Source: Natrinema longum (GTDB taxonomy: Archaea; Halobacteriota; Halobacteria; Halobacteriales; Natrialbaceae). Taken from it: a stretch of 64,000 bases of DNA. Within the stretch, counting starts at the first letter, position 1, and every line of letters starts with the position of its first letter. The translations under genes were made by a program, and so were the position numbers. Shown here in pieces: positions 1 to 64,000 of the stretch. The DNA is taken from contig NZ_CP071463.1 in assembly GCF_017352095.1 (NCBI RefSeq), positions 2,914,001 through 2,978,000 of the forward strand. The letters run 5' to 3'. The notes beneath the pieces are model-generated. The model saw only the letters and a list, made by a program, of their open reading frames with translations, was not told where the DNA came from and searched no databases.

Positions 1-45
1 GCGCCGTACAGTTTCGTCGACGTGAAAATCGGAGCCCAGCAATAA
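1..45 (+). CDS. gvpF: GvpF, C-terminal end only (gas vesicle protein)
   Basis: Only the last 14 codons and the stop are in the window. The tail reads APYSFVDVKIGAQQ, which resembles the end of the GvpL protein further down this operon (PPYTFAPEL), the related member of the GvpF/GvpL family. It ends two bases before gvpG, the order seen in haloarchaeal gvpFGHIJKLM operons. GvpF is a minor shell or assembly protein. Identity rests on this short tail and on gene order. Confidence 0.75.
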   Translation, partial: APYSFVDVKIGAQQ

Positions 46-47
46 CC

Positions 48-302
48 ATGTTCGTCCTCGACGACCTCCTGTTTCGACCGTTCGTCGGTATCATCGACGC
101 GCTTCACACGATCGCGCTCGACGAGCTGTACGACGTGGACGCCCTCGAGGACGAACTCAAGGAGAACCAGCTGTTGTACGAACTCGGCGAACGCTCCGAG
201 GCGGAGTATCGCCGCCGCAAGGAGGAACTCGAGGCGGAACTCGAGATCGCCCGTGACGTCCACGAGCGGCTCTCGAGTGGCCGCGTGGAGGTAAAACGAT
301 AA
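48..302 (+). CDS. gvpG: Gas vesicle protein GvpG
   Basis: The 84-residue product has the usual GvpG size. It opens with a hydrophobic stretch (FVLDDLLFRPFVGIIDAL) and continues with a Glu/Lys/Arg-rich helix (about residues 30-80) likely to form a coiled coil. GvpG is one of the minor proteins required for gas vesicle assembly, and its family members interact with GvpF/GvpL-type proteins. The gene starts two bases after the preceding stop, and its TAA overlaps the ATG of gvpH by one base, so translation is probably coupled. No promoter of its own is visible. Confidence 0.93.
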   Translation: MFVLDDLLFRPFVGIIDALHTIALDELYDVDALEDELKENQLLYELGERSEAEYRRRKEELEAELEIARDVHERLSSGRVEVKR

Positions 303-916
303 TGAGCGATAGGGTCCCGCCGGACGACCGCGACGAATCGGACGACGACCACCGATCCGACGACAGTCGGATCGACGACGACGAGCACTGGCTCTCGAGC
401 CTGCTGTCCGCGCTCGAATCGCTCGAGAGCGGGTCGACATCGACCTCGGGGCGTCGGCGGGGCGATCGGGCGATCTTCGATTACGACATCTCGATTCGCT
501 CCGGTGACGACCTTTCGGCGGACGACTCGCCACTCGGTAGCACCCCGTCCGGTGGCGAAGAGCGACGAGGCCGTGACGGCGATCGGTCGCGAACGCGCCG
601 CATCCGATCGTCGGGCCCCTCGAGCGACCACACCGTGTCGACCCGTCGCTACGACGACGAACTGGTCGTCACCGCGGATGTCGCCGGTGCCGATCCGGAC
701 GACGTGACGGTCGGCTTCGACGAGTCGATGCTGGTCATCGCCGTCGAGGGACGCGAACTCGATCGTATCGAGATCCCCTGGCGAGAGAACTCCTCGGAGG
801 CGATGATGAAAAACGGCGTGCTCACCGTCCGGGTCAGGCCGGGGACGGCGGAGAGCGAGGACGGTGACGAGACGGCGGAAACAGGGGCGGACGAAACCAC
901 GGAGGACGAACCGTGA
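302..916 (+). CDS. gvpH: Gas vesicle protein GvpH, Hsp20-like
   Basis: The 204-residue protein has a very acidic N-terminal region (residues 1-50), a basic patch around 85-105, and an alpha-crystallin/Hsp20-like domain at about 110-180 ending in the typical GVLTVRVRP strand. A further acidic tail follows. In haloarchaea GvpH lies between GvpG and GvpI and is proposed to act as a chaperone-like assembly factor. The ATG overlaps the gvpG stop (TAATG), and the stop overlaps the GTG start of the next gene (GTGA). Family assignment comes from gene order plus the Hsp20 fold signature. Confidence 0.9.
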   Translation: MSDRVPPDDRDESDDDHRSDDSRIDDDEHWLSSLLSALESLESGSTSTSGRRRGDRAIFDYDISIRSGDDLSADDSPLGSTPSGGEERRGRDGDRSRTRRIRSSGPSSDHTVSTRRYDDELVVTADVAGADPDDVTVGFDESMLVIAVEGRELDRIEIPWRENSSEAMMKNGVLTVRVRPGTAESEDGDETAETGADETTEDEP

Positions 917-1827
917 GCGACGCCGAGCCCGGGGACAGGTTCGACGCGTTGCTCGAGGACGCCGAAGCGGGCCTCGACCGACTCGAAACGGCCCTCGGCG
1001 AGAACGAGGTGATCGGTGACCTCGACGACGAGACCCTCGAGACCGTCGTGGGCGACGTCGAGACCCTCGTGCGGGTCGCCGAGGAGACCGTCGAACTGCT
1101 GGAGGTGATGGATCTGAGCGAGCTGCCGGACGCGGTCGACGGGGACGAACTCCTCGAGGCGATCGAACTCGGCGAGATTCCGGACGTGCTGGCGAACGAG
1201 GACGAGGGCGTGAGCGATCTCGCCGACGTCACGGCGCTGTTCGACGCGATCGACCTGCTAAACGCCTGGAACGCCGCGGACCTGGGCGACATCTGGCAGG
1301 AGAAAGGCGAGCTCGAGGACGCGCTGGACGACCTCGAGGACGGTGACGACGCCGGGATGGTCGAAGACGCGGTCTCGGACGTCGTGACCGGCGACGAGGA
1401 CGGTGGCGGACTGGTCGGCGACGACGAGGACGGGGTCCTCGGCACTGGAATGGACGCCGGCTCCGCAGCCAAAGAGGCGCTGGGCGACGTCGACGTCGCC
1501 GAGGATCCGGAGGCCTATCAGGTCGCCATCCAGCAGCAGGCGATGCGCGGAATCGACGCCTTCCGGACGGCGCTGCTCGAGACCCACGAAACGTTCGAGC
1601 GACTCTACGAGTTCAACCGCGAGAAGATGCGGACCGAGGACACGAGCACGAACTCGCGGAACCCGACGGCGTCGTCGACGATCCCCACCGACCGACGCGA
1701 TCTCGGCGGCGGAGCCCGCTACTCGACGGTCCCCCAGGACGTCAAGCTCTCGACGGCCCCTAGCCGGACGCGGATCTACGGCCGTCGGTTCGAACTCGAG
1801 CGAGAGCGACAGCGGCGAAACGACTGA
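913..1827 (+). CDS. Long acidic protein in the gvpI position of the gas vesicle operon
   Basis: This 304-residue product starts at a GTG overlapping the gvpH stop. It sits where haloarchaeal operons carry gvpI, normally a small basic protein, but it is roughly twice that size. Residues 1-140 are strongly acidic and helical (repeated LDRLE, ELLE, ELPDAVD-like segments). Residues 140-175 are a Gly/Asp linker, and 185-230 a helix rich in Gln and Glu. The last 75 residues turn basic and end in RIYGRRFELERERQRR. The C-terminal part could be the GvpI equivalent fused to an acidic module. I do not recognise a characterised family for the N-terminal part, so the function is inferred only from operon context. 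Confidence 0.6.
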   Translation: MSDAEPGDRFDALLEDAEAGLDRLETALGENEVIGDLDDETLETVVGDVETLVRVAEETVELLEVMDLSELPDAVDGDELLEAIELGEIPDVLANEDEGVSDLADVTALFDAIDLLNAWNAADLGDIWQEKGELEDALDDLEDGDDAGMVEDAVSDVVTGDEDGGGLVGDDEDGVLGTGMDAGSAAKEALGDVDVAEDPEAYQVAIQQQAMRGIDAFRTALLETHETFERLYEFNREKMRTEDTSTNSRNPTASSTIPTDRRDLGGGARYSTVPQDVKLSTAPSRTRIYGRRFELERERQRRND

Positions 1828-1836
1828 GCTACCACC

Positions 1837-1941
1837 ATGACCGATCTACTGAACCGACGCGTACGCGGCCGCGAGGTGAGCCCGACGACCGACTCGGAGC
1901 GAGGAGTACCCGACACCGGAGGTGAGCCCGATGGTACATGA
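1837..1941 (+). CDS. Possible 34-aa leader ORF before gvpJ
   Basis: An ATG nine bases after the preceding stop opens a 34-codon frame beginning MTDLLNRRVRGREV. Its TGA overlaps the first codons of gvpJ. No Shine-Dalgarno sequence precedes it, and the composition is not clearly protein-like. It might be a coupling peptide or simply an open stretch in GC-rich spacer DNA. No homology is claimed. Confidence 0.2.
   Translation: MTDLLNRRVRGREVSPTTDSERGVPDTGGEPDGT
1918..1925 (+). promoter_or_regulatory. Strong Shine-Dalgarno of gvpJ
   Basis: The octamer GGAGGTGA is fully complementary to the archaeal 16S rRNA 3' end and lies five bases before the ATG at 1931. This decides the gvpJ start in favour of that ATG over the in-frame GTG at 1922, which lies inside the octamer. 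Confidence 0.8.
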
Positions 1942-2551
1942 CTTCCAGCCCAGCCGCCAGAAGACCGACCTCGCGGAAGTGGTCGAAATGCTGCTGGACA
2001 AGGGGATCGTCATCAACGCCGACATCGCCGTCTCGATCGGCGACACGCAACTGCTCGGCGTCCAGGTTCGGGCCGCGATCGCCTCCTTCGAGACGGCGGC
2101 GAAGTACGGCCTCGAGTTCCCCGAGGGAACGGACATGCGCCGGGTCGCCGAAGCAGCCGGGGATCCCGAACTCGCCGAAGTGGACCGGCCGAACCCGGTG
2201 ATCGACCCGACGAGAGGCGTCAACGTCACGGCCGACGAGTCGGAGACGGATCGTAAGCGGAGTGACGCGAGCGAGAGCGACGACGGTTCGACGGATTCCA
2301 GCGGGCGTAGCTCGGCTGTCGGTGACGAGGAGCGGGTGAGCGCGCACCTCGGTGCCAGACCGAATCCGGACCGTCCCACCAGCGGCGGCTTCGAGCTACT
2401 CAGTGACGAGTCGGGGTCCGACGCGGAATCGGGTGACGAGGCGGGATCGGAGACCGACTCGAGCGACGACGGGGCGGAATCGCCCGACGAGTCCGAAACC
2501 GGCGAGGGAGCGCCGGAAGCAGCGGCGGAATCGGAGGACGAGGAGCCGTGA
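1931..2551 (+). CDS. gvpJ: Gas vesicle protein GvpJ with long acidic tail
   Basis: Residues 8-80 form a GvpA-related domain ([42 protein letters not shown]), the hallmark of GvpJ, a minor GvpA-like shell protein. The start at the ATG is chosen from the perfect Shine-Dalgarno sequence five bases upstream. The protein is 206 residues, well beyond the usual ~110-150. Residues 85-206 are a low-complexity Asp/Glu/Ser tail. The stop overlaps the GTG of gvpK. The GvpA-like core is certain; the role of the tail is unknown. Confidence 0.92.
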
Positions 2552-2892
2552 CGGCGATCGACGTCGGCGACGGCGAGGACGCACGCGACGGGCTGATGAC
2601 GCTGGTCGTCGCCGTCGTCGAGATCCTGATCGAAGCCCTCGAGCGGGAGGCGGTTCGCCGCATGGAGTCGGGGAACCTCTCCGAGGAGGAGATCGAGCGA
2701 CTCGGCACGCAACTCGCGAGGATCGAGGCCGAAATCGACCGGCTCAAAGCCGACGAGGGGATCGAAAGCGGCGTCGACGATCTCCGGAGCGATCTGGACG
2801 GCCTGGTCAACGACGCGATCGAACAGCTCCAGGGCGAACCGACGAGCGTGCAACAACCCGGCTACTCCGTGTTCGGAGGTGACGACGAGTGA
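2548..2892 (+). CDS. gvpK: Gas vesicle protein GvpK
   Basis: The 114-residue product carries the GvpK signature: a hydrophobic helix ([24 protein letters not shown], residues 16-39), then [13 protein letters not shown] and a second helical segment ending DLVNDAI-like. GvpK is a conserved minor protein needed for vesicle formation. The GTG start overlaps the gvpJ stop (GTGA), and the gene in turn overlaps gvpL, so it is translationally coupled in the operon. Confidence 0.93.
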
Positions 2893-3830
2893 GCGACCAC
2901 GGCTCCGACGCTCCTGGCGAACGCCTCGGGGCACTCGAGGACCAGGCGACCGACGAGCCGACCGACGCACCGACGATCGACGAGGGGCGCTACCTCTACT
3001 GTATCGTCCGGGCCGACGAGGCGACCGCCCTCGAGACGACCGGCGTCGACGACGAACCCGTCTCGATCGTCGTCGAGGGCGACATCGGCGCGGTCGTCCA
3101 CGCGTGTGACGGGCTCTACGACTCGGCGGATCTCGCACAGATCAGGCGGTGGCTCGTCCGCCACCAGACGGTCGTCGACGACGCCGGGCGGGCATTCGGG
3201 ACCCCGATCCCGTTCCAGTTCGACACGATCCTCCGGGGTGACGACGACGGCGTCCGCGAGTGGCTCCGCGAGGAGTCGGACACCCTCGAGCGGGCCCTCT
3301 CCGAACTGGCCGGCCACTGGGAATATCGCGTCGAGGTCGTCGAAGTCGACCCGATCAGTGACGAGGCGCTGATCGAACGCGACGACCGCTTGCGCGAACT
3401 CGACGAGCAGATCGGCGACTCTCAGGAGGGGACCGCGTTCCTGCTCGAAAAGCAATTCGAGCAGCGGTTGACGGAACTCCGGGCTGCTCGACGGGAGTCA
3501 CTGACCGCGGACCTCGAACGGCGGTTGGCCACCGAGGCGCGCGAAGTCCACGCGCTCGAGCGGTCACCGAGTGCGAAACTCTCGAACGACGTGGCCGGTA
3601 GCGGTTCGGAAACTGACGCCGACGACGGCGAGACCCTCTGTCGGCTCACGCTGTTGGCCCACGAGGACGACGAGGAAGCGATCGGCTCGATACTCGACGA
3701 CGTGGCCGCAAACGAGGGCCTCGAGGTTCGGTTTACGGGACCGTGGCCGCCGTATACCTTCGCGCCGGAACTGGGCGGTGACGACGACGGGGACGCGTCC
3801 CCGACCGACCACGCGAACCCACAGCCATGA
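2889..3830 (+). CDS. gvpL: Gas vesicle protein GvpL (GvpF/GvpL family)
   Basis: The 313-residue protein has the family start [10 protein letters not shown] at about 38-47, the central [29 protein letters not shown] block near 96-125, and a C-terminal ferredoxin-like segment ending [12 protein letters not shown]. GvpL interacts with many minor gas-vesicle proteins and is thought to help nucleate the shell. The GTG start overlaps gvpK by four bases and the ATGA stop overlaps gvpM. An acidic insert around residue 235 separates the two halves, a common haloarchaeal feature. Confidence 0.94.
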
Positions 3831-4150
3831 GACCGCGACGGGACGACGAGGCGCTCGTCGACGTCCTCGACGTGTTGCTCAGAGACGGTGCGATCCTCCG
3901 AGCGGACGTCATCGTCTCAGTTGCCGATATCCCGCTGCTGGGACTCAAACTCACGGCGGCGATCGCCGGCATGGAGACGATGAACGAGTACGGCCTCTTC
4001 GAGGAGTGGGACACCGATCGACGACTAGCGGGAATCAGCCGCCGTCAGAACGACGACCGCGAGCAGAACGGGGCATTCGACGACCCGACCGAGCTCGGTA
4101 TCGGCAGTACTCACGACGGTGTCGAAGCGGGCGACGAATCGGAGAACTGA
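3827..4150 (+). CDS. gvpM: Gas vesicle protein GvpM
   Basis: The 107-residue protein carries a GvpA-like domain at residues 7-60 (LVDVLDVLLRDGAILRADVIVSVADIPLLGLKLTAAIAGMETM). It is related to GvpJ but with the shorter GvpM pattern, followed by a hydrophilic tail. It is the last gene of the gvpFGHIJKLM order and overlaps gvpL by four bases. The next gene is convergent, 86 bases away, so the operon ends here. Confidence 0.92.
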   Translation: MRPRRDDEALVDVLDVLLRDGAILRADVIVSVADIPLLGLKLTAAIAGMETMNEYGLFEEWDTDRRLAGISRRQNDDREQNGAFDDPTELGIGSTHDGVEAGDESEN

Positions 4151-4236
4151 CGGAGAACTCGAGCGGCGAGAATCACACCTGTCTTCGATTCGGGAGAGCG
4201 AACGGGTCGGCCACGCCCCCGAACGGGGGCCGACCG

Positions 4237-4452
4237 TCAGGCGTACTTCGGGCGTTCCGTCGTTTGTTCGACGTCGCCCGTGACGGTCTCCTCGTCGCTG
4301 TCGTCGTCGTAGACGTACTGACCGGTCGCCCCACAGAGGGTACACTCGTAGGTCTCGGAGATCTCGTTGATCATCTCGCCGTCCTCGAAGTAGACGCGAC
4401 TCTGCGTGATCTGCAAGAACTGAGGGGTCTCGCAGTTAGTGCAGGTGATCAT
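4237..4452 (-). CDS. Small zinc-ribbon protein
   Basis: The 71-residue protein has two CxxC knuckles (CTNC at residues 4-7 and CTLC at 37-40), separated by beta-strand-like sequence. This is a typical zinc beta-ribbon, followed by an acidic tail. Such small CxxC proteins are abundant in haloarchaea and mostly uncharacterised. The gene is convergent with gvpM and stands alone. No function beyond zinc binding can be read. Confidence 0.85.
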   Translation of the reverse strand: MITCTNCETPQFLQITQSRVYFEDGEMINEISETYECTLCGATGQYVYDDDSDEETVTGDVEQTTERPKYA

Positions 4453-4825
4453 ACCCGTTCGATAGCCGTCACCGGTTGTAGTTATCCGGCTTGTAACCGA
4501 AAGGAGCGGGAGACTATCACGTTCTTACCGGGACGTCGATCGCTTCGCTGGCGATCGGCGGGTCCGGAGACGATCCACGGCGGCTCGAGCCCGAAACCTC
4601 GCGAGTAATAACTACATAACCGCGTGACAGCGTCGGCATCGACGACGACGGTTCGACGTCGCGTTTCCCTAACGAAAACCGATTTTTCTCGATGAAATAC
4701 GTTGTTAGATCCACGCACATACTGGCGGACACGACCACGGACCCTGCCAGTGGCGGCGTCAGGGGAGCGAGGGTCGGTGCGATCGCGCTGGGACGGTGGC
4801 GTCGATCGGCTCGTGGCCGGCACCC
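4453..4825. other. Gene-free spacer between two minus-strand genes
   Basis: I find no convincing gene here. The left edge should hold the promoter of the zinc-ribbon gene, and the right part the 3' end of the oxidoreductase transcript. The stretch around 4600-4720 is AT-richer than its surroundings. No repeat or RNA structure stood out. Confidence 0.5.
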
Positions 4826-5863
4826 TCAGTCGCCGTCCGTGACCGACGAGTCTAGCGGATCGATGGTGATTCGCTTTCCCGTCCTCGCTGCCTCGTATGC
4901 CGCTTCGGTCAGTGCCGTCACCCGGAGGGCGTCGCGGACCGTCGCCGGCGGTTCGGTCCCCTGCCTGACGCTCTCGAGGAAGGCGTCGGCGCGGGACGGC
5001 TCGCCGTGGGGATCGATATACGGGGCGTACTCGCCGGCGTCGGAATCGATCTCGAGGACGGTTCGAGACCCCCACTGGATCCCCTCGAGATAGACCGCAC
5101 CCTGCTGGTCCCACAGGTGGACGTGTTCACGCACCGACGGCACGTCACCGTGAAACGAGAACGTGCCGGTCGCGCCGTTCGCGAACTCGACGTCGAGGTG
5201 GGCACGACGGTCGATCCGCCCGTCGTCGTCGTGAAAGTCCATGCTCGCGGCGACGGACGCCGGCTCGAGACCGGTCGTCCAGAGGACACCGTCGAGGACG
5301 TGACTCCCCGTATCGTACAGGAACCCCCCGCCCGACAGCTCCGGCTCGAGCCGCCAGGTTCCCCGCGAGTCGTCGATCCAGTCCTGTGTGATCGACGCGG
5401 TCAGCCACCGTGGCTCGTGCTCGAGAAACCGCTCGCGGGCCGTCCGAAACGCGGCTTGTAGGTGTCGCTGATAGCCGACCATCACCGTCAGGTCGGTCCG
5501 GTCGGCTCGCCGGGCGAGATCACGGGCGCGCTCGAGGTCGGTCGTCAGCGGCTTGTCACAGTAGACGTGACAGCCCCGCTCGAGGGCGGCGACGACCTGG
5601 TCGTAATGCAGCGTGTGGGGTGTCCCCACGAGGACCGCGTCGACCGACGCGTCCTCGAGCATCGCCGTGTAGTCGGCGTACCGGCGGTCGTCGGGAACGT
5701 CGAGGGTCCGGCCGACCCCCTCGAGGCGGTCAGCATCGAGATCGCAAATCGCCTCGACGGTTGCGTTCGGGTGGCGGTGGAACTGGCTGCCGACGGTCGT
5801 CCCGATGTAGCCGAGTCCGACGATTCCGAGACGAGTCGGGGGGTGTGCTGTCCCGTGGCTCAT
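4826..5863 (-). CDS. Gfo/Idh/MocA-family NAD(P)-dependent oxidoreductase
   Basis: A Rossmann dinucleotide-binding motif GLGYIG lies at residues 15-20. The family CDKP motif (EKP-type) follows at about 100, and the C-terminal Gfo/Idh/MocA domain contains GGGFLYDTGSHVLD near 195. Length (345 aa) fits the family, whose members oxidise or reduce sugars, inositols and related hydroxy compounds. The ATG at 5863 is preferred because the upstream extension has no family match. The substrate cannot be told, and neighbours give no pathway hint. Confidence 0.9.
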   Translation of the reverse strand: MSHGTAHPPTRLGIVGLGYIGTTVGSQFHRHPNATVEAICDLDADRLEGVGRTLDVPDDRRYADYTAMLEDASVDAVLVGTPHTLHYDQVVAALERGCHVYCDKPLTTDLERARDLARRADRTDLTVMVGYQRHLQAAFRTARERFLEHEPRWLTASITQDWIDDSRGTWRLEPELSGGGFLYDTGSHVLDGVLWTTGLEPASVAASMDFHDDDGRIDRRAHLDVEFANGATGTFSFHGDVPSVREHVHLWDQQGAVYLEGIQWGSRTVLEIDSDAGEYAPYIDPHGEPSRADAFLESVRQGTEPPATVRDALRVTALTEAAYEAARTGKRITIDPLDSSVTDGD

Positions 5864-5993
5864 GTCACGTACTACGGGCTCGAGTACCCTCCTTCTGGAG
5901 GCCGTCAGAGGCAAGCACGAACAACTTCGTCCGGTCTGGCCGAATCCGCCGCAATGGATTCGTTCAAGTGGGTCTCGTTCTACCTGTCAACCG

Positions 5994-6164
5994 ATGACTG
6001 ACTCGACCGACGAGGACTCACCAGCGTGTCGACAGTGTGGCACTCCCGTAGGACCGTCTTCCGAACAGCGCGTCATCACGACCGTCGAGGACGGAACGAC
6101 CGTGTATCGACACTTCTGTACCGACGAGTGTCGCGAACAGTGGGAGTCCTCGAACACTGTCTGA
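5994..6164 (+). CDS. Small zinc-finger protein
   Basis: The 56-residue protein has a CRQC knuckle at residues 11-14 and a FCTDEC motif near the C-terminus (about 41-46), together a plausible four-Cys zinc site of the treble-clef/TRASH-like kind. The ATG at 5994 is chosen because the upstream frame is not protein-like. The gene stands alone between two minus-strand genes. Function is unknown. Confidence 0.75.
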   Translation: MTDSTDEDSPACRQCGTPVGPSSEQRVITTVEDGTTVYRHFCTDECREQWESSNTV

Positions 6165-6341
6165 GCGGCACGCGAGAGAGACGTGTGTCCCCGAGAGCGT
6201 CTCACGGAGGTGCTGGGGTCGGCCCGGCTGCACCCGCGGCGGCGATCGCTGGGGGTGCCCGCGAAAACGGATCGAGCCGACAGTTTCGGTGGCCCCGGCG
6301 ACTCGAGGTCGACCGCGCTGGAACGGACGGAGAACCCGGCG

Positions 6342-8153
6342 TCACTCGACGGTGACGCTCTTGGCGAGGTTTCGCGGTTTGTCGATCGGACGATCGAGGA
6401 GGTCGGCGGCGTGGTAAGAGAGCAACTGGAGCTGGACGTTCGCGAACAGACCGGCGAGGTCGGAATCGGTCTCCGGGATCGCGAGGTGCTCGTCGGCGGC
6501 CTCGACGGCCGGATGGCCGTCGGGACAGACCGCGATGACGGGCGCGCCACGGGTCCGGGCTTCCTCCGCGTTCTTCAGCGTCTTCTCGTCTTCCTGGCCG
6601 GTAAAGATCGCGAACACCGGTGTCTCGGGGGTCACCAGCGCCAGCGGACCGTGTTTGAGCTCACCCGCGGCGAACCCTTCGGCGTGTTCGTAGGTAATCT
6701 CCTTGAACTTCAGCGCCCCCTCGAGCGCCACGGGGTAGCCCAGGCCCCGGCCGATGAAGAAGTACGATTGGCTGTCCCTGTACTGCTCGGCGATCGCTTC
6801 GGCGTTGGAGTGTTCGAGCAATTCGTGGATCCGACTCGGCATCGACTCCAGTGCCGGCAGCAACGACTCGAGGTCGGCCGACGGCTCCCCGCGGAGGTCG
6901 GTGGCGATGCGTTGACCGAGCAGGGTGAGTATGACCGCCTGTGAGGAGAACGTCTTCGTTGCAGCGACGCCGATCTCCGGTCCCGCGCGGATGAAGAGCG
7001 CGTCGTCGGCCTCACGGGCGGCCGTCGAGCCGACGACGTTGGTCACGGTGAGCGTGCGAGCACCCTCGGCAGTGGCCTGCCGGAGTGCGTTGAGGGTGTC
7101 GGCCGTCTCGCCGCTTTGCGTGACTGCGATCACCAGCGTCGTCTCGTCGACCGGGGGCGCGGCGACGCTGTACTCGTTCGCCAGCAAGGCCGTCGCCTGC
7201 ACGCCCGCCTGGTTCAACGCGAGCGAGCCGTACAGCGCGGCGTGATAGGAGGTCCCGCAGGCGACGAACTGGACGCTGTCGATCGCCTCGAAGCTACCCG
7301 GTTCGAACGCGGACAGTCCGATCCGGCCGCTCGTGGCATCGATCCGACCCTCGATCGCCTGCGCCAGCGCGGTCGGCTGCTCGGTGATCTCCTTGAGCAT
7401 GAAGTGGTCGTACTCGCCTTTCCCCGCCTGTTCGGGGTCCCAGTCGACCGTCTCCGTCGTGCGCGTGATCGGTTCCCCGTCGAGATCGGTGAACTCGACG
7501 CCGTCCTCGTCGACGATGACGACGTCCCCGTCCTCGAGATACACCACGTTGTCGGTGTACTCGAGGAAGGCCGGCACGTCGCTCGCGAGGAAGTACTCGC
7601 CGTCTTCGATCCCGACGACGAGCGGCGAGCCCTGACGGGCCGCATAGAGGACGTGCTCGCCGGAGACCATCGCGGTGACGGCGTAGCTACCCTCGAGTTC
7701 GTCGATCGCCTGTCGGAACGCCCGCTCGCTGTCGAAGCCCGCGTCGAGGTAGTACTGTACGAGATGCGGAATGACTTCGGTGTCGGTGTCGCTCGTGAAC
7801 GCGTAGCCGTTGGCCGCCAGCCGCTCCCTGAGTTCGGCGTAGTTCTCGACGATCCCGTTGTGGACGACCGCCACGTCCTCGCTTTCGTCCGTGTGAGGAT
7901 GGGCATTGGCGTCGGTCGGCGGGCCGTGGGTACTCCAGCGGGTATGCCCGATCCCGACGTCACCCTGGAGGGGCTCGCCGATCGACTCTTTCAGTTCCTC
8001 GACCTTCCCGGAGCGCTTTTCGACGTTGATGCCGCTCCCGTTCTGGACGGCGACGCCGGCCGAATCGTAGCCGCGATACTCGAGGTTTTCCAGCCCCCGC
8101 AACAGCGGCTCGAGGGCGTTGCCGTCGCCGACGCGGCCGATGATTCCACACAT
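6342..8153 (-). CDS. glmS: Glutamine--fructose-6-phosphate aminotransferase (isomerizing)
   Basis: The 603-residue protein begins MCGIIGRVG, with the nucleophilic Cys directly after the initiator Met (class II glutaminase, residues 2-~220, including RYRGYDSAG-like and HTRWSTHG segments). Two SIS sugar-isomerase domains follow (about 280-410 and 450-595), and it ends KPRNLAKSVTVE as GlmS does. It converts fructose-6-phosphate and glutamine into glucosamine-6-phosphate for amino sugars used in S-layer glycans. The gene is monocistronic; no glmS ribozyme-like leader is expected or seen. Confidence 0.97.
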   Translation of the reverse strand: MCGIIGRVGDGNALEPLLRGLENLEYRGYDSAGVAVQNGSGINVEKRSGKVEELKESIGEPLQGDVGIGHTRWSTHGPPTDANAHPHTDESEDVAVVHNGIVENYAELRERLAANGYAFTSDTDTEVIPHLVQYYLDAGFDSERAFRQAIDELEGSYAVTAMVSGEHVLYAARQGSPLVVGIEDGEYFLASDVPAFLEYTDNVVYLEDGDVVIVDEDGVEFTDLDGEPITRTTETVDWDPEQAGKGEYDHFMLKEITEQPTALAQAIEGRIDATSGRIGLSAFEPGSFEAIDSVQFVACGTSYHAALYGSLALNQAGVQATALLANEYSVAAPPVDETTLVIAVTQSGETADTLNALRQATAEGARTLTVTNVVGSTAAREADDALFIRAGPEIGVAATKTFSSQAVILTLLGQRIATDLRGEPSADLESLLPALESMPSRIHELLEHSNAEAIAEQYRDSQSYFFIGRGLGYPVALEGALKFKEITYEHAEGFAAGELKHGPLALVTPETPVFAIFTGQEDEKTLKNAEEARTRGAPVIAVCPDGHPAVEAADEHLAIPETDSDLAGLFANVQLQLLSYHAADLLDRPIDKPRNLAKSVTVE

Positions 8154-8838
8154 CGGCCACTCACCGACCGTCGGGCCGTTCGGTGTGGTCGTGTGGCCCG
8201 GACACGGTATCGATTCCAGTCGACGCTCCGTCGACGCGACGATGCCTGGACCGCGGTCGGAGGGACGGCGTGGTCGCCTGCCGACCCCCGGTGCTCGGTC
8301 GAAACGATGGGAAGTACGCAGCCATACACGGTGTTCAACCCTCCCGAACCCATTACTATAGACGGACTACTGAATCGCGTAGTCTCCGGGTACCCCGGCG
8401 CTGACTGACGGTATCGCCGCGGACGACCGTCGTGGCCGAACTCCGCGGCGATCCGTAATTTCCAACGACTGTTCGGTGAGATCCGTTCCCGCGGCGCTTT
8501 ATCGTCGGTTGTTGTCATCAGTTGAAACGTATGCCAAACGAACAGCTGATTCCCGATCGGTACGAACGCGACTAGTCGGCACCGACTGGGACCGATACTG
8601 TCGGATACGAGCGGGTGATTGCCGGACACGAGTACGCAGTTGCCAGGCGTCGACTGCAGGCCCAACGTACCGCCCTCCCACGCGGACCGAGACGGGAACG
8701 AGAAGCCGCTCGGAACGGTTACCGGCGGTCCTCGAGTCGGCCGTGTCATGTCAGGTAATCGTCGCGTATCGACCGGGAACGAGCGACGGAGATGGACCAA
8801 ACCGGCACACCTTTTGCGGTGGCGAGGGACCTAGGAGT
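8154..8838. other. 685-base spacer upstream of glmS; no gene seen
   Basis: This divergent spacer must contain the promoters of glmS (minus) and of the small acidic gene at 8839. A short inverted repeat sits at about 8363-8384 (GGACTAC ... GTAGTCTCC). No reading frame looks like protein, and I see no tRNA or repeat shared with other parts of the window. Confidence 0.5.
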
Positions 8839-9018
8839 ATGGGTTTTGGTAGCTACGACGAATCCGAACAAAAAGAGCAGACGACCAACGACGAGGACGT
8901 CGATGCGGTTAACGTCCACGAAAACGATCACGACGGCGAAATGTCGTTCGAGTCCGACGTCTCGACGGACGAGCTGGTCGACCAGCTCGGGTCGATGAAA
9001 GACGACGACGAAGAGTAA
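8839..9018 (+). CDS. Small acidic haloarchaeal protein (DUF5786-like)
   Basis: The 59-residue product begins MGFGSYDESEQ, a start I associate with a conserved haloarchaeal family of about 60 residues (DUF5786, from memory). It is extremely acidic throughout. The longer upstream frame is not protein-like, so the ATG at 8839 is used. A T-rich stretch follows at about 9061-9067 that could end the transcript. Function is unknown. Confidence 0.75.
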   Translation: MGFGSYDESEQKEQTTNDEDVDAVNVHENDHDGEMSFESDVSTDELVDQLGSMKDDDEE

Positions 9019-9210
9019 GCCACCGCAGTCCGTCGCTGACCGGTAAATCCCGCCGATTTGCCTTTTCTCGCGCTCGACTCGACACGTATCGACCGATACG
9101 ACTCCGGCGAACGCCACGGACTCACGAGATAGCACCCACCCGTAGGGCGGTCGCTGCTACACGGTCGAATCCGGCGGAGAACATCGGCTCACCCGGAGAA
9201 CGTCGGGTCT

Positions 9211-9292
9211 ATCGGAGCCACCGAAAGTCGATGGACACCCGATCGCATGACGGTGTTGCGATCAATGTGTGAATCGGTTCAGTGGCTCCGAT
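9211..9292. repeat. Double-hairpin intergenic repeat, copy A
   Basis: Outer arms 9211-9225 and 9278-9292 pair over 15 positions, with one mismatch that becomes a G-U pair in minus-strand RNA. Inner arms GATCGCA (9241-9247) and TGCGATC (9257-9263) enclose a 9-base loop. The right arm covers the last codons and stop (9279-9281) of the regulator gene on the minus strand, so it lies at that gene's 3' end. Sequence and architecture match copies B (57756) and C (52590). Confidence 0.8.
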
Positions 9293-10082
9293 GGGTGAGC
9301 TTTGCGGCACAGAGTTCGCCGATCGCCCGTCGGAGCCGCTGGGAGACGGCCGACTTCGAGACGTCGAGTCGATCCGCGAGTTCGTCCTGCGAAATACCCC
9401 GCGGGACGTCGAAATACCCTTCCTCGTGGGCGACCGCGAGCAGCTCCTGTTGTTTGTCGGTGAGGGCGACGACGCCGTCGTCCTCCTCGTCGGAGACGCG
9501 AAGGTGGTCGACAGTGACTGAGATATCGATGTCCCGACAGTAGTCGTTGAACGCGACGAGACGGTCCCGGTCGGGGAACCGAAGCTGGACGAGCCAGCCG
9601 TCTCGAGTGCTCGAGTACTCGAGCACTCGGCCGCCGACCGCGGCGGTTTTGGCGGTAAACGGGAGCGCACGGTCGGTGCGCTCGACGCGGTAGACCCGTC
9701 TGTCCGGGTAGCGATCCACGAGAACCGGATCGGCGACGGTCGGGTCCGTCCCGAGAGCGGTTTCGAACGCCTCGAACGTGGTGCCATACACGGTGACGAA
9801 CACGAGCGTTCGGTCCGGTTCGACGGTCGTCCAGTAGTCGGGCTGGACGGTAACGGCCGGAGCGTTTCGGAGCGTCGGACCCAAGAACAGGTTCGGATGC
9901 TCGAGGCGAAGCTGGGCGACGATGCCGCCATCTGCCGTCGATGGGACTCCGGGCTGGTCGGTCTCGGCTGGCGCTGCAGCGTCGGTGGCGCTCTCGGCGG
10001 CCCCGGCGTCTTCGGTCACATCCCCGGTATCGGCGACGTCCTCGGTATCGGCGATATCGATACTCACGGGTCCATCCGCCAT
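9279..10082 (-). CDS. Bat-type HTH transcriptional regulator
   Basis: The 267-residue protein ends in an HTH_10 domain (about 205-262): ALTDKQQELLAVAHEEGYFDVPRG, then the recognition region DELADRLDVSKSAVSQRLRRA. This pattern is that of bacterio-opsin-activator-like regulators of haloarchaea. The middle (55-200) resembles the Bat-associated input domain. The first 50 residues are acidic low complexity. The gene probably acts as a single transcription unit, with an intergenic hairpin repeat at its 3' end. Target genes are unknown. Confidence 0.88.
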   Translation of the reverse strand: MADGPVSIDIADTEDVADTGDVTEDAGAAESATDAAAPAETDQPGVPSTADGGIVAQLRLEHPNLFLGPTLRNAPAVTVQPDYWTTVEPDRTLVFVTVYGTTFEAFETALGTDPTVADPVLVDRYPDRRVYRVERTDRALPFTAKTAAVGGRVLEYSSTRDGWLVQLRFPDRDRLVAFNDYCRDIDISVTVDHLRVSDEEDDGVVALTDKQQELLAVAHEEGYFDVPRGISQDELADRLDVSKSAVSQRLRRAIGELCAAKLTHRSH

Positions 10083-10325
10083 CCGGGGAGATGACCGCCG
10101 TAATCGTCACTTACCTCGAACGCACTCATTGAATGCCATATTAGGAGCCGAGGTTATGATTGTAGACGCTATACACCCAACCCGAGCCGGGATCGCCGTC
10201 AATACATATTCATCCGGCCGTTCGGCGTCGCCGGTCGCCGGCGCGGAAAGGCATTATTTCCTCCGGACGAGTCGAGGTAAATCCGTGCTACTGGCCGGTG
10301 CTAGCTGGTCGGATAGCCGATCGCC

Positions 10326-13300
10326 TCACTCCGCGAGTCGGTCGTCGAACAACGACTCGAATAGCTTTCGCTGGGCGACTCGGAGATGGCGGCTGAACGT
10401 CGGCTGTGAGATCCCGAGGGAGTCGGCGACCTCCTCGCCGGTGTGCTCGCGGGGCCACTCGAAGAAGCCGCTATAGTAGGCCGCCTCGAGCGTCCGCCGC
10501 TGTCGCTCCGACAGCGCCGCGATCGGGTCGGCGAACGAGCGCGCCGTTCGCGGCGGCCGGTCCCGGTCTCGTCGGGCGACCAGCTCGGTTTTCGAATGGA
10601 CGGTCTCGAGTGTCCGGAGGAACGACCGGACGTCGATCGGATTCCCGAGGTCGATCTCGAGCCTGCTCCGATCGTCGACGGGGGTCAGCGATCGGAGGAC
10701 GCCACCGTTGTCCGCGATCGTCCGCGCGATGGGCGGGTCGTCGGACTCGCGGAGCCCGATCTCGAGGACGGTTTCGCCGTTCCCGTGGCCGACGACCGAG
10801 ACCGAATCGACTGCAGCCACCGACTCGATCGTCACCCGAACCGCGTCCGCATCGTCCGGAACCGAGCAAAACACCGTCGACCCACCGGACGAACGGGGGA
10901 TCACGGCGCGAAACTCGATGGGATGACCGAGCCGATGGGCGATCGACGAAAGCGGCTCCGAGGCATCGCCCCGAACGACGACCTCGAGTTCCGTGACCCG
11001 ATCGGCGAGGAGCGCGTCTCGCCGCTCGATCGCGCCGATCGACTCGCCGGCGATCGACGCGAGGCGTTCGCAGGCTCGTCGGGTCGTGTCGTCGAACGCG
11101 GCCGGCTCCTCCGCGTACGCAGTGAGCGTGCCGTAGCGGAACTCGCCCGCCTCGAGCGGGACGCTCAGTGCGGACCGAAATCCTCGATCCAGGAGGCGCT
11201 CCCGCCACGCATGCGCCTCGTCCGTGCCGTCGTTGCCGATGGCACCGTCCGTATCGAGACGGTCGAGAACGACCGACTCGCCGGTCGCAGCCGCGTTTCC
11301 GGCCGGGAAGTCGCTCCGCTCCAGCGACAGTGACACCGACTCGAGGACGTCCCCGTTACGGCCGGCCCACGTCTGGGGACGGATCCGCTCGCGCCCGTCT
11401 TCTACCCGACCGACCCAGGCGAGGTCGATTCCGGCGGCCGATTCTGACGGGGTCAACGAGACGATCCCCTCGCAAAGCCGTCTTTCGACCGCGTCACGCG
11501 TGGGCGCGTTCAGCAGCGATCGCGTCGTCTCCCAGGCTCGCTGGGTCCGCGCGACGGTCGTCCGAAGTCGATCGGCCTCCTGTCGACACGTTCTGCGAGC
11601 CACGGCGTGTTCGAGACTCTCGAGGGCCATCGCCGCCGCGTCCGACAGCGTCTCGACTGGCCCCAGATCGATCCCGTCGAACGCCATCGGGTCCCCGCTG
11701 GTCGCGAGGACGATGCCTCGGTCTGCGATCGGGACGGCCAGGACCCGTTCGGCACGGAGCCCCATCCGAGCGAGCACGTCCTCGAGGCTCGTCCACTCGT
11801 AAACGGTCGGCTCCTCGCTCTCGAGGGTGGTCGCCAGTGGGGTGTCGTCGATATCGATCGGGGGCGGATCGAACGATGTCCGGTCGCTGGCCGACCGTCC
11901 GTCCGTCGCCGCCGTCACTGTCGCGGGGCGAAGGCGGCCGTCGTCGACGAGAAACCAGATGGCGGCATCGGCATCGACACACTCGCGGATGGCGCTGGCG
12001 ACGGTCTCCCGGACGGGGGTCGGCGTGTCCACACGGCGAAGCATCGCGACCGTTTCCTGCAGCGTCGACAGCGCGGCACCACGGGAGCCACGTCTGTCGC
12101 GGACGAGACAGAGCGTTCGATCGGGAGCCGACAACGGTGCGACGAACACGTCGACCGGTCGGCTCGCGTCGGTCGCGAGTTCGCCCGTCGCGGGTTCGAC
12201 CCACCTGACGACCGGCGACCGTGCCCGTTCGCGAACCGCCGCCGCGAGATCCTCGTCGAACACCGACTCGAGGTCCCGACCGGCGAGTGCGTCCGTCTCG
12301 GTGAGTGCCAGCAAAGCGGGGTTCGCCAGTCGGATCGTCTCCCCCTCGAGGACGGCGATACCGTCGTCCAACGCGTCGACGATGGACCGGTAGAGCTCGA
12401 GGCGATCCCGGTCCGTCGAGCGATCGGTAGCCGTCGCATCGGTCGGTCGCTGTCTCGCAGTGAGGGTGACGCCGTCGTCGCCAGGATGGACGGAGACGGA
12501 GAGCGCTCCCTCGAGTGCGGGAACGGTCGTCTCGAACTCGACGACGGAGTCCGTCGCCCGCGCCTCGTGAATCCGGTCGGCGACCGTTTCGCCGAACTCC
12601 GCCGGGAAGCGATCCCAGACGATCGTCCCGCTCGAGCGGTCGCCATTCCCTCGGTCGTCGGAAAACAACCCTTCTGCCGCCTCGTTTGCGTACTGAACTT
12701 CCCCCCGCGGGCCGACCGCGATGAAGGCGTCTGCGAGCCGGTCGACCCCCGCTCGAGCGGGAGTATCCGACTCGGACCCTGAGACGCCGGTCCGGGTGAC
12801 GACGATGCCCTCGACTGACGGGTCCGCGAGTCGATTGGTGTAGGTAAGCTCCGAGACGTGCCAGCTCCCGTCGCCGTGGCCCAGTCGGACGGTCACGCGC
12901 TCGGTCGTCCCGAGCGGGGCGGCGGCGACGGACGAACGCGTCTCGCGGGCCGTCTCGCGGTCGTCCGGGTGGACGAGACGGCTCATCGCCGTCCGCTCGA
13001 GTTCCGTCGGGGTATACCCCATCCGCGACTCGACCGCCGGGCTCGCGTACTCGATGTCGCCGTCGGTATCGAGGACCCAGACCACCGCCGTGGCGTGCTC
13101 GAGGATCGACCCGGGCTGTCGGTCCGCGTTCGCCGCGGCCAGCCGGTACCGTTCCCGCTGGGCGGCGTTTCTGACGCGGGCGGTCAGTACCGCCGCCGAT
13201 GCGTCCCGATCGACGACGTCGGTCGCCCCGGCCTCGAGCGCTCGGTCGGCGTTCTCGTCGTCGACCACGGCGAGTATCGGCCGCTCATCGGTTCGGGCAG

Positions 13301-13544
13301 CGAGCGCCGCCAGTATCGAGTCGGGCGCTCCCGATCCGTCGGCGACTGGGAACGGACAGACGAGACAGTGAACCTCTCGGTCGTCGAGTCGCTCGAGCGC
13401 CCCCTCGAGCGTTCGCTCCCTGAGGAGCGAGACGCGGTCGAACCGTGTCGCGAGCGCCGCCATCGCGTCGTCGGCCGATTGGGAGTCGCCGACGACCAGC
13501 ACGCACGAGACGTCCCCGAGAACGGTTGCGGTGCCGTCGCTCAT
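10326..13544 (-). CDS. Multidomain PAS/GAF sensor regulator with Bat-type HTH
   Basis: The 1072-residue protein starts with a receiver-like domain (1-115; VLVVGDSQSADDAM, degenerate). PAS domains follow (about 145-250, 270-370 and 385-480; e.g. VWVLDTDGDIEYASPAVESRMGYTPTE), then two GAF-like regions (about 500-640 and 670-820), a Bat-associated domain (850-1000) and a C-terminal HTH_10 (1010-1065, EVADSLGISQPTFSRHLRVAQ). It has no kinase domain, so it likely senses redox, light or small molecules directly and acts as a transcription factor in the cytoplasm. It shares orientation with the smaller Bat-type gene downstream but is separated by 243 bases. Confidence 0.9.
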   Translation of the reverse strand: MSDGTATVLGDVSCVLVVGDSQSADDAMAALATRFDRVSLLRERTLEGALERLDDREVHCLVCPFPVADGSGAPDSILAALAARTDERPILAVVDDENADRALEAGATDVVDRDASAAVLTARVRNAAQRERYRLAAANADRQPGSILEHATAVVWVLDTDGDIEYASPAVESRMGYTPTELERTAMSRLVHPDDRETARETRSSVAAAPLGTTERVTVRLGHGDGSWHVSELTYTNRLADPSVEGIVVTRTGVSGSESDTPARAGVDRLADAFIAVGPRGEVQYANEAAEGLFSDDRGNGDRSSGTIVWDRFPAEFGETVADRIHEARATDSVVEFETTVPALEGALSVSVHPGDDGVTLTARQRPTDATATDRSTDRDRLELYRSIVDALDDGIAVLEGETIRLANPALLALTETDALAGRDLESVFDEDLAAAVRERARSPVVRWVEPATGELATDASRPVDVFVAPLSAPDRTLCLVRDRRGSRGAALSTLQETVAMLRRVDTPTPVRETVASAIRECVDADAAIWFLVDDGRLRPATVTAATDGRSASDRTSFDPPPIDIDDTPLATTLESEEPTVYEWTSLEDVLARMGLRAERVLAVPIADRGIVLATSGDPMAFDGIDLGPVETLSDAAAMALESLEHAVARRTCRQEADRLRTTVARTQRAWETTRSLLNAPTRDAVERRLCEGIVSLTPSESAAGIDLAWVGRVEDGRERIRPQTWAGRNGDVLESVSLSLERSDFPAGNAAATGESVVLDRLDTDGAIGNDGTDEAHAWRERLLDRGFRSALSVPLEAGEFRYGTLTAYAEEPAAFDDTTRRACERLASIAGESIGAIERRDALLADRVTELEVVVRGDASEPLSSIAHRLGHPIEFRAVIPRSSGGSTVFCSVPDDADAVRVTIESVAAVDSVSVVGHGNGETVLEIGLRESDDPPIARTIADNGGVLRSLTPVDDRSRLEIDLGNPIDVRSFLRTLETVHSKTELVARRDRDRPPRTARSFADPIAALSERQRRTLEAAYYSGFFEWPREHTGEEVADSLGISQPTFSRHLRVAQRKLFESLFDDRLAE

Positions 13545-13647
13545 CGGATCGGGACGCTAGGTATCGGTCTCGCCTTCGCGCCGACCGCAGGATTCGGCAC
13601 TCGAGCCACCGATGTGGCGTCCTGGCGTGGACGAGCGCTCTGGCCCA

Positions 13648-14070
13648 TCAGGTCCGTTCGCGAACGGTGAGGACGGGGACCGGCGCGTTCCGGACGATCT
13701 CCTCGGCGACGCTGCCCGAGATCAGATGGTCGAGGCCGGATCGGCCGGCCGTTCCGACGATGACCATGTCGATCGGGTTCGTCTCCGCGTAGTCGACGAT
13801 CTGCTCCTGGGGGACGCCCTGACGGATATCCGTCGTCACGTCGACGCCTTCCTGATCCGCCGCCTCCCTGGCGCGTTCGGCTGCCGAGACGGCTTCGTCT
13901 TCGGGATCCGACCGGAGTCGGTCCTGTTTCTCGGTCGCCTGGGGGCCCGCTTCGGACACCGATAGCACGTGCAGAGTCGCCTCGAGTTTACTCGCGAGTT
14001 CGATGCCGTGATCGGTCGCTCGACGGGCGGCGTCGCTCCCGTCAGTCGCGAGCAGCAAATCCTGATACAT
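13648..14070 (-). CDS. Universal stress protein, UspA family
   Basis: The 140-residue protein begins MYQDLLLATDGSDAARRATDHGIELA, the UspA N-terminus. It contains the ATP-binding pattern IVGTAGRSGLDHLISGSVAEEIVRNAPVPVLTVR at 105-138 (G-2x-G-9x-G-S/T type). It belongs to the nucleotide-binding stress protein class. The ATG at 14070 fits the family start; the upstream extension does not. It lies 78 bases after the ccdA-like gene in the same orientation and may be cotranscribed. Confidence 0.93.
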   Translation of the reverse strand: MYQDLLLATDGSDAARRATDHGIELASKLEATLHVLSVSEAGPQATEKQDRLRSDPEDEAVSAAERAREAADQEGVDVTTDIRQGVPQEQIVDYAETNPIDMVIVGTAGRSGLDHLISGSVAEEIVRNAPVPVLTVRERT

Positions 14071-14148
14071 CGTTTGCACGCCCGTTCGGGAGACGGCGGG
14101 ATAGCTCCCGGACCTGCCGTTGCCTGCCGGGTGGCCCGGCCGACCCAA

Positions 14149-14823
14149 TCAGAGGACCTCGAGAACGACGATCGCGAGATAGAGCTGTCCGATCCCCGCG
14201 AGTATCATGACTGCGCCCGCGAGGCGCTTGAGCTGTCCCGTGTAGGCCGAAAGCCGGCTGGCACCGGCGCTCAGTCCCATCCCCGTTGCGACGGTCAACG
14301 AGACCATGAGCACGACGAAGCTCCCGACGTACGTCGCGAGGAGGATCGCCGCCGCGGTCGTCGGCAAGGAGAGCGCGCGGGTGACGACGCCGAAGAAGAC
14401 CGGTGCGACACAGCCCGCCGCTGCCAGGGCGTAGCCGACGCCGAACACGCCAAAGCCGAGCACGCTCGAACGGCGTTTGGGGAGCGCGATCGACGGCGAC
14501 GGAGCCCGATCGAAGACGAGTAGCAGGCCGAAGGCGATCAGGACGAGCCCGGCGACCACCTCGAACCACGTGATGTTCGATAGCGTCGAGTAGCCGACCC
14601 AGAACGTCGCTCCGAGCAACACGGCGAGCGTGACGAGGCCGCCGATACCGGCGACGAGCCCCCGACTCAATGCTCCGCCGAGTGACGCCTGCTCGCCGTC
14701 GGTTTGACTGACGTAAAAGCCGACGTACCCCGGCAGGAGGGGATACGAACACGGGGAGAAAAACGTCCCAACCCCGGATATCAGTCCGAACGTGATCGTC
14801 GCCACGAGCGGAGCGTCGACCAT
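14149..14823 (-). CDS. ccdA: CcdA-type transmembrane thiol-disulfide electron carrier
   Basis: The 224-residue protein has six predicted membrane helices and the two conserved redox cysteines of the family: Cys25 in FFSPCSYPLLPGY and Cys138 in AAAGCVAPVFFG. CcdA passes electrons from cytoplasmic thioredoxin to exported thiol proteins. It starts two bases after the stop of the TlpA-like gene and follows sco1, so the three form one minus-strand operon. It presumably keeps those two partners reduced outside the membrane. Confidence 0.93.
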   Translation of the reverse strand: MVDAPLVATITFGLISGVGTFFSPCSYPLLPGYVGFYVSQTDGEQASLGGALSRGLVAGIGGLVTLAVLLGATFWVGYSTLSNITWFEVVAGLVLIAFGLLLVFDRAPSPSIALPKRRSSVLGFGVFGVGYALAAAGCVAPVFFGVVTRALSLPTTAAAILLATYVGSFVVLMVSLTVATGMGLSAGASRLSAYTGQLKRLAGAVMILAGIGQLYLAIVVLEVL

Positions 14824-14825
14824 TT

Positions 14826-15401
14826 TTACTCCGCCTCGGCCTGGCTCCCGATTCCGTCGGCCTCGAGGGCCCGTTCGATGCCGTCGACGAGTTCGTCGGC
14901 GGACTTCCGACCGCCTTCCGACCACTGGATGCGTCCGTCGGCGTCGATCGCGACCGCGTAGGGGACCCCGCCGATGGAGTACTCGGCGCTCAGTTCGGCG
15001 GTCGGATCGATGCCGACTGTCCAGTTCCCGTCGTGGTCGGCCCACCAGTCGGCGACCTCGGCTTCCGTCACCGATCCCCCGACGTTCTCGTTCGTGACCG
15101 ACATGAACAACACGTCGTCGCCGAGACGGTCGTGGGCCTCGACGAGGGCGGGCATCTGCTTGGCACAGGGTGCACACCACGTCCCGAAGAAATCGACGAA
15201 CGTCGGGCGGTCGGTCGCCGGGACGCGTACCTCGCCGGCCTCGCTGCCCCGTGCGTTGATCGTCTCGATGGTGTAGGGATCGGCAATTGGCTTCCCGTTG
15301 TCTCCCTCGAGAAACGACGGCATCCCCTGTATCGCCACCGCGCCTGCGCTCCCGATCACGGCCAGGCTGCCGACGCCAGCGAGGAGATCCCGCCTGCGCA
15401 T
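14826..15401 (-). CDS. TlpA/ResA-like exported thioredoxin
   Basis: The 191-residue protein has a twin-arginine start (MRRRDLLAGVGSLAVIG) and a hydrophobic anchor. The thioredoxin-fold domain carries the WCAPC active site (Cys76, Cys79) and a cis-Pro region (GGVPYAVAID, about 147-156). It is likely a membrane-anchored reductase outside the cell, reduced by CcdA and acting on cytochrome or copper-site cysteines. It starts directly after the Sco stop and ends two bases before ccdA, so it is part of a tight operon. Confidence 0.92.
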   Translation of the reverse strand: MRRRDLLAGVGSLAVIGSAGAVAIQGMPSFLEGDNGKPIADPYTIETINARGSEAGEVRVPATDRPTFVDFFGTWCAPCAKQMPALVEAHDRLGDDVLFMSVTNENVGGSVTEAEVADWWADHDGNWTVGIDPTAELSAEYSIGGVPYAVAIDADGRIQWSEGGRKSADELVDGIERALEADGIGSQAEAE

Positions 15402-16097
15402 CTACCCCGTCACCACCGTTTCGAAGTCGTCGACGAGCCGTGAGACGTCCACGGTGTGTCCTCTGACGTAGACCCGTTCGACGATCCCCTTTTCGTTCAC
15501 GAGGAAAATGTAGGGGAGATGCGGGAACGTGTACTCGAGTTCGTATTCGTTGTCGTACTGCTTCTCGAGGCTCCCCTCCGGCAGTCCGTACGTGTCACTG
15601 ATGATCGACTGTGCGTCCTCGTACCGTTCGGGCCGCAGGAAGTGCCAGTTCCCGGCGTCGAGATCGACGCCGCGTTCTTCGCCGAAGGTGCGCAGCGTCT
15701 CAGCGGTATCGCGCTCGGGATCGAACGTCATCGCGAGGAACGCGGCCTCGTCACCGTACCCGTTCTCGGCGGCGACCTCCTGTGCGCGTCGCAACCGGAG
15801 GGTCAGTGCGGGACACATTCCGTCGGGACAGTTGGTATAGAGAAAGGTCATCAACACCGTGCGGTCTCCCTCGAACTGATCGGTCGAGATCGTCTCACCC
15901 GACAGGGGATCCGGCACGCTGACTGCCGGGTATTCGTCACCGTAGCTCGGATGCGTCGCTTCGCTTAGGTCCGTCTCTGGCGGTCCGAGCACGGTGTCGT
16001 CGTCACCCCTGATGCTCTTGAGCGCTCCGCCGAGACAGCCGGCGACGCTTGTGAGTCCTGCAACACCAGCCGAGCCGAGGTATGTCCGCCGGTCCAT
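15402..16097 (-). CDS. SCO1/SenC-family copper chaperone, Tat lipoprotein
   Basis: The 231-residue protein opens with MDRRTYLGSAGVAGLTSVAGC, a Tat motif plus lipobox with Cys21 as probable lipid site. The Sco domain follows: TNCPDGMCP (Cys90, Cys95) and the conserved copper-ligand His193 in FPHLPYIFLVNEKG. Sco proteins deliver copper to the CuA site of terminal oxidases. The cysteines are spaced CX4C rather than the usual CX3C. It is the first gene of the sco-tlpA-ccdA operon, divergent from the P19-like lipoprotein gene. The ATG at 16097 is chosen from the Tat signal. Confidence 0.9.
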   Translation of the reverse strand: MDRRTYLGSAGVAGLTSVAGCLGGALKSIRGDDDTVLGPPETDLSEATHPSYGDEYPAVSVPDPLSGETISTDQFEGDRTVLMTFLYTNCPDGMCPALTLRLRRAQEVAAENGYGDEAAFLAMTFDPERDTAETLRTFGEERGVDLDAGNWHFLRPERYEDAQSIISDTYGLPEGSLEKQYDNEYELEYTFPHLPYIFLVNEKGIVERVYVRGHTVDVSRLVDDFETVVTG

Positions 16098-16346
16098 GTA
16101 TAAATCGTAGGAACCACCGATCAAAGGTTCGTTGGTTCGGTTCACGAAGACGGACGGTATACCGAAACCAACGGACTGCTGGCGGGCTGACGCTAACGAC
16201 CGTCCGGATGGAGTCGACGACCGCTGGTCGAGCGGATCCCGCTGACTGCTGGCCGGATGGACACGGTGGAGCACACCGTGGCTGCCTCGGCCCGTTCGAC
16301 CCGCGAACCAACAGGCGTTTCCTCGCTGCGTTCCAAGCGATGGCCA

Positions 16347-17468
16347 ATGAATCGTCGGGGTTTCCTCCGTGGAACGACCGGGATCGGAACCGTCGGGATC
16401 GCCGGCATCGCCGGCTGTCTCGAGCAACTGGGGTTCGAGGAGGAGTCCGCCTGGGCGAATCCGCCGCTCGTCGAGAATCGGCCCGACGCCGTCTATCTCC
16501 CGTCCTCGAGAGAGGAGATGGCGATGTACGGCACGGCGACCGACGGCGACTACGCCGTGGCGCTCTCCTATACGTTTCCACACCGGTTCTGGATCGTCAG
16601 CGGCGGCAAGGAGCTAGTCGAAGTCAACACCGACGATAGCCTCCATCTCATGGTCACCCTCTGGGATCGCGAGACGCACACCGTCCTTCCGGTGGACATG
16701 CGCCTCGAGATCCGACAGGAGGGATCGCCGATCGACGACGGGGTCTTCTCGCCGTGGCCCATGATCTCCCAGCGGATGGGCTTTCACTACGGCGACAACG
16801 TCCGGCTCCCCGGCGAAGGCGAGTACACGGTCCGCGTTCGAGCAGACCCCCTCACGGGCACCGCTCGAACCGGCGCGTTCGAGGGGCGACTGGACGAACC
16901 GGCATCGCTCGAGGTCGACTTCGAGTACGCCCGATCCGACATCAACGGCCTCTCGTTCGAGACGATCGACGAGGATCGGTGGGGAAGCCGCGATGCGCTG
17001 TCACTGATGACTCACGGGGAGGAGGGGAGCGACGGTGAAGCAGGATCCGACGGTCAGGGCTCCGGTCCGCCGATGGGACAGGGGCCGTCGGTCGACGAAC
17101 TCCCCGGCGAGCTACTCGGGACCGAGCGCACCGGTGACGCGAGCTTCCCCGTAGTCGTGACCGATGCCGATCGGTTTACCGACGACGGAGCGTACCTGGC
17201 CGTCTCTCCCAGAACGCCGTACAACGACGTTATACTCCCGTTTACGTCCCTGTCGGCAGCCATCGACCGCGAGGGAGAGCGCCGCGACGACGGCTCACTC
17301 ACGGCGACGCTCGACGACGAGTTCGGGTATCACTACGGGCTCGCGGTCGACGACGTGCGCGAGGGGGATCGTGTGACGATCACCGTCGACTCTCCGCCAC
17401 AGGTATCCCGCCACGACGGCTACGAGACGGCGTTTTTCGAGTTCGAAGCCGTCACTTACACCGTCTAA
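16347..17468 (+). CDS. P19/Tp34-like metal-binding Tat lipoprotein
   Basis: The 373-residue protein begins MNRRGFLRGTTGIGTVGIAGIAGC (twin Arg and lipobox), which sets the start. Residues 45-200 carry a pattern like the P19 periplasmic iron/copper-binding protein, including MISQRMGFHYGDNVRLPGEGEYTVRV at 136-161, where His and Met could bind copper. A second beta-rich domain (about 250-373) follows an acidic/Gly linker. Haloarchaeal relatives are listed as DUF7350 proteins, as I recall. Its divergent position next to sco suggests a role in extracellular copper or iron handling. Function is inferred. Confidence 0.7.
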   Translation: MNRRGFLRGTTGIGTVGIAGIAGCLEQLGFEEESAWANPPLVENRPDAVYLPSSREEMAMYGTATDGDYAVALSYTFPHRFWIVSGGKELVEVNTDDSLHLMVTLWDRETHTVLPVDMRLEIRQEGSPIDDGVFSPWPMISQRMGFHYGDNVRLPGEGEYTVRVRADPLTGTARTGAFEGRLDEPASLEVDFEYARSDINGLSFETIDEDRWGSRDALSLMTHGEEGSDGEAGSDGQGSGPPMGQGPSVDELPGELLGTERTGDASFPVVVTDADRFTDDGAYLAVSPRTPYNDVILPFTSLSAAIDREGERRDDGSLTATLDDEFGYHYGLAVDDVREGDRVTITVDSPPQVSRHDGYETAFFEFEAVTYTV

Positions 17469-17664
17469 CCGATTCGAGAGCCGATTCGAGAAGCCGGCTC
17501 GGGAGTCGGTTCGGTAGGGGGAGAGGGGGATCGAGTCGCCGGCATTCGGGCCGGGCGTTTCGCGGGTAAATCGGACTCTATCCGAACTGAACGATCAGAT
17601 GGAACTGCCAGCGGTGCCGTATGGCTGGGATAACAATCACCGATCATCGAATACACATGGGTCC

Positions 17665-17841
17665 ATGTCTCGGACAGGAAACACGGATATGGATATCGGC
17701 TGTCCGGAGTGTGATGCCACCGTCAGTGCGTCCCTCCCGCCAGGCCCTGGGATCCATCCGGAGCGCGACTCGAACCAACTGCTAGGCAGTGAGACCCAGT
17801 GTCGGAACTGCGGCCACGAACTCGAACTCTACTATTATTGA
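17665..17841 (+). CDS. Small zinc-ribbon protein
   Basis: The 58-residue product contains CPEC and CRNC knuckles (residues 12-15 and 45-48), a simple zinc ribbon, and ends ELELYYY. An alternative ATG at 17689 would give a 50-residue protein. The gene borders the replication origin region. Function is unknown. Confidence 0.7.
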   Translation: MSRTGNTDMDIGCPECDATVSASLPPGPGIHPERDSNQLLGSETQCRNCGHELELYYY

Positions 17842-18040
17842 CCTTCTGTACTCGGCGTCCGACCGGTTTTACTCCCCTCACAATTCACAGGCGGTCTCAC
17901 GACGTCGAGCCGGCTTCCTGTCGGTCTAAACGCCGTCCGTGGTGAAGTTGGTAACGGACCGTCTCGAACCCTGCTGGACGCATCCAGGGACGGAAGCGAG
18001 TTGGACCCTCGAGACGAACGCGAGAGGCGAGTCCGGTTCC

Positions 18041-18060
18041 CACACCGGGTTTCCGGTGAA
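18041..18060 (+). repeat. Orc-box-like repeat 1
   Basis: CACACCGGGTTTCCGGTGAA, exact consensus, direct orientation. It is the outermost copy on the left of the origin. Confidence 0.85.
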
Positions 18061-18103
18061 ATCCGTCCGGCAGCATCCGGCTGGTGATCCGGTTTTCGTC
18101 GGA

Positions 18104-18123
18104 CACACCGGGTTTCCGGTGAA
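18104..18123 (+). repeat. Orc-box-like repeat 2
   Basis: Identical to repeat 1. Its last bases (GGTGAA) run directly into the 23-bp tandem array. Confidence 0.85.
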
Positions 18124-18142
18124 GCGGCGTCGCCTTGCCGGC

Positions 18143-18234
18143 GGATTGCCGTGCGTTTTGCCGGTGGACCGCCGTACGGTTTGTCGATGGACCGCCGTAC
18201 GGTTTGCCGGTGAATTCCCGTGCGTTCGGTCCGA
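18143..18234 (+). repeat. 23-bp tandem array inside the origin
   Basis: Four consecutive 23-base units start at 18143, 18166, 18189 and 18212, around the core CCGCCGTACGGTTTG. Units two and three agree at 20 of 23 positions, and a degenerate extra unit may precede them from 18121. Each unit ends in a TTTGCCGGTG-like string that resembles the TTTCCGGTGAA half of the Orc box, so this may be an array of weaker initiator sites on one face of the helix. Confidence 0.75.
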
Positions 18235-18250
18235 CCGGTCCGGGGGCACG

Positions 18251-18270
18251 GACACCGTGTTTCCGGTGAA
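18251..18270 (+). repeat. Orc-box-like repeat 3
   Basis: GACACCGTGTTTCCGGTGAA, one base from consensus, direct orientation, 16 bases after the tandem array. Confidence 0.85.
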
Positions 18271-18425
18271 GTAGGATCTCGTTCGGTCGTCCGATCGAAC
18301 TCGAGCAGCGCTTGTCGAAGCGTTCACGGGAGAGGAGAAGACGTGACGTCAACTGTCCGGCCTATCCTGATCGTACTGCAGTGAGTCGTGCCATACCGGA
18401 CCTGAGAACGGGCGTTTCGGATTCA

Positions 18426-18445
18426 CACACCGTGTTTCCGGTGAA
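18426..18445 (+). repeat. Orc-box-like repeat 4
   Basis: CACACCGTGTTTCCGGTGAA, consensus, direct orientation. Confidence 0.85.
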
Positions 18446-18522
18446 TCGATACGGACCGCTGCGTGGGAGAGTACACGAACCACGAACTGTCGGTCTAACA
18501 ATAATGCTAGGACTGCTCATCC

Positions 18523-18542
18523 CACACCGGGTTTCCAGTGAA
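18523..18542 (+). repeat. Orc-box-like repeat 5
   Basis: CACACCGGGTTTCCAGTGAA, one change. A weaker relative (AGTGTTCCCTGTGAA) follows at about 18548-18562. Confidence 0.8.
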
Positions 18543-18675
18543 ACGCCAGTGTTCCCTGTGAAGGGTGTTAGTGGGCTCCGGTAAACCTCACGACCACGGT
18601 TGTGAAAGCAGTCAGGACGGACAACGACGTGTTCCCGTGATGGCAGGGGACGTATCCGGATCAGTGCTACAGGGA

Positions 18676-18695
18676 CACACCGTGTTTCCGGTGAA
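18676..18695 (+). repeat. Orc-box-like repeat 6
   Basis: CACACCGTGTTTCCGGTGAA, consensus. It is the direct copy closest to the AT-rich core, 21 bases before the first 13-mer. Confidence 0.88.
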
Positions 18696-18716
18696 GGTCT
18701 CGGACTACCGTTTGGG

Positions 18717-18806
18717 GTACTGTTTGAAGGGACTGTTTAGAGGGACTGTTTGGAAGGACGCCCTCTCAAAGTTGGTAATCTATAAGTAGTACTTATGACT
18801 ATAGTC
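18717..18806. other. Candidate DNA unwinding element: three 13-mers plus AT-rich palindromes
   Basis: Three head-to-tail 13-base units start at 18717, 18730 and 18743 (core ACTGTTT). A short spacer follows, then the 15-base palindrome ATAAGTA-G-TACTTAT (18782-18796) and the abutting perfect palindrome GACTATAGTC (18797-18806). It is the most AT-rich stretch of the origin and lies between direct and inverted Orc boxes. The unwinding role is inferred from this layout. Confidence 0.7.
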
Positions 18807-18970
18807 CATTGGCTGGATCAGCTCGCTGTTTGAATTCTGGTCAGTAATCGACCGCACTCGATTCAAGGGTTGCTTCCATTTCGATCGAGAGCGGTGGCTT
18901 CGGTCACAGGTGCGGTGATTTCGATGGGGGAGCCGTCCGATCTCCGATCTCGGCTGCGCTCAACGCGATC

Positions 18971-18990
18971 CCGACCACGTTTCCGGTGAA
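18971..18990 (+). repeat. Degenerate Orc-box-like repeat 7
   Basis: CCGACCACGTTTCCGGTGAA keeps the 3' half exactly but not the 5' half. Direct orientation, right of the AT-rich core. Confidence 0.65.
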
Positions 18991-19035
18991 CCCAACCCCC
19001 GTTTCAACTCCACCCGCCACGCCGTCTCACTTCAT

Positions 19036-19055
19036 TTCACCGGAAACACGGTGTG
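19036..19055 (-). repeat. Inverted Orc-box-like repeat 8
   Basis: TTCACCGGAAACACGGTGTG on the + strand, the exact reverse complement of the consensus. It faces the direct copies across the AT-rich core. Confidence 0.87.
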
Positions 19056-19208
19056 TGTCCACCCCGATCCGATCTTCCAACGAACCACAGAGCGCGAACC
19101 GAGTTCTATCGACCGAACGCGCGAACCGACCGGTTCTACCGCCGCTCGAGCCCGTTCGGAGCGCAGTCCGTCTCGACGACGGACCAGGAGAGCAAACGGA
19201 ACAGCTAT

Positions 19209-19228
19209 TTCACCGGAAACACGGTGTT
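19209..19228 (-). repeat. Inverted Orc-box-like repeat 9, in the orc1 promoter
   Basis: TTCACCGGAAACACGGTGTT, inverted, ends five bases before the orc1 ATG at 19234. A TATA-like AGCTATTT (19203-19210) touches it, so the box covers the expected transcription start. Binding of Orc1 here would block its own promoter; that regulation is inference. Confidence 0.85.
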
Positions 19229-19233
19229 CGATT

Positions 19234-20439
19234 ATGTCGAGTTCCGGCGACGATCTGTTTACCCGCGACGATCCGATCTTCGAGAACAAGGAACTGCTCG
19301 AGATCAACCATCTCCCCGCGGAGGGACGAATCGTCGGTCGGGACGACGAGATTTCGGAGCTCGCGAACGCGGTCAACCCGGCAATCTTCGGTCAGAGCCC
19401 GAGTAATCTCCTCATCTACGGCAAGACGGGGACGGGAAAGTCCCTCTGTGCGAAGTACATCTCGGAGCGGGCCGTCCGCGTCGCTGGCGACGAGGAGATC
19501 ACCGCGGCGTTTGCGTACGTCGACTGTGCACAGGACAACACGGAGACACAGGCCGTCCAGACGATCGCACACACGCTCAACGAGCCGTCCGTCACCGACG
19601 TTCGCATCCCCGACAAGGGACTCAGCACCTCGACGTACTACAAGCGCCTCTGGACGGTGCTCGACTCCCAGTACGACGTCGTCCTCGTTATCTTAGACGA
19701 GGTCGACAAACTCGACGACGACGACATCCTCATGCAACTGTCGCGGGCGGGCGAAGCCGGCAAACTCGAGTCGTGCAAGATCGGCGTCATCGGGATCAGC
19801 AACAAGATCAAGTACAAGGATCGGTTGGACGAACGGGTCAAGTCCAGCCTCTGTGAACGGGAGTTCGTCTTTCCGCCCTACGACGCGAACCAGCTCCGGG
19901 ACATCATGCAGGCTCGCAGCGACGCGTTCAAGGACGGCGTCCTCGAGCCGTCAGTGATACCCCGTGCCGCCGCACTCGCGGCCCGCGAACACGGCGACGC
20001 GCGGAAGGCGATCGATATCCTCCGGTACGCCGGGGAGATCGCCCAGTCGAAGGGGAGCGAGACGGTTCGAGAGGACTTCGTGGTCCAGGCCCGCGAGCGG
20101 GCCGAAACCGACCGGTTCCGGGAACTCATTCGTGGCTCGACGCCCCACTCTCGGTACGTCTTGCAGGCACTTGCCGTCCTTTCGCTCAACGCGGCCGAGG
20201 AGGACGGGTTCCGAACGACGAAGATCTACGACGTCTACGAGGAGATCTGCCGCCAGGAGAGCTCCGACCCGCTCTCCCTGCGACGGGTCCGGGACCTCTT
20301 GAAAGAACACGCGTTTCTCGACATCTTGGAGCAGACCCGCCGGAGCGGCGGGAGCGCGGAGGGAAGCTATACCGAACACCAACTGCTCGAGGACCCGGAG
20401 GTCGTCCGGACGGTCCTCGTGGAGACTGGTGATCCGTAG
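19234..20439 (+). CDS. orc1: Orc1/Cdc6 replication initiator
   Basis: The 401-residue AAA+ protein has Walker A GKTGTGKS (63-70), Walker B LVILDEVD (151-158), a sensor-type IGISN motif near 183, and a C-terminal winged-helix domain (about 300-400) that binds origin boxes. Archaeal Orc1/Cdc6 recognises such boxes and loads the MCM helicase. The ATG at 19234 gives the usual N-terminus; the open frame upstream runs through origin repeats and is not protein. One inverted Orc box sits at its promoter and a weaker one 88 bases after its stop. Which paralogue number it has cannot be told. Confidence 0.95.
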   Translation: MSSSGDDLFTRDDPIFENKELLEINHLPAEGRIVGRDDEISELANAVNPAIFGQSPSNLLIYGKTGTGKSLCAKYISERAVRVAGDEEITAAFAYVDCAQDNTETQAVQTIAHTLNEPSVTDVRIPDKGLSTSTYYKRLWTVLDSQYDVVLVILDEVDKLDDDDILMQLSRAGEAGKLESCKIGVIGISNKIKYKDRLDERVKSSLCEREFVFPPYDANQLRDIMQARSDAFKDGVLEPSVIPRAAALAAREHGDARKAIDILRYAGEIAQSKGSETVREDFVVQARERAETDRFRELIRGSTPHSRYVLQALAVLSLNAAEEDGFRTTKIYDVYEEICRQESSDPLSLRRVRDLLKEHAFLDILEQTRRSGGSAEGSYTEHQLLEDPEVVRTVLVETGDP

Positions 20440-20526
20440 CCGTCACAGTCCCTCTCCTGGTGCGTCACGGTACTCGTCTCCTGGTGTCGTGTCAGCCAGT
20501 CCTCTCAGCCGCCAACACGCCGACAT

Positions 20527-20546
20527 TTCATCGGAAATCCGGTGTC
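20527..20546 (-). repeat. Degenerate inverted Orc-box-like repeat 10
   Basis: TTCATCGGAAATCCGGTGTC matches the inverted consensus at 16 of 20 positions. It lies between the orc1 stop and the convergent peptidase gene. Confidence 0.6.
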
Positions 20547-20568
20547 CCCTGTTCGACGGTGTCCCGCT

Positions 20569-21750
20569 TCACTGGGTCGGGTCGTTCACTCCGTCGTCCC
20601 GCTCGAGGTCGGTCTCCCAGCCACGTGGCGTCTCGTTCAGCCGCGTTGCTCCGTCCTCGGTCACCACGACGAGGTCCTCGATCCTGACCCCGAATTCGCC
20701 CTCGAAGTAGATCCCCGGTTCGACGCTGAAGACCATTCCGGGCTCGAGTTCACGATCGTTCCCCTCGACGATGTAGGGCGGTTCGTGGACCTCGAGACCG
20801 ACGCCGTGGCCGGTCCGGTGGACGAACGCGTCGCCGTAGCCGGCCTCGGCGACGACCGAGCGCGCCGCGTGGTCGATCGAACCCGCGGTCGCGCCGGGCT
20901 CGACGGCATCGATCGCGGCCCGTTGTGCCTCCCTGACGATCTCGTGAATTCGTGCGTACTCGGCCGCTGGCTCCCCGACGACGATCGTCCGCGTCTGATC
21001 GCCCGGATACCGGCTCGTTCCGGCCTCGAGATCGGCGGGCACGAACGCGCCGAAATCCAGCACGATCGGATCGCCGGCCGCGATCTCCCGCGCGCCGCTG
21101 TGGTGGTGGGGCCGTGCGCTGTTCGGCCCGGCGGCGACGATCGTGTCGAACGCCGGCTCCTCCCCGCCCGCCGCTGCCAGCAGTCGGTCGATCTCGCTCG
21201 CGAGTTCCGATTCGGTCGTGCCGACCAGGTCGGTCCCACGCGCTCGAACCTCGAGCGAAACGCGATCCGCGATCTCGCCGGCCCGCCGGAGCGCCTCGCG
21301 TTCGACCTCGTCCTTTCGCAGTCGGAGCCCCTCGAGGACGGCACTCGCGAGGTCGAACTCGGCGTCGGGAAGCAGGTCCCGGAGGTCCTGCGTGAACGTC
21401 GCCCACATCCGGTCGTCGACGAGGACGGTCGCCGGCTCGGATCCGCCGACCGAATACTCCTCGAGGACGTCCACGACGTGTTCGAGTGGATCGTCCGCGT
21501 CGTCCCAGAGTCGCAGTTGCAGGGCCGCGATCGGAAGGGCCGACAGTTGTTCCGCGTACATCGCCGGCGCGACCAGTGCGGGATCGCCGCGTTCGGGGAC
21601 GAACAACAGCAGGTGGCGTTCGGACGGCGACTCCTCGAAGCCGGTCAGATAGGTGAGGTTCGGGCCCGGGAAGCAGACCGCGAGGTCGGCTCCCGTCTCC
21701 GCGAGCCGTCGCTGACAGGCCGCGATCCGGCGCTCGAAGGGCGTTTGCAT
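20569..21750 (-). CDS. M24-family metallopeptidase (Xaa-Pro peptidase type)
   Basis: The 393-residue protein has a creatinase-like N-terminal domain (1-~155) and a pita-bread M24 domain. The metal-ligand motifs are in order: LDFGA, GDQTRT, HRTGHGVGLEVHE, SVEPGIY and RIEDLV. It likely cleaves Xaa-Pro peptides in the cytoplasm. Between LDFGA and the second Asp there are about eight extra residues (FVPADLEAGTSRYP) compared with the usual DGY spacing. The ATG at 21750 is used because the upstream frame is not family-like. It is convergent with orc1. Confidence 0.93.
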   Translation of the reverse strand: MQTPFERRIAACQRRLAETGADLAVCFPGPNLTYLTGFEESPSERHLLLFVPERGDPALVAPAMYAEQLSALPIAALQLRLWDDADDPLEHVVDVLEEYSVGGSEPATVLVDDRMWATFTQDLRDLLPDAEFDLASAVLEGLRLRKDEVEREALRRAGEIADRVSLEVRARGTDLVGTTESELASEIDRLLAAAGGEEPAFDTIVAAGPNSARPHHHSGAREIAAGDPIVLDFGAFVPADLEAGTSRYPGDQTRTIVVGEPAAEYARIHEIVREAQRAAIDAVEPGATAGSIDHAARSVVAEAGYGDAFVHRTGHGVGLEVHEPPYIVEGNDRELEPGMVFSVEPGIYFEGEFGVRIEDLVVVTEDGATRLNETPRGWETDLERDDGVNDPTQ

Positions 21751-22037
21751 GGGAGATCGTTCACCCGAGCGAGAAATCAAGGTTTGGTTGCCCGTTGGTG
21801 AGTGACTCGGAGCCCTCGACAGTTTGCTCGGGGCCCTCACTATCGTTCGGTCGCTCGACAGATACGCCACCGCTCCGTCGATCGCTCGAGACGTCGAAGG
21901 GAGGTAACGGGTTCGGAGCGGTGACTGTCGCCGTGAACGGACAGTCCGCCGGCCGCGATTACTAGTGGGAACGTATTAACCCCCCGGCGGTCGCAGGCCG
22001 CGAAGCAACCAGGCGGGATGCTGTGCTATTTCAGCGA

Positions 22038-23726
22038 ATGCGAGTTACCGAGCGGTTGTCGTCGACGACTGTACGTAATCGACAGCGACTGGCGGATGGG
22101 CGCGGACGGACGGACGAGGCGTTCGCGTCCGACGGTCCCAGCTGTCCCGGTTCGTTGATCGTTGTCTCGAACCGGCAACCGTATCGTCACGAGTACGAAG
22201 ACGAGTCCGCGGAGCCAGCGGGCGGCTCCGCGAGTACTACCGGGGACGCCAGCCCACCGACGGGGACCGACGGCGGGGCTCGCTCGACGGCCGAGACGCG
22301 ATCCATCACGGTCGACGAGCCGACTGGCGGCTTGACCGCCGGCCTCGATCCCGTGGTTCAGCGGACCGACGGGACCTGGATCGCCTGGGGAGACGGCGAC
22401 GCCGACTTCGCGGTCACGGACGAGCGAAACTGTGTCGCCGTTCCACCCGACGACGAGGCCTACACGCTACACCGGCTCGACCTCTCCGAGGAGGCGATCG
22501 ACTCCTACTACTACGGGTTCAGCAACCGCGTCCTCTGGCCGCTCTGTCACGGCTTTTCGGACTTGATCGAGAACCGACCGAACGACTTCGAGTGGTACCG
22601 GACGGTCAACGAGCGCTTCGCCGAGGCGGTCGCCGATCACGCCACGAACGACTCGGTGATCTGGCTGCAGGACTACCATCTCGCGCTCGCGCCGCGGCTG
22701 ATTCGGGACGCGGTCCCCGCAGGCGCGACGGTCGCCCAGTTCTGGCATATCCCGTGGCCGACGCCGGCGAGGTTCCGGCAGTGTCCCGGCCGCAGGCAAC
22801 TCCTCGAGGGACTGCTCGGAAACGATCTGCTCGGCTTTCACGTCACCCGGTACGCCGATCAGTTCCTGGCGTGTGTCGATCGATTCCTGCCGGAAGCGAC
22901 CGTCGATCACGCGAGTCGAACGGTCCGGTACGATGGCCGGACGACTCGCGTCGTGGCGACACCGATGGGGGTCGACGCCGAATCGTACGCCCGTGAGGCC
23001 CGGTCGATCGATCCGGATCAACTCTCGACGTTGTTCGAAACGTATGGCATCCCCCGGGACGTGACGATCGGACTCGGCCTCGACCGCCTCGATTACACCA
23101 AGGGGATCCCCGAACGCCTGACCGCGCTCGAGCGGTTCTTCGAGCGCAATCCCGACTGGCGTGGCGAGTTCACGTTCGTCCAGAAGGCAACCCCCTCGCG
23201 GACGGAGATCGAGACCTACGAGCAGTACGGCGAACTCGTCCGCAGCGAGGTCCGGCGGATCAACCGTCGCTTCGGGACCGCCGAGTGGCGGCCGATCGTC
23301 TACACGGAGGACGTCCTCCCGAAGGAGCAACTCTGTGCCCTCTATCGGTGTGCGGACGTGATGGTCGTGAGTCCGCTGGCTGACGGCATGAACCTGGTCG
23401 CACAGGAGTACGTCGCCGCCAGCGTGGACGGCGACGCCACACTGTTGTTGAGCGATCGGATCGGCGCACACGAGCGTCTCGGCTCACACGCTCTGACGAT
23501 CGATCCGACCGACGCGGTCGGCGTGGCGGCCCAACTCGAGACCGCGCTCTCGATGTCGCCGTACGAACGAAAGCGACGAATGAACACCCTTCGCCAGCGC
23601 GTCTGCAACGGGGACATCGAGTCCTGGATGGAGACGCAGTTCGACTGGATACGACGCGTCCACGACGACCGGCGGGACGAAACGGACCGTGATTCCGATT
23701 CCCGGGAATCGACCTCGATCGTGTAG
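22038..23726 (+). CDS. otsA: Trehalose-6-phosphate synthase (GT20)
   Basis: The 562-residue glycosyltransferase has the N-loop region LIVVSNRQPYRHEY (about 38-51), PTGGLTAGLDPVVQ (94-107), the acceptor-site WLQDYHLAL and HIPWPTPARF blocks, and the C-terminal nucleotide-sugar site GLDRLDYTKGIPERL...SPLADGMNLVAQEYVA. It makes trehalose-6-phosphate from UDP- or GDP-glucose and glucose-6-phosphate; trehalose serves as osmolyte or stress protectant. The start is uncertain: ATG at 22038 or an in-frame GTG at 22023. otsB follows six bases after the stop, so they form an operon. A TATA-like TATTAA lies near 21974. Confidence 0.93.
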   Translation: MRVTERLSSTTVRNRQRLADGRGRTDEAFASDGPSCPGSLIVVSNRQPYRHEYEDESAEPAGGSASTTGDASPPTGTDGGARSTAETRSITVDEPTGGLTAGLDPVVQRTDGTWIAWGDGDADFAVTDERNCVAVPPDDEAYTLHRLDLSEEAIDSYYYGFSNRVLWPLCHGFSDLIENRPNDFEWYRTVNERFAEAVADHATNDSVIWLQDYHLALAPRLIRDAVPAGATVAQFWHIPWPTPARFRQCPGRRQLLEGLLGNDLLGFHVTRYADQFLACVDRFLPEATVDHASRTVRYDGRTTRVVATPMGVDAESYAREARSIDPDQLSTLFETYGIPRDVTIGLGLDRLDYTKGIPERLTALERFFERNPDWRGEFTFVQKATPSRTEIETYEQYGELVRSEVRRINRRFGTAEWRPIVYTEDVLPKEQLCALYRCADVMVVSPLADGMNLVAQEYVAASVDGDATLLLSDRIGAHERLGSHALTIDPTDAVGVAAQLETALSMSPYERKRRMNTLRQRVCNGDIESWMETQFDWIRRVHDDRRDETDRDSDSRESTSIV

Positions 23727-23732
23727 CCGATC

Positions 23733-24584
23733 ATGGAGAGCGAGTCACCGCCACTACGGCTTGCGGCGCGTCTCCCGGCGGTCCGGGCGAAACTCGAGGA
23801 CGCTGCCCGGCTGCTCGTCTGTCTGGATTTCGACGGCACGCTCGCACCGATCGTCGAGGATCCGGACGCCGCAACAGCGACCGCGCGGAATCGGAACGCC
23901 GTGGCCAGGCTCGCGGAACGGCCCGACGTGACCACGGCGATCGTCAGTGGCCGTGCGTTGACCGATGTCCGCGAACGCGTCGACGGGCCATCGATTTACG
24001 CCGGCAACCACGGACTGGAACTCGCGCGCCACGGATCGATCGCCGTCCACCCTGTCGCACGAAAACGCGCTGCTCGAATCGAACGGATCTGTTCGCTCCT
24101 CGAGACGGCCCTCGCCTCCGTCCCGAACTGCCGGATCGAGAACAAGCGGCTGACCGGGACGGTCCATCTCAGAGCCGTTCCGGCGGCCGCCGAACCGATC
24201 GCACGACGGATCACCCGCCGGACCGTCGATCGGTTCGGCGGGGACGAACTCGAGATTTCGACCGGCAAGCGGATCCTCGAGATCGGGCCGGACTTCCGCT
24301 GGGGGAAGGGAAACGCGGTCGAGTTGATCGCCGCCGACGAGCCACCGGGGACACCGGTCGTCTATATCGGCGACGACGTGACCGACGAATCGGCGTTTCG
24401 AGTCGCCGAGTCCGACGGGATCGGGATTCGGGTCGGTGGCGACGAGCCCTCGAGTGCGTCCGCCCGGGTCGAGTCACCCGCCGGCGTCGCATCGGTTCTC
24501 TCGTGGCTCGACTCGCTCGCGAGCGACGCGGCTGCTCGATCGGAGTCCGCGCCGGGACATCGCCCCGAGAACCGGCCGCGGTAG
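23733..24584 (+). CDS. otsB: Trehalose-6-phosphate phosphatase (HAD family)
   Basis: The 283-residue HAD phosphatase has the catalytic motif LDFDGTLAPI (Asp32, Asp34), SGR (about 73), the cap region NHGLEL, and the C-terminal acidic motif GDDVTDESAF near 211-220. It removes phosphate from the OtsA product to give trehalose. It lies six bases after otsA on the same strand. Confidence 0.95.
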   Translation: MESESPPLRLAARLPAVRAKLEDAARLLVCLDFDGTLAPIVEDPDAATATARNRNAVARLAERPDVTTAIVSGRALTDVRERVDGPSIYAGNHGLELARHGSIAVHPVARKRAARIERICSLLETALASVPNCRIENKRLTGTVHLRAVPAAAEPIARRITRRTVDRFGGDELEISTGKRILEIGPDFRWGKGNAVELIAADEPPGTPVVYIGDDVTDESAFRVAESDGIGIRVGGDEPSSASARVESPAGVASVLSWLDSLASDAAARSESAPGHRPENRPR

Positions 24585-24714
24585 CGTCTCCTCGTTCTTC
24601 AGGCGTTGACTGGTGTCGATCCGATAGCCGGACGGCTTCGACGCCACAGACGCGCCCGGGACTATCCAGGAGTGGTATCGACGCTGTCGGCTCCGTTCGC
24701 CGGTCGTCCGGAAA

Positions 24715-24742
24715 GGGGATGGGGGGATGGGGAGCGGGTGGG
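24715..24742 (+). other. Potential G-quadruplex sequence
   Basis: Five G-tracts of 4, 6, 4, 3 and 3 bases are separated by loops AT, AT, AGC and T. Such short loops and long tracts are a textbook four-stranded-fold pattern. It lies 130 bases after the otsB stop on the RNA-like strand, so it could fold in the otsAB 3' transcript. Function is not known. Confidence 0.7.
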
Positions 24743-24952
24743 TGCCGAGTAGCGGCAGGAGACGACCGACCACGGGTCGGAGAGGGGGACTCCAGACCCG
24801 CGCTCGGTCGGCTGAGGCGGTGTAGGGGGAGTCCGTCTGGGGTCGCTCGGCCCACCCATTCGGGTCGTTTTGTCGCCTCCCACTTAACGACACCGATACA
24901 AATTACCACAACAAACATCGGGTCTCGAGCCGAAAGTATTAGTTACCACTGG

Positions 24953-24960
24953 AAATATAG
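24953..24960 (+). promoter_or_regulatory. TATA-like box of the winged-helix gene
   Basis: AAATATAG lies 23-30 bases before the GTG at 24983, the distance expected for a leaderless haloarchaeal transcript. It supports that GTG as start. Confidence 0.55.
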
Positions 24961-24982
24961 TCCGGTACGAGAGTGAACGAGA

Positions 24983-25333
24983 GTGAAACTCCGACAACCA
25001 ACTGATTTCCTGATCCTCGAGGCACTCGAGGATACGGGACGAAACGTCGCAACGAACCTAGCCGCACACACGGGAAAGAGCCGAAAGAACATCAACACCA
25101 GACTCCCGGTGCTCGAAGATTACGGTCTCGTCCACAAGATCGGGCCCGCCGAACGGTCCGGTCTCTACGAGATCTCTTCGACGGGAAAAGCAGCGCTGGT
25201 CTACCGTGACCAGTACGACGAGGTCGACGACTTCGAGGCGCTCATCGAAGGGCCAAACGCCGGCACGGACCAAGACGGGGACGCGCAGGCGAGTTTCGCC
25301 CGCGGCGAGAACGACGGCGAAGACGACGAGTAA
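24983..25333 (+). CDS. Winged-helix DNA-binding protein (PhiH1-repressor-like)
   Basis: The 116-residue protein has a winged-helix domain at 1-75: DFLILEALEDTGRNVATNLAAHTGKSRKNINTRLPVLEDYGLVHKIGPAERSGLYEISSTGKAAL. It resembles the haloarchaeal PhiH1-repressor-like or MarR-like small regulators. An acidic tail follows. The GTG start fits a leaderless transcript. It stands alone; its targets are unknown. Confidence 0.85.
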   Translation: MKLRQPTDFLILEALEDTGRNVATNLAAHTGKSRKNINTRLPVLEDYGLVHKIGPAERSGLYEISSTGKAALVYRDQYDEVDDFEALIEGPNAGTDQDGDAQASFARGENDGEDDE

Positions 25334-25339
25334 CACGCC

Positions 25340-26062
25340 TTACTCGAGTTCGCGACGGGCACAGGACGAAAACGCCAGGCTGAGTTTTCGTTCCAGACCG
25401 TCCGTGCTCGGACGTATCGTCCCACAGCGAGAGCGATCAGTATCGTAGGTCGGGTCCCACGCGTAGCTGCTGAGCATCGGCGTCGCGATCACGGCTCCAC
25501 CATCGCGAAACGCAACCCCGTGGTCGTGTTCCAGTCCGAGCGCGTGGCCGATCTCGTGGGCGAGTACCTGTATCGTTCGTGCCGGTGTCGTGTTCGGAAC
25601 GACCCAGTCGTCGTCGACCAGCTCGTCGAACGGCTCGAGAGCGGCGATCTGTCGCGCTCCGCCGACCGAGGCGATGTGGGGAATGCCGTACCCGGTGGGG
25701 GCCTCTTCCATTCCGCCATCGGTCACCAGCAGATTGACGTCCGACACTGGCTCGAGGTTCCGCTGGCCGAGTTCGCCCGCCGCGACGGCCATCGGCCATT
25801 CCCCACGAGTGGTGAGACGAGCGGCGTTTTCCGTCGAGACCGAGACCGTCCCGCCGACGGAGAGCTCCAGCGTCCAGTGGTCGAACCCGAGTACGTTCTC
25901 GAGATAGTCGAAGATACGGTCGATCACCCCCTCGTAGCTGGCGGCCTGCTCGGAGAGCCAGATCCGAACGGCGAGCGTCTCGAGGGAGTCACGTGTCGCG
26001 TATGCCAGCGTCCCAAGCGAGGCTATCGAGCCGACCGATCCCAGGAACACGCGACGATTCAC
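25340..26062 (-). CDS. Exported metzincin-type zinc metalloprotease
   Basis: The 240-residue protein begins MNRRVFLGSVGSIASLGTLAYA, a Tat-like signal. It contains the metzincin zinc site HEIGHALGLEHD (169-180; three zinc His and catalytic Glu170) and a likely Met-turn at Met196 in ATPMLSSY. It is probably secreted or anchored and degrades extracellular protein, but the substrate is unknown. It ends six bases from the convergent winged-helix gene stop. Confidence 0.88.
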   Translation of the reverse strand: MNRRVFLGSVGSIASLGTLAYATRDSLETLAVRIWLSEQAASYEGVIDRIFDYLENVLGFDHWTLELSVGGTVSVSTENAARLTTRGEWPMAVAAGELGQRNLEPVSDVNLLVTDGGMEEAPTGYGIPHIASVGGARQIAALEPFDELVDDDWVVPNTTPARTIQVLAHEIGHALGLEHDHGVAFRDGGAVIATPMLSSYAWDPTYDTDRSRCGTIRPSTDGLERKLSLAFSSCARRELE

Positions 26063-26447
26063 GGTCGAAGTCGTGTGGGAGGGTCCCAGATTCTAGGGGT
26101 GAACATGGACGGCTATTACGACCCAGGCGTCGACGAACCCGACTTCCGGGCTCGATCGACCCGCCCGGTGGCGCTCCACGCCGCGTATCGACGACACGGG
26201 CGCGAGTATCGAAAACGCGGACGTGGATGCCGGCGGGCAACCCGGACGGGTCGATGGGTGTGAGCAGGAGAAGCGCTTCGTCCTCGGTTTCGACCAGCAC
26301 CTTGTGGGGTTCTCGCTGTCGAATGCAGAGCGTCCAGACGCCCGCTCGAAGCCGGTTCCTGACTTGCCAGCCGGTGTAGTACCGGCCGTTTGCCCCTTCG
26401 AAGAGCGTTCCAAACGGTCGCCCGATCACGGGACATCCGCCCGCCAT
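25989..26447 (-). CDS. Hypothetical protein, possibly truncated, overlapping the metzincin gene
   Basis: This 152-codon frame begins MAGGCPVIGRPFGTLFEG. Its first half has good haloarchaeal codon third positions and a protein-like pattern (YYTGWQVRNRLRAGVWTLCIRQ, then ETEDEALLLLTPIDPSGLPAGIHVRVFDTRARVV). The last 60 residues become Arg/Pro/Ser-rich and run 74 bases into the start of the metzincin gene in another frame, so the natural C-terminus may be lost. I recognise no family. It could also be non-coding. Confidence 0.35.
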   Translation of the reverse strand: MAGGCPVIGRPFGTLFEGANGRYYTGWQVRNRLRAGVWTLCIRQREPHKVLVETEDEALLLLTPIDPSGLPAGIHVRVFDTRARVVDTRRGAPPGGSIEPGSRVRRRLGRNSRPCSPLESGTLPHDFDRESSRVPGIGRLDSLAWDAGIRDT

Positions 26448-26580
26448 CGAGTGAGGGCCTGTCTTTTCCAACCGGGCATCGTCATTCGTACCCGACCGGT
26501 CGGCCGTCGTGACTATCCACACTGGGGTTCACATAGGCGACGTTTAAGAAAAGACGACTGTCAAGGGAGCGAACGGTTCT

Positions 26581-28587
26581 CTAATTGTGTCTGCTGTCCT
26601 CGAAGAACTCCTCGAGGATCGCCCTGAGCCCCTTTCGAAGGTGTTGGTGCATCGTCGGCGGCGAGATATCCATCGCCTCGGCGATTTCCTCGCCCGTGCT
26701 CTCCCGTGGCCAGTCGAAGAAGCCGCCGTAGTAGGCGAGCCGAAGCGTCGTGAGTTGACGGTCGGTGAGTTCGTCGAGGATTCGATTTCGCCGCTCGGCC
26801 GCCGTTCGAACCGGTCGATCGACCTCTCGTTTGGCGACGAGTTCGGTGTTCTCGTAGACGACGGTCAGTGCCTCCGCGATCTCTCGAACGTCGGCGTCCT
26901 GTGACACCTCGACCAGGCACGTCCCGACGCCGCATTCGACTGTCACGTCCCGGATCGTTGCGCCGTGATTCGCAAGCGTTCGGACGCCCGACCTCGTCAA
27001 TCGCACCTCGAGCGTACAGCGCCGTTCGCCGTCGTGAATGAGTCGACACTCCTCGATGGAGTCGTGGTCCCTGGCCGCTTCGAGGACCGTCTCGCTGCCG
27101 ATCCCGTCGATCGTCACGTACTGGAAGGTTCGTCCGTTCGCGGTCGTCCCAGCCCACTCGAGCGAGCAGGTACAGCCGTACTCCTCGGACAGGTCGAAGG
27201 AGAACGTATCGCCGCCGTCGATCCGAAACTCGAGTTCGACGACGGTGTCCGCAAAGAGCAGCTGGCGGTTCTTGACGGCCATGATGGTGAAGCCGATCGT
27301 CTCACCGAGCAGTCTGAATCCGGCTCGTTCGCGCTCGCTGAAGGCATCGGCTCGGCTCGCCAGAACGGTGAGGACGCCGTAGGTCGCGTCTTCGTGGGTG
27401 ATCGGGACGGCGATCGCGGATCTGACGTCGTCTTCGTCGGCGGCTTCCCTGAGCGGCTCGGGGAGCGTTTCGTCCTCGAGAATGCGGTTGGTCGTCCGAA
27501 TCTCGCCGGTTCGTGCTGCCTTCGTCACCGGTCGCTCGTGATCGCTCGAGCGGCCACGGACGCGCTCGAGATAGCGCTCGGCCTCCCCCGCGCCGGTTCG
27601 ATAGGACAGCCGTCCGTCGCCGGTCCGTTCGGCGATCCACGAGCCACAGTACAGCTCCGAATCGACGAGCTGCGCACAGACTTCGCTCTCGATCGCATCC
27701 CGAGCCGGTGCCTCGACTAACGTCTCGATCACCTGTCGAACGACCGCATTGATCCGGTTGAGCGTCTCGAGTTGATCCTGTCTCGATCGGAGTTGTCGTT
27801 CGCGTCGGACCCGTTCCGTGATGTCTCGAGCCAGCCAGACGACGGCCCGTCGACCCTGGACTCGCTGGCCGATCGGAACGACGCGGGCCTCGAATCGCCG
27901 GCGGCCGTCGGTTGTCTCCGTATCGTACTCGACCGACTGGACGTCGTCAGTTCTGATCGCCCGATCGACGCAGTCCTGGAGTTTCGCCGCGACCTGGTCG
28001 GGGAACGCGTCCGCGACCGTCGTTCCGGGTAGTTCGTCGGCGTCCATCGAGTACAGGTTCGCCGAGTTGGGCCGGACCTTCGCCTCGAGATAGGTGCCGT
28101 CCTCGCCGATGACGAAGGCTTCGTCGGGCAGTTCGTTGGCGAGAATTCGGCTATGTCGTCCCCTGTCGCCGTCCGATGGTGGCTCGGGTATGGACCGAAC
28201 TGTCGACACGATCCGGTCGACGGGGTTTTCCTCGCGCTCCGTCGGGACGTATTCGGTTGCATCCGCCCTGAGTGCAACGGTCGCGAGCCGTTCGCTGCCC
28301 TCGCGCGGTGCAACGATCGTCGGGATCTCCGGCCATCTGGCGTGGACGCGCTGGAGAACGGCTCGTATTTCACCCGGACAGTCGATTTCGAGGACCACAG
28401 CGCTCGGGGTCTTCGGTACGGACTCTCCGTCGGAGACCGGGTCGACGGCGTCCTCGAGACCTCCGGCTGTGGAAACCGTTCGAACGTCACGATCGATCGC
28501 GTCGTCGAGTCGCGTCCGAAGATCGCTCTCTTCCTCTCGACGGCCCGTTACGACGACGATCGGTTTCGATCGATGGACATCGGTCAT
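26581..28587 (-). CDS. PAS-GAF sensor regulator with Bat-type HTH
   Basis: The 668-residue protein carries a receiver-like domain lacking a clear phospho-Asp site (1-120), a PAS domain (about 150-260, ELPDEAFVIGEDGTYLEAK to WLARDITERVRR), a GAF domain (about 285-445, GSWIAERTGDG, SAIAVPITHEDATYGVLTV), a Bat-associated region (450-600) and a C-terminal HTH_10 (612-665, GEEIAEAMDISPPTMHQHLRKGL). It has no kinase. It is a third Bat-type regulator in this window, related in layout to the 1072-residue one. Confidence 0.9.
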   Translation of the reverse strand: MTDVHRSKPIVVVTGRREEESDLRTRLDDAIDRDVRTVSTAGGLEDAVDPVSDGESVPKTPSAVVLEIDCPGEIRAVLQRVHARWPEIPTIVAPREGSERLATVALRADATEYVPTEREENPVDRIVSTVRSIPEPPSDGDRGRHSRILANELPDEAFVIGEDGTYLEAKVRPNSANLYSMDADELPGTTVADAFPDQVAAKLQDCVDRAIRTDDVQSVEYDTETTDGRRRFEARVVPIGQRVQGRRAVVWLARDITERVRRERQLRSRQDQLETLNRINAVVRQVIETLVEAPARDAIESEVCAQLVDSELYCGSWIAERTGDGRLSYRTGAGEAERYLERVRGRSSDHERPVTKAARTGEIRTTNRILEDETLPEPLREAADEDDVRSAIAVPITHEDATYGVLTVLASRADAFSERERAGFRLLGETIGFTIMAVKNRQLLFADTVVELEFRIDGGDTFSFDLSEEYGCTCSLEWAGTTANGRTFQYVTIDGIGSETVLEAARDHDSIEECRLIHDGERRCTLEVRLTRSGVRTLANHGATIRDVTVECGVGTCLVEVSQDADVREIAEALTVVYENTELVAKREVDRPVRTAAERRNRILDELTDRQLTTLRLAYYGGFFDWPRESTGEEIAEAMDISPPTMHQHLRKGLRAILEEFFEDSRHN

Positions 28588-28736
28588 TCCTTTTTATTCC
28601 ACACAGCCATCCACGTTTTACTCACTACTCGGTACTGTTCTATCAAGGATAGTTCGGGAACAAAAGCTTGCTGGTCGGCTGCTGGTATCCCCTTCGACGC
28701 GAGATCGATTGGCACGACTAATCGGGTGCAAGCGGC

Positions 28737-28988
28737 TTACAACTCACCCTGTTCCTGTAACTCCTCGATGAGAGCGTCGACGAACGACTCGACGTCGTCG
28801 TACGGGAAGTCGCCGCCGGAGGTCTTCGCGTTAAGTTCCATCACGGTCATCGAGAACTCACCGGATTCGAACCTCGTTCCGGGGCCGTTCGGAAGTGCCG
28901 GGACGAGCTCCATCGGACCTGAGACCGGGTAGTCGGCGTCCTCGAACGCCTCGGTCAGTTGCTCTCGGAGGTGGGCTTCGTCCGTCAT
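28737..28988 (-). CDS. MTH865-like family small protein
   Basis: The 83-residue protein matches the MTH865-like pattern: LREQLTEAFEDADYPVSGPMELVPALPNGPGTRFESGEF (7-45), then FPYDDVESFVDALIEELQEQG. The family is found in methanogens and haloarchaea and has no known function. A TATA-like TTTATT lies 28-33 bases upstream on the minus strand (29016-29021), suggesting a leaderless start. It is divergent from the ribbon-helix-helix gene. Confidence 0.9.
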   Translation of the reverse strand: MTDEAHLREQLTEAFEDADYPVSGPMELVPALPNGPGTRFESGEFSMTVMELNAKTSGGDFPYDDVESFVDALIEELQEQGEL

Positions 28989-29119
28989 TACGTGCCGTCG
29001 TTCTCGGCCCGAAACAATAAATCCGAAGGGCAACTGCTCCCGTCCGTCATCCGCCGCCGGTTCCGCTCTCGTGGGGAGACACGAACGGCGGCCGGTCGAT
29101 TCCCTCGAACAGTAGAAAC

Positions 29120-29127
29120 AATAATTA
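29120..29127 (+). promoter_or_regulatory. TATA-like box of the ribbon-helix-helix gene
   Basis: AATAATTA lies 25-32 bases before the ATG at 29152, in the expected position for leaderless transcription. Confidence 0.6.
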
Positions 29128-29151
29128 GTCAGTAGTGAACAGTATCGGTAC

Positions 29152-29541
29152 ATGGCGAAAGATACCGTCAGGTATCCCGACGACGTGGTCGAGGAGATCG
29201 ACGCGCTCGTCGAAGACGGTATGTTCGAGAGTAAATCCGAGTTCTATCGGTTCTCCGCGGAGTACGTGTTGACCTTGATCGACGACGAGCACGAGGTCAA
29301 GACGTTCAACTTCGACGAGATCAGGTCCGAACTCGATATCAGCGACCGCGACCACGCCGAAGCGCTCGGGGCCGACGGTGGAACCTTCTTCCTCGATGCC
29401 GTGATAAACGTCCGCAAACACGGGCTGCGCGGCAACTACGAGGCTGCCGAACGGTTCATCGACACCCACTACGAGGAGACCGACCAGGAGTGTATCATCC
29501 TCGAGGAGTTGCTCGGTACCTACCGCGACGGGTCAGCGTGA
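29152..29541 (+). CDS. Ribbon-helix-helix (CopG-like) DNA-binding protein
   Basis: The 129-residue protein begins with a ribbon-helix-helix domain (5-48: TVRYPDDVVEEIDALVEDGMFESKSEFYRFSAEYVLT), followed by a conserved haloarchaeal C-terminal region (55-125). It probably acts as a dimeric transcription regulator. A relation to the CdrL-type long RHH proteins of haloarchaea is possible from the architecture, but no ftsZ gene is nearby. Confidence 0.85.
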   Translation: MAKDTVRYPDDVVEEIDALVEDGMFESKSEFYRFSAEYVLTLIDDEHEVKTFNFDEIRSELDISDRDHAEALGADGGTFFLDAVINVRKHGLRGNYEAAERFIDTHYEETDQECIILEELLGTYRDGSA

Positions 29542-29582
29542 TCGACCGGATGACGATCGGCCCAACCGTTTCTCCTGCGATC

Positions 29583-31172
29583 TCACTCGCCGAAGGGGTC
29601 GCCAAGCGCCGCTAGATCGACGTTTTCGCGGACGAGTCGCGCTGCCCGATCGTACGGCGTCCGGTCGGCCGCCGCCTCGGTCAACGACGACCCACCAGTG
29701 GCGACTGGCGTCGGCCGGTCGACACCTGCCGTCGCCGCGACGGCATCGAGAAACGCCGTTCGAACCGATTCGTTGTCGAACAGGCCGTGGAGGTAGGTTC
29801 CCAGTACCCGTCCGCGGGCCGCACTCGAGTCACCCAGCGGCCGCGTCACGTCCTCGAGCGCCCGCGTCCGGCCGGCGTGGATCTCGTAGCCCGACGCCGG
29901 GCCGTCGGCCCCCTCGAGGAGCGGTGATGCGCTCCCGTCGACCGGAACCGCCGTTTGCTCGAGGCGCTTGTCACCCTCGAAACGGGTCTCGACCGGGAGC
30001 AGACCCAGCCCTGTGACGACGTCGTCGCCCCCTGTCCCCTCGAGCGCGGCGTTGGTAATCCGCTCGCCGAGCATCTGATACCCACCGCAGACGCCGACGA
30101 TCGGCCCGTCGAAGGCTGTGAGGGCCTCGGCGAAGCCGGCTTCCTGGAGCGCCAGCAGATCGTCGACCGTGTTCTTGGTCCCCGGAAGGACGACCGCGTC
30201 GGCGTCGACGCCCGCGAGGGGGCCAGCGGAACTGCCGTCGACTGGCACGTACACCACCGAGACGCCCGACTCGTCGGCCAGGGCCTCGAGATCCGTCGCG
30301 TTCGAGATCCGTGGAAGCCGCGGCACGGCGATCCGAATCCGGCGGCCGGCTGCAACGCCGTCGTCGTCGCCGACGACGCCTCGCTCCTCGCTTCCGGGCA
30401 GCCCGACGCTGTCCTCCTCGGGAAGGCCGGGGTCGTCGTACGGGAGGACGCCCAGGATCGGCACCCCCGTCCGCGATTCGATCTCCTCGATGCCGGGCTC
30501 GAGCAGGGACCGGTCGCCGCGAAACTTCGTGATGAGCGCGCCGACGATCCGATCGCGGAGCGCATCGGGGACGAGTTCGATCGTGCCGTAGAGACTGGCG
30601 AAGGCCCCACCGCGTTCGATGTCGACCAACAGGAGAACGTCGGCGTCCGCGAACCGCGCGGTTTCGACGTTTGCAAGGTCACGATCGTGCAGGTTGATCT
30701 CGCCGATGCTCCCCGCCCCCTCGGCGACGATCACGTCGTTGTCGGCGGCCAGCCTGCGATACGATGCTTCGGCGGCCTCGCACGCCCGTTCCCAGTACTC
30801 CTCGTAGTAGGTCCCGGCGGGCACGTGATCGTGGGCTGTCCCCTGCAACACGAGTTGGCTCTCCCCGTCGCCGCGAGGTTTGAGCAAGACCGGATTGCAG
30901 TCCGTGGTGGGGGTGGTTCGAGCCGCTCGAGCCTGGACGAACTGGGAGACGCCGATTTCGCCCCACCGGTCGGCGGTGCTGTCGTTGGAATCGCTGCCGT
31001 CCTGGTCGGCCACGTCCGGCCGCACGACGACGCGAGCGTTGTTGCTCATGTTCTGGCCCTTGAACGGCGCGACGTCGATCCCCCGATCGGCGAGCAGCCG
31101 ACAGAGGCCGGCGGCGACCGTCGACTTGCCGACGTGACTCGCGGTTCCGGCGACGAGAAGGGTTCTGGTCAT
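29583..31172 (-). CDS. cobQ: Cobyric acid synthase
   Basis: The 529-residue protein has an N-terminal dethiobiotin-synthetase-like ATPase domain ([28 protein letters not shown]-loop at 8-16; [11 protein letters not shown] at 36-46). A C-terminal type-3 glutamine amidotransferase follows, with nucleophile Cys in [11 protein letters not shown] and catalytic His in [10 protein letters not shown]. It amidates adenosylcobyrinic acid a,c-diamide at four positions, in cobalamin synthesis or salvage. An acidic insert near residue 265 is a haloarchaeal feature. No other cob genes are in the window. Confidence 0.96.
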
Positions 31173-31364
31173 CCGCGTTGGGCGGTAGTCGTGGGGCCGG
31201 ACGTATCGTCCTATCGGTTCCGGTCGTACGCGGGTTTCGGCGGAACTCGAGGCCGTTCGAGTCCGTCCGAACGAATGGAAAGGACCGACGAAATCGAGCG
31301 GTACGAGACCGCACCACGACCCGACCGAGAGAGTCGTGCCGGGATCGCAGCCCTTCCAGACCGG

Positions 31365-32849
31365 TTATTTTGCCCGATATCGAGCGTCCCAACGCGGCCC
31401 GGCCCGACTCGAGAGGACGAGCCCCACGATACCGAGTCCGATCCCCGCGAGCCCGAGGCCGACGGCGAGTTCGAGCGACGGCGGGACGACGACGAATCCG
31501 GCGACCAGCGTCGGCACGAGCGCGACGGCGACGCCGACGGTAAACGTCGTAAAGCGGACGGCGTCGAAGAGGAACTCGTTGGGATCGAAGCCGGCGATGT
31601 AGACGGTCAGGCCGTAGTAGTAGAGCGCGTAGCCCGCCAGCAGAACGGCTCCGACGGCGGCGTCGACGAGCGTCGCGTCGAACCAACGGACGGCCGCGAG
31701 ATATGGTAGGGCAACCGTCGGTGCGCCGACCAGGACGAACGCGATCCGTTTGGCCCGGAAGACGTCCTCGACCGAGACAGGGTAGACGAGGTAGGCCTCG
31801 AGCGAATCGAACTGGGTCAGCCAGTTGTACGTCGTAAACGCCGAGAGGCCAAGCACGCCGCCGAAGAAGATCCCCGGTGCGGGTTCGATACCGGTGATCG
31901 AGTCGACGACGCCGACGAGCGCGGCCACGAGCGCGAGCAGGATGCTCGCGGAAACGAAGGGCTTCCAGACGCCTCCCGAGGAGCGCGCGAGATCGAGCAG
32001 CGACTTCGTGACCAGCGGCGCGTCGTCGATCGGAAGGGCGGAGCTGAGCCGAGCGAAGCGATCGGTCGCGGTCCGCGAGGGACGGCCGTACGTCGGATCG
32101 TAGATCGCGAGCGATCCCGTCGCCACGAGGAGGGTCGCGACGGCCAGTCCGCCAGCGGGGAGCACCGACCCGCCGATCGGCACGAGCACGCTTCGAAGCG
32201 CCCCGAGTCCGCCGGTCGTCCAGCCGCCGACGACGGCGAGTCCGAGCACCAGGCCGATCGCCCACGACGGCACGCCGCGAGTTCGAACGGCGATCACCGC
32301 GACGGTCACTGCCATCCCGGCCGCGAAGACGAGACAGAGGGAGAGCCAGAACAGGAGGATCGAAAGCGGCGTCGTCGCCGACACCCCGTCGACGGCGACG
32401 CTGCCCAGTGCCATCGGCAACACGAACGCGACGCCGTAGAACAGCCCGTCCTTCAGGAGGAACACCCCCAGTAATCGCCGCCGCGAGAGCGGAAGCGTCG
32501 TCGACGACGAGAGCAACAGCGACAGCTCTCCGAAGACGTTCTCGAGCATGTCCGAGCCCGCAAAGCCCGCGGTCCCGCTGTAGAGTCCGAACCCGACGGC
32601 GAGAACGTGGAGCCCGCCGACGACCGTCGCCGGCGCGGTACCGGTCTCGACGAGCGCGACCGTCGCGCTGACCGTGAGCAGTGCGATCACGAACGGGAAC
32701 AGGGCGAAGCGCCAGCCGCCGAACAGCTGGGTGTGCAGTCGCCACTCCTCGCGGAAGAGGACGGCGAGCAACTGCGCGGTCGAGAGTCCCGATCCGGATC
32801 GGCTCGACTCCGTCGTGCTCGTCCGGTCAGTCGTATCGATCCCGCTCAT
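31365..32849 (-). CDS. ABC-2-type transporter permease
   Basis: The 494-residue membrane protein has about twelve hydrophobic helices, starting near residue 45 (FALFPFVIALLTVSATVALV). Its start overlaps the stop of the ATP-binding gene upstream by four bases, so both form one exporter operon. N-terminal residues 1-35 are hydrophilic. The transported substrate cannot be inferred. Confidence 0.88.
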   Translation of the reverse strand: MSGIDTTDRTSTTESSRSGSGLSTAQLLAVLFREEWRLHTQLFGGWRFALFPFVIALLTVSATVALVETGTAPATVVGGLHVLAVGFGLYSGTAGFAGSDMLENVFGELSLLLSSSTTLPLSRRRLLGVFLLKDGLFYGVAFVLPMALGSVAVDGVSATTPLSILLFWLSLCLVFAAGMAVTVAVIAVRTRGVPSWAIGLVLGLAVVGGWTTGGLGALRSVLVPIGGSVLPAGGLAVATLLVATGSLAIYDPTYGRPSRTATDRFARLSSALPIDDAPLVTKSLLDLARSSGGVWKPFVSASILLALVAALVGVVDSITGIEPAPGIFFGGVLGLSAFTTYNWLTQFDSLEAYLVYPVSVEDVFRAKRIAFVLVGAPTVALPYLAAVRWFDATLVDAAVGAVLLAGYALYYYGLTVYIAGFDPNEFLFDAVRFTTFTVGVAVALVPTLVAGFVVVPPSLELAVGLGLAGIGLGIVGLVLSSRAGPRWDARYRAK

Positions 32850-33598
32850 CGGTCGATCCGCTCGAGCGTCGGGGTATCTCGTACGTCTTCACCGTCGACG
32901 CGCTCGAGGAACACCTCGAGTAGCGATTCGTCGCTGCCGTCTTCTACGGACCGCTCCGTGACGAGTTGGCCGTCGGCGACGATGCCGACGCGGGTGCAGA
33001 TCTCCTCGGCGACGTCGATGTTGTGCGTCGAGACGAAGACGGCGTTGTCGCCGGCCGCATAGGAGACGAGAAAGCGCTTGACTTGCTCCTGGACGAGCGG
33101 GTCGAGGTTCGCCAGCGGCTCGTCGATGAAGACCACGTCGGGTTCGTGGAGAAACGCCTGCGAGATCATGACCTTCTGTTGTTGCCCCCGAGAGAGATCG
33201 GTATGGAGCGTATCGAGCTTGCTCTCGAAGCCGAGCCGTTCGGCCCAGACAGCGGTTCGGTCGGCGACCCGGTCGGGCTCGAGATCGCGCACCTGGCCGA
33301 CGAACTCGAGGTACTCACGCGGCGTGAGAAAGCTCGGCGGCGATCCCTGTTCCGGCAGGATGCCGACCTGCCGACGCGTCTCGAGTGGCTCCGTGACCGG
33401 GTCCGTCTCGAGAACGCGTACCGAACCCGAATCCGGCCGTATCTGGCCGGTCAGTATTCGAATCGTCGTGGTCTTCCCGGCACCGTTTGGGCCCAGAAAG
33501 CCGTACAACTCCCCCCGTTCGACGGTGACGTTCATCCCGGCCACTGCCTCGACGGCTCCGTATGACTTCCGCAGTCCGTCTACGCGAATTGCACCCAT
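32846..33598 (-). CDS. ABC transporter ATP-binding protein
   Basis: The 250-residue ATPase begins MGAIRVDGLRKSYG. It has Walker A GPNGAGKTT (about 35-43), the signature LSRGQQQKV (an LSGGQ variant with Arg) and Walker B VVFIDEPLANLD, where the last Asp forms the D-loop. The ATG at 33598 is chosen from family alignment. It powers the adjacent permease; this is the pattern of ABC-2 exporters. Confidence 0.94.
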   Translation of the reverse strand: MGAIRVDGLRKSYGAVEAVAGMNVTVERGELYGFLGPNGAGKTTTIRILTGQIRPDSGSVRVLETDPVTEPLETRRQVGILPEQGSPPSFLTPREYLEFVGQVRDLEPDRVADRTAVWAERLGFESKLDTLHTDLSRGQQQKVMISQAFLHEPDVVFIDEPLANLDPLVQEQVKRFLVSYAAGDNAVFVSTHNIDVAEEICTRVGIVADGQLVTERSVEDGSDESLLEVFLERVDGEDVRDTPTLERIDR

Positions 33599-33679
33599 CG
33601 AACGGGACTGTTCACGAGAATTGATAATAACACTACTGGTAGTATACTGGGACGATAGACGAAACGCCCGCAAACGCCG

Positions 33680-34153
33680 TCAGTGTGCGATGTCCGCCGG
33701 CTGGAGATCCGCGAGGACCTCGTCGGCGTGGCCGTCAGGAGAGACGCCTTCGTAAACTGCCTCGATCCGCCCGTCCGGACCGACGACGTAGGTGTTCCGG
33801 AAGACGCCATCGAACGTCTTCCCGAACATTCGCTTCTCACCGTAGGAGTCGTAGAGCGTCGCGACTTCGCCGAACTCGTCGGACAGGAGATCGAACTCGA
33901 GGGCGTAATCGGCCGCGAAGTCGGCGATATCGTCGACGGGATCGTCACTGATGCCGACGACTGCGACGTCGAGGTCGTCGAGGCGCGGGAGCGCGTCGTT
34001 GAACCCGCAGGCCTCGGTCGTACAGCCCTCCGTGTTAGCACGGGGATAGAAGTACACGACGAGTCGCTGCCCCTCGAAATCGGAGCGGGTGACGGTCTCG
34101 CCGTGTTGATTTGTCAGTTCGAACTCGGGTGCCTCGTCGCCGACATCGAGCAT
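33680..34153 (-). CDS. bcp: Peroxiredoxin, Bcp/PrxQ type
   Basis: The 157-residue thiol peroxidase starts MLDVGDEAPEFELTNQ and has the PrxQ motif TEGCTTEACGF with peroxidatic Cys44 and resolving Cys49 (CX4C). It reduces hydrogen peroxide and organic peroxides in the cytoplasm. It stands alone between the ABC operon and GINS. Confidence 0.95.
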   Translation of the reverse strand: MLDVGDEAPEFELTNQHGETVTRSDFEGQRLVVYFYPRANTEGCTTEACGFNDALPRLDDLDVAVVGISDDPVDDIADFAADYALEFDLLSDEFGEVATLYDSYGEKRMFGKTFDGVFRNTYVVGPDGRIEAVYEGVSPDGHADEVLADLQPADIAH

Positions 34154-34237
34154 GCATGCGAGTTAGCGAGGGGTAATGTATGCGTTACGATTTCACACGA
34201 CACCCGACTGCGATCCGGCCGGGGAGGGACCTGGCGC

Positions 34238-35248
34238 TCACTCGAGTCGTTCGGCGGCCTCTCGATCGACGAGGGGAGCGGCGTTCTGTTCGGGCAGTGT
34301 GACGACATCGTCGGTCGTCAGGGTGTATTCCCGGTCGTCGACGCCGAGAATCGCGCCGATATCGCTGGTGATGCGGACCGTCGTCCGGTCGACGGCAGCG
34401 TCGGTGGGACTCGAGTCGGCGGTGTCGTCGGTGGGGCTCGAGCCGGCCGTCCCGCTGGGAGCTGCCTCCGGATCCGACGGCGGCGGTGTCTCGTCGGGAT
34501 CTGCAGGTCGGTCGTCCCGTGCGTGCTCCGACGGCCGTTCGGCCTGTCCGGTCGGCTCCCCGGCGGCGTCGGTCCGATCGCCGCCGCTCGCGTCCGCCTG
34601 ATCGATCGAACGGCCGGTCCCGCCCATGACGTCCGCGGGGGAGACGCCGCTTGCCTCGTCCGCTTTCGGTCCGTCGGCGGCTGCAGCGCCGACGTCCGTC
34701 GGTGGTTCCTCGGGGGGAGCCGGCGGGACGTCGTCCGCGGTCGCGTCGCGTGGCGACTGCGTCTCGGATCGCGACTCGCCATCGTGGGGGGGAGCTGCCC
34801 CAGCGGGATCGGAGCCGCTCGCGGAGTCGGTGGCCGCGTCGGGGGCGACGGCCGGCTCCTCGGTGCCCTCGAGGACGTCCAGCACGCGGCTCTTGTTCGC
34901 GCCGATGCGGTCGACGAGGTCGTCGAAGAGAGCCGCTTCTTCGGCGGTCAATCCCTCGTCGTCGGCCGCCATTCCGGCCGCGGCGAGGCTGGCCTGCTTG
35001 ACGAGTTTCCCCATCCGGCGCTCGTAGATCGCTTCGACGACGTCCTTGGCGGTCTCGATCTCGTCGGTGAGTCGACCGACTTCGGGCGAGGAGAAAGGGT
35101 CCTCGGCCCGCTCGGCGACGCGATCGCGTTCGTCCTCGAGGTCGGCGATGTACTCGCCGACCTCCTGGTAGAAGGAAGGGCGCAGGTTCTGGAGGCTGTC
35201 CTTCTGGCGCTCCTTGCTCTGGACCGAACGCAGTTCGTCTAGATTCAT
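34238..35248 (-). CDS. GINS complex subunit (Gins51-type)
   Basis: The 336-residue protein has an N-terminal GINS A-domain (1-130; LDELRSVQSKERQKDSLQNLRPSFYQEVGEYIADLEDERDR). A small B-domain lies at the C-terminus (about 285-330; VRITSDIGAILGVDDREYTLTTDDVVTLPEQNAAPLV). Between them lies a ~150-residue Asp/Pro/Ser/Thr low-complexity linker. GINS bridges MCM and the GAN/Cdc45-like nuclease at the fork. The ATG overlaps the priS stop by four bases, the conserved haloarchaeal pair. Confidence 0.93.
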   Translation of the reverse strand: MNLDELRSVQSKERQKDSLQNLRPSFYQEVGEYIADLEDERDRVAERAEDPFSSPEVGRLTDEIETAKDVVEAIYERRMGKLVKQASLAAAGMAADDEGLTAEEAALFDDLVDRIGANKSRVLDVLEGTEEPAVAPDAATDSASGSDPAGAAPPHDGESRSETQSPRDATADDVPPAPPEEPPTDVGAAAADGPKADEASGVSPADVMGGTGRSIDQADASGGDRTDAAGEPTGQAERPSEHARDDRPADPDETPPPSDPEAAPSGTAGSSPTDDTADSSPTDAAVDRTTVRITSDIGAILGVDDREYTLTTDDVVTLPEQNAAPLVDREAAERLE

Positions 35249-36420
35249 TCTTTCTCCTTCTCGGCGCGGCCACGTGCCATGAGGAACACGGCGACGTACT
35301 CGGGTAGTGACTGGTCACCCTCCGAGACCGTAAAGGTATCTCCTCCGAGTTCGACCTCGCCGCCATCGCTCACGTCGACGGTGATTTCGTGGCCGACGAA
35401 CGTCTCCGGGACGGCGTCTACGAGGGGATCGAAGTCCGCGATCTCGTCGCGCTCGAGTCGGACCGTTTGCAGCCCGCTGCCGCCGTGCAGGCTGCCCGGC
35501 AGCCGGATCAGCCGGTTCGTGTCCGTCGTAACCGGTTCGTCGATCGGAGCGTTGTCCTGCTCGACGGCCTCGCTCGCGAACCGCTCGGCCAACTGCGCGA
35601 CGGCGGTGTGGACGGTGACGTTGCCCGCCTCGAGTTGCTCCCGGTTGTTGCGGGCCGCGTTCAGCGTGGCCTGGGCCTTTCCCTCGCCGATGCCGTCGAA
35701 CGACTGGAGCCGCTCGAGTGCGGCATCCTCCTCGAGTTCGAGCAACTCGTCGACGAAGCCCATGAAGTGGTCGTGGGTCCGAGCGCCCCACCCCCCCTCG
35801 ATCTGGAGGGTGCGCCGTTCCGTCGGCGTCTTCCGTCCCAGTCCGGCGACGGTCTCGGTCTCGATCAGTTCCTCGAACTCGAGGCCGATGCCCCGAACGT
35901 AGTCGACGATTTCTCGGCGGTGTTCCCGTTCGAGGTGCAGGACGTTCTCGTCGCGGACGTGGACGTGGTAGCCCCGGCCGCCCGAGAAGACGATCTCGAG
36001 GTCCTCGAACGCGAAGTCGTCCTCGAGAAACTCGAGCAGCCGACGCAGGGCGTCCTGACACTTCGCGAGCATCTCCCCGTAGCTGTCCTCGCCCAGCGTC
36101 ACGCTGGGCAGGTGGTCGGCGTCGAGATCGAAGACGAGATCGGCGGACTGCCAGTCTTTCTCGTGCATCGAACTCGCGCCGGGGTCGCGAAAGCGTCCCG
36201 CGGAGAAGTAGACGTGTCGCGGGCGCTTTCGGACGAGAAACTCGGAGAGATCGCCCAACTCGAGCAGCGAACGGTGGCGGACCATCGTCGTGTCCGGCCC
36301 CTCGGTCCAGGGGATGTACCCCCACTCGCGTTCGTTGGCCGCGGGCGGCGGCGTGATCTCCGTCCGTCGATAGTGGTCGCGGAATCGCCCCCGCAGATAG
36401 GCCCTCGTTCGCTCCTCCAT
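35245..36420 (-). CDS. priS: DNA primase small (catalytic) subunit PriS
   Basis: The 391-residue archaeo-eukaryotic primase has the catalytic Asp pair in VFDLDADH (Asp98, Asp100), an upstream REWGYIPW block (31-38) and the downstream SGGRGYHVHV motif. It makes RNA/DNA primers with PriL. The ATG at 36420 fits the family N-terminus MEERTRAYLRGRFRDHYR. It is cotranscribed with the GINS gene, linking initiation and priming. Confidence 0.96.
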   Translation of the reverse strand: MEERTRAYLRGRFRDHYRRTEITPPPAANEREWGYIPWTEGPDTTMVRHRSLLELGDLSEFLVRKRPRHVYFSAGRFRDPGASSMHEKDWQSADLVFDLDADHLPSVTLGEDSYGEMLAKCQDALRRLLEFLEDDFAFEDLEIVFSGGRGYHVHVRDENVLHLEREHRREIVDYVRGIGLEFEELIETETVAGLGRKTPTERRTLQIEGGWGARTHDHFMGFVDELLELEEDAALERLQSFDGIGEGKAQATLNAARNNREQLEAGNVTVHTAVAQLAERFASEAVEQDNAPIDEPVTTDTNRLIRLPGSLHGGSGLQTVRLERDEIADFDPLVDAVPETFVGHEITVDVSDGGEVELGGDTFTVSEGDQSLPEYVAVFLMARGRAEKEKE

Positions 36421-36543
36421 ACGACTCGAGTAGTCGTGGATGGGGGCGTATAATCTTGCCGAATGTTCGACCTCGTGGGGGGACGACACAGGGGAACCGA
36501 TCGAGAGCGGCTCGTGTCCCGTGTTGCTTCGCGCCGCGCTCGC

Positions 36544-37206
36544 TTAGTCACTGGACGGCGAATCGACGGTCACGTACCGATCACCATCGAGGACCGCGTC
36601 GACGCGACCGTGCCAGTCCTCGGCGAAGGCCTCGCGTTCGGCGTCGGTCGCGGTGCCGTCGATCAGTTTCGGCAGGTTGTCGACGGCCGGGCCGCCGGAT
36701 GGGACGTCCGCGACGTGGTAGATTACCCGAACCGTCTCGTCCGTGTCCGTGCGCGTGAATTCGAAGGCGATGCCGTCGGTGCCGATGGCACCGTAGTGAA
36801 GCAGGTTCTTCCGGCCGCCGTGGCCGCCGGCCAGTCCGGCGAATCCGTCCTCGCCCGCGGCACCCGTCACGTACGAGATCAGGCGCGCGGTGACGCCGTA
36901 GGCGGGGTCGTCCCGCGGTCCGCCGGCGAGTACTTCGACGTCGCCGCGGACCGGGAGTTCGTCGCCGGGGTAGAGGGCCTCGAGGCCCGCCTTGGCGATC
37001 CGGTACGCGCCAGCCGCCGTGGGACAGGAGTGGCCCGCCGCTTTCACCACGTCCGCGTACGTGATGACGATCGGATCGCCGGGCTCGAGGACGGCCAGGG
37101 CCTCGGCGGCGGGGTCTCGCAGTCGGATCGGATCGATATCGTAGTCGACGTTCCAGTCGGTTCGGTCTCGGTTCGTGGGGTCGGATTCGTTGGTGGAGTT
37201 GCTCAT
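36544..37206 (-). CDS. FmdE-like domain protein
   Basis: The 220-residue protein carries an FmdE-like core with GHSCPTAAGAYRIAKAGLEALYP (58-80; His59 and Cys61 as likely metal ligands) and a later GLAGGHGGRKNLLHYGAIGTD block. FmdE-type domains occur with metal or molybdopterin enzymes, but this lineage has no assigned role. It lies 64 bases downstream of the metal-efflux ATPase on the same strand, so a link to metal homeostasis is plausible. The start is set at the ATG 37206. Confidence 0.75.
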   Translation of the reverse strand: MSNSTNESDPTNRDRTDWNVDYDIDPIRLRDPAAEALAVLEPGDPIVITYADVVKAAGHSCPTAAGAYRIAKAGLEALYPGDELPVRGDVEVLAGGPRDDPAYGVTARLISYVTGAAGEDGFAGLAGGHGGRKNLLHYGAIGTDGIAFEFTRTDTDETVRVIYHVADVPSGGPAVDNLPKLIDGTATDAEREAFAEDWHGRVDAVLDGDRYVTVDSPSSD

Positions 37207-37270
37207 GGATGGATCGATGTGCTGTGTGGATCGTTCGTGTGGTTCGATTCGCGACGGCATCGGGGAGCTG

Positions 37271-39298
37271 TCAGTACCGCAACAGCCGCATCCCGTTGAG
37301 GATGACCAGCAGGACGCTGCCGATGTGGACGAGCATGCCGCTGGCCATGTGGACGTAGCCGGCGAAGACGCCGGCCAACAGTAGACCGACCGTCGCGACC
37401 GCGATGGCGACGTTCTCCGTGACGTTCCACCGGGTCGCCTTGCTGAGTCCGACGGCGTAGGGAATGCGTGCCAACTCGTCGGCCATCAGCGCCATGTCTG
37501 CAGTCTCGATGGCGGTGTCGGTCCCCGCCGCGCCCATCGCGATCCCGACGTCGGCGGTCGCCAGCGACGGCGCGTCGTTGATCCCGTCGCCGACCATCGC
37601 GACGACGTGGCCCTCCCGCTGGAACGACTCGATCGCCGCCTGTTTCTCCTCGGGGAGCAGCGTCGCGCGGTAGTCGTCTATTCCGACCGTCTCGGCGACG
37701 GCGCGAGCGGTCCGCTCGTTGTCGCCGGTCAGCATCACCGTTCGGACGCCGGCGTCCTGTGCGAACGTAGTGAGCGCAGGGCTCGATGGACGAGGCGTAT
37801 CGAGTCTCCCGGCGTTCTGCAGCGCCGCGACGACGTCCGCTGCGGCGGGCCGGAGTTCGTCCCTGATCGAGATGACGCCGACGATATCGCCGCCGAGGGC
37901 GACTGAGACGGCCGTCTCGCCGCGCTCCTCGTACTCGCGGACCTGGGCGGCGATCCGGTCCGCAACGTCGATCTCGCGTTCGGCGAGGAGCGCGCGGTTG
38001 CCGACCACGATCCGCCGCCCGTCGTGGCTCGCGACGACGCCCTTGCCCGCGACGACCTCGAACTCGTCGGGATCGGGAATCGGCGGCGCGTCCCGCTCGA
38101 GGTCGACGCCACCGGCAGTGGATTCGACGGCACCGCCGTCGGTGGCGAGACCAGAGCCATCACGGTCCCGGGCAGCCGCGAGGATCGCGTCCGCGAGGTG
38201 GTGTTCGCTCTTCTTCTCGGCGATGGCCCCGGTGCGGAGCACGGCGTCCTCGTCGAGGCCAAAGCCCGTGACGCTCGAGACGGTCGGCTCGCCCTCGGTC
38301 AGCGTTCCGGTCTTGTCGAACGCGACGAGGTCGATCTTGCCGGCGGTCTCGAGGTGTTCGCCGCCTTTCATCAGGACGCCCGAGCGCGCCGCCGACCCGA
38401 TGGCGCTGACGATGCTGACCGGCGGCCCAATGACAAGCGCGCCGGGACAGCCGATGACGAGCAGCGTCAACGCCGTGACGGCGTTGCCGGTGATCGCGTA
38501 GGACCCGACCGCCAGCACGACGATCGCGGGCGTGTAGTAGGCCGCGAACCGCTCGATGATCGTCTCCGCCGGCGCTTTCGCCTCCTGGGCCTCCTCGACG
38601 CGGCGGATGATCCGCTCGAGGGTCGTATCCTGGCCGGTGCCGGTCGCGACGACCTCGAGGGCTCCCTCCTGGTTGATCGTCCCCGCGTACACCTCGTCGC
38701 CCGCGGCCTTGGGGACGGGCGCGCTCTCGCCGGTGACGGGAGCCTGATCGACCGTGCTCACGGGGTCCCCGTTCGCTCGAAGGGCCTCCGACCCGTCGCT
38801 GCGCTCGCCGTCGACGACCTCGCCGTCGACGGGGATCTTCGCGCCCGGCTTGACGATGACGGTCTCACCGGGTTCGACCTCGTGAGCGGGGACTTCCTCG
38901 GTTGCGCCATCGCGGCGGACGATCGCCGTGTCCGGGGTCATCTCGAGCAACTCCTCGAGTGCCGACCGGGTCTTGTTCATCGTCCGTGCCTCGAGGTAGT
39001 TGCCCAGCGAGAACAGGAAGACGACGGCGGCGGCCTCCCAGTACTCGCCGATGACGATCGCCCCGAGCGCGGCAAGCGTGACGAGGGTGTTGATCCCGAC
39101 GGTTCCGGTACGCAGCGTGTAGTAGGCCGTTTTGGCGACGTCGTATCCGCCGACGATTGCCGCGATGAGCAACAGCGCCGCGCTCACTCGGGGCAGGTCG
39201 TGGGCGGTGCCGACGCTCCAGCCGACGGCGAGCAGCAGGCCGCTGGCCGCGACGACGATCGGCGTTCGGTGGGTCCGGACGTATCGCTCGACGTTCAC
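37271..39298 (-). CDS. Heavy-metal P1B-type ATPase, CPG variant
   Basis: The 675-residue pump has TGES (189-192), the phosphorylation site DKTGTLTEG (Asp328), GDGINDAPSLATADVG and eight membrane helices. The transmembrane metal motif reads CPGALV (284-286 CPG) where copper and zinc pumps usually have CPC, so the ion cannot be assigned from it; zinc, cadmium or copper are all possible. It lacks its own HMA domain. That is encoded by the gene just upstream (six bases away), and an ArsR-type regulator is divergent. Confidence 0.93.
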   Translation of the reverse strand: MNVERYVRTHRTPIVVAASGLLLAVGWSVGTAHDLPRVSAALLLIAAIVGGYDVAKTAYYTLRTGTVGINTLVTLAALGAIVIGEYWEAAAVVFLFSLGNYLEARTMNKTRSALEELLEMTPDTAIVRRDGATEEVPAHEVEPGETVIVKPGAKIPVDGEVVDGERSDGSEALRANGDPVSTVDQAPVTGESAPVPKAAGDEVYAGTINQEGALEVVATGTGQDTTLERIIRRVEEAQEAKAPAETIIERFAAYYTPAIVVLAVGSYAITGNAVTALTLLVIGCPGALVIGPPVSIVSAIGSAARSGVLMKGGEHLETAGKIDLVAFDKTGTLTEGEPTVSSVTGFGLDEDAVLRTGAIAEKKSEHHLADAILAAARDRDGSGLATDGGAVESTAGGVDLERDAPPIPDPDEFEVVAGKGVVASHDGRRIVVGNRALLAEREIDVADRIAAQVREYEERGETAVSVALGGDIVGVISIRDELRPAAADVVAALQNAGRLDTPRPSSPALTTFAQDAGVRTVMLTGDNERTARAVAETVGIDDYRATLLPEEKQAAIESFQREGHVVAMVGDGINDAPSLATADVGIAMGAAGTDTAIETADMALMADELARIPYAVGLSKATRWNVTENVAIAVATVGLLLAGVFAGYVHMASGMLVHIGSVLLVILNGMRLLRY

Positions 39299-39304
39299 GG
39301 TCGG

Positions 39305-39520
39305 TCACCGGGGACGGGGCGTGTACCCCTGGTTCGTGATGGCTCGCTCGAGGCGATCGGCGTCGACGGCCGTCTCGTCGAACTCGATTTCGACGCGACC
39401 GGTCGTGTAGTGGACCTCGACGCGCTCGACGCCGTCCGCTTTCGACAGGGCTCGTTCGACGTTGCTCGCACACGTCGGACAATCGAAGTCGGTGACGCGG
39501 TATTCGGTGATCTGGGTCAT
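39305..39520 (-). CDS. Heavy-metal-associated (HMA) domain metallochaperone
   Basis: The 71-residue HMA protein has the metal motif DCPTC (Cys14, Cys17) in place of the common MTCxxC, then ASNVERALSKADGVERVEVHYTTGRVEIEFDE. It probably hands metal to the adjacent ATPase, acting as its detached N-terminal domain. A TATA-like TATATA at about 39557-39562 lies some 37 bases upstream. Confidence 0.93.
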   Translation of the reverse strand: MTQITEYRVTDFDCPTCASNVERALSKADGVERVEVHYTTGRVEIEFDETAVDADRLERAITNQGYTPRPR

Positions 39521-39593
39521 CGGTGCTCGAATGCTCGTACGAACCCCGTCCGTAAATATATAGCTCAAATGACTTGTTTGACTTCTATCACGG

Positions 39594-39614
39594 TCGTTTC
39601 CACCGGTGAAACGA
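39594..39614. promoter_or_regulatory. Candidate operator between the metal-efflux operon and its regulator
   Basis: TCGTTTC-CACCGGT-GAAACGA has perfect 7-base arms around ACCGGT. It sits in the middle of the 159-base divergent spacer. A second, 10-base palindrome CGTCTAGACG follows at 39617-39626. The position between the two promoters suits binding by the ArsR-type protein; binding is inferred. Confidence 0.5.
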
Positions 39615-39644
39615 CTCGTCTAGACGGTCGCGCGGCCTGAGCGA

Positions 39645-39650
39645 CTTATA
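39645..39650 (+). promoter_or_regulatory. TATA-like box of the ArsR-type gene
   Basis: CTTATA lies 30-35 bases before the ATG at 39680, as in leaderless or near-leaderless transcripts. Confidence 0.55.
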
Positions 39651-39679
39651 CGGATCGCCACCCAACGACCGTGTAACCG

Positions 39680-40216
39680 ATGCCCGAATTCACGTCGGAC
39701 GTGACGATCGACGACATCGCGGTCCGGGATACGAACGTCTCGAGCGCCGTCGACGAACCGGTCCGTGCGATGATCCTCGACATGCTCGCCGACACGACAC
39801 GCTCCGTGACGGAGATCGACGAGGCACTCGCGGGACGGGGGTACGACCGGACGCTCAATACGGTTCGCCACCACGTCAACGAACTCCGCGATGCCGGCCT
39901 CGTCGAGGTCGCCCGCCTCGAGGAGCGAAACGGCGGCACGACGAAGTACTACCGCGCGAATACGATCGTCCTCTCGTACGCGCTGCCCGAGGACGCACGG
40001 GCGGACGTCGACTCGATGGCCCAGGAGCTCGCACCCGATATCGCAGCGCTCGTCGCGGACCTCGAGGCGACCCACGGCGACACGTTGGATCGGATCGCCG
40101 ACGAGATGGCTCCCTGTGAGCACTGTCGAAGCCAGAAGTACGAGACGTACCTGCTGTTGACGATCCTTCGACGGGCGTTCGTGGCGGGAACCCTTCGAGA
40201 CGACCCCGTACGGTAG
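39680..40216 (+). CDS. ArsR-type winged-helix regulator with CxxC metal motif
   Basis: The 178-residue protein has a winged-helix domain (20-100: RAMILDMLADTTRSVTEIDEAL, then NTVRHHVNELRDAGLVEVARLEERNGGTTKYYRA). A helical C-terminal part carries CEHC (Cys146-Cys149). The divergent placement next to an HMA-ATPase operon makes it the probable metal-responsive repressor or activator of that operon, with the CxxC as sensor site. Direct metal sensing is inferred. Confidence 0.88.
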   Translation: MPEFTSDVTIDDIAVRDTNVSSAVDEPVRAMILDMLADTTRSVTEIDEALAGRGYDRTLNTVRHHVNELRDAGLVEVARLEERNGGTTKYYRANTIVLSYALPEDARADVDSMAQELAPDIAALVADLEATHGDTLDRIADEMAPCEHCRSQKYETYLLLTILRRAFVAGTLRDDPVR

Positions 40217-40261
40217 TTCCGTCCGGCCGATGGTCGTCTCGCCGATCAGTAGCGTCCCGTT

Positions 40262-40744
40262 TTAACGCCGTATCAGATCGGAAATCCGGTCGGCGATACC
40301 GACGTCGGCCCCGAGTTTCAGGTAGTAGGCGTCGCCGCCGTCCTCGTAGTAGCCGTCGATCCGGCGTTTGATCTCGAAGCCGAGATGTTCGTAGAACTGG
40401 AGGGCGTTCTCGTTGCTCGTCCGAGCGTGACACGTGATCGTATCGTGGTCGTCCGCGACGTGGGCGACGAGGCGTTTCCCGACGCCTTCGCTGCGGAATT
40501 CGGGGTCGACCGCGAGAAAGAGAATGTAGCCGTCGCGTCGAACGGCGGCGAAGCCGATGAGGTCCCCCTTCTGGACGTAACAGTGTACTTTCGACCGGCG
40601 ATACGCGTCAGTAAAGAAGTCGTGTCGCTGCTTGAGCACACCTTCCTGACGGTTGATCTCCTCCTTTAGCTGCCAGGCTTGGTCGACGAAGTCGTCGCTC
40701 CCCGGCGCGACGACCCGACTGTCGATGTTGACGCTCACTACCAT
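40262..40744 (-). CDS. GNAT-family N-acetyltransferase
   Basis: The 160-residue protein has the acetyl-CoA-binding signature LFLAVDPEFRSEGVGKRLVAHV (about 76-97; pattern R-x-x-G-x-G) and the C-terminal NENALQFYEHLGFEIKRRIDGYY typical of RimI-like enzymes. It may acetylate protein N-termini or small amines. It stands alone. Confidence 0.88.
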   Translation of the reverse strand: MVVSVNIDSRVVAPGSDDFVDQAWQLKEEINRQEGVLKQRHDFFTDAYRRSKVHCYVQKGDLIGFAAVRRDGYILFLAVDPEFRSEGVGKRLVAHVADDHDTITCHARTSNENALQFYEHLGFEIKRRIDGYYEDGGDAYYLKLGADVGIADRISDLIRR

Positions 40745-40893
40745 ACACTACCAGCGTCGTCAATATAATTCCACCGGCAGCCGATGTCGTCGACCGTCGG
40801 AGGCGACCTGTTCGCCGCGCTGTCCGTTCGATCGGAGCGAACCGACGGCCGAAACAACGAGCATAGGTTACCGGCCGTCGAAGGGACGCTACG

Positions 40894-41376
40894 ATGGGAT
40901 TCGACCTGTGTGACCACACGGCCGACATCGCGGTGTCGGCGACCGGCGACTCGCTCGAGGCGGTCTTCGCGGCGGTAGCCGACGGCCTCGCGGCCGCATC
41001 GTGTGACGGGATTCCGGCGGACGCCGGCGACCGGTTTCCCCTCACCGTCACAGCCGAGAGCCGCGAGGCGCTGCTGTTCGACTACCTCGACGAACTGATC
41101 TACCTGCGGGACGTCCGGGCGGAACTCCCCGTCGACCACCGCGTCGAGTCGATCGCGCCGCCGTCGACACCCGATCGCTCGGCCGACGGTGGTGGGGCGG
41201 CGGGCGACGGATCCGACGAGTGGCAACTCGACGCCAGCGCCCGCGGCGTCGGACTCGTCGAGATCGACGCCCGCGAGATCAAGGCCGTGACGTATTCCGA
41301 GATGCGACTCGAGCCCGTCGAGACCGACGGGAACGAAACCGGCGGCTGGGAGGCGTACGTCGTCTTCGACGTGTGA
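40894..41376 (+). CDS. Archease, RtcB-activating protein
   Basis: The 160-residue protein starts MGFDLCDHTADIAVSATG, the archease N-terminus with conserved Asp and His. It contains LLFDYLDELIYLRDV and ends VKAVTYSEM...WEAYVVFDV with the metal-site Asp near the C-terminus. Archease speeds RtcB guanylylation in tRNA splicing and RNA repair. rtcB follows 112 bases downstream on the same strand, a classic pairing. An acidic/Gly insert lies at about 90-108. Confidence 0.94.
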   Translation: MGFDLCDHTADIAVSATGDSLEAVFAAVADGLAAASCDGIPADAGDRFPLTVTAESREALLFDYLDELIYLRDVRAELPVDHRVESIAPPSTPDRSADGGGAAGDGSDEWQLDASARGVGLVEIDAREIKAVTYSEMRLEPVETDGNETGGWEAYVVFDV

Positions 41377-41488
41377 CCGCGCCCCGGATGCCGGAACCGG
41401 ATTCGCGGTCCGACGGTGACAGTGACAGTGACTATCGGAGAGACCGAAGAGACGAACATCTTTCATCGCTGCCACCCGAGTTCCGCGT

Positions 41489-44428
41489 ATGACAACCTTC
41501 GACGCCAACGGCATCACGCTCGAGCGGGTGCGCGAGTACGTCTGGGAGATCCCACAGGAAGGCGATATGCGCGTCCCTGCGCGGGTACTGGCGAGTGAAG
41601 CACTGCTCGAGGAAATCAAAGACGACAAGACGCTCGAGCAGATCACGAACACGACCCACCTGCCGGGGATCACGAACCACGCGATCTGCATGCCCGACGG
41701 GCATCAGGGCTACGGCTTCCCGGTCGGCGGGGTCGGGGCGCTCGACGCCGAGAACGGCTGTATTTCGCCGGGCGCGGTCGGCTACGACATCAACTGTCTC
41801 TCGGGGGAGACGGAGGTTCTCCTCGAGCACGGCCGCCGGGTTCCGATCGAACAGCTCGAGAATCGCTTCGAGGAGGAAAAGGTAATGGTTGCTGATGACG
41901 AACTCACGCCATCGTCGATCCGTCTATTCACCGAGCGTGACGGTGCGACAGTATACGAAGTCGAGACGGAAACAGGCGATCGAATCGAGGCGACGGCGGA
42001 TCATCCCTTCCGAACCCCGGATGGAATGCGGCCGCTCGGAGAACTCACTGAAGGTGATCAGGTAGCTATCCAGCCGTTTCAGGGCTTGCCGGACGAGGAA
42101 CCGACGGAATTTACGGTGCTTAGCAAAGACGATTTCGCCGACGAGAATTCACAGCTCCTGCGCGCGCTTACGGAGCGTGATCTCCTTCCGCTGAAATCGA
42201 CGGATGACGCCTTCAATCGATTCCTCAAACTCGTCGGATTTCACACTGGTGACGGTGCGATCGGAAACGACGGTCAGACGTGGTTCTATGGGGATTCCGA
42301 GGATCTCGAGGCGATCCAAGACGATATCGAAGCGATCGGCTTTACCGCGTCGAAGATTTACGAACGCGATCGATCTCACGATATCGACGGGAACGCGTTC
42401 GAGACGACGGAGTACAGCGTTCGTGCGACGTCGAAGGCGTTCCAAAAGATGCTGCTGGAACTCGGCGCACCTGACGGACGGAAGATCGAGTCCGACTTCA
42501 CGACACCGTGGTATTTCAACAGGCTAGCCGACTGGCAAAAAGCGTTGTACGCGTCCGCCTACTTCGGTGCCGAGATGAACACGCCCGCTGCCCAGCACGA
42601 CAAGAACCTGTACTGTCCAAAGGTGTCGCAGACGCGGACCGCTGATGTGGCTGACGCCGGTCGGGAATTCATGACGGAGCTGGCGTCGTTCCTCGGCGAC
42701 ATCGACATCGAAACGAACGAAATCGAACGCTTCGAAACTGATTCGAACGGCGACCACGAGACGGTTCGGATCCGTCTCGGGATCAAGAACGACTCCGAAA
42801 ACCTGATCCGGTTCTTCTCGACCGTCGGCTACCGGTACAACGCCGAAAAGCAGCGCAAATCGATCGCGGCACTGCAGTACCTCAAGCGAAAGGAAGCGGT
42901 AATCGACCGCCGACTGTCGATCTCCGAACGAGCGAAAGCGATGGCCGACGGCGGAACGGCTCCAGCCGAGATCAAAGCCGAGTTCGATATCAACGAGCGA
43001 TTCATCGAACGCAGTATCTGGAGTGGACGGTCGGGCCGGCCGCGGCCACCCGCCGATTTCCCCGGGTTCGAGGAGTACTGTGAGTCAGTCTCCGTGCGTG
43101 ATGACTGCAGCGTTCGAACCCGGATCAGATCGATCGAACCTCTCGGCGAGCAGCCAGTGTACGATATCGGTGTCACACACGACGCTCACAACTTCGTCGC
43201 CGACGGATTCGTGGTTTCGAACTGTGGCGTCCGGATGATGCGGACCAACCTGACCTACGACGACGTGCGGGGCCACGAGGAGGAACTCGTCGATTCGCTC
43301 TTCGCCAACATCCCATCGGGCCTCGGCGGCGGCGGGATCGTCGAAGCCGGCGTCGATACCATCGACGAGATCCTCGCGCGCGGGGTCGACTGGGCCCTCG
43401 AGAACGGCCACGCCGTCGAAGACGACCTGCGCCACTGCGAGGACGAAGGGAGGCGCGAGGGCGCGGAGCCGGACAACGTGAGCCAGAAAGCCAAAGACCG
43501 CGGGAAGAACCAGATCGGCTCGCTGGGGTCGGGCAACCACTTCCTCGAGGTCCAGCGCGTGACCGACGTCTTCGATTCGGGCGTGGGCGAGGCCTACGGG
43601 CTCGAGGAAGACCAGATCGTCGTGTTGATCCACTGTGGCTCCCGCGGACTGGGCCACCAGACCTGTAACGACTACCTGCGGAAGATCGAGCAACAACACA
43701 AGGGACTGCTGGACCGGCTGCCCGACAGGGAACTCGCGGCCGCGCCCGCGGGGTCACAACTCGCCGAGGACTACTACGGCGCGATGAACGCGGCGATCAA
43801 CTTCGCGTGGGTCAACCGACAGCTGATCATGCACCGCACGCGGCAGGTCTTCGAGCGCGTGTTCGATCGCTCCTGGGAGGCCATGGAGATGGAGTTACTC
43901 TACGACGTGGCTCACAACATCGCGAAGAAGGAAACGCACACGGTGAGCGCGGAGCCGCACTCCGCGGACGGAGCGAGCGGCGTCGAGCCGCGAGTCGACG
44001 GCGAGGAGCGCGAACTCTACGTCCACCGCAAGGGTGCCACGCGGGCCTTCCCCGCCGGCCACCCCGAGGTGCCCGACGCCTACCGCGACGTCGGTCAGCC
44101 GGTGATCATCCCCGGCAGTATGGGCGCGGGCAGCTACGTCCTCCGCGGGGGGGAGAATTCGATGGACCTCACCTTCGGGTCGACCGCACACGGCGCGGGG
44201 CGGCTGATGAGCCGCACCCAGGCGAAAAACGAGTTCTGGGGCGGCGACGTCCAGCAGGACCTCGAGGACCAGCAGGCGATCTACGTCAAGGCCCAGTCCG
44301 GAGCCACGATCGCCGAGGAAGCGCCGGGCGTCTACAAGGACGTCGACGAGGTCGTCCGCGTCTCGGACGAACTCGGCATCGGCGACAAGGTCGCGCGGAC
44401 GTTCCCGGTGTGTAACATCAAGGGCTAA
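41489..44428 (+). CDS. rtcB: tRNA-splicing ligase RtcB containing an intein
   Basis: The 979-codon frame encodes a ~503-residue RtcB interrupted by a 476-residue intein. The exteins show PDGHQGYGFPVGGVGA, GYDIN|CGVRMM, LGSGNHFLEV, HCGSRGLGHQ and the C-terminal GSMGAGSYVLRG with the GMP-linked His region. RtcB joins 2',3'-cyclic phosphate and 5'-OH RNA ends with GTP and Mn. The intein sits immediately before the metal-binding Cys, so the active site only forms after splicing. It is grouped with archease upstream. Confidence 0.96.
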   Translation: MTTFDANGITLERVREYVWEIPQEGDMRVPARVLASEALLEEIKDDKTLEQITNTTHLPGITNHAICMPDGHQGYGFPVGGVGALDAENGCISPGAVGYDINCLSGETEVLLEHGRRVPIEQLENRFEEEKVMVADDELTPSSIRLFTERDGATVYEVETETGDRIEATADHPFRTPDGMRPLGELTEGDQVAIQPFQGLPDEEPTEFTVLSKDDFADENSQLLRALTERDLLPLKSTDDAFNRFLKLVGFHTGDGAIGNDGQTWFYGDSEDLEAIQDDIEAIGFTASKIYERDRSHDIDGNAFETTEYSVRATSKAFQKMLLELGAPDGRKIESDFTTPWYFNRLADWQKALYASAYFGAEMNTPAAQHDKNLYCPKVSQTRTADVADAGREFMTELASFLGDIDIETNEIERFETDSNGDHETVRIRLGIKNDSENLIRFFSTVGYRYNAEKQRKSIAALQYLKRKEAVIDRRLSISERAKAMADGGTAPAEIKAEFDINERFIERSIWSGRSGRPRPPADFPGFEEYCESVSVRDDCSVRTRIRSIEPLGEQPVYDIGVTHDAHNFVADGFVVSNCGVRMMRTNLTYDDVRGHEEELVDSLFANIPSGLGGGGIVEAGVDTIDEILARGVDWALENGHAVEDDLRHCEDEGRREGAEPDNVSQKAKDRGKNQIGSLGSGNHFLEVQRVTDVFDSGVGEAYGLEEDQIVVLIHCGSRGLGHQTCNDYLRKIEQQHKGLLDRLPDRELAAAPAGSQLAEDYYGAMNAAINFAWVNRQLIMHRTRQVFERVFDRSWEAMEMELLYDVAHNIAKKETHTVSAEPHSADGASGVEPRVDGEERELYVHRKGATRAFPAGHPEVPDAYRDVGQPVIIPGSMGAGSYVLRGGENSMDLTFGSTAHGAGRLMSRTQAKNEFWGGDVQQDLEDQQAIYVKAQSGATIAEEAPGVYKDVDEVVRVSDELGIGDKVARTFPVCNIKG
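41795..43222 (+). mobile_element. Intein with LAGLIDADG-type endonuclease in RtcB
   Basis: The element spans residues 103-578: it begins CLSGETEVLLEHG (block A) and has ATADHPFRT (block B, T-x-x-H). The endonuclease-like motifs are LKLVGFHTGDGAI and LYASAYFGAEMN. It ends VYDIGVTHDAHNFVADGFVVSN followed by Cys+1. The residue before the terminal Asn is Ser, not the usual His. Third codon positions are clearly less GC-rich than in the exteins, which fits recent arrival by homing. Confidence 0.95.
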
Positions 44429-44499
44429 GTTGGGAAGACAGCACTATTCCGAACGGATCGAAGGAGAAGAACTGGACCGATCGTCGGTGCGTTTGCTCC

Positions 44500-44715
44500 T
44501 CACTTCAGCCGATACGGACTTTCGTCGTCTTCGTCAGTCCCGTCGTCGTCGCCCTCGTACGGTTTCCGAGCAGTGATCGTCACGGTCGCTTCCGGGTCGT
44601 CCTCGTCGGCCCACGGGCTGTCGTAGGCCGAAATCTCGAGGTCGGTGACGTCCCAGCCCTCCGCTTCGATGAGTTCCACGAGGCGACGCTGGTCGGCGAG
44701 CATGTCCTCGTCCAT
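44500..44715 (-). CDS. Small acidic hypothetical protein
   Basis: The 71-residue product begins [52 protein letters not shown], with regular helix-strand pattern and haloarchaeal composition, then an acidic tail. It looks like a real small conserved protein but I do not recognise its family. It is divergent from moaA. Confidence 0.7.
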
Positions 44716-44896
44716 GGGCGCTCGTTCGGTCGGAATTGGGGTAGTTCTTCCGCCGATCGAAACCGCCGAAGACCGTGTCCGTCTCGACCACCGTCCCGTC
44801 GACGAGCAGCAGACTGGGCGAGACACCGATCCAGCCAACGGGCTGACACCATTTGTGAACCGAAACCGGTTACGAGACGTCGAAATCCCCGGCGCG

Positions 44897-44902
44897 TTTA
44901 AG
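44897..44902 (+). promoter_or_regulatory. TATA-like box of moaA
   Basis: TTTAAG lies 25-30 bases before the ATG at 44927. This favours that ATG (leaderless) over the in-frame ATG at 44912, which would lie too close. Confidence 0.55.
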
Positions 44903-44926
44903 CGGATCCGGATGCAACTCGGTGGC

Positions 44927-45898
44927 ATGCTCGCCGACGAATTCGGTCGGGAGGTTACTGGGGTTCGCGTCTCCCTCACCGATCGGTGTAATTTCGACTG
45001 TGTCTACTGTCACAACGAAGGGCTGGGGGATACCCGGGGACCGATGGATCCACAGGACGACGAGATGTCGACCGACGACGTCGTTCGGTTCCTCGAGGTC
45101 GCCGCGGAGTTCGACGTCGACGCGGTCAAGTTCACGGGTGGAGAGCCGATGCTCCGACAGGATCTCGAGGAGATCATCGAACGCACGCCCGACGAGATGG
45201 AGGTCTCGCTGACGACCAACGGGACGTTCCTCCCCGGTCGCGCCGCGGATCTCGTCGACGCCGGCCTCGAGCGGGTCAACGTCTCCCAGGACGCGCTCGA
45301 TCCGGAGGACTTCGCCGCCGTGACGAAAAGCGGGGCCTACGAAAAGGTCCTCGAGGGAGTCGAAGCGGCGCTGGACGCGGGGCTGGACCCGGTCAAGCTC
45401 AACATGGTCGTCTTCGAGCACACGGCGGGGTACGTGCCGGAGATGGTCGATCACGTCGCGGCAAACGACGGGCTCCAGCTCCAGTTGATCGAGTACATGC
45501 CCGAGCTGACGGGGAAGCCGGAGTGGAACATCGACATCGGGCGGGTCCACGACTGGCTGGCCGAGCAGGCCGACGAGATCGAACACCGGGAGATGCACGA
45601 CCGAAAGCGGTACTGGGTCGATGGCGGGATGGTGGAGATCGTCGATCCCGTCGAGAACCCGACTTTCTGTGCGAACTGTCACAGGGTCCGCGTGACCCAC
45701 GAGGGGCACCTGAAGGGGTGTCTCAACCGCAACGACGACCTCAAGTCGATGGGCGAGATGACGAAGCCGGAAATCCGCGAGGCCTTCCGCGACGTCGTCG
45801 CGAACCGGGTCCCATACTACGGCGAGTACATGGTCCAGAACGCCGACGGCGAGTGGGAGCTCAACGAAAAGTACCTCGAGGAGTACGCCGGCGTTTGA
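44927..45898 (+). CDS. moaA: GTP 3',8-cyclase MoaA (molybdopterin synthesis)
   Basis: The 323-residue radical-SAM enzyme has the N-terminal cluster motif CNFDCVYC (Cys21, 25, 28), FTGGEPMLR, and the second cluster ligands in [20 protein letters not shown] near 252-270. It catalyses the first step of molybdenum cofactor synthesis. The start is chosen from the TATA position; an ATG 15 bases upstream is the alternative. No other moa genes are nearby. Confidence 0.96.
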
Positions 45899-46078
45899 GA
45901 CGGGCTGCTGTCACCGGGTCCCGGCATACTTCCAGGGCGGGTCGCGGCTGGGTCGGCACTGATCGACCGGAGTCCGTCTGCGGTCGTTCGGAGACCGGTT
46001 CTCTGTTCCTGTTTTCGAAACGCGAGCGCGATTACCGCGAGTATGTGACTCACACCCGTCTGGCCACCTTTCGTTGCC

Positions 46079-46086
46079 CTTAAGTA
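46079..46086 (+). promoter_or_regulatory. Promoter of the tRNA-Ser/ribosomal operon
   Basis: CTTAAGTA, a strong archaeal TATA-like box, lies 80 bases before tRNA-Ser. It is the most likely promoter for the tRNA and possibly for the rps13 operon behind it. The stretch 45899-46078 shows nothing else. Confidence 0.5.
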
Positions 46087-46165
46087 GTCGACGGGGGTAG
46101 GTTCGGGTGCAATACGTGTAGGGGAGCGATCCCCGAGTCCGCGAGGGCGACGATAGACCGACGGT

Positions 46166-46248
46166 GTTGTGGTAGCCAAGCGGCCCAAGGCGCATGGTTG
46201 CTAACCATGTGGCGTCAAGCCTCCGGGGTTCGAATCCCCGCCACAACG
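46166..46248 (+). tRNA. tRNA-Ser (GCU anticodon)
   Basis: The acceptor stem GTTGTGG/CCACAAC pairs perfectly. The anticodon stem CATGG/CCATG holds loop TTGCTAA, anticodon GCT, reading AGC/AGU. The long variable arm and the GGTTCGAATCC T-arm are typical of class II tRNA-Ser. CCA is not encoded; G46248 is the discriminator. It lies 72 bases ahead of rps13. Confidence 0.96.
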
Positions 46249-46320
46249 TCGGACACTTCACTGGCGCTTTCCCGCCAGTCGATTTGCAACGCAGGCAGAC
46301 CAGATACAGATACACGACAT

Positions 46321-46848
46321 ATGAGCGCCGAAGAACCTCAAGAACAAGAAGACGACGAAGATCTTCGATACTTCGTCCGCATCGGGCAAACCGACCTCGA
46401 TGGGACGAAGTCCGTCGAGCGCTCGCTTTCGGAGATGAACGGGATCGGTCGCCGAACCGCCCGGCTCATCGCCGATGAAGCGGGTGTCGACCGAACGGCG
46501 ACGTTCGGTCGACTCGACGACGACGTCATCGAGACCGTCGTCGAGGTCGTCGAAAACTACGCTGCGGAAGTTCCGGACTGGCTCAACAACCGCCAGGACG
46601 ACTTCTACAGCGGCGAAACGACCCACGAGATCGGTAACGATCTCCAGTTGACTCGACAGCACGACATCAACCGGATGAAGATGATCGACTCCTACAAGGG
46701 AACTCGCCACAAGCGCGGCCAGAAGGTCCGTGGCCAGCGAACCAAGTCCACCGGCCGGACGGAGGGCACCATCGGAGTCAACGTCGAAGAGATCCGCGAA
46801 GAACAGGCCGAAGAGGCCGCCGCCGAAGAAGAGGACGAGGGTGAATAA
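46321..46848 (+). CDS. rps13: 30S ribosomal protein S13
   Basis: The 175-residue protein follows the S13 pattern: [71 protein letters not shown]. It also has acidic ends typical of halophiles. S13 lies in the small-subunit head and contacts the P-site tRNA. Its TAA overlaps the rps4 ATG. First gene of the conserved archaeal rps13-rps4-rps11-rpoD operon. Confidence 0.97.
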
Positions 46849-47369
46849 TGCCACTCGGCACTGACACCAAACAATACGAGACGCCGAACCACCCCTACCA
46901 GGGTGAACGCATCGCCAGCGAGCACTCCCTCGTCGACCGCTACGGTCTCAAGAACAAAGAAGAGCTCTGGCGAGCCCAGTCCGAGCTTCGCTCCTACCGG
47001 CGCGAGGCCCGCGAACTGCTCGGCCAGGCCCAGGACGACGACGTCGTCATCCGCCGCTCCGAGGAGTTCCTCGGACGGCTCAAACGCGTCGGCATCCTCG
47101 ACGAAACCGACGAACTCGGCGACATCCTGTCGCTCGAGGTCGAGGACATCCTCGAGCGTCGACTGCAGACGGTCGTCTATCGAAGCGGACTGGCCAACAC
47201 GGCCCAGCAGGCCCGCCAGTTCATCACCCACGGCCACATCGTGGTCGACGGACAGCGCCACCTCGTCCCCTCTTACGTCGTCGACATCGACGAAGAGGAT
47301 CTGGTGGCCTTCGACGAGAACAGTCCGCTCGCGGACGAACTGCATCCGGAACGCGCGGAGGGTCAGTAA
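46848..47369 (+). CDS. rps4: 30S ribosomal protein S4
   Basis: The 173-residue protein has the S4 N-terminal region ([32 protein letters not shown]) and an S4 RNA-binding domain (about 103-160: [35 protein letters not shown]). It is a primary 16S rRNA-binding protein. It starts on the last base of the rps13 stop; rps11 follows after one base. Confidence 0.97.
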
Positions 47370-47370
47370 C

Positions 47371-47760
47371 ATGAGCCAGAACGACGAAAAGTGGGGCATC
47401 GCCCACGTGCACGCATCGTTCAACAACACCGTCATGACCGTGACCGACCTCACGGGCGCGGAGACGATCGCCAAGTCCTCCGGTGGGACGGCGGTCAAGC
47501 AGAACCGCGACGAAGCGTCGCCGTACGCGGCCATGCAGATGGCCGAATCCGTCGCCGAAGAGGTCAAATCGGCCGGCATCACGGGCCTGCACGTTCACGT
47601 GCGTGGCCCCGGCGGAAACCTCCAGAAGTCCCCCGGTCCCGGCGCGCAGGCGACGATCCGCGCGCTCGCCCGCTCGGGCATCGAGATCGGGCGCATCGAG
47701 GACGTCACGCCGATCCCACACGACGGATCGCGCGCTCCGAAAGGTAAGGGCGGCTACTAG
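47371..47760 (+). CDS. rps11: 30S ribosomal protein S11
   Basis: The 129-residue protein shows [46 protein letters not shown] and the C-terminal [27 protein letters not shown] of archaeal S11, part of the ribosome platform. It is tightly packed between rps4 and rpoD. Confidence 0.97.
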
Positions 47761-47763
47761 ATC

Positions 47764-48513
47764 ATGACTGAAGCGTACGACGTCGAGTTCGTCGAACGCG
47801 AGGATCGTGAGGCACGATTCCTCGTTCGCGGCGTGACACCCGGGTTCGCAAACGGCATCCGTCGGGCGATGGTCGCCGACGTGCCGACGATGGCCGTCGA
47901 TACCGTTCGGTTCGTCGAGAACTCGTCGGTCATGTTCGACGAGCAACTCGCCCTCCGTCTCGGGCTCGTCCCGCTGACGACGCCGCCGGTCGGCGAGTTC
48001 ACCGAGGACGATACGGTCACGCTCTCGATCGACGTCGAAGGGCCGGCAACCGCCTACTCCGGCGATCTCGTCAGCAGCGACGAGCTCGTCCAACCCGCGG
48101 ACGAGAACGTTCCCATCATCGAACTCAAGGACGGCCAGCGCCTCGAGGCCGAGGCCGACGCCGTGATCGACCGCGGCAAAGACCACGCCAAGCATCAGGG
48201 CGGGGTCGCGGTCGGCTACCGACACCTCCAGCGCGTGGCGGTCGACGGTGACCTGCCGGAGTTCGAGGACCAAGAGAGTCAGATCATCCGTGGCGTCATC
48301 GAGGACGACGGCGAACTCGTTCCGACGAGCGAGTTCGACCACGACCTCTCGAATCGCTATCCGGGCAAAGAGGTCCGGGTCGAGGACGTGCCAAACGCGT
48401 TCGTCTTCCACGTGGAGACGGACGGCTCGTTCCCCGTCGAGGAGCTCGTGACGCGGGCCGCGGAGACGCTCGAGGCGCGTGCGACCGAACTCGAAGACGC
48501 AGTACAGCTATAG
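47764..48513 (+). CDS. rpoD: RNA polymerase subunit D
   Basis: The 249-residue protein matches archaeal RpoD (bacterial alpha, eukaryotic Rpb3 equivalent): [47 protein letters not shown] is its dimerisation signature with subunit L. There is no Cys in the whole protein, so the iron-sulphur cluster seen in some archaeal D subunits is absent. It starts three bases after rps11. Confidence 0.97.
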
Positions 48514-48642
48514 ATATGAACCGACGCCCCCAACCCACTCAGGAGACGCTTCTCGCCGGCGCCGTGAGCGACGAGACCGGCGATCGCGTTTCCACTGGAA
48601 TCGAAAGGGGTTTGAAGGGGCGACGGGTAGACGGAAGTGCGA

Positions 48643-48727
48643 GCAGGGATAGCCAAGTTAGGCCAACGGCGCAGCGTTCAGGGCGCTGTCTCGTAGGAGT
48701 CCGCAGGTTCAAATCCTGCTCCCTGCA
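48643..48727 (+). tRNA. tRNA-Leu (CAG anticodon)
   Basis: Acceptor stem GCAGGGA/TCCCTGC, anticodon stem CAGCG/CGCTG with loop TTCAGGG (anticodon CAG), a long variable arm, and the GGTTCAAATCC T-arm identify a class II tRNA-Leu. A48727 is the discriminator; CCA is not encoded. A tRNA-Leu ahead of rpl18e is the known haloarchaeal order. Confidence 0.96.
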
Positions 48728-48883
48728 TCACTTCTCTACGACCGACCGACACTCGAAGGGCAGTCGATCGTGTTTCGATCACGATCGCTCCTCGAGTGTC
48801 GGTCGGCAGTACAACGATTTCGATTCCACAGTCGACGACGTGGTTCCTCGCGTCGTCGATCAGTTAGCAGTTGGAGGATACCA

Positions 48884-49237
48884 ATGAGTAGCAAGACTAA
48901 TCCGAGGCTCAACGATCTCATCGCCGAGCTAAAGTCGACGTCCCGCGAAGCGGACGCCGACGTCTGGCGAGACGTTGCGGATCGACTCGAGAAGCCCCGA
49001 CGCACCCACGCTGAGGTGAACCTGGGCCGCATCGAGCGATACGCACGCGAAGAAGAGACTGTCGTCGTCCCCGGCAAAGTGCTGGGATCCGGCGCACTAC
49101 AGAAGAACGTCACCGTCGCCGCCGTCAACTTCTCTTCGTCCGCGGAGACGAAGATCGACCAGGTCGGCGACCCAGTACCGCTCGAGCAAGCGCTCGAAGA
49201 GAACCCCGACGGCTCCGATGTCCGGGTGATTCGATGA
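48884..49237 (+). CDS. rpl18e: 50S ribosomal protein L18e
   Basis: The 117-residue protein begins [39 protein letters not shown] and contains [32 protein letters not shown], the L18e/L15 fold. GGAGG at 48873-48877 precedes the ATG. The stop overlaps the rpl13 ATG by four bases. Confidence 0.97.
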
Positions 49238-49680
49238 GTCTCGCAGAGTTCGACGCGGATCTCGTCGTCGACGCACAGGACTGTATTCTCGGTCGAGTCG
49301 CGAGCGAGGTCGCCCAGCGCGCGCTGGACGGCGAACGCGTCGCGATCGTCAACGCCGAGGACGCGGTCATCACCGGCGACAAGGAAGACGTCTTCGAGAC
49401 GTACCGTACGCGGCGACAGCTCGGCTCGGACCGCGGGCCGTACTATCCCAAACGACCGGACACGATCTTCAAGCGGTCCGTTCGCGGGATGTTGCCGTAC
49501 AAGAAACCTCGCGGCCGCGAGGCACTCGACAGCGTCCGGGTCTACGTCGGCAACCCCTACGAGAACGACGACACCGAGTCGGAGGTCCTCGAGGGAACGT
49601 CGCTGGATCGCCTGTCGAACATCCGCTTCGTCCACCTACACGAAGTGTCCGAACAGTTAGGTGCTAACGTCACATGGTAA
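49234..49680 (+). CDS. rpl13: 50S ribosomal protein L13
   Basis: The 148-residue protein has the L13 pattern [40 protein letters not shown] and [31 protein letters not shown]. It overlaps both neighbours (four bases with rpl18e, seven with rps9), consistent with coupled translation. Confidence 0.97.
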
Positions 49681-50072
49681 CCAACACGAGTGGCAAGAAA
49701 AAGACGGCCGTCGCTCGCGCCACGGTGCGCGAAGGCGAGGGTCGCGTTCGAATCAATTCCCAACCGGTCGAGCTGGTCGAACCGGAGACCTCTCGCCTCA
49801 AGATGCTCGAGCCGTTCCGCATCGTCGGCGAGGACCTGCGCGGCGAGATGGATATCGACGTTCGCGTCGAAGGCGGCGGCATCAGCGGCCAGGCAGACGC
49901 CGTCCGAACCGCTATCGCACGCGGGATCGTCCAGCAGACGAACGACGCGGAACTCCGCGACGCGTTCATGGAGTTCGACCGCTCGCTGCTGGTCAACGAC
50001 GTTCGCCAGTCCGAACCGAAGAAGTGGGGCGGCCCGGGCGCTCGGGCGCGCTACCAGAAGTCCTACCGCTAA
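49674..50072 (+). CDS. rps9: 30S ribosomal protein S9
   Basis: The 132-residue protein shows [46 protein letters not shown] and the conserved basic C-terminus [14 protein letters not shown] that reaches the P-site tRNA. The ATG lies inside the end of rpl13. Confidence 0.97.
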
Positions 50073-50084
50073 GGTGATTCAAGC

Positions 50085-50279
50085 ATGATGGTACCGGTCC
50101 GGTGTTTCACCTGTGGCAACGTCGTCGCCGAACACTGGGAGGAGTTCGACGAGCGGGCCAACGAGGGCGACGAGGACCCCGAGAAGGTCCTCGACGAACT
50201 CGGCGTCGACCGCTACTGCTGTCGGCGCATGCTCGTCAGTCACACCGATCTCGTCGATATCGTCTCCCCGTACCAGTAA
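50085..50279 (+). CDS. rpoN: RNA polymerase subunit N
   Basis: The 64-residue zinc-bundle protein begins [18 protein letters not shown] (CxxC) and ends with [22 protein letters not shown] (CC), the four zinc ligands of RpoN (Rpb10 equivalent). AAGGTGAT at 50071-50078 serves as Shine-Dalgarno six bases before the first of two tandem ATGs. Confidence 0.97.
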
Positions 50280-50283
50280 GCCA

Positions 50284-50469
50284 ATGCAACAGCAAGAGCA
50301 CAACCGCTACGAGAAGGCACGCATCCTCGGCGCTCGAGCGCTGCAGATCTCCTACGGTGCGCCGGTGTTGATCGAGACCGAGCAGACGGAACCGATCCTC
50401 ATCGCCGCCGAGGAGTACGACGCCGACGTGCTTCCCTTTACCGTCAAGCGGGGGTACGACCGGAAATGA
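50284..50469 (+). CDS. rpoK: RNA polymerase subunit K
   Basis: The 61-residue protein [25 protein letters not shown]...[11 protein letters not shown] is archaeal RpoK (Rpb6/omega equivalent). It starts four bases after rpoN and overlaps eno by four bases. Confidence 0.97.
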
Positions 50470-51671
50470 CGCGTATTACCGACGTTCGGCTGCGCCGGAT
50501 TCTCGACTCGCGAGGGAACCCGACGGTCGAAGCGGACGTCCTGACGGAAAGTGGCGGCTTCGGCCGCGCTGCAGCACCAAGCGGTGCCAGCACCGGCGAG
50601 TACGAGGCCGTCGAGCGGCCGCCAAACGAGGCGATCGCCGCGGCCCGGGAACACGCCGTTCCCCGACTCGTCGGCGAGGTCTACGCGGGCAACCAGCGTG
50701 ACGTCGACGCGGCGCTCCACGCCGCCGACGGGACCGACGACTTCTCCGAGATCGGGGCCAACAGCGCGGTCGCGATCTCCATGGCCGCCGCGAAGGCCGG
50801 TGCCGACGTGCTCGGTGCACCGCTCTTTCAGCACCTCGGTGGCACGTTCCGCGGCGAGAACTCCCCGATTCCGCTCGGGAACGTCGTCGGTGGCGGCGAA
50901 CACGCCGCCGACGCGACCGACATTCAGGAGTTCCTGGCTGCACCCGTCGGCGCACCCAGCGTCGCGGATGCCGTCTTCGCCAACGCGGCCGTCCACGCCG
51001 CCGTCGCCGACCTGCTCGAGGAACGCGACGTTCCGTGCGGGAAAGGCGACGAGGGCGCGTGGGCACCGTCGATCGACGACAGCGAGGCCTTCGAGGTCGT
51101 CGACGAAGCGGTCTCGATGGTCGCCGACGAGGTCGGCTTCAACATCGGCTTCGGGCTGGACGTGGCCGGCGCTGAACTGTACGATTCCGACTCCGGGACG
51201 TACGAGTACAGCGACCGCAGCCGTGACACCGACGAGCAGATCGCCTACATCGCCGAACTCGTCGAGGAGTACGATCTGGTCTACGTCGAGGATCCTCTCG
51301 ACGAGGACGATTACGACGCCTTCGCCGACCTCACCGACGAGGTCGGCGATCAGACGCTGGTCTGTGGTGACGACCTGTTCGTCACCAACACCGAGCGTCT
51401 CGTCGAGGGAATCGATCGCGGCGCGGCAAACAGCATCCTGATCAAGCCAAACCAGATCGGGACGCTGACGGACGCCTTCGACGCGATCGAACTCGCGACG
51501 CGGAACGGTTACGATTCGGTCGTCTCCCATCGGTCGGGCGAGACCGAAGACGCGACGATCGCACACCTCGCTGTTGCGACCGACGCCCCCTTCATCAAGA
51601 CGGGTGCCGTCGGCGGCGAGCGAACTGCAAAGCTCAACGAGCTCATTCGAATCGCAGACGACGCGACATGA
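50466..51671 (+). CDS. eno: Enolase
   Basis: The 401-residue glycolytic enzyme interconverts 2-phosphoglycerate and phosphoenolpyruvate. Visible motifs: [27 protein letters not shown], the Mg ligands in [10 protein letters not shown] and CGDDLFVTN, the catalytic Lys in LIKPNQIGT and SHRSGETED. It lies between rpoK and rps2 with four-base overlaps, the usual archaeal arrangement. Confidence 0.97.
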
Positions 51672-52477
51672 CAGAGAACGATGCAACCCAGGAAGGGCTC
51701 GACGCCGCCGAGGAGGCGATCGACGAGGAGCCAGCCGAAGGGGCTGGCCCCGCCGCCGACGCCGACGACGTCGAGCCAGTAGACGAACAGTCCGCCGACG
51801 CCGAGGGAGCACCCACGGCCGACGCAGAACAAGCCGACGACGCCGAAAGCGAGGATGCCGGGCCGACCCTCGACGACGACGTGATGTCCGACGAGGAGGC
51901 CGACCTCCTCATCCCCGTCGAGGACTACCTCGGCGCTGGCGTCCACATCGGGACCCAGCAAAAGACTCAGGACATGGAGCGGTTCATCCACCGCGTCCGA
52001 ACCGACGGGCTCTACGTGCTCGACGTCTCGAAGACCGACGGCCGTATCCGTACGGCCGCGGACTTCCTCGCGAACTACGACCCCGAGCAGATCCTCGTCA
52101 CCTCGAGTCGCCAGTACGGTCGGTTCCCGGCGGAGAAGTTCGCCGAAGCCGTCGGCGCTCGCGCCCGGACCGGTCGCTTCATCCCGGGGACGCTGACGAA
52201 CCCTAAGTACGACGGCTACATCGAGCCGGACGTACTGGTCGTCACCGACCCGATCGGCGACGCCCAGGCCGTCAAGGAGGCCATCACGGTCGGCATCCCG
52301 GTCATCGCGATGTGTGACTCGAACAACCAGGTCAGTAACGTCGACCTCGTCGTCCCGACGAACAACAAGGGTCGCAAGGCCCTCTCGGTCGTCTACTGGC
52401 TGCTCGCCAACGAGGTCCTCGACCGACGCGGTGCCGAGCCGTCCTACTCGCTCGAGGACTTCGAAAGTACCGTATAA
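51668..52477 (+). CDS. rps2: 30S ribosomal protein S2
   Basis: Residues 85-269 are the S2 core ([88 protein letters not shown]). Residues 1-80 are an acidic Ala/Asp/Glu extension typical of haloarchaeal S2. It is the last gene of the operon; a T-run follows at 52501-52504. The conserved mevalonate genes come after an interrupted stretch. Confidence 0.97.
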
Positions 52478-52589
52478 CCGTTCGATTTCGGCACTGTTCG
52501 TTTTCTCGTCGTTCGATAGCCGGGTAGCGGCCGGATCGTGGCCGAGTTGCGAGCCGGCGACTCGAATGCGCTCGGGCGGGTATCGGTCG

Positions 52590-52670
52590 CTATAGTAGCC
52601 ACTGGAACGATTGCCACACTGACCGCAACGCCGGTATTCGGTCAGGTGTGCATTGACCTTCAGTAGCGAC
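52590..52670. repeat. Double-hairpin intergenic repeat, copy C
   Basis: Left outer end CTATAGTAGCCACTGGAA (52590-52607) and right end TTCAGTAGCGAC (52659-52670) flank an inner stem CCACACTGACCG (52614-52625) pairing with CGGTCAGGTGTG (52639-52650). In the inner stem TGACCG/CGGTCA replaces TGATCG/CGATCA of copy B, a paired change that keeps the stem. It lies between rps2 and a broken HTH gene. Confidence 0.78.
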
Positions 52671-52753
52671 GGAGAGGGTGATCCAGTATGGATCAATAGG
52701 CATGTTACCATGCCCCAATATTTACTGTGTTGGACGTTATCGTTCGATTTACT

Positions 52754-53154
52754 ATGCAGAGCGTTCCCACCGAGGTCATCCGTCGATGGAATCGAATATT
52801 CGAGGTTCTCTCGGCCGAACCGCGGCGACAGATAATCGGTGCCCTGATCGACGTCTCGCCCGGTGAATCCGTCCCCTTGCCGGACGTTGCACTGAATCCG
52901 AACGTGGTGACCCCGATCGGTTGCGGCTCGAATTGCGCCATCACCACCTCCCGCTGTTAGCAGAGAGCCACATTGTACAGTGGGATCGTGAGCCGTTACG
53001 AGCATATCGCGGCCGCAATTTCGAGGACGCGAGCGTCGTCCTCGAGAGTCTGTACGCGAACACCGAAGCGATCCCGGATCGGCTGGTCGTCGGCTGTCAG
53101 ACGCTCGAGCAGGAACGCGAGAACGAGCGGTCGGAGTATGGACTTCGTAGGTGA
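52754..53154 (+). pseudogene. Frameshifted winged-helix regulator (ArsR/DUF7344-like)
   Basis: The first frame (from ATG 52754) reads VIRRWNRIFEVLSAEPRRQIIGALIDV...LPDVALNPN, the start of a haloarchaeal winged-helix domain. Near 52901-52912 the homologous reading moves to another frame, giving DRLRLELRHHHLPLLAESHIVQWDREP...FEDASVVLESLYANTEAIPDRLV. Together these make one normal ~133-residue regulator; a single-base loss explains the break. Without the shift the first frame stops at 52960. A sequencing error is the alternative. Confidence 0.75.
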
Positions 53155-53210
53155 ACGGTGACTGGGCGGTTGGTTCCACGATGAACCGCCAGGGAGTACT
53201 GACGCAAGCC

Positions 53211-54134
53211 TCACGGCGAAATCGTCTCGAGCAGCGCCTCGAGCAGTTCGGCGGCCTCGACTGCCGTCGTTCCGAAGACGTAGCTCACGGGTTCGATCCC
53301 GAACGCGCCCTGGTGGTAGGCGACGGCGGGGACGGTGCCGCGGGCGGCGAACCGCTCGCGGAGGTGTTCGCCGCGGTCCTCGTAGTCGGCGTCGAACTCG
53401 AGTGGCTCGAGTCCTCGCTCGCGAGCGGCCTCGAGCAGGCCGTCGTCGGTGGCGACGTTGATCGCCGCCCGGATCTCGGAGTCGGTATCGTTCGCGGCGA
53501 GGACGGCCGTCGCGACGTGTTTCGACGCGCCGAACTCGGGATTCGCGGGGATTTCGATCCGGCCGCCCATGGCGTAGATCCGGCCGGGGACCGCGGCGAC
53601 GTCGGTTTCGTCACCTGGTTCGGGAAGCGACATTCCGACGTTGGTTCCGACGTTCGGGACGACGTCGTCCATTCCGGGAATCGAGGCGAGCGTGCGTGTG
53701 GCGGTCCGGACGTTCGCGAGGACGTCCCGTTCGGCGCGGACGTCGGGATCGAGGCCGCGAACGCACAGATCGCAGCCGAGCCCCCGCAGTTCGGGCATCT
53801 CCTCCTCGTGGAGTTCACAGATCGGGCCCCGATCCTCGAGGCTGTGGACGAGCGAGAGGAGTTCGGCCAGCGCGTCGTAGCCGTCCATCTCGCCGCCGGC
53901 CAGTCCGTCAGCGATGCGTTCGACGGTGGCGACGGTTTCGGGGTCGTTCCGAAACCAGTCGTCACCGCCGCTCTCGCCCCCGACGTACTTGCTGACCGCG
54001 GCCTGGGTCACGCCGAGTTCGGCGGCGATCTCCCGTTGGGTCAGTCCGCGGTCGGCGAGGCGCGCGGCCAGCATCGCCCGGACCGTCGGCAGGAACCGAT
54101 CGACGACGAGTTCGCTGGGCAAGACGAGCGACAT
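53211..54134 (-). CDS. HTH-ThiN transcriptional regulator of thiamine genes (ThiR-like)
   Basis: The 307-residue protein has an N-terminal helix-turn-helix (about 14-55: VRAMLAARLADRGLTQREIAAELGVTQAAVSKYVGG) and a C-terminal ThiN domain (about 130-307: NVGTNVGMSLPEPGDETDVAAVPGRIYAMGGRIEI...FGASKHVATAVL). HTH-ThiN fusions are the archaeal ThiR regulators that sense thiamine phosphate and control thiamine genes. The start is placed at the second Met (54134) because a TATA-like CTTATG (54159-54164) covers the first one. Confidence 0.88.
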   Translation of the reverse strand: MSLVLPSELVVDRFLPTVRAMLAARLADRGLTQREIAAELGVTQAAVSKYVGGESGGDDWFRNDPETVATVERIADGLAGGEMDGYDALAELLSLVHSLEDRGPICELHEEEMPELRGLGCDLCVRGLDPDVRAERDVLANVRTATRTLASIPGMDDVVPNVGTNVGMSLPEPGDETDVAAVPGRIYAMGGRIEIPANPEFGASKHVATAVLAANDTDSEIRAAINVATDDGLLEAARERGLEPLEFDADYEDRGEHLRERFAARGTVPAVAYHQGAFGIEPVSYVFGTTAVEAAELLEALLETISP

Positions 54135-54158
54135 ACGACCGACGTTCGACTGTACGAT

Positions 54159-54164
54159 CATAAG
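54159..54164 (-). promoter_or_regulatory. TATA-like box of the ThiR-like gene
   Basis: CTTATG on the minus strand, 25-30 bases before the ATG at 54134. It indicates a leaderless start and excludes the longer frame. Confidence 0.5.
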
Positions 54165-54221
54165 TCCGCCCCCGATTCGATCACGGCCGCCCGATGACTA
54201 CCGGGCGGCGACAAAGATAGC

Positions 54222-54227
54222 TATTAA
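54222..54227 (+). promoter_or_regulatory. TATA-like box of the mvk-ipk operon
   Basis: TATTAA lies 25-30 bases before the mvk ATG at 54252, in the leaderless position. Confidence 0.55.
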
Positions 54228-54251
54228 TCATCGTCGGACGAACGGCCGGGC

Positions 54252-55238
54252 ATGACACTTTCGAGCGCTCCCGGCAAGGTGTATCTACTCGGGGAGCACG
54301 CGGTGGTCTACGGCGAGCCGACTGTCCTGTGTGCGATCGAGCAGCGGGCGCGGGTCGGCGTACAGCGACGCGACGACGGGAAACTCCGAGTCAACGCCGA
54401 AGATCTCAGTCTGGACGGATTCACGGTCGAGTACGACGGAACGGCCGACGAGGGGCCGGACATCGATGTCTCGGAATCGCTGCTCGACGCCGCGATGGGG
54501 TACGTCGACGGCGCGATCGAGCAGGTCCGGGACGTCACCGGGAACGACGAGGTCGGGTTCGACGTGACCATCGAGAGCGACATCCCCCTGGGCGCGGGAC
54601 TCGGGTCGTCGGCCGCAGTCGTCGTGGCGGCTATCGACGCCGCCACCCGCGAGCTCGGTGTCACCCTCGAGACCGACGAACTCGCCGAGCGGGCCTATCG
54701 GACGGAGTACCAGGTCCAGGACGGCCAGGCCTCGCGGGCCGATACGTTCTGTTCGGCGACCGGCGGCGCGGTCCGCGTCGAGGGTGACGACTGCCGCTCG
54801 CTCGAGGCACCCGAGGTACCGATCGTGATCGGGTTCGACGGCGGCGCGGGGGACACCGGCAAGCTGGTTGCAGGCGTCCGCGACCTGCGCGAGGAGTACG
54901 GGTTCGCTGCCGACACGATCGCGGCGATCGGCGACGTCGTGCGCAACGGCGAGGCGGCGCTTGCCGACGGTGATCTCGAGGAACTCGGCCGACTGATGAA
55001 CTTCAATCACGGCCTGCTTTCGGCGCTGGGCGTCTCCTCGCGCTCCCTGGACACGATGGTCTGGGCGGCCCGCGACGCGGGCGCGTACGGCGCGAAGCTC
55101 ATCGGGGCTGGCGGGGGTGGCTGTATCGCCGCGTTGGATCCGACGCCGGAGACCGAGACGGCCCTCTCCTTTACCCCGGGCTGTGAAGATGCCTTCCGCG
55201 CGGAACTCGCCGAAACGGGTGTGGAGCGACTCGAATGA
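54252..55238 (+). CDS. mvk: Mevalonate kinase
   Basis: The 328-residue GHMP kinase starts TLSSAPGKVYLLGEHAVVYGEP and has the phosphate loop IPLGAGLGSSAAVVVA (about 113-128) and GAKLIGAGGGGCIAAL near 276-291. It phosphorylates mevalonate in the archaeal isoprenoid lipid pathway. The stop overlaps the ipk ATG (ATGA), so the two enzymes are coupled. Confidence 0.96.
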   Translation: MTLSSAPGKVYLLGEHAVVYGEPTVLCAIEQRARVGVQRRDDGKLRVNAEDLSLDGFTVEYDGTADEGPDIDVSESLLDAAMGYVDGAIEQVRDVTGNDEVGFDVTIESDIPLGAGLGSSAAVVVAAIDAATRELGVTLETDELAERAYRTEYQVQDGQASRADTFCSATGGAVRVEGDDCRSLEAPEVPIVIGFDGGAGDTGKLVAGVRDLREEYGFAADTIAAIGDVVRNGEAALADGDLEELGRLMNFNHGLLSALGVSSRSLDTMVWAARDAGAYGAKLIGAGGGGCIAALDPTPETETALSFTPGCEDAFRAELAETGVERLE

Positions 55239-55975
55239 TCGTTCTGAAACTCGGCGGCAGCGTCATCACCGAGAAGGACCGGCCGGAAACCCTCGACGGC
55301 GACGCCCTCGAGCGCGCGGCCGACGCGATCGCGGCGACACGAGAGAGCGGTCCCGAGGACCTCGTGATCGTCCACGGCGGCGGGAGCTTCGGCCACCACA
55401 ACGCAAGCGAGCACGGCGTCACCACGACCGAGGGGACCCACGACGCGTCGGCAGCGCTGGACATCCACGGCGCGATGACGACGTTGAATCAGTTCGTCCT
55501 GCGTCGACTACTCGAGCGCGACGTCGAGGCGGTGCCGGTCCATCCCTTTTCGGCAGCCGCCCGCGATAGCAAGGGGGAGCTCGACTTGCCGACCGGGCAG
55601 GTCGAAACGATGCTCGCGGAGGGGTTCGTCCCCGTCCTCCACGGCGACGTGATCGCCCACGCCGGCGCGGGTGCGACCGTCGTCAGCGGCGACGAACTCG
55701 TGGCGGAACTCGCTCGAGCGCTCTCGGCCGATCGGGTGGGGCTGTGCTCGACGGTCCCTGGGGTGTTAGACGACGGGGACGCCGTGATCGACCGGATCGA
55801 CGACTTCGAGACCGTCGCCGACGTGCTCGGGACCAGCGAGGCGACCGACGTGACCGGCGGGATGGCCGGCAAAGTGCGGACGCTGCTCGGTCTCGAGGCT
55901 GCGGCGTCGATCTTCGGCCTCGAGTCGCTCGCGTCGTTCCTCGAGGGCGAGAATCCGGGGACGACGATCGACTGA
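55235..55975 (+). CDS. ipk: Isopentenyl phosphate kinase
   Basis: The 246-residue amino-acid-kinase-fold enzyme begins MIVLKLGGSVITEKDRPETLD and contains LVIVHGGGSFGHHNASEHG (the catalytic His region) and TGGMAGKVRTLLGL. It converts isopentenyl phosphate to the diphosphate, the last step of the archaeal mevalonate variant. It follows mvk directly. Confidence 0.95.
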   Translation: MIVLKLGGSVITEKDRPETLDGDALERAADAIAATRESGPEDLVIVHGGGSFGHHNASEHGVTTTEGTHDASAALDIHGAMTTLNQFVLRRLLERDVEAVPVHPFSAAARDSKGELDLPTGQVETMLAEGFVPVLHGDVIAHAGAGATVVSGDELVAELARALSADRVGLCSTVPGVLDDGDAVIDRIDDFETVADVLGTSEATDVTGGMAGKVRTLLGLEAAASIFGLESLASFLEGENPGTTID

Positions 55976-56016
55976 GAACGAGCGCGGGAGACGAGGGAAG
56001 AAGCGGCGAGACCGTC

Positions 56017-57555
56017 TCAACGCGTCCAGAACCCGCCGGTGAAGAGGACCAGAACGGGGATGATCTCCAGACGGCCGATCCACATCAGGAAGACCATCAG
56101 GAGTTTCGAACTGTACGGGAACTCGAGGTAGCTCCCGAAGGGGCCCAGCGAACCGAACCCGGGGCCGATGTTCCCGATCGTCGCGAGGCTCGCGCTGAAC
56201 GCCTCGAGTGGCTCGAGGGAGTAACCGATTCGGCTGGCGTCGAGCATGATGACCAGCGTGGCGAGAGCGAAGATGAAGAGGTACATGAACGTGAATCCGA
56301 GGACGCCGCGAATGGCGTCCTCGTCGACGACGTTGCCGCCGAGTCGAATCGGGCGGACGACCTCGGGATGGGACGCCGTGAACAGCTCTCGGCGCAGTAC
56401 CTTGAAGACGATCAACCATCGAACGACCTTGACGCCGCCACCGGTCGAGCCCGCACAGCCGCCGACGAGCATCGCGAACAGGAGTACGACCTTGCCGGTC
56501 CCGGACCACGCCGCGAAGTCGCTGGTCGCGTAACCGGTCGAAGTCAACAGTGACGCGATCTGGAAGGCGCTCTGTCGCAGCGAGTTCTCGACCACGCCTT
56601 CCGTCACGCCGCCGAGATCCCCGAGTGCCGGCGCGGTACCGACGTAGAGCATCCCGGCGAGGAGGACCGTCAGCCCGGCGATCGCGCTCACGTAGGCGCG
56701 GAACTCGGAGTTACGGACGAATCGATGACCGTCGCCGCTGAAGACGTGCCAGAACAGGGCGAAGTTGGTCCCGGCGACGATCATGAACGGGATGGCGGTC
56801 CACTGGACGATCGCGGAGAACGCCGCGACGCTGTCGGCCTCCGGTGAGAACCCGCCCGTCGGGAGCGTCGTGAACCCGTGGGCGATGGCGTTGTAGAGGG
56901 TCATGTTGTCGGCCATCCCCGCCAAATTGAATCCGTAGAGGATAGCAATGTAGACGACGGTAAAGGCGAAGTAGACGAGCCAGAGGATACGCGCCGTCTC
57001 GGCGATGCGCGGCGTGAGTTTCTGTAACTGCGGTCCCGGCGCTTCCGACTCGACGAGTTGTGCCCCGCTGACCGCCAGCTCGGGGAGGATCGCGACCATC
57101 AACACGATGATCCCCATCCCGCCGAGCCACTGGGTGAGCTGTCGCCACATCATGATCGCGTGGGAGTGATCCTCGAGCGAGATGCTCCCGAGGACCGTCG
57201 CCCCGGTCGTCGTAAAGCCCGACATCGACTCGAACAGGGCGTTGACGGGATGAGCGAGCGTCGATTCGGTTCCCCAGCCCGCGATCACGTAGGGGACTGC
57301 ACCGATCATCGCGACGGCCAACCACGAGATCGCCACGAAGAGCATGGCCTCCCGGACCTGTAGATCCGGCTCGGGACTGAGTTGCTCGAGGCCGTGGCCG
57401 ATGGCGATCGTAAGGACGATCGTCGCGACGAACGGGAACACGGGGTCGCTATAGATCAGCGCAACGACGATCGGAATCACCAGTGGGACGGAGAGATACT
57501 TGAGCACGGTTCCGACGAGCGCGACACTGGCGCGCCAGTCAGTACGGATCCGCAT
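56017..57555 (-). CDS. trkH: TrkH-type potassium uptake channel subunit (1)
   Basis: The 512-residue membrane protein has four M1-P-M2 repeats with the selectivity-filter loops SMSGFTTTGATV, GFTTLPTGGFS, LTSTGYATSDF and LATIGNIGPGFG. It ends MWIGRLEIIPVLVLF, as TrkH proteins do. Potassium uptake is central in salt-in haloarchaea. It faces away from the trkA-trkH genes to the right, across a 289-base spacer. The start is at ATG 57555. Confidence 0.95.
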   Translation of the reverse strand: MRIRTDWRASVALVGTVLKYLSVPLVIPIVVALIYSDPVFPFVATIVLTIAIGHGLEQLSPEPDLQVREAMLFVAISWLAVAMIGAVPYVIAGWGTESTLAHPVNALFESMSGFTTTGATVLGSISLEDHSHAIMMWRQLTQWLGGMGIIVLMVAILPELAVSGAQLVESEAPGPQLQKLTPRIAETARILWLVYFAFTVVYIAILYGFNLAGMADNMTLYNAIAHGFTTLPTGGFSPEADSVAAFSAIVQWTAIPFMIVAGTNFALFWHVFSGDGHRFVRNSEFRAYVSAIAGLTVLLAGMLYVGTAPALGDLGGVTEGVVENSLRQSAFQIASLLTSTGYATSDFAAWSGTGKVVLLFAMLVGGCAGSTGGGVKVVRWLIVFKVLRRELFTASHPEVVRPIRLGGNVVDEDAIRGVLGFTFMYLFIFALATLVIMLDASRIGYSLEPLEAFSASLATIGNIGPGFGSLGPFGSYLEFPYSSKLLMVFLMWIGRLEIIPVLVLFTGGFWTR

Positions 57556-57755
57556 CGTACACCCCACTCGCGCAGTCACGTCTGGACACGGTATGTAACG
57601 GCATTTTGGTTCGGTCTCATTAATCCATCGTAAGTCGCCGTCCGTCGCGACCGATCCCTCGTACGGATCACTACTGGTGGAACGCGGGCAGTTCCGGGCA
57701 ACGAGTACCGTTCCCCGGGTGTGGGACGGGGATCTATATACGAACTGTGCGTATA

Positions 57756-57841
57756 CTATAGTCGCAACTGGAAGTCATTGCACACCTGATCGCACGACAG
57801 CGTTGCGATCAGTGTGTAACTCGTTTCAGTTGTTACTACAG
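57756..57841. repeat. Double-hairpin intergenic repeat, copy B
   Basis: Left end CTATAGTCGCAACTGGAA (57756-57773) pairs with right end TTCAGTTGTTACTACAG (57825-57841). Inner arms CACACCTGATCGCA (57781-57794) and TGCGATCAGTGTG (57804-57816) form a 13-bp stem with one bulge and a 9-base loop. It ends three bases before the ATG of the small membrane protein gene, so it fills that gene's 5' region. It is the most regular of the three copies. Confidence 0.82.
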
Positions 57842-57844
57842 ACC

Positions 57845-58087
57845 ATGAGCGTTCGATTACCAAGCGTTCGTCACCCACGTTCGTTTTACGACGTGTTCGG
57901 CGTCGTCGCCGCCGCGGTGACGATCATGGCCCTCGTGCTCGCCGTTCGATACGGGTCGGTCGTTCGGCTCGAGATGGCCGCCTTCATGACGGTCGTCTTC
58001 CTGTGGGCCGGCTGGGCGATCGAGCGGATTCTGGCGGAATCCAAAGACCGAGCGAGAACACAACGGCGGGATCCGCCCTGGAACTGA
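57845..58087 (+). CDS. Small two-helix membrane protein next to Trk genes
   Basis: The 80-residue protein has two hydrophobic helices (about 17-38 and 44-60) and a basic C-terminal tail (KDRARTQRRDPPWN). No family is recognised. It lies between two Trk units and 143 bases before trkA in the same direction. The start is uncertain because a hairpin repeat occupies the sequence directly before it. A role as Trk accessory subunit is only a guess from location. Confidence 0.65.
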   Translation: MSVRLPSVRHPRSFYDVFGVVAAAVTIMALVLAVRYGSVVRLEMAAFMTVVFLWAGWAIERILAESKDRARTQRRDPPWN

Positions 58088-58193
58088 TGCCGTCGCGTCA
58101 GTAGTTTCCGTTGGAATCCGTGCCGACGGGACGAGGTGGAGAACCGTTCGGGTCTCACGCGATGTCGACGCCGCCGATCGAGGTCTCCAAAAC

Positions 58194-58203
58194 GATATAT
58201 TTT
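58194..58203 (+). promoter_or_regulatory. TATA-like box of trkA (1)
   Basis: GATATATTTT lies 28-37 bases before the ATG at 58231, a strong TATA match. It suggests trkA has its own promoter separate from the small gene upstream. Confidence 0.6.
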
Positions 58204-58230
58204 CAATGGTCTCGCAAGAAATCCGATGCA

Positions 58231-58917
58231 ATGTATATCGTCATCGTCGGCGCGGGCGATATCGGGATGCCGCTCATCGATATCGCAACTCGGTCGGGAA
58301 ACGAGGTCGTCGTCATCGAGAACGACCCCGAGCGAGCGGACCGAGTCGCCGGTCAATACGACTGTCTGATCCTCAACGACGATGCGACGGCTCACGATAC
58401 GCTTCAGGACGCCGGGATCGAGAAGACGGACGCGCTGATCAGTACGACCGATCGAGATCCGACCAACATTATGGTCTGTTTGCTCGCGCAGGAACACGAG
58501 GTTCCCAATATCGTCTCGGTCGTTCACGACCCCGAACACATGAACGTGTTCCGCCAGATCGGCGTCAATACGATGGAGAACCCACAGGAACTCATCGCCG
58601 AATACCTCTACCGGGCGGTCGCCCGCCCGGCGATCGTCGACTACATGCGAATCGGCGAGAAGGCGGAGGTATTCGAGATCACCGTCACTGAAAACGCGCC
58701 GATCGACGGGAAGACGCTCATCGAGGCAGCGGACGACGACCTCCTCCCCGAGGACGTCCTGATCGTTGCGATCGAACGCGAAGGGGAGGATCCACCGATC
58801 ACGCCGCGAGGGAACACGAGAATCGAGGCCGACGATTTGCTCACCGTCTATTCGGCGTTCGGAGCGGAACCCACCCTCACGGACGTGTTCGGCCACCCAG
58901 AAGACCGGGCAGAATGA
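58231..58917 (+). CDS. trkA: TrkA-type potassium channel regulator (1), RCK protein
   Basis: The 228-residue cytoplasmic protein has one TrkA-N (RCK) Rossmann domain (1-135; MYIVIVGAGDIGMPL, with acidic VIEND binding the ribose) and one TrkA-C domain (about 145-222). NAD(H)- or ATP-type ligands control gating of TrkH. It precedes trkH (2) by 127 bases. Confidence 0.94.
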   Translation: MYIVIVGAGDIGMPLIDIATRSGNEVVVIENDPERADRVAGQYDCLILNDDATAHDTLQDAGIEKTDALISTTDRDPTNIMVCLLAQEHEVPNIVSVVHDPEHMNVFRQIGVNTMENPQELIAEYLYRAVARPAIVDYMRIGEKAEVFEITVTENAPIDGKTLIEAADDDLLPEDVLIVAIEREGEDPPITPRGNTRIEADDLLTVYSAFGAEPTLTDVFGHPEDRAE

Positions 58918-59044
58918 TGGTCGCACACAACGGATCGCAGCCCCACGTCGGGCAGCCACGATGGTCGTCCTCTACCGACTGGCCGCGAGCGTCTCGTCAC
59001 GATTCCGTCGTGTATTTGAGCCCGGACTGGACAGGGGCTAACAG

Positions 59045-60601
59045 ATGAATGGGGCAACGGAAACGATCGGCCGGGACCTCGGGCGCATACTCGAGGCGCT
59101 GGCCGGCCTCATGTTCGTCTCGATTCTCGTTCCGCTCGTCTGGGGCGAATACTACGCGATTCCGGCGCTGATCGTCTCCGGAGTGATCCCGTTCGCTATC
59201 GGCTACTCCTTCAGAACGAGGTTCCGGAAAGCGGCCAGACCCGGAAAGTTACACGGGATGATCATCGCCGCAGTGGGGTGGTTCTGCGTCGCGATCTTCG
59301 GCTCGCTGCCCTTCTACCTCATCGCGTGGACGGTCGAGTTCGCGCCGCCGGTCCTCGGGGAAGCGTCACGCGCGTCGACGCCGACGCTCGCGGCGTTTAC
59401 GCAGCCGCTCAACGCGCTGTTCGAGAGCATGAGCGGCTTTACCGGGACCGGGCTAACGATGACCGACAACGAGGAGGTCTTACCGCGGACGCTCCAGTGG
59501 TGGCGCTCGTTCATCGAGTGGATCGGCGGTGTCGGCGTGATCGTCCTCACGACGGCGATCCTCGCCCGGCCGGGGAGCGGCTCGCTGACCCTCTACGAGA
59601 GCGAGGCCCGCTCCGAGCGGATCCATCCGAGCATCGTCTCGACGGTACAGACGATCTGGTGGATCTTCATCCTGTTTACGTTCGTTTCGATCCTGCTGCT
59701 GTGGGTCGTCGGGATGCCGATCTGGGGGGCGATCAATCACGCGATGACGGGGCTGGCGACCGGCGGGTTCTCGATTACCGACAACTCGATCGCCACCTAC
59801 GACAGCGTGGCCATCGACTTCGCGCTCCTCCCGATCATGCTGCTTGGCAGCATCGCGTTCCCCGTCCACTATCTCATCCTCCAGGGCGACTTGCGGAACC
59901 TCTATACCGACCTGCAGACCCGGTGGGTGTTCATCTACATGGGGATCGGGACGGCCCTGCTCACCGTGTTGGTGTACGTCGGTGACACGTACGACTCCCT
60001 GTTTACGGCGTTCCGGTATGGCTCGTTCCAGTTCGTCTCCGCCGCGACCTGTGCTGGCTTCCAGACCGCTGCCGACACGACGAACGTCGCGCTGGGTCGC
60101 TGGCCAGCACAGGCCCAACTCACCGTCGTGTTCGGAATGGTGGTCGGCGGCGCGGCCGGGTCGACGGTCGGCGGGATCAAGCTGATCCGAGCGCTGACCC
60201 TGTTGAAGGGAATTCGATTCCGTATTGGGGACGTCTTCTATCCCGAGACGGCCGTTCGCCGGCTGAAGATCAACGGTCGCCGCCTCGACGAACGGGAGGT
60301 CCGCCAGGAGTTCGAGGAGGCGGCGATTATCGCGGCTCTCTGGTTCTTCTTCCTCGGTATCGGGATCTTCGTGCTCCTCCTGATACTCCCGCAAGGCGAG
60401 TACACGCTCGAGAACGTCATCTTCGAAGTCGCGAGCGCACAGGGTAACGTCGGCCTCTCTGCGGGGATCACTGGCCCCGAGTCGCTGCCGACGGTCGGCA
60501 AGATCATGTTCCTGTTCAATATGTGGATCGGCCGCCTCGAGATCATTCCCGTCCTGGTGACGCTGCGAGCGGTCTTCGACCGCGGAGGGCTGTACCGATG
60601 A
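59045..60601 (+). CDS. trkH: TrkH-type potassium uptake channel subunit (2)
   Basis: The 518-residue protein has filter loops SMSGFTGTGLT, AMTGLATGGFS, AATCAGFQT and ASAQGNVGLSAG, and ends NMWIGRLEIIPVLVTLRAVF. It differs clearly from TrkH (1), so it is not a recent duplicate. The ATGA stop overlaps the tiny membrane gene behind it. Confidence 0.95.
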   Translation: MNGATETIGRDLGRILEALAGLMFVSILVPLVWGEYYAIPALIVSGVIPFAIGYSFRTRFRKAARPGKLHGMIIAAVGWFCVAIFGSLPFYLIAWTVEFAPPVLGEASRASTPTLAAFTQPLNALFESMSGFTGTGLTMTDNEEVLPRTLQWWRSFIEWIGGVGVIVLTTAILARPGSGSLTLYESEARSERIHPSIVSTVQTIWWIFILFTFVSILLLWVVGMPIWGAINHAMTGLATGGFSITDNSIATYDSVAIDFALLPIMLLGSIAFPVHYLILQGDLRNLYTDLQTRWVFIYMGIGTALLTVLVYVGDTYDSLFTAFRYGSFQFVSAATCAGFQTAADTTNVALGRWPAQAQLTVVFGMVVGGAAGSTVGGIKLIRALTLLKGIRFRIGDVFYPETAVRRLKINGRRLDEREVRQEFEEAAIIAALWFFFLGIGIFVLLLILPQGEYTLENVIFEVASAQGNVGLSAGITGPESLPTVGKIMFLFNMWIGRLEIIPVLVTLRAVFDRGGLYR

Positions 60602-60801
60602 ACGTCGGCGATGTTCCGATCGTGGGCGAACTCCTCGAGGCGGGTGCCGAAGATCGGGTCTTCGATTCGCTCTTGCTGATCGGTCCCCTCCTGATCCTCG
60701 TCATTGCTCTCGTCGGTCGGTCGCGTCTCACGACCGGACTCGCGGCCGCCTACGTCGGTTTCTTCGCCGCGTACGTCCTCTTCCGCGGTGTTCGAACCTG
60801 A
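60598..60801 (+). CDS. Tiny membrane protein coupled to TrkH
   Basis: The 67-residue protein overlaps the trkH (2) stop by four bases and has two hydrophobic helices (about 25-41 and 46-63) after a short acidic N-terminus. Translational coupling argues that it is made with TrkH. I know no family for it; a small channel partner is a reasonable but untested idea. Confidence 0.75.
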   Translation: MNVGDVPIVGELLEAGAEDRVFDSLLLIGPLLILVIALVGRSRLTTGLAAAYVGFFAAYVLFRGVRT

Positions 60802-60939
60802 AGCGGGTTCGATCGCGTTCGGGAGCGATGTTCGATCGGTGTCTACGAGCCACGGATACCGAGTCGGAACCGACCGCGTCGCTCACTGAGACGACTCGGT
60901 ACGACAACGGTGCGCAGAGTGCGAAACGGGCGGAGTCGG

Positions 60940-62271
60940 CTAGATCAGTTCGATGACCTCGTCGAGGACGGCCGCGTCGACGAAGACGATCACGTGATCG
61001 CCGGACTGAACGACCGTCGAGCCACGCGGCGTGATATGTTCACCGCTTCGTGAGATCGCGCCGATGACGACGCCCTCGGGGAGGTCGTCGGTCGCCTCGG
61101 CGATCTCCCGACCGACGAGGACGCTCTCCTCGCCGACCTCGATCTCGATGACTTCCGCGAGGTCGTGTTCGAGCATGGCCACCTTCTCGGTGTGGTCGGT
61201 TCGGGTAAAGCGGATGATCTCCTCGGCGGTCTCCTCGCGGGGATTGATCGCGACATCGACACCGACGGTCTCGAAGAGGTCGGCGTACTCGGGGTTCTCG
61301 ATGATCGCGACGGTGCGGTCGACGCCGAGCCGGTCGGCCAGTAGGGAGACGAGCAGGTTCTTCTCGTCGCTGTCGAGGGCGGCGACGACGACGTCGGCCT
61401 CGCCGACGTGCTCGCGGGCGAGGAACTCGGAATTGGTCGCGTCGCTTTCCATGACCATCGTGTTCGGGAGCGACTCGGCGACCTCGCGGGCCCGGTCGTG
61501 GTCGCGTTCGATCATTCGCGGTCGAAAGCCGTGGTCCTCGAACTCGCGGGCGGTCTGGTAGCCGATTTCGCTCGCGCCGACGATGACGACTTCTTCCGCC
61601 TCCTCGGGCATCGTGGCGACCTCGTCGGCGAACTCGTTGATCGAGGCAGGGCTGCCGATGACGACGACGCGGTCGCCCGCCCGGATGACCGTGTCACCCC
61701 TCGTGACGACCATCTCGTTGTCCCGAAAGATCGCGGCGAAGGTGAGCGAATCGTAGCAGTCGGCGTCGCTTACGGTCCGGTCGGCGATCGGACTCTCCGG
61801 GGGGATGTCGAACTCGGCCATACGGATGAGGCCGCCGGCGAACGTATCGACGTCGTGTGCGCTCGGCAGTCCGGAGATCCGAAAGATCGCCTGCGCAGTC
61901 AGCAGGTCGGTACAGACCATGAAGTCGACGCCGAAGGCACCCTGTGAACCCTGCCAGGTTTCCAGCAGCGTCCGTCGTCGAACCCGGGCGATGGTAAACA
62001 CCTCGGCCGTCGCCTTCGCCGCCCCACAGACGACGGCGTTCGTCTCGTCGTTGTCCGTACAGGCGATGACGAGCCCCGCTTGCTCGAGCCCGGCCTCACG
62101 CAGGACCTCGAGGTCCGTCCCGTCGCCCCGGATCGTCAGCACGTCCAGCGAGTAGGTGAGTTCATCGACGACGTCGGCATCCTGATCGACAACGACCACG
62201 TCGTGGGTCTCTTCCAGGTTTGCGGCAATCGAGCGGCCGACCTCGCCGGCACCGACGATGATTACGTACAT
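60940..62271 (-). CDS. trkA: TrkA-type potassium regulator (2), double RCK
   Basis: The 443-residue protein has the full TrkA layout: TrkA-N (1-~125; MYVIIVGAGEVGRSIAANLEETHDVVVVDQD), TrkA-C (~140-215), TrkA-N (~225-345; EVVIVGASEIGYQTA) and TrkA-C (~360-443). It probably gates one of the two TrkH channels. The start at ATG 62271 is clear; the longer open frame upstream is not protein-like. Confidence 0.95.
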   Translation of the reverse strand: MYVIIVGAGEVGRSIAANLEETHDVVVVDQDADVVDELTYSLDVLTIRGDGTDLEVLREAGLEQAGLVIACTDNDETNAVVCGAAKATAEVFTIARVRRRTLLETWQGSQGAFGVDFMVCTDLLTAQAIFRISGLPSAHDVDTFAGGLIRMAEFDIPPESPIADRTVSDADCYDSLTFAAIFRDNEMVVTRGDTVIRAGDRVVVIGSPASINEFADEVATMPEEAEEVVIVGASEIGYQTAREFEDHGFRPRMIERDHDRAREVAESLPNTMVMESDATNSEFLAREHVGEADVVVAALDSDEKNLLVSLLADRLGVDRTVAIIENPEYADLFETVGVDVAINPREETAEEIIRFTRTDHTEKVAMLEHDLAEVIEIEVGEESVLVGREIAEATDDLPEGVVIGAISRSGEHITPRGSTVVQSGDHVIVFVDAAVLDEVIELI

Positions 62272-62632
62272 GACGATCCCTCCGAAAGCATAGTTAGTGA
62301 GAGCCGCTTTTGGTGCGACCGTCAAATGGATTGCGGTGTCCCGAAGCGACCAGACCTGCCGGCGAGATGCGATAATCGGCCGGTAGGCGGTGCCACCGGC
62401 GGCGAGTGAACCCACTGCGTTTTTAACACCTGGGCGTGTACGATGCCATAGCGAAACCCGCGGGCAAGTGCGTTCGGGCTTGCGATGTCGCGAGCTACCG
62501 ACGACGGAACCGCCGTCACCGAGCGCATAGCGGGATGGCCGACGTGCTGTAAGACGCCGGGGCCGGACACGACTAGGCGTCCGCGGACCGTTTCGATGAG
62601 AGTCCAGACAGCGGCTTTCAGTGCTACGAACC
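62272..62632. other. Divergent spacer between trkA (2) and RNase J genes
   Basis: No gene is seen in these 361 bases. A TATA-like GTTTTTAAC at about 62418-62426 points rightward, about 210 bases before the RNase J start. That would leave a long untranslated leader or a small RNA. The left edge (about 62290-62296) holds a likely TATA for trkA. Confidence 0.45.
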
Positions 62633-63979
62633 ATGGAAATCGAAATCGCAACCATCGGCGGCTACGAAGAAGTCGGTCGGCAGATGACTGCCGTCCGCGC
62701 CGGCGACGACGTCGTCATCTTCGATATGGGTCTGAACCTCTCGCAGGTCCTGATCCACGACAACGTCGAAACCGAACAGATGCACAGTCTCGATCTGATC
62801 GACATGGGCGCTATTCCCGACGATCGGGTCATGAGCGACCTCGAGGGCGACGTCAAAGCGATCGTGCCGACCCACGGCCACCTCGACCACATCGGCGCGA
62901 TTAGCAAGCTGGCCCACCGGTACGATGCCCCCGTCGTCGCGACGCCGTTTACGATCGAGCTGGTCAAACAGCAGATCGAGGGCGAACAGAAGTTCGGCGT
63001 CGAGAACGACCTCGTCAAGATGGAGGCCGGCGAGACGATGTCGATCGGTGACCGCAACGAACTCGAGTTCGTCAACGTCACCCACTCGATCATCGACGCG
63101 ATCAACCCCGTCCTCCACACGCCCGAAGGGGCGATCGTCTACGGGCTGGACAAGCGGATGGATCATACACCCGTCATCGGCGACCCGATCGATATGGAGC
63201 GCTTCCGCGAGATTGGCCGCGAGGGAGAGGGCGTCCTCTGTTACATCGAGGACTGTACCAACGCCAACAAGAAGGGGCGGACGCCCTCCGAGAGCGTCGC
63301 CCGCGAACACCTCCGGGACGTCCTCTACAGCATGGAGGACTACGACGGCGGCATCGTCGCCACCACCTTCTCGAGTCACATCGCCCGCGTGAAATCGCTG
63401 GTCGAGTTCGCGGACGACATCGGCCGCCAGCCCGTCTTGCTCGGGCGCTCGATGGAGAAGTACTCCGGCACCGCGGAACGACTGGACTTCATCGACTTCC
63501 CCGCGGATCTCGGGATGTTCGGCCACCGCAAGTCCGTCGACCGCACCTTCAAGCGCATCATGAACGAGGGGAAAGAGAAGTACCTGCCCGTCGTCACCGG
63601 TCACCAGGGCGAGCCCCGCGCGATGCTCACCCGGATGGCCCGCGGCGAGACCCCCTACGAACTCGACGACGGCGACAAGGTCGTCTTCTCGGCTCGCGTC
63701 ATTCCGGAACCGACCAACGAGGGCCAGCGCTATCAGGCCGAGAAACTACTCGGCATGCAGGGCGCACGGGTCTACGACGACATCCACGTCTCGGGGCACC
63801 TCAACCAGGAAGGCCACTACGAGATGCTCGACGCCCTCCAGCCCCAGCACGTCATCCCGGCACACCAGGACATGAGCGGCTACTCGAGCTACGTCAACCT
63901 CTGTGAGAGCGAGGGGTACAAGATGGGCCGAGACCTCCACGTCACGCGCAACGGGAACCTCATTCAGCTGGTCGACTGA
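62633..63979 (+). CDS. rnj: Ribonuclease J (beta-CASP exonuclease)
   Basis: The 448-residue metallo-beta-lactamase/beta-CASP protein has the zinc motif [11 protein letters not shown] (about 83-93), the IEDCTNAN region and the late motif [29 protein letters not shown]. Its length fits archaeal aRNase J, a 5'-3' exonuclease in RNA decay. The ATG at 62633 gives the conserved start [18 protein letters not shown]. The next gene begins one base after the stop. Confidence 0.95.
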
Positions 63980-63980
63980 T

Positions 63981-64000
63981 ATGACGAGCCCCGAGGCACG
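63981..64000 (+). CDS. Start of next gene, cut by the window end
   Basis: An ATG one base after the RNase J stop opens MTSPEA and continues past the window. In haloarchaea a polyprenyl (geranylgeranyl) diphosphate synthase often follows in this mvk-ipk-rnj neighbourhood. Six codons are too few to confirm it. Confidence 0.45.

Follow-up and report, generated by a model that had tools for sequence, protein, structure and literature searches.

Three short repeats (copies A, B and C) in a 64,000-nucleotide stretch of the Natrinema longum genome, hereafter the window, are very probably copies of a mobile non-autonomous DNA transposon (MITE). The repeat is a widespread, TA-duplicating haloarchaeal MITE and a new representative of a known type. 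It is short, non-coding and multicopy, carries TIRs and a target site duplication, and shows insertion polymorphism. A sequence-only reading of this DNA had proposed either an RNA role or a mobile miniature element that had landed at a gene end. The second proposal is upheld by polymorphic insertion, TA target duplication and high copy number, and copy A reached its gene end by insertion. The mobility, size and target of the element are shown by comparison of genomes, as read from filled and empty sites.

The three elements proved to be real and related. In one common register they form three 86-bp blocks, namely copy A (9209-9294, plus strand), copy B (52590-52675, minus strand, hence in the opposite orientation, and more diverged) and copy C (57756-57841, plus strand, a young insertion with a precise empty site in another genome of the same species, G268). 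The layout of the block is C-TA-[80-bp near-perfect palindrome]-TA-G; the 80-bp element contains no genes and its ends read TAGTAGC(A/C)ACTGAAA. In copy A the block consists of a flanking C, TA, the element, TG (from TA) and G. Its core spans 9212-9291 on the plus strand, the register being taken from filled/empty comparisons of other copies, and the same register places the putative target duplications at 9210-9211 (TA) and 9292-9293 (now TG). The nested design described earlier was borne out, with an outer stem formed by columns 2-18 and 69-85 and an inner stem by columns 23-41 and 46-64 of each block. By folding and covariation, the outer arms of copy A on the plus strand are 9210-9226 and 9277-9293, and its inner stem pairs 9231-9249 with 9254-9272. 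The inner motif GATCGCA/TGCGATC, previously ascribed to all three copies, is present in A and C and absent from B, which has GACCGCA. As had been noted, the arm mismatch of copy A is a G-U pair on the minus strand (C.A on the plus strand), and the arm contains the stop codon (TGA, 9279-9281) of the minus-strand ORF 9279-10082. Copies A and C fold far better than shuffled sequence (z scores of -5.4/-7.4 and -7.0/-4.1, respectively), and copy B (only -2.4/-2.2) is decayed. The three did not stand out when ungapped palindromic matches were counted across the window.

Further copies, for which a search had been suggested, were found. The search of the own genome (one 3.59-Mb contig) gave 43 matches at about 41 sites (best E value 8.5e-40), thereby excluding a chance likeness of A, B and C. 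At least five additional, divergent copies beyond these matches were recovered with the end sequence, and the 86-bp block is present in at least 45 copies in all.

The regions orthologous to those around A, B and C were taken from 29 Natrinema genomes. In G268 the gaps corresponding to A, B and C are all devoid of the element. The A and B gaps are too diverged between the strains to give an exact empty site. At copy C, the flanks join exactly in G268 and the element is absent from every alignable Natrinema orthologue; thus, the empty state is ancestral. The copy-A gap of genome G021 carries an independent insertion downstream of the regulator orthologue (L106:1349-1434), at a different position and in the other orientation. 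G268 was also searched with the flanks of 27 other own copies, which yielded 9 readable empty sites; these, together with copy C, two sites from other genomes and one compound insertion, gave 13 filled/empty comparisons, with precise empty sites in G268 and G007. Every filled site with a single copy showed a net gain of 82 bp, except for a 2-bp irregularity at one of them (L022). Occupancy thus differs at many readable sites between two strains of one species.

The 4-mers at the 13 empty sites were CTAT, ATAG, CTAC, CGGG, CCAG, CTGG, CTAC, CTAT, CTAG, TTGG, CTAG, CTGG and CTAG. Eight have a central TA, and the other five have TG (three sites), CA or GG. In the closest pair, the flanks of which are nearly identical, the empty site reads CCGCGC-CTAG-AGATCC and the filled site CCGCGC-CTA[80 bp]TAG-AGATCC. 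TA is present on both sides at the cleanest sites, that is, in this pair and around a unit composed of repeat, cargo and repeat. In 91 full copies, the first base of the block is C 73 times and the last is G 76 times; these two (bases 1 and 86) do not covary and follow the target, and therefore belong to the flank and not to the element. The simplest reading of these alignments would be that the element is 80 bp long, duplicates 2 bp (TA) and prefers CTAG. The duplication, as seen by aligning filled with empty sites, is shown by the cleanest sites and appears imperfect at older ones, and the five empty sites without TA require either later substitutions or looser targeting.

The repeat-cargo-repeat unit lies elsewhere in the own genome (2782923-2785155; L344:1424-3657). 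Two copies with identical 80-bp cores flank, in direct orientation, 2.06 kb of foreign, low-GC DNA that contains two ORFs without Pfam matches, and G268 has a plain CTAG at the corresponding site. This compound insertion arose either through compound transposition or when a circle was integrated by recombination of two copies. Plasmid records gave no source for the 2-kb cargo.

All 38 own copies that could be classified are intergenic (12 convergent, 19 tandem and 7 divergent). Their overlap with a called gene never exceeds 30 bp, and called genes make up 85.6% of the window. Such avoidance of genes is what purifying selection against insertions gives. Gaps between genes would tolerate insertion, so that copies would accumulate there, often beside stop codons. 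The excess beside stop codons is weak (16 of 38 copies within 20 bp, as compared to 11.6 expected; P 0.02) and depends on gene calls by a simple home-made program. At copy A, the affected gene encodes a BAT/HTH_10 regulator (9279-10082, minus strand), the C-terminus of which reads ...KLTHRSH-stop, with the stop codon supplied by the right arm of the element. In the orthologue of G268, the stop codon TAG directly follows CTC ACC. The insertion of copy A would thus have replaced the last codons and the stop of the regulator, and it may have a local effect on transcripts. Copy B is located between the ribosomal protein S2 gene (51668-52477, plus strand) and the next gene. Copy C lies 3 bp upstream of the start of an 80-aa ORF (57845-58087, plus strand; no Pfam match) and downstream of a TATA-box-like sequence, TCTATATAC (57733-57741, plus strand), which is conserved in orthologues and is a putative promoter element. 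The distance from this box to the ATG (57845) is about 20 bp in the empty allele and about 100 bp with copy C. Since copy C is placed between the two, the transcript should gain a hairpin leader. Effects on the host, including those at A and C, are predictions from gene layout.

The arms of the element covary. Among 79 distinct copies, columns 2-18 paired with columns 69-85 in 90.8% of cells; 15 base pairs had changed on both sides (8.0 in shuffles), and 81 cells carried changes on both sides (25.5 in shuffles). This covariation is strong and real but has explanations other than RNA. We consider the chances about even that it reflects palindrome correction (template switching in a hairpin) or conversion between copies, either of which is compatible with a MITE. 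Orthologous copies of the two strains show paired double changes, at columns 8-79 of L003 (A-T in one and C-G in the other) and at columns 5-82 of L025, in both cases with flanks 94-98% identical, and in two of the seven copies shared by both strains the interior is inverted in place. Against this, just two double changes and two inversions were seen, and re-insertion at the same target, or selection by the transposase on the ends, could give the same picture. The two inverted copies are L009 and L026, in which the repeat occupies the same site in the own genome and in G268 and its interior is inverted in one of the two. At the seven sites filled in both strains, the element is mostly as diverged as its flanks or more so. 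Shared copies mostly diverging at the flank rate, together with two of seven inverted, indicate that the structure is probably due to palindrome dynamics or mobility and not to a selected RNA. Across 91 aligned copies, the A/T columns 2, 5, 8, 17, 18, 71, 79 and 82 of the arms have changed mostly by transversion (A to C, T to G) and not by transition.

An enzyme acting in trans would cut at both arms and paste the element, and insertion into the TA of CTAG-like targets, with duplication of TA, would match what IS630/Tc1-mariner transposases are known to do. Both IS630 and ISY100 target TA and leave it duplicated (PMC2170065), and IS630 has been described as favouring TA within 5'-CTAG-3' (Tenzen and Ohtsubo 1991, as cited in PMC2170065). 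Given the TA duplication and the preference for CTAG, as published for IS630, the element works like an IS630-type MITE, and the mobilising enzyme is probably of the IS630 type. We infer the identity of the transposase from these features, and liken the element to IS630 MITEs rather than place it among them. No IS630 transposase was detected in the own genome with NF033545 (E 1e-3) or PF13358 (E 0.01), nor with these models in the copy-rich genomes G005, G007 and G009. Repeat copy numbers and counts of IS630 matches do not correspond, by inspection, across 25 Natrinema genomes. A long autonomous element with the ends of the repeat was not found in G000, G009 or G170 when up to one mismatch was allowed, the matches being of the 86-bp class only. 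The partner transposon may reside in another genome or share only the last few bases.

IS630 elements of relatives (other Natrinema plus one outgroup) were considered as parents. Their loci were fetched and their ends defined and compared; none matched. The ends of the six groups, TAGTGATT, TAATGA (two groups), GTAGTACG, GTAATGATC and CTAGTGTACTG, differ from those of the repeat. Most of these IS630 elements (L297-L310, from G170, G023, G033 and others) have inserted into near-perfect palindromes (arm length about 10-12 bp), at the TA in the centre, which suggests targeting of hairpins or terminators. Insertion of the repeat into palindromes in the same manner was rejected, the flanks of 91 copies being not palindromic overall. 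It is unlikely that the element instead moves without an IS630-type transposase, its arms kept by palindrome correction and in-place inversion and cargo carried as a compound transposon, by a kind of enzyme not yet linked to targeting of TA in CTAG.

It is very improbable that selection spread the repeat as a structured RNA (a terminator, 3' end or stability hairpin), mobility being only its means of dispersal. The strong folds, the double-sided changes in the arms and the excess of copies beside stop codons are in keeping with such a role. However, an Rfam search of the window returned nothing at the repeats above the gathering score and only two tRNAs, elsewhere. Moreover, copies occupy divergent and upstream positions as well (7 of 38 divergent; copy C between the TATA-like box and the ATG), many sites are unshared between two genomes of one species, and the shared copies mostly equal or exceed their flanks in divergence. 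Thus, the role in termination or stability put forward earlier finds no support in Rfam, in the mixed convergent, tandem and divergent settings, in the unshared sites or in the shared copies, and the repeat is most likely not an RNA gene.

HUH elements leave the target unduplicated and integrate on the 3' side of a fixed tetramer. Movement of a single-stranded hairpin by an HUH nuclease (IS200/IS605- or RAYT-like), as thought for PATEs and REPs, is equally improbable: the element is almost perfectly palindromic over its full length, its arms covary, the arm contains GTAG, and palindromic haloarchaeal elements linked to IS605 do exist (PMC3119063), but TA flanks both sides at the cleanest sites, and in place of the expected fixed 5' tetramer, 9 of 10 pairs had target base 4 at the right end and 7 of 10 had target base 1 at the left. 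An IS605-type phase, with a constant left tetramer and no duplication, was rejected because target base 4 follows the right flank.

Correia elements and RUP are examples of IS630/Tc1-mariner-type MITEs. Like such MITEs, the repeat is short and non-coding, with TIRs and a TA target duplication; unlike them, it is palindromic throughout and not just at its ends. It also differs from IS630-derived elements in that no IS630 has matching ends and its own genome has no IS630 gene. Resemblance to REP/BIME with RAYT lies in the palindromic, intergenic nature of the repeat, in some tandem pairs and in GTAG in the arm, whereas its length of 80 bp (as compared to 20-40), its TA duplication and its polymorphic single insertions set it apart. 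SMR-A and SMR-B of Haloquadratum walsbyi (PMC3119063) are likewise haloarchaeal, with prominent inverted repeats and tens of copies; their size class of 80-110 bp fits the repeat, and neither they nor the repeat have a transposon with matching ends. In contrast to the repeat, however, the SMRs insert without duplicating their target, and SMR-A targets the palindromes of IS605-type elements (PMC3119063), whereas the flanks of the repeat are not palindromic. PATEs of Haloquadratum (PMC3119063) are also haloarchaeal, palindromic, non-coding and mobile, but they derive from IS605-type ends and have neither TIRs nor target duplications, both of which the repeat has.

The family extends well beyond the own genome. 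Of the 25 genomes in the genus set, 24 had at least one match, and in the sample of the order Halobacteriales, matches were obtained in 124 of 392 genomes, which belong to 33 of the 95 genera and to at least four families. Among plasmid records, 52 had matches at 221 places, covering many haloarchaeal genera and many megaplasmids; the carriers include Natrialba magadii, Haloarcula hispanica, Halomicrobium mukohataei and Haloterrigena. A viral origin was also considered and rejected, with no match in phage records and none in IMG/VR to an exact 31-base half-element pattern. Open-licence literature, searched for haloarchaeal MITEs and for the literal sequence, gave no description of the repeat, which could still be listed in ISfinder or described in a subscription paper.

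A repeat common to at least four haloarchaeal families, the positions of which still differ within a species, contributes to differences between strains in their gene ends and promoters, and offers haloarchaeal genomics a mobile marker. It poses the question of which enzyme moves it, given that several copy-rich genomes are without a detectable IS630 transposase, and also of why it targets CTAG. This tetramer is depleted about tenfold in the window, although it is the target of the element: it occurs 20 times, where base composition would predict about 207 occurrences and a Markov estimate 52. The repeat also forms tandem pairs, observed at L263:3001-3164, at L020 and at C48, C49 and C5 of G007, where the second copy begins at or near the end of the first.
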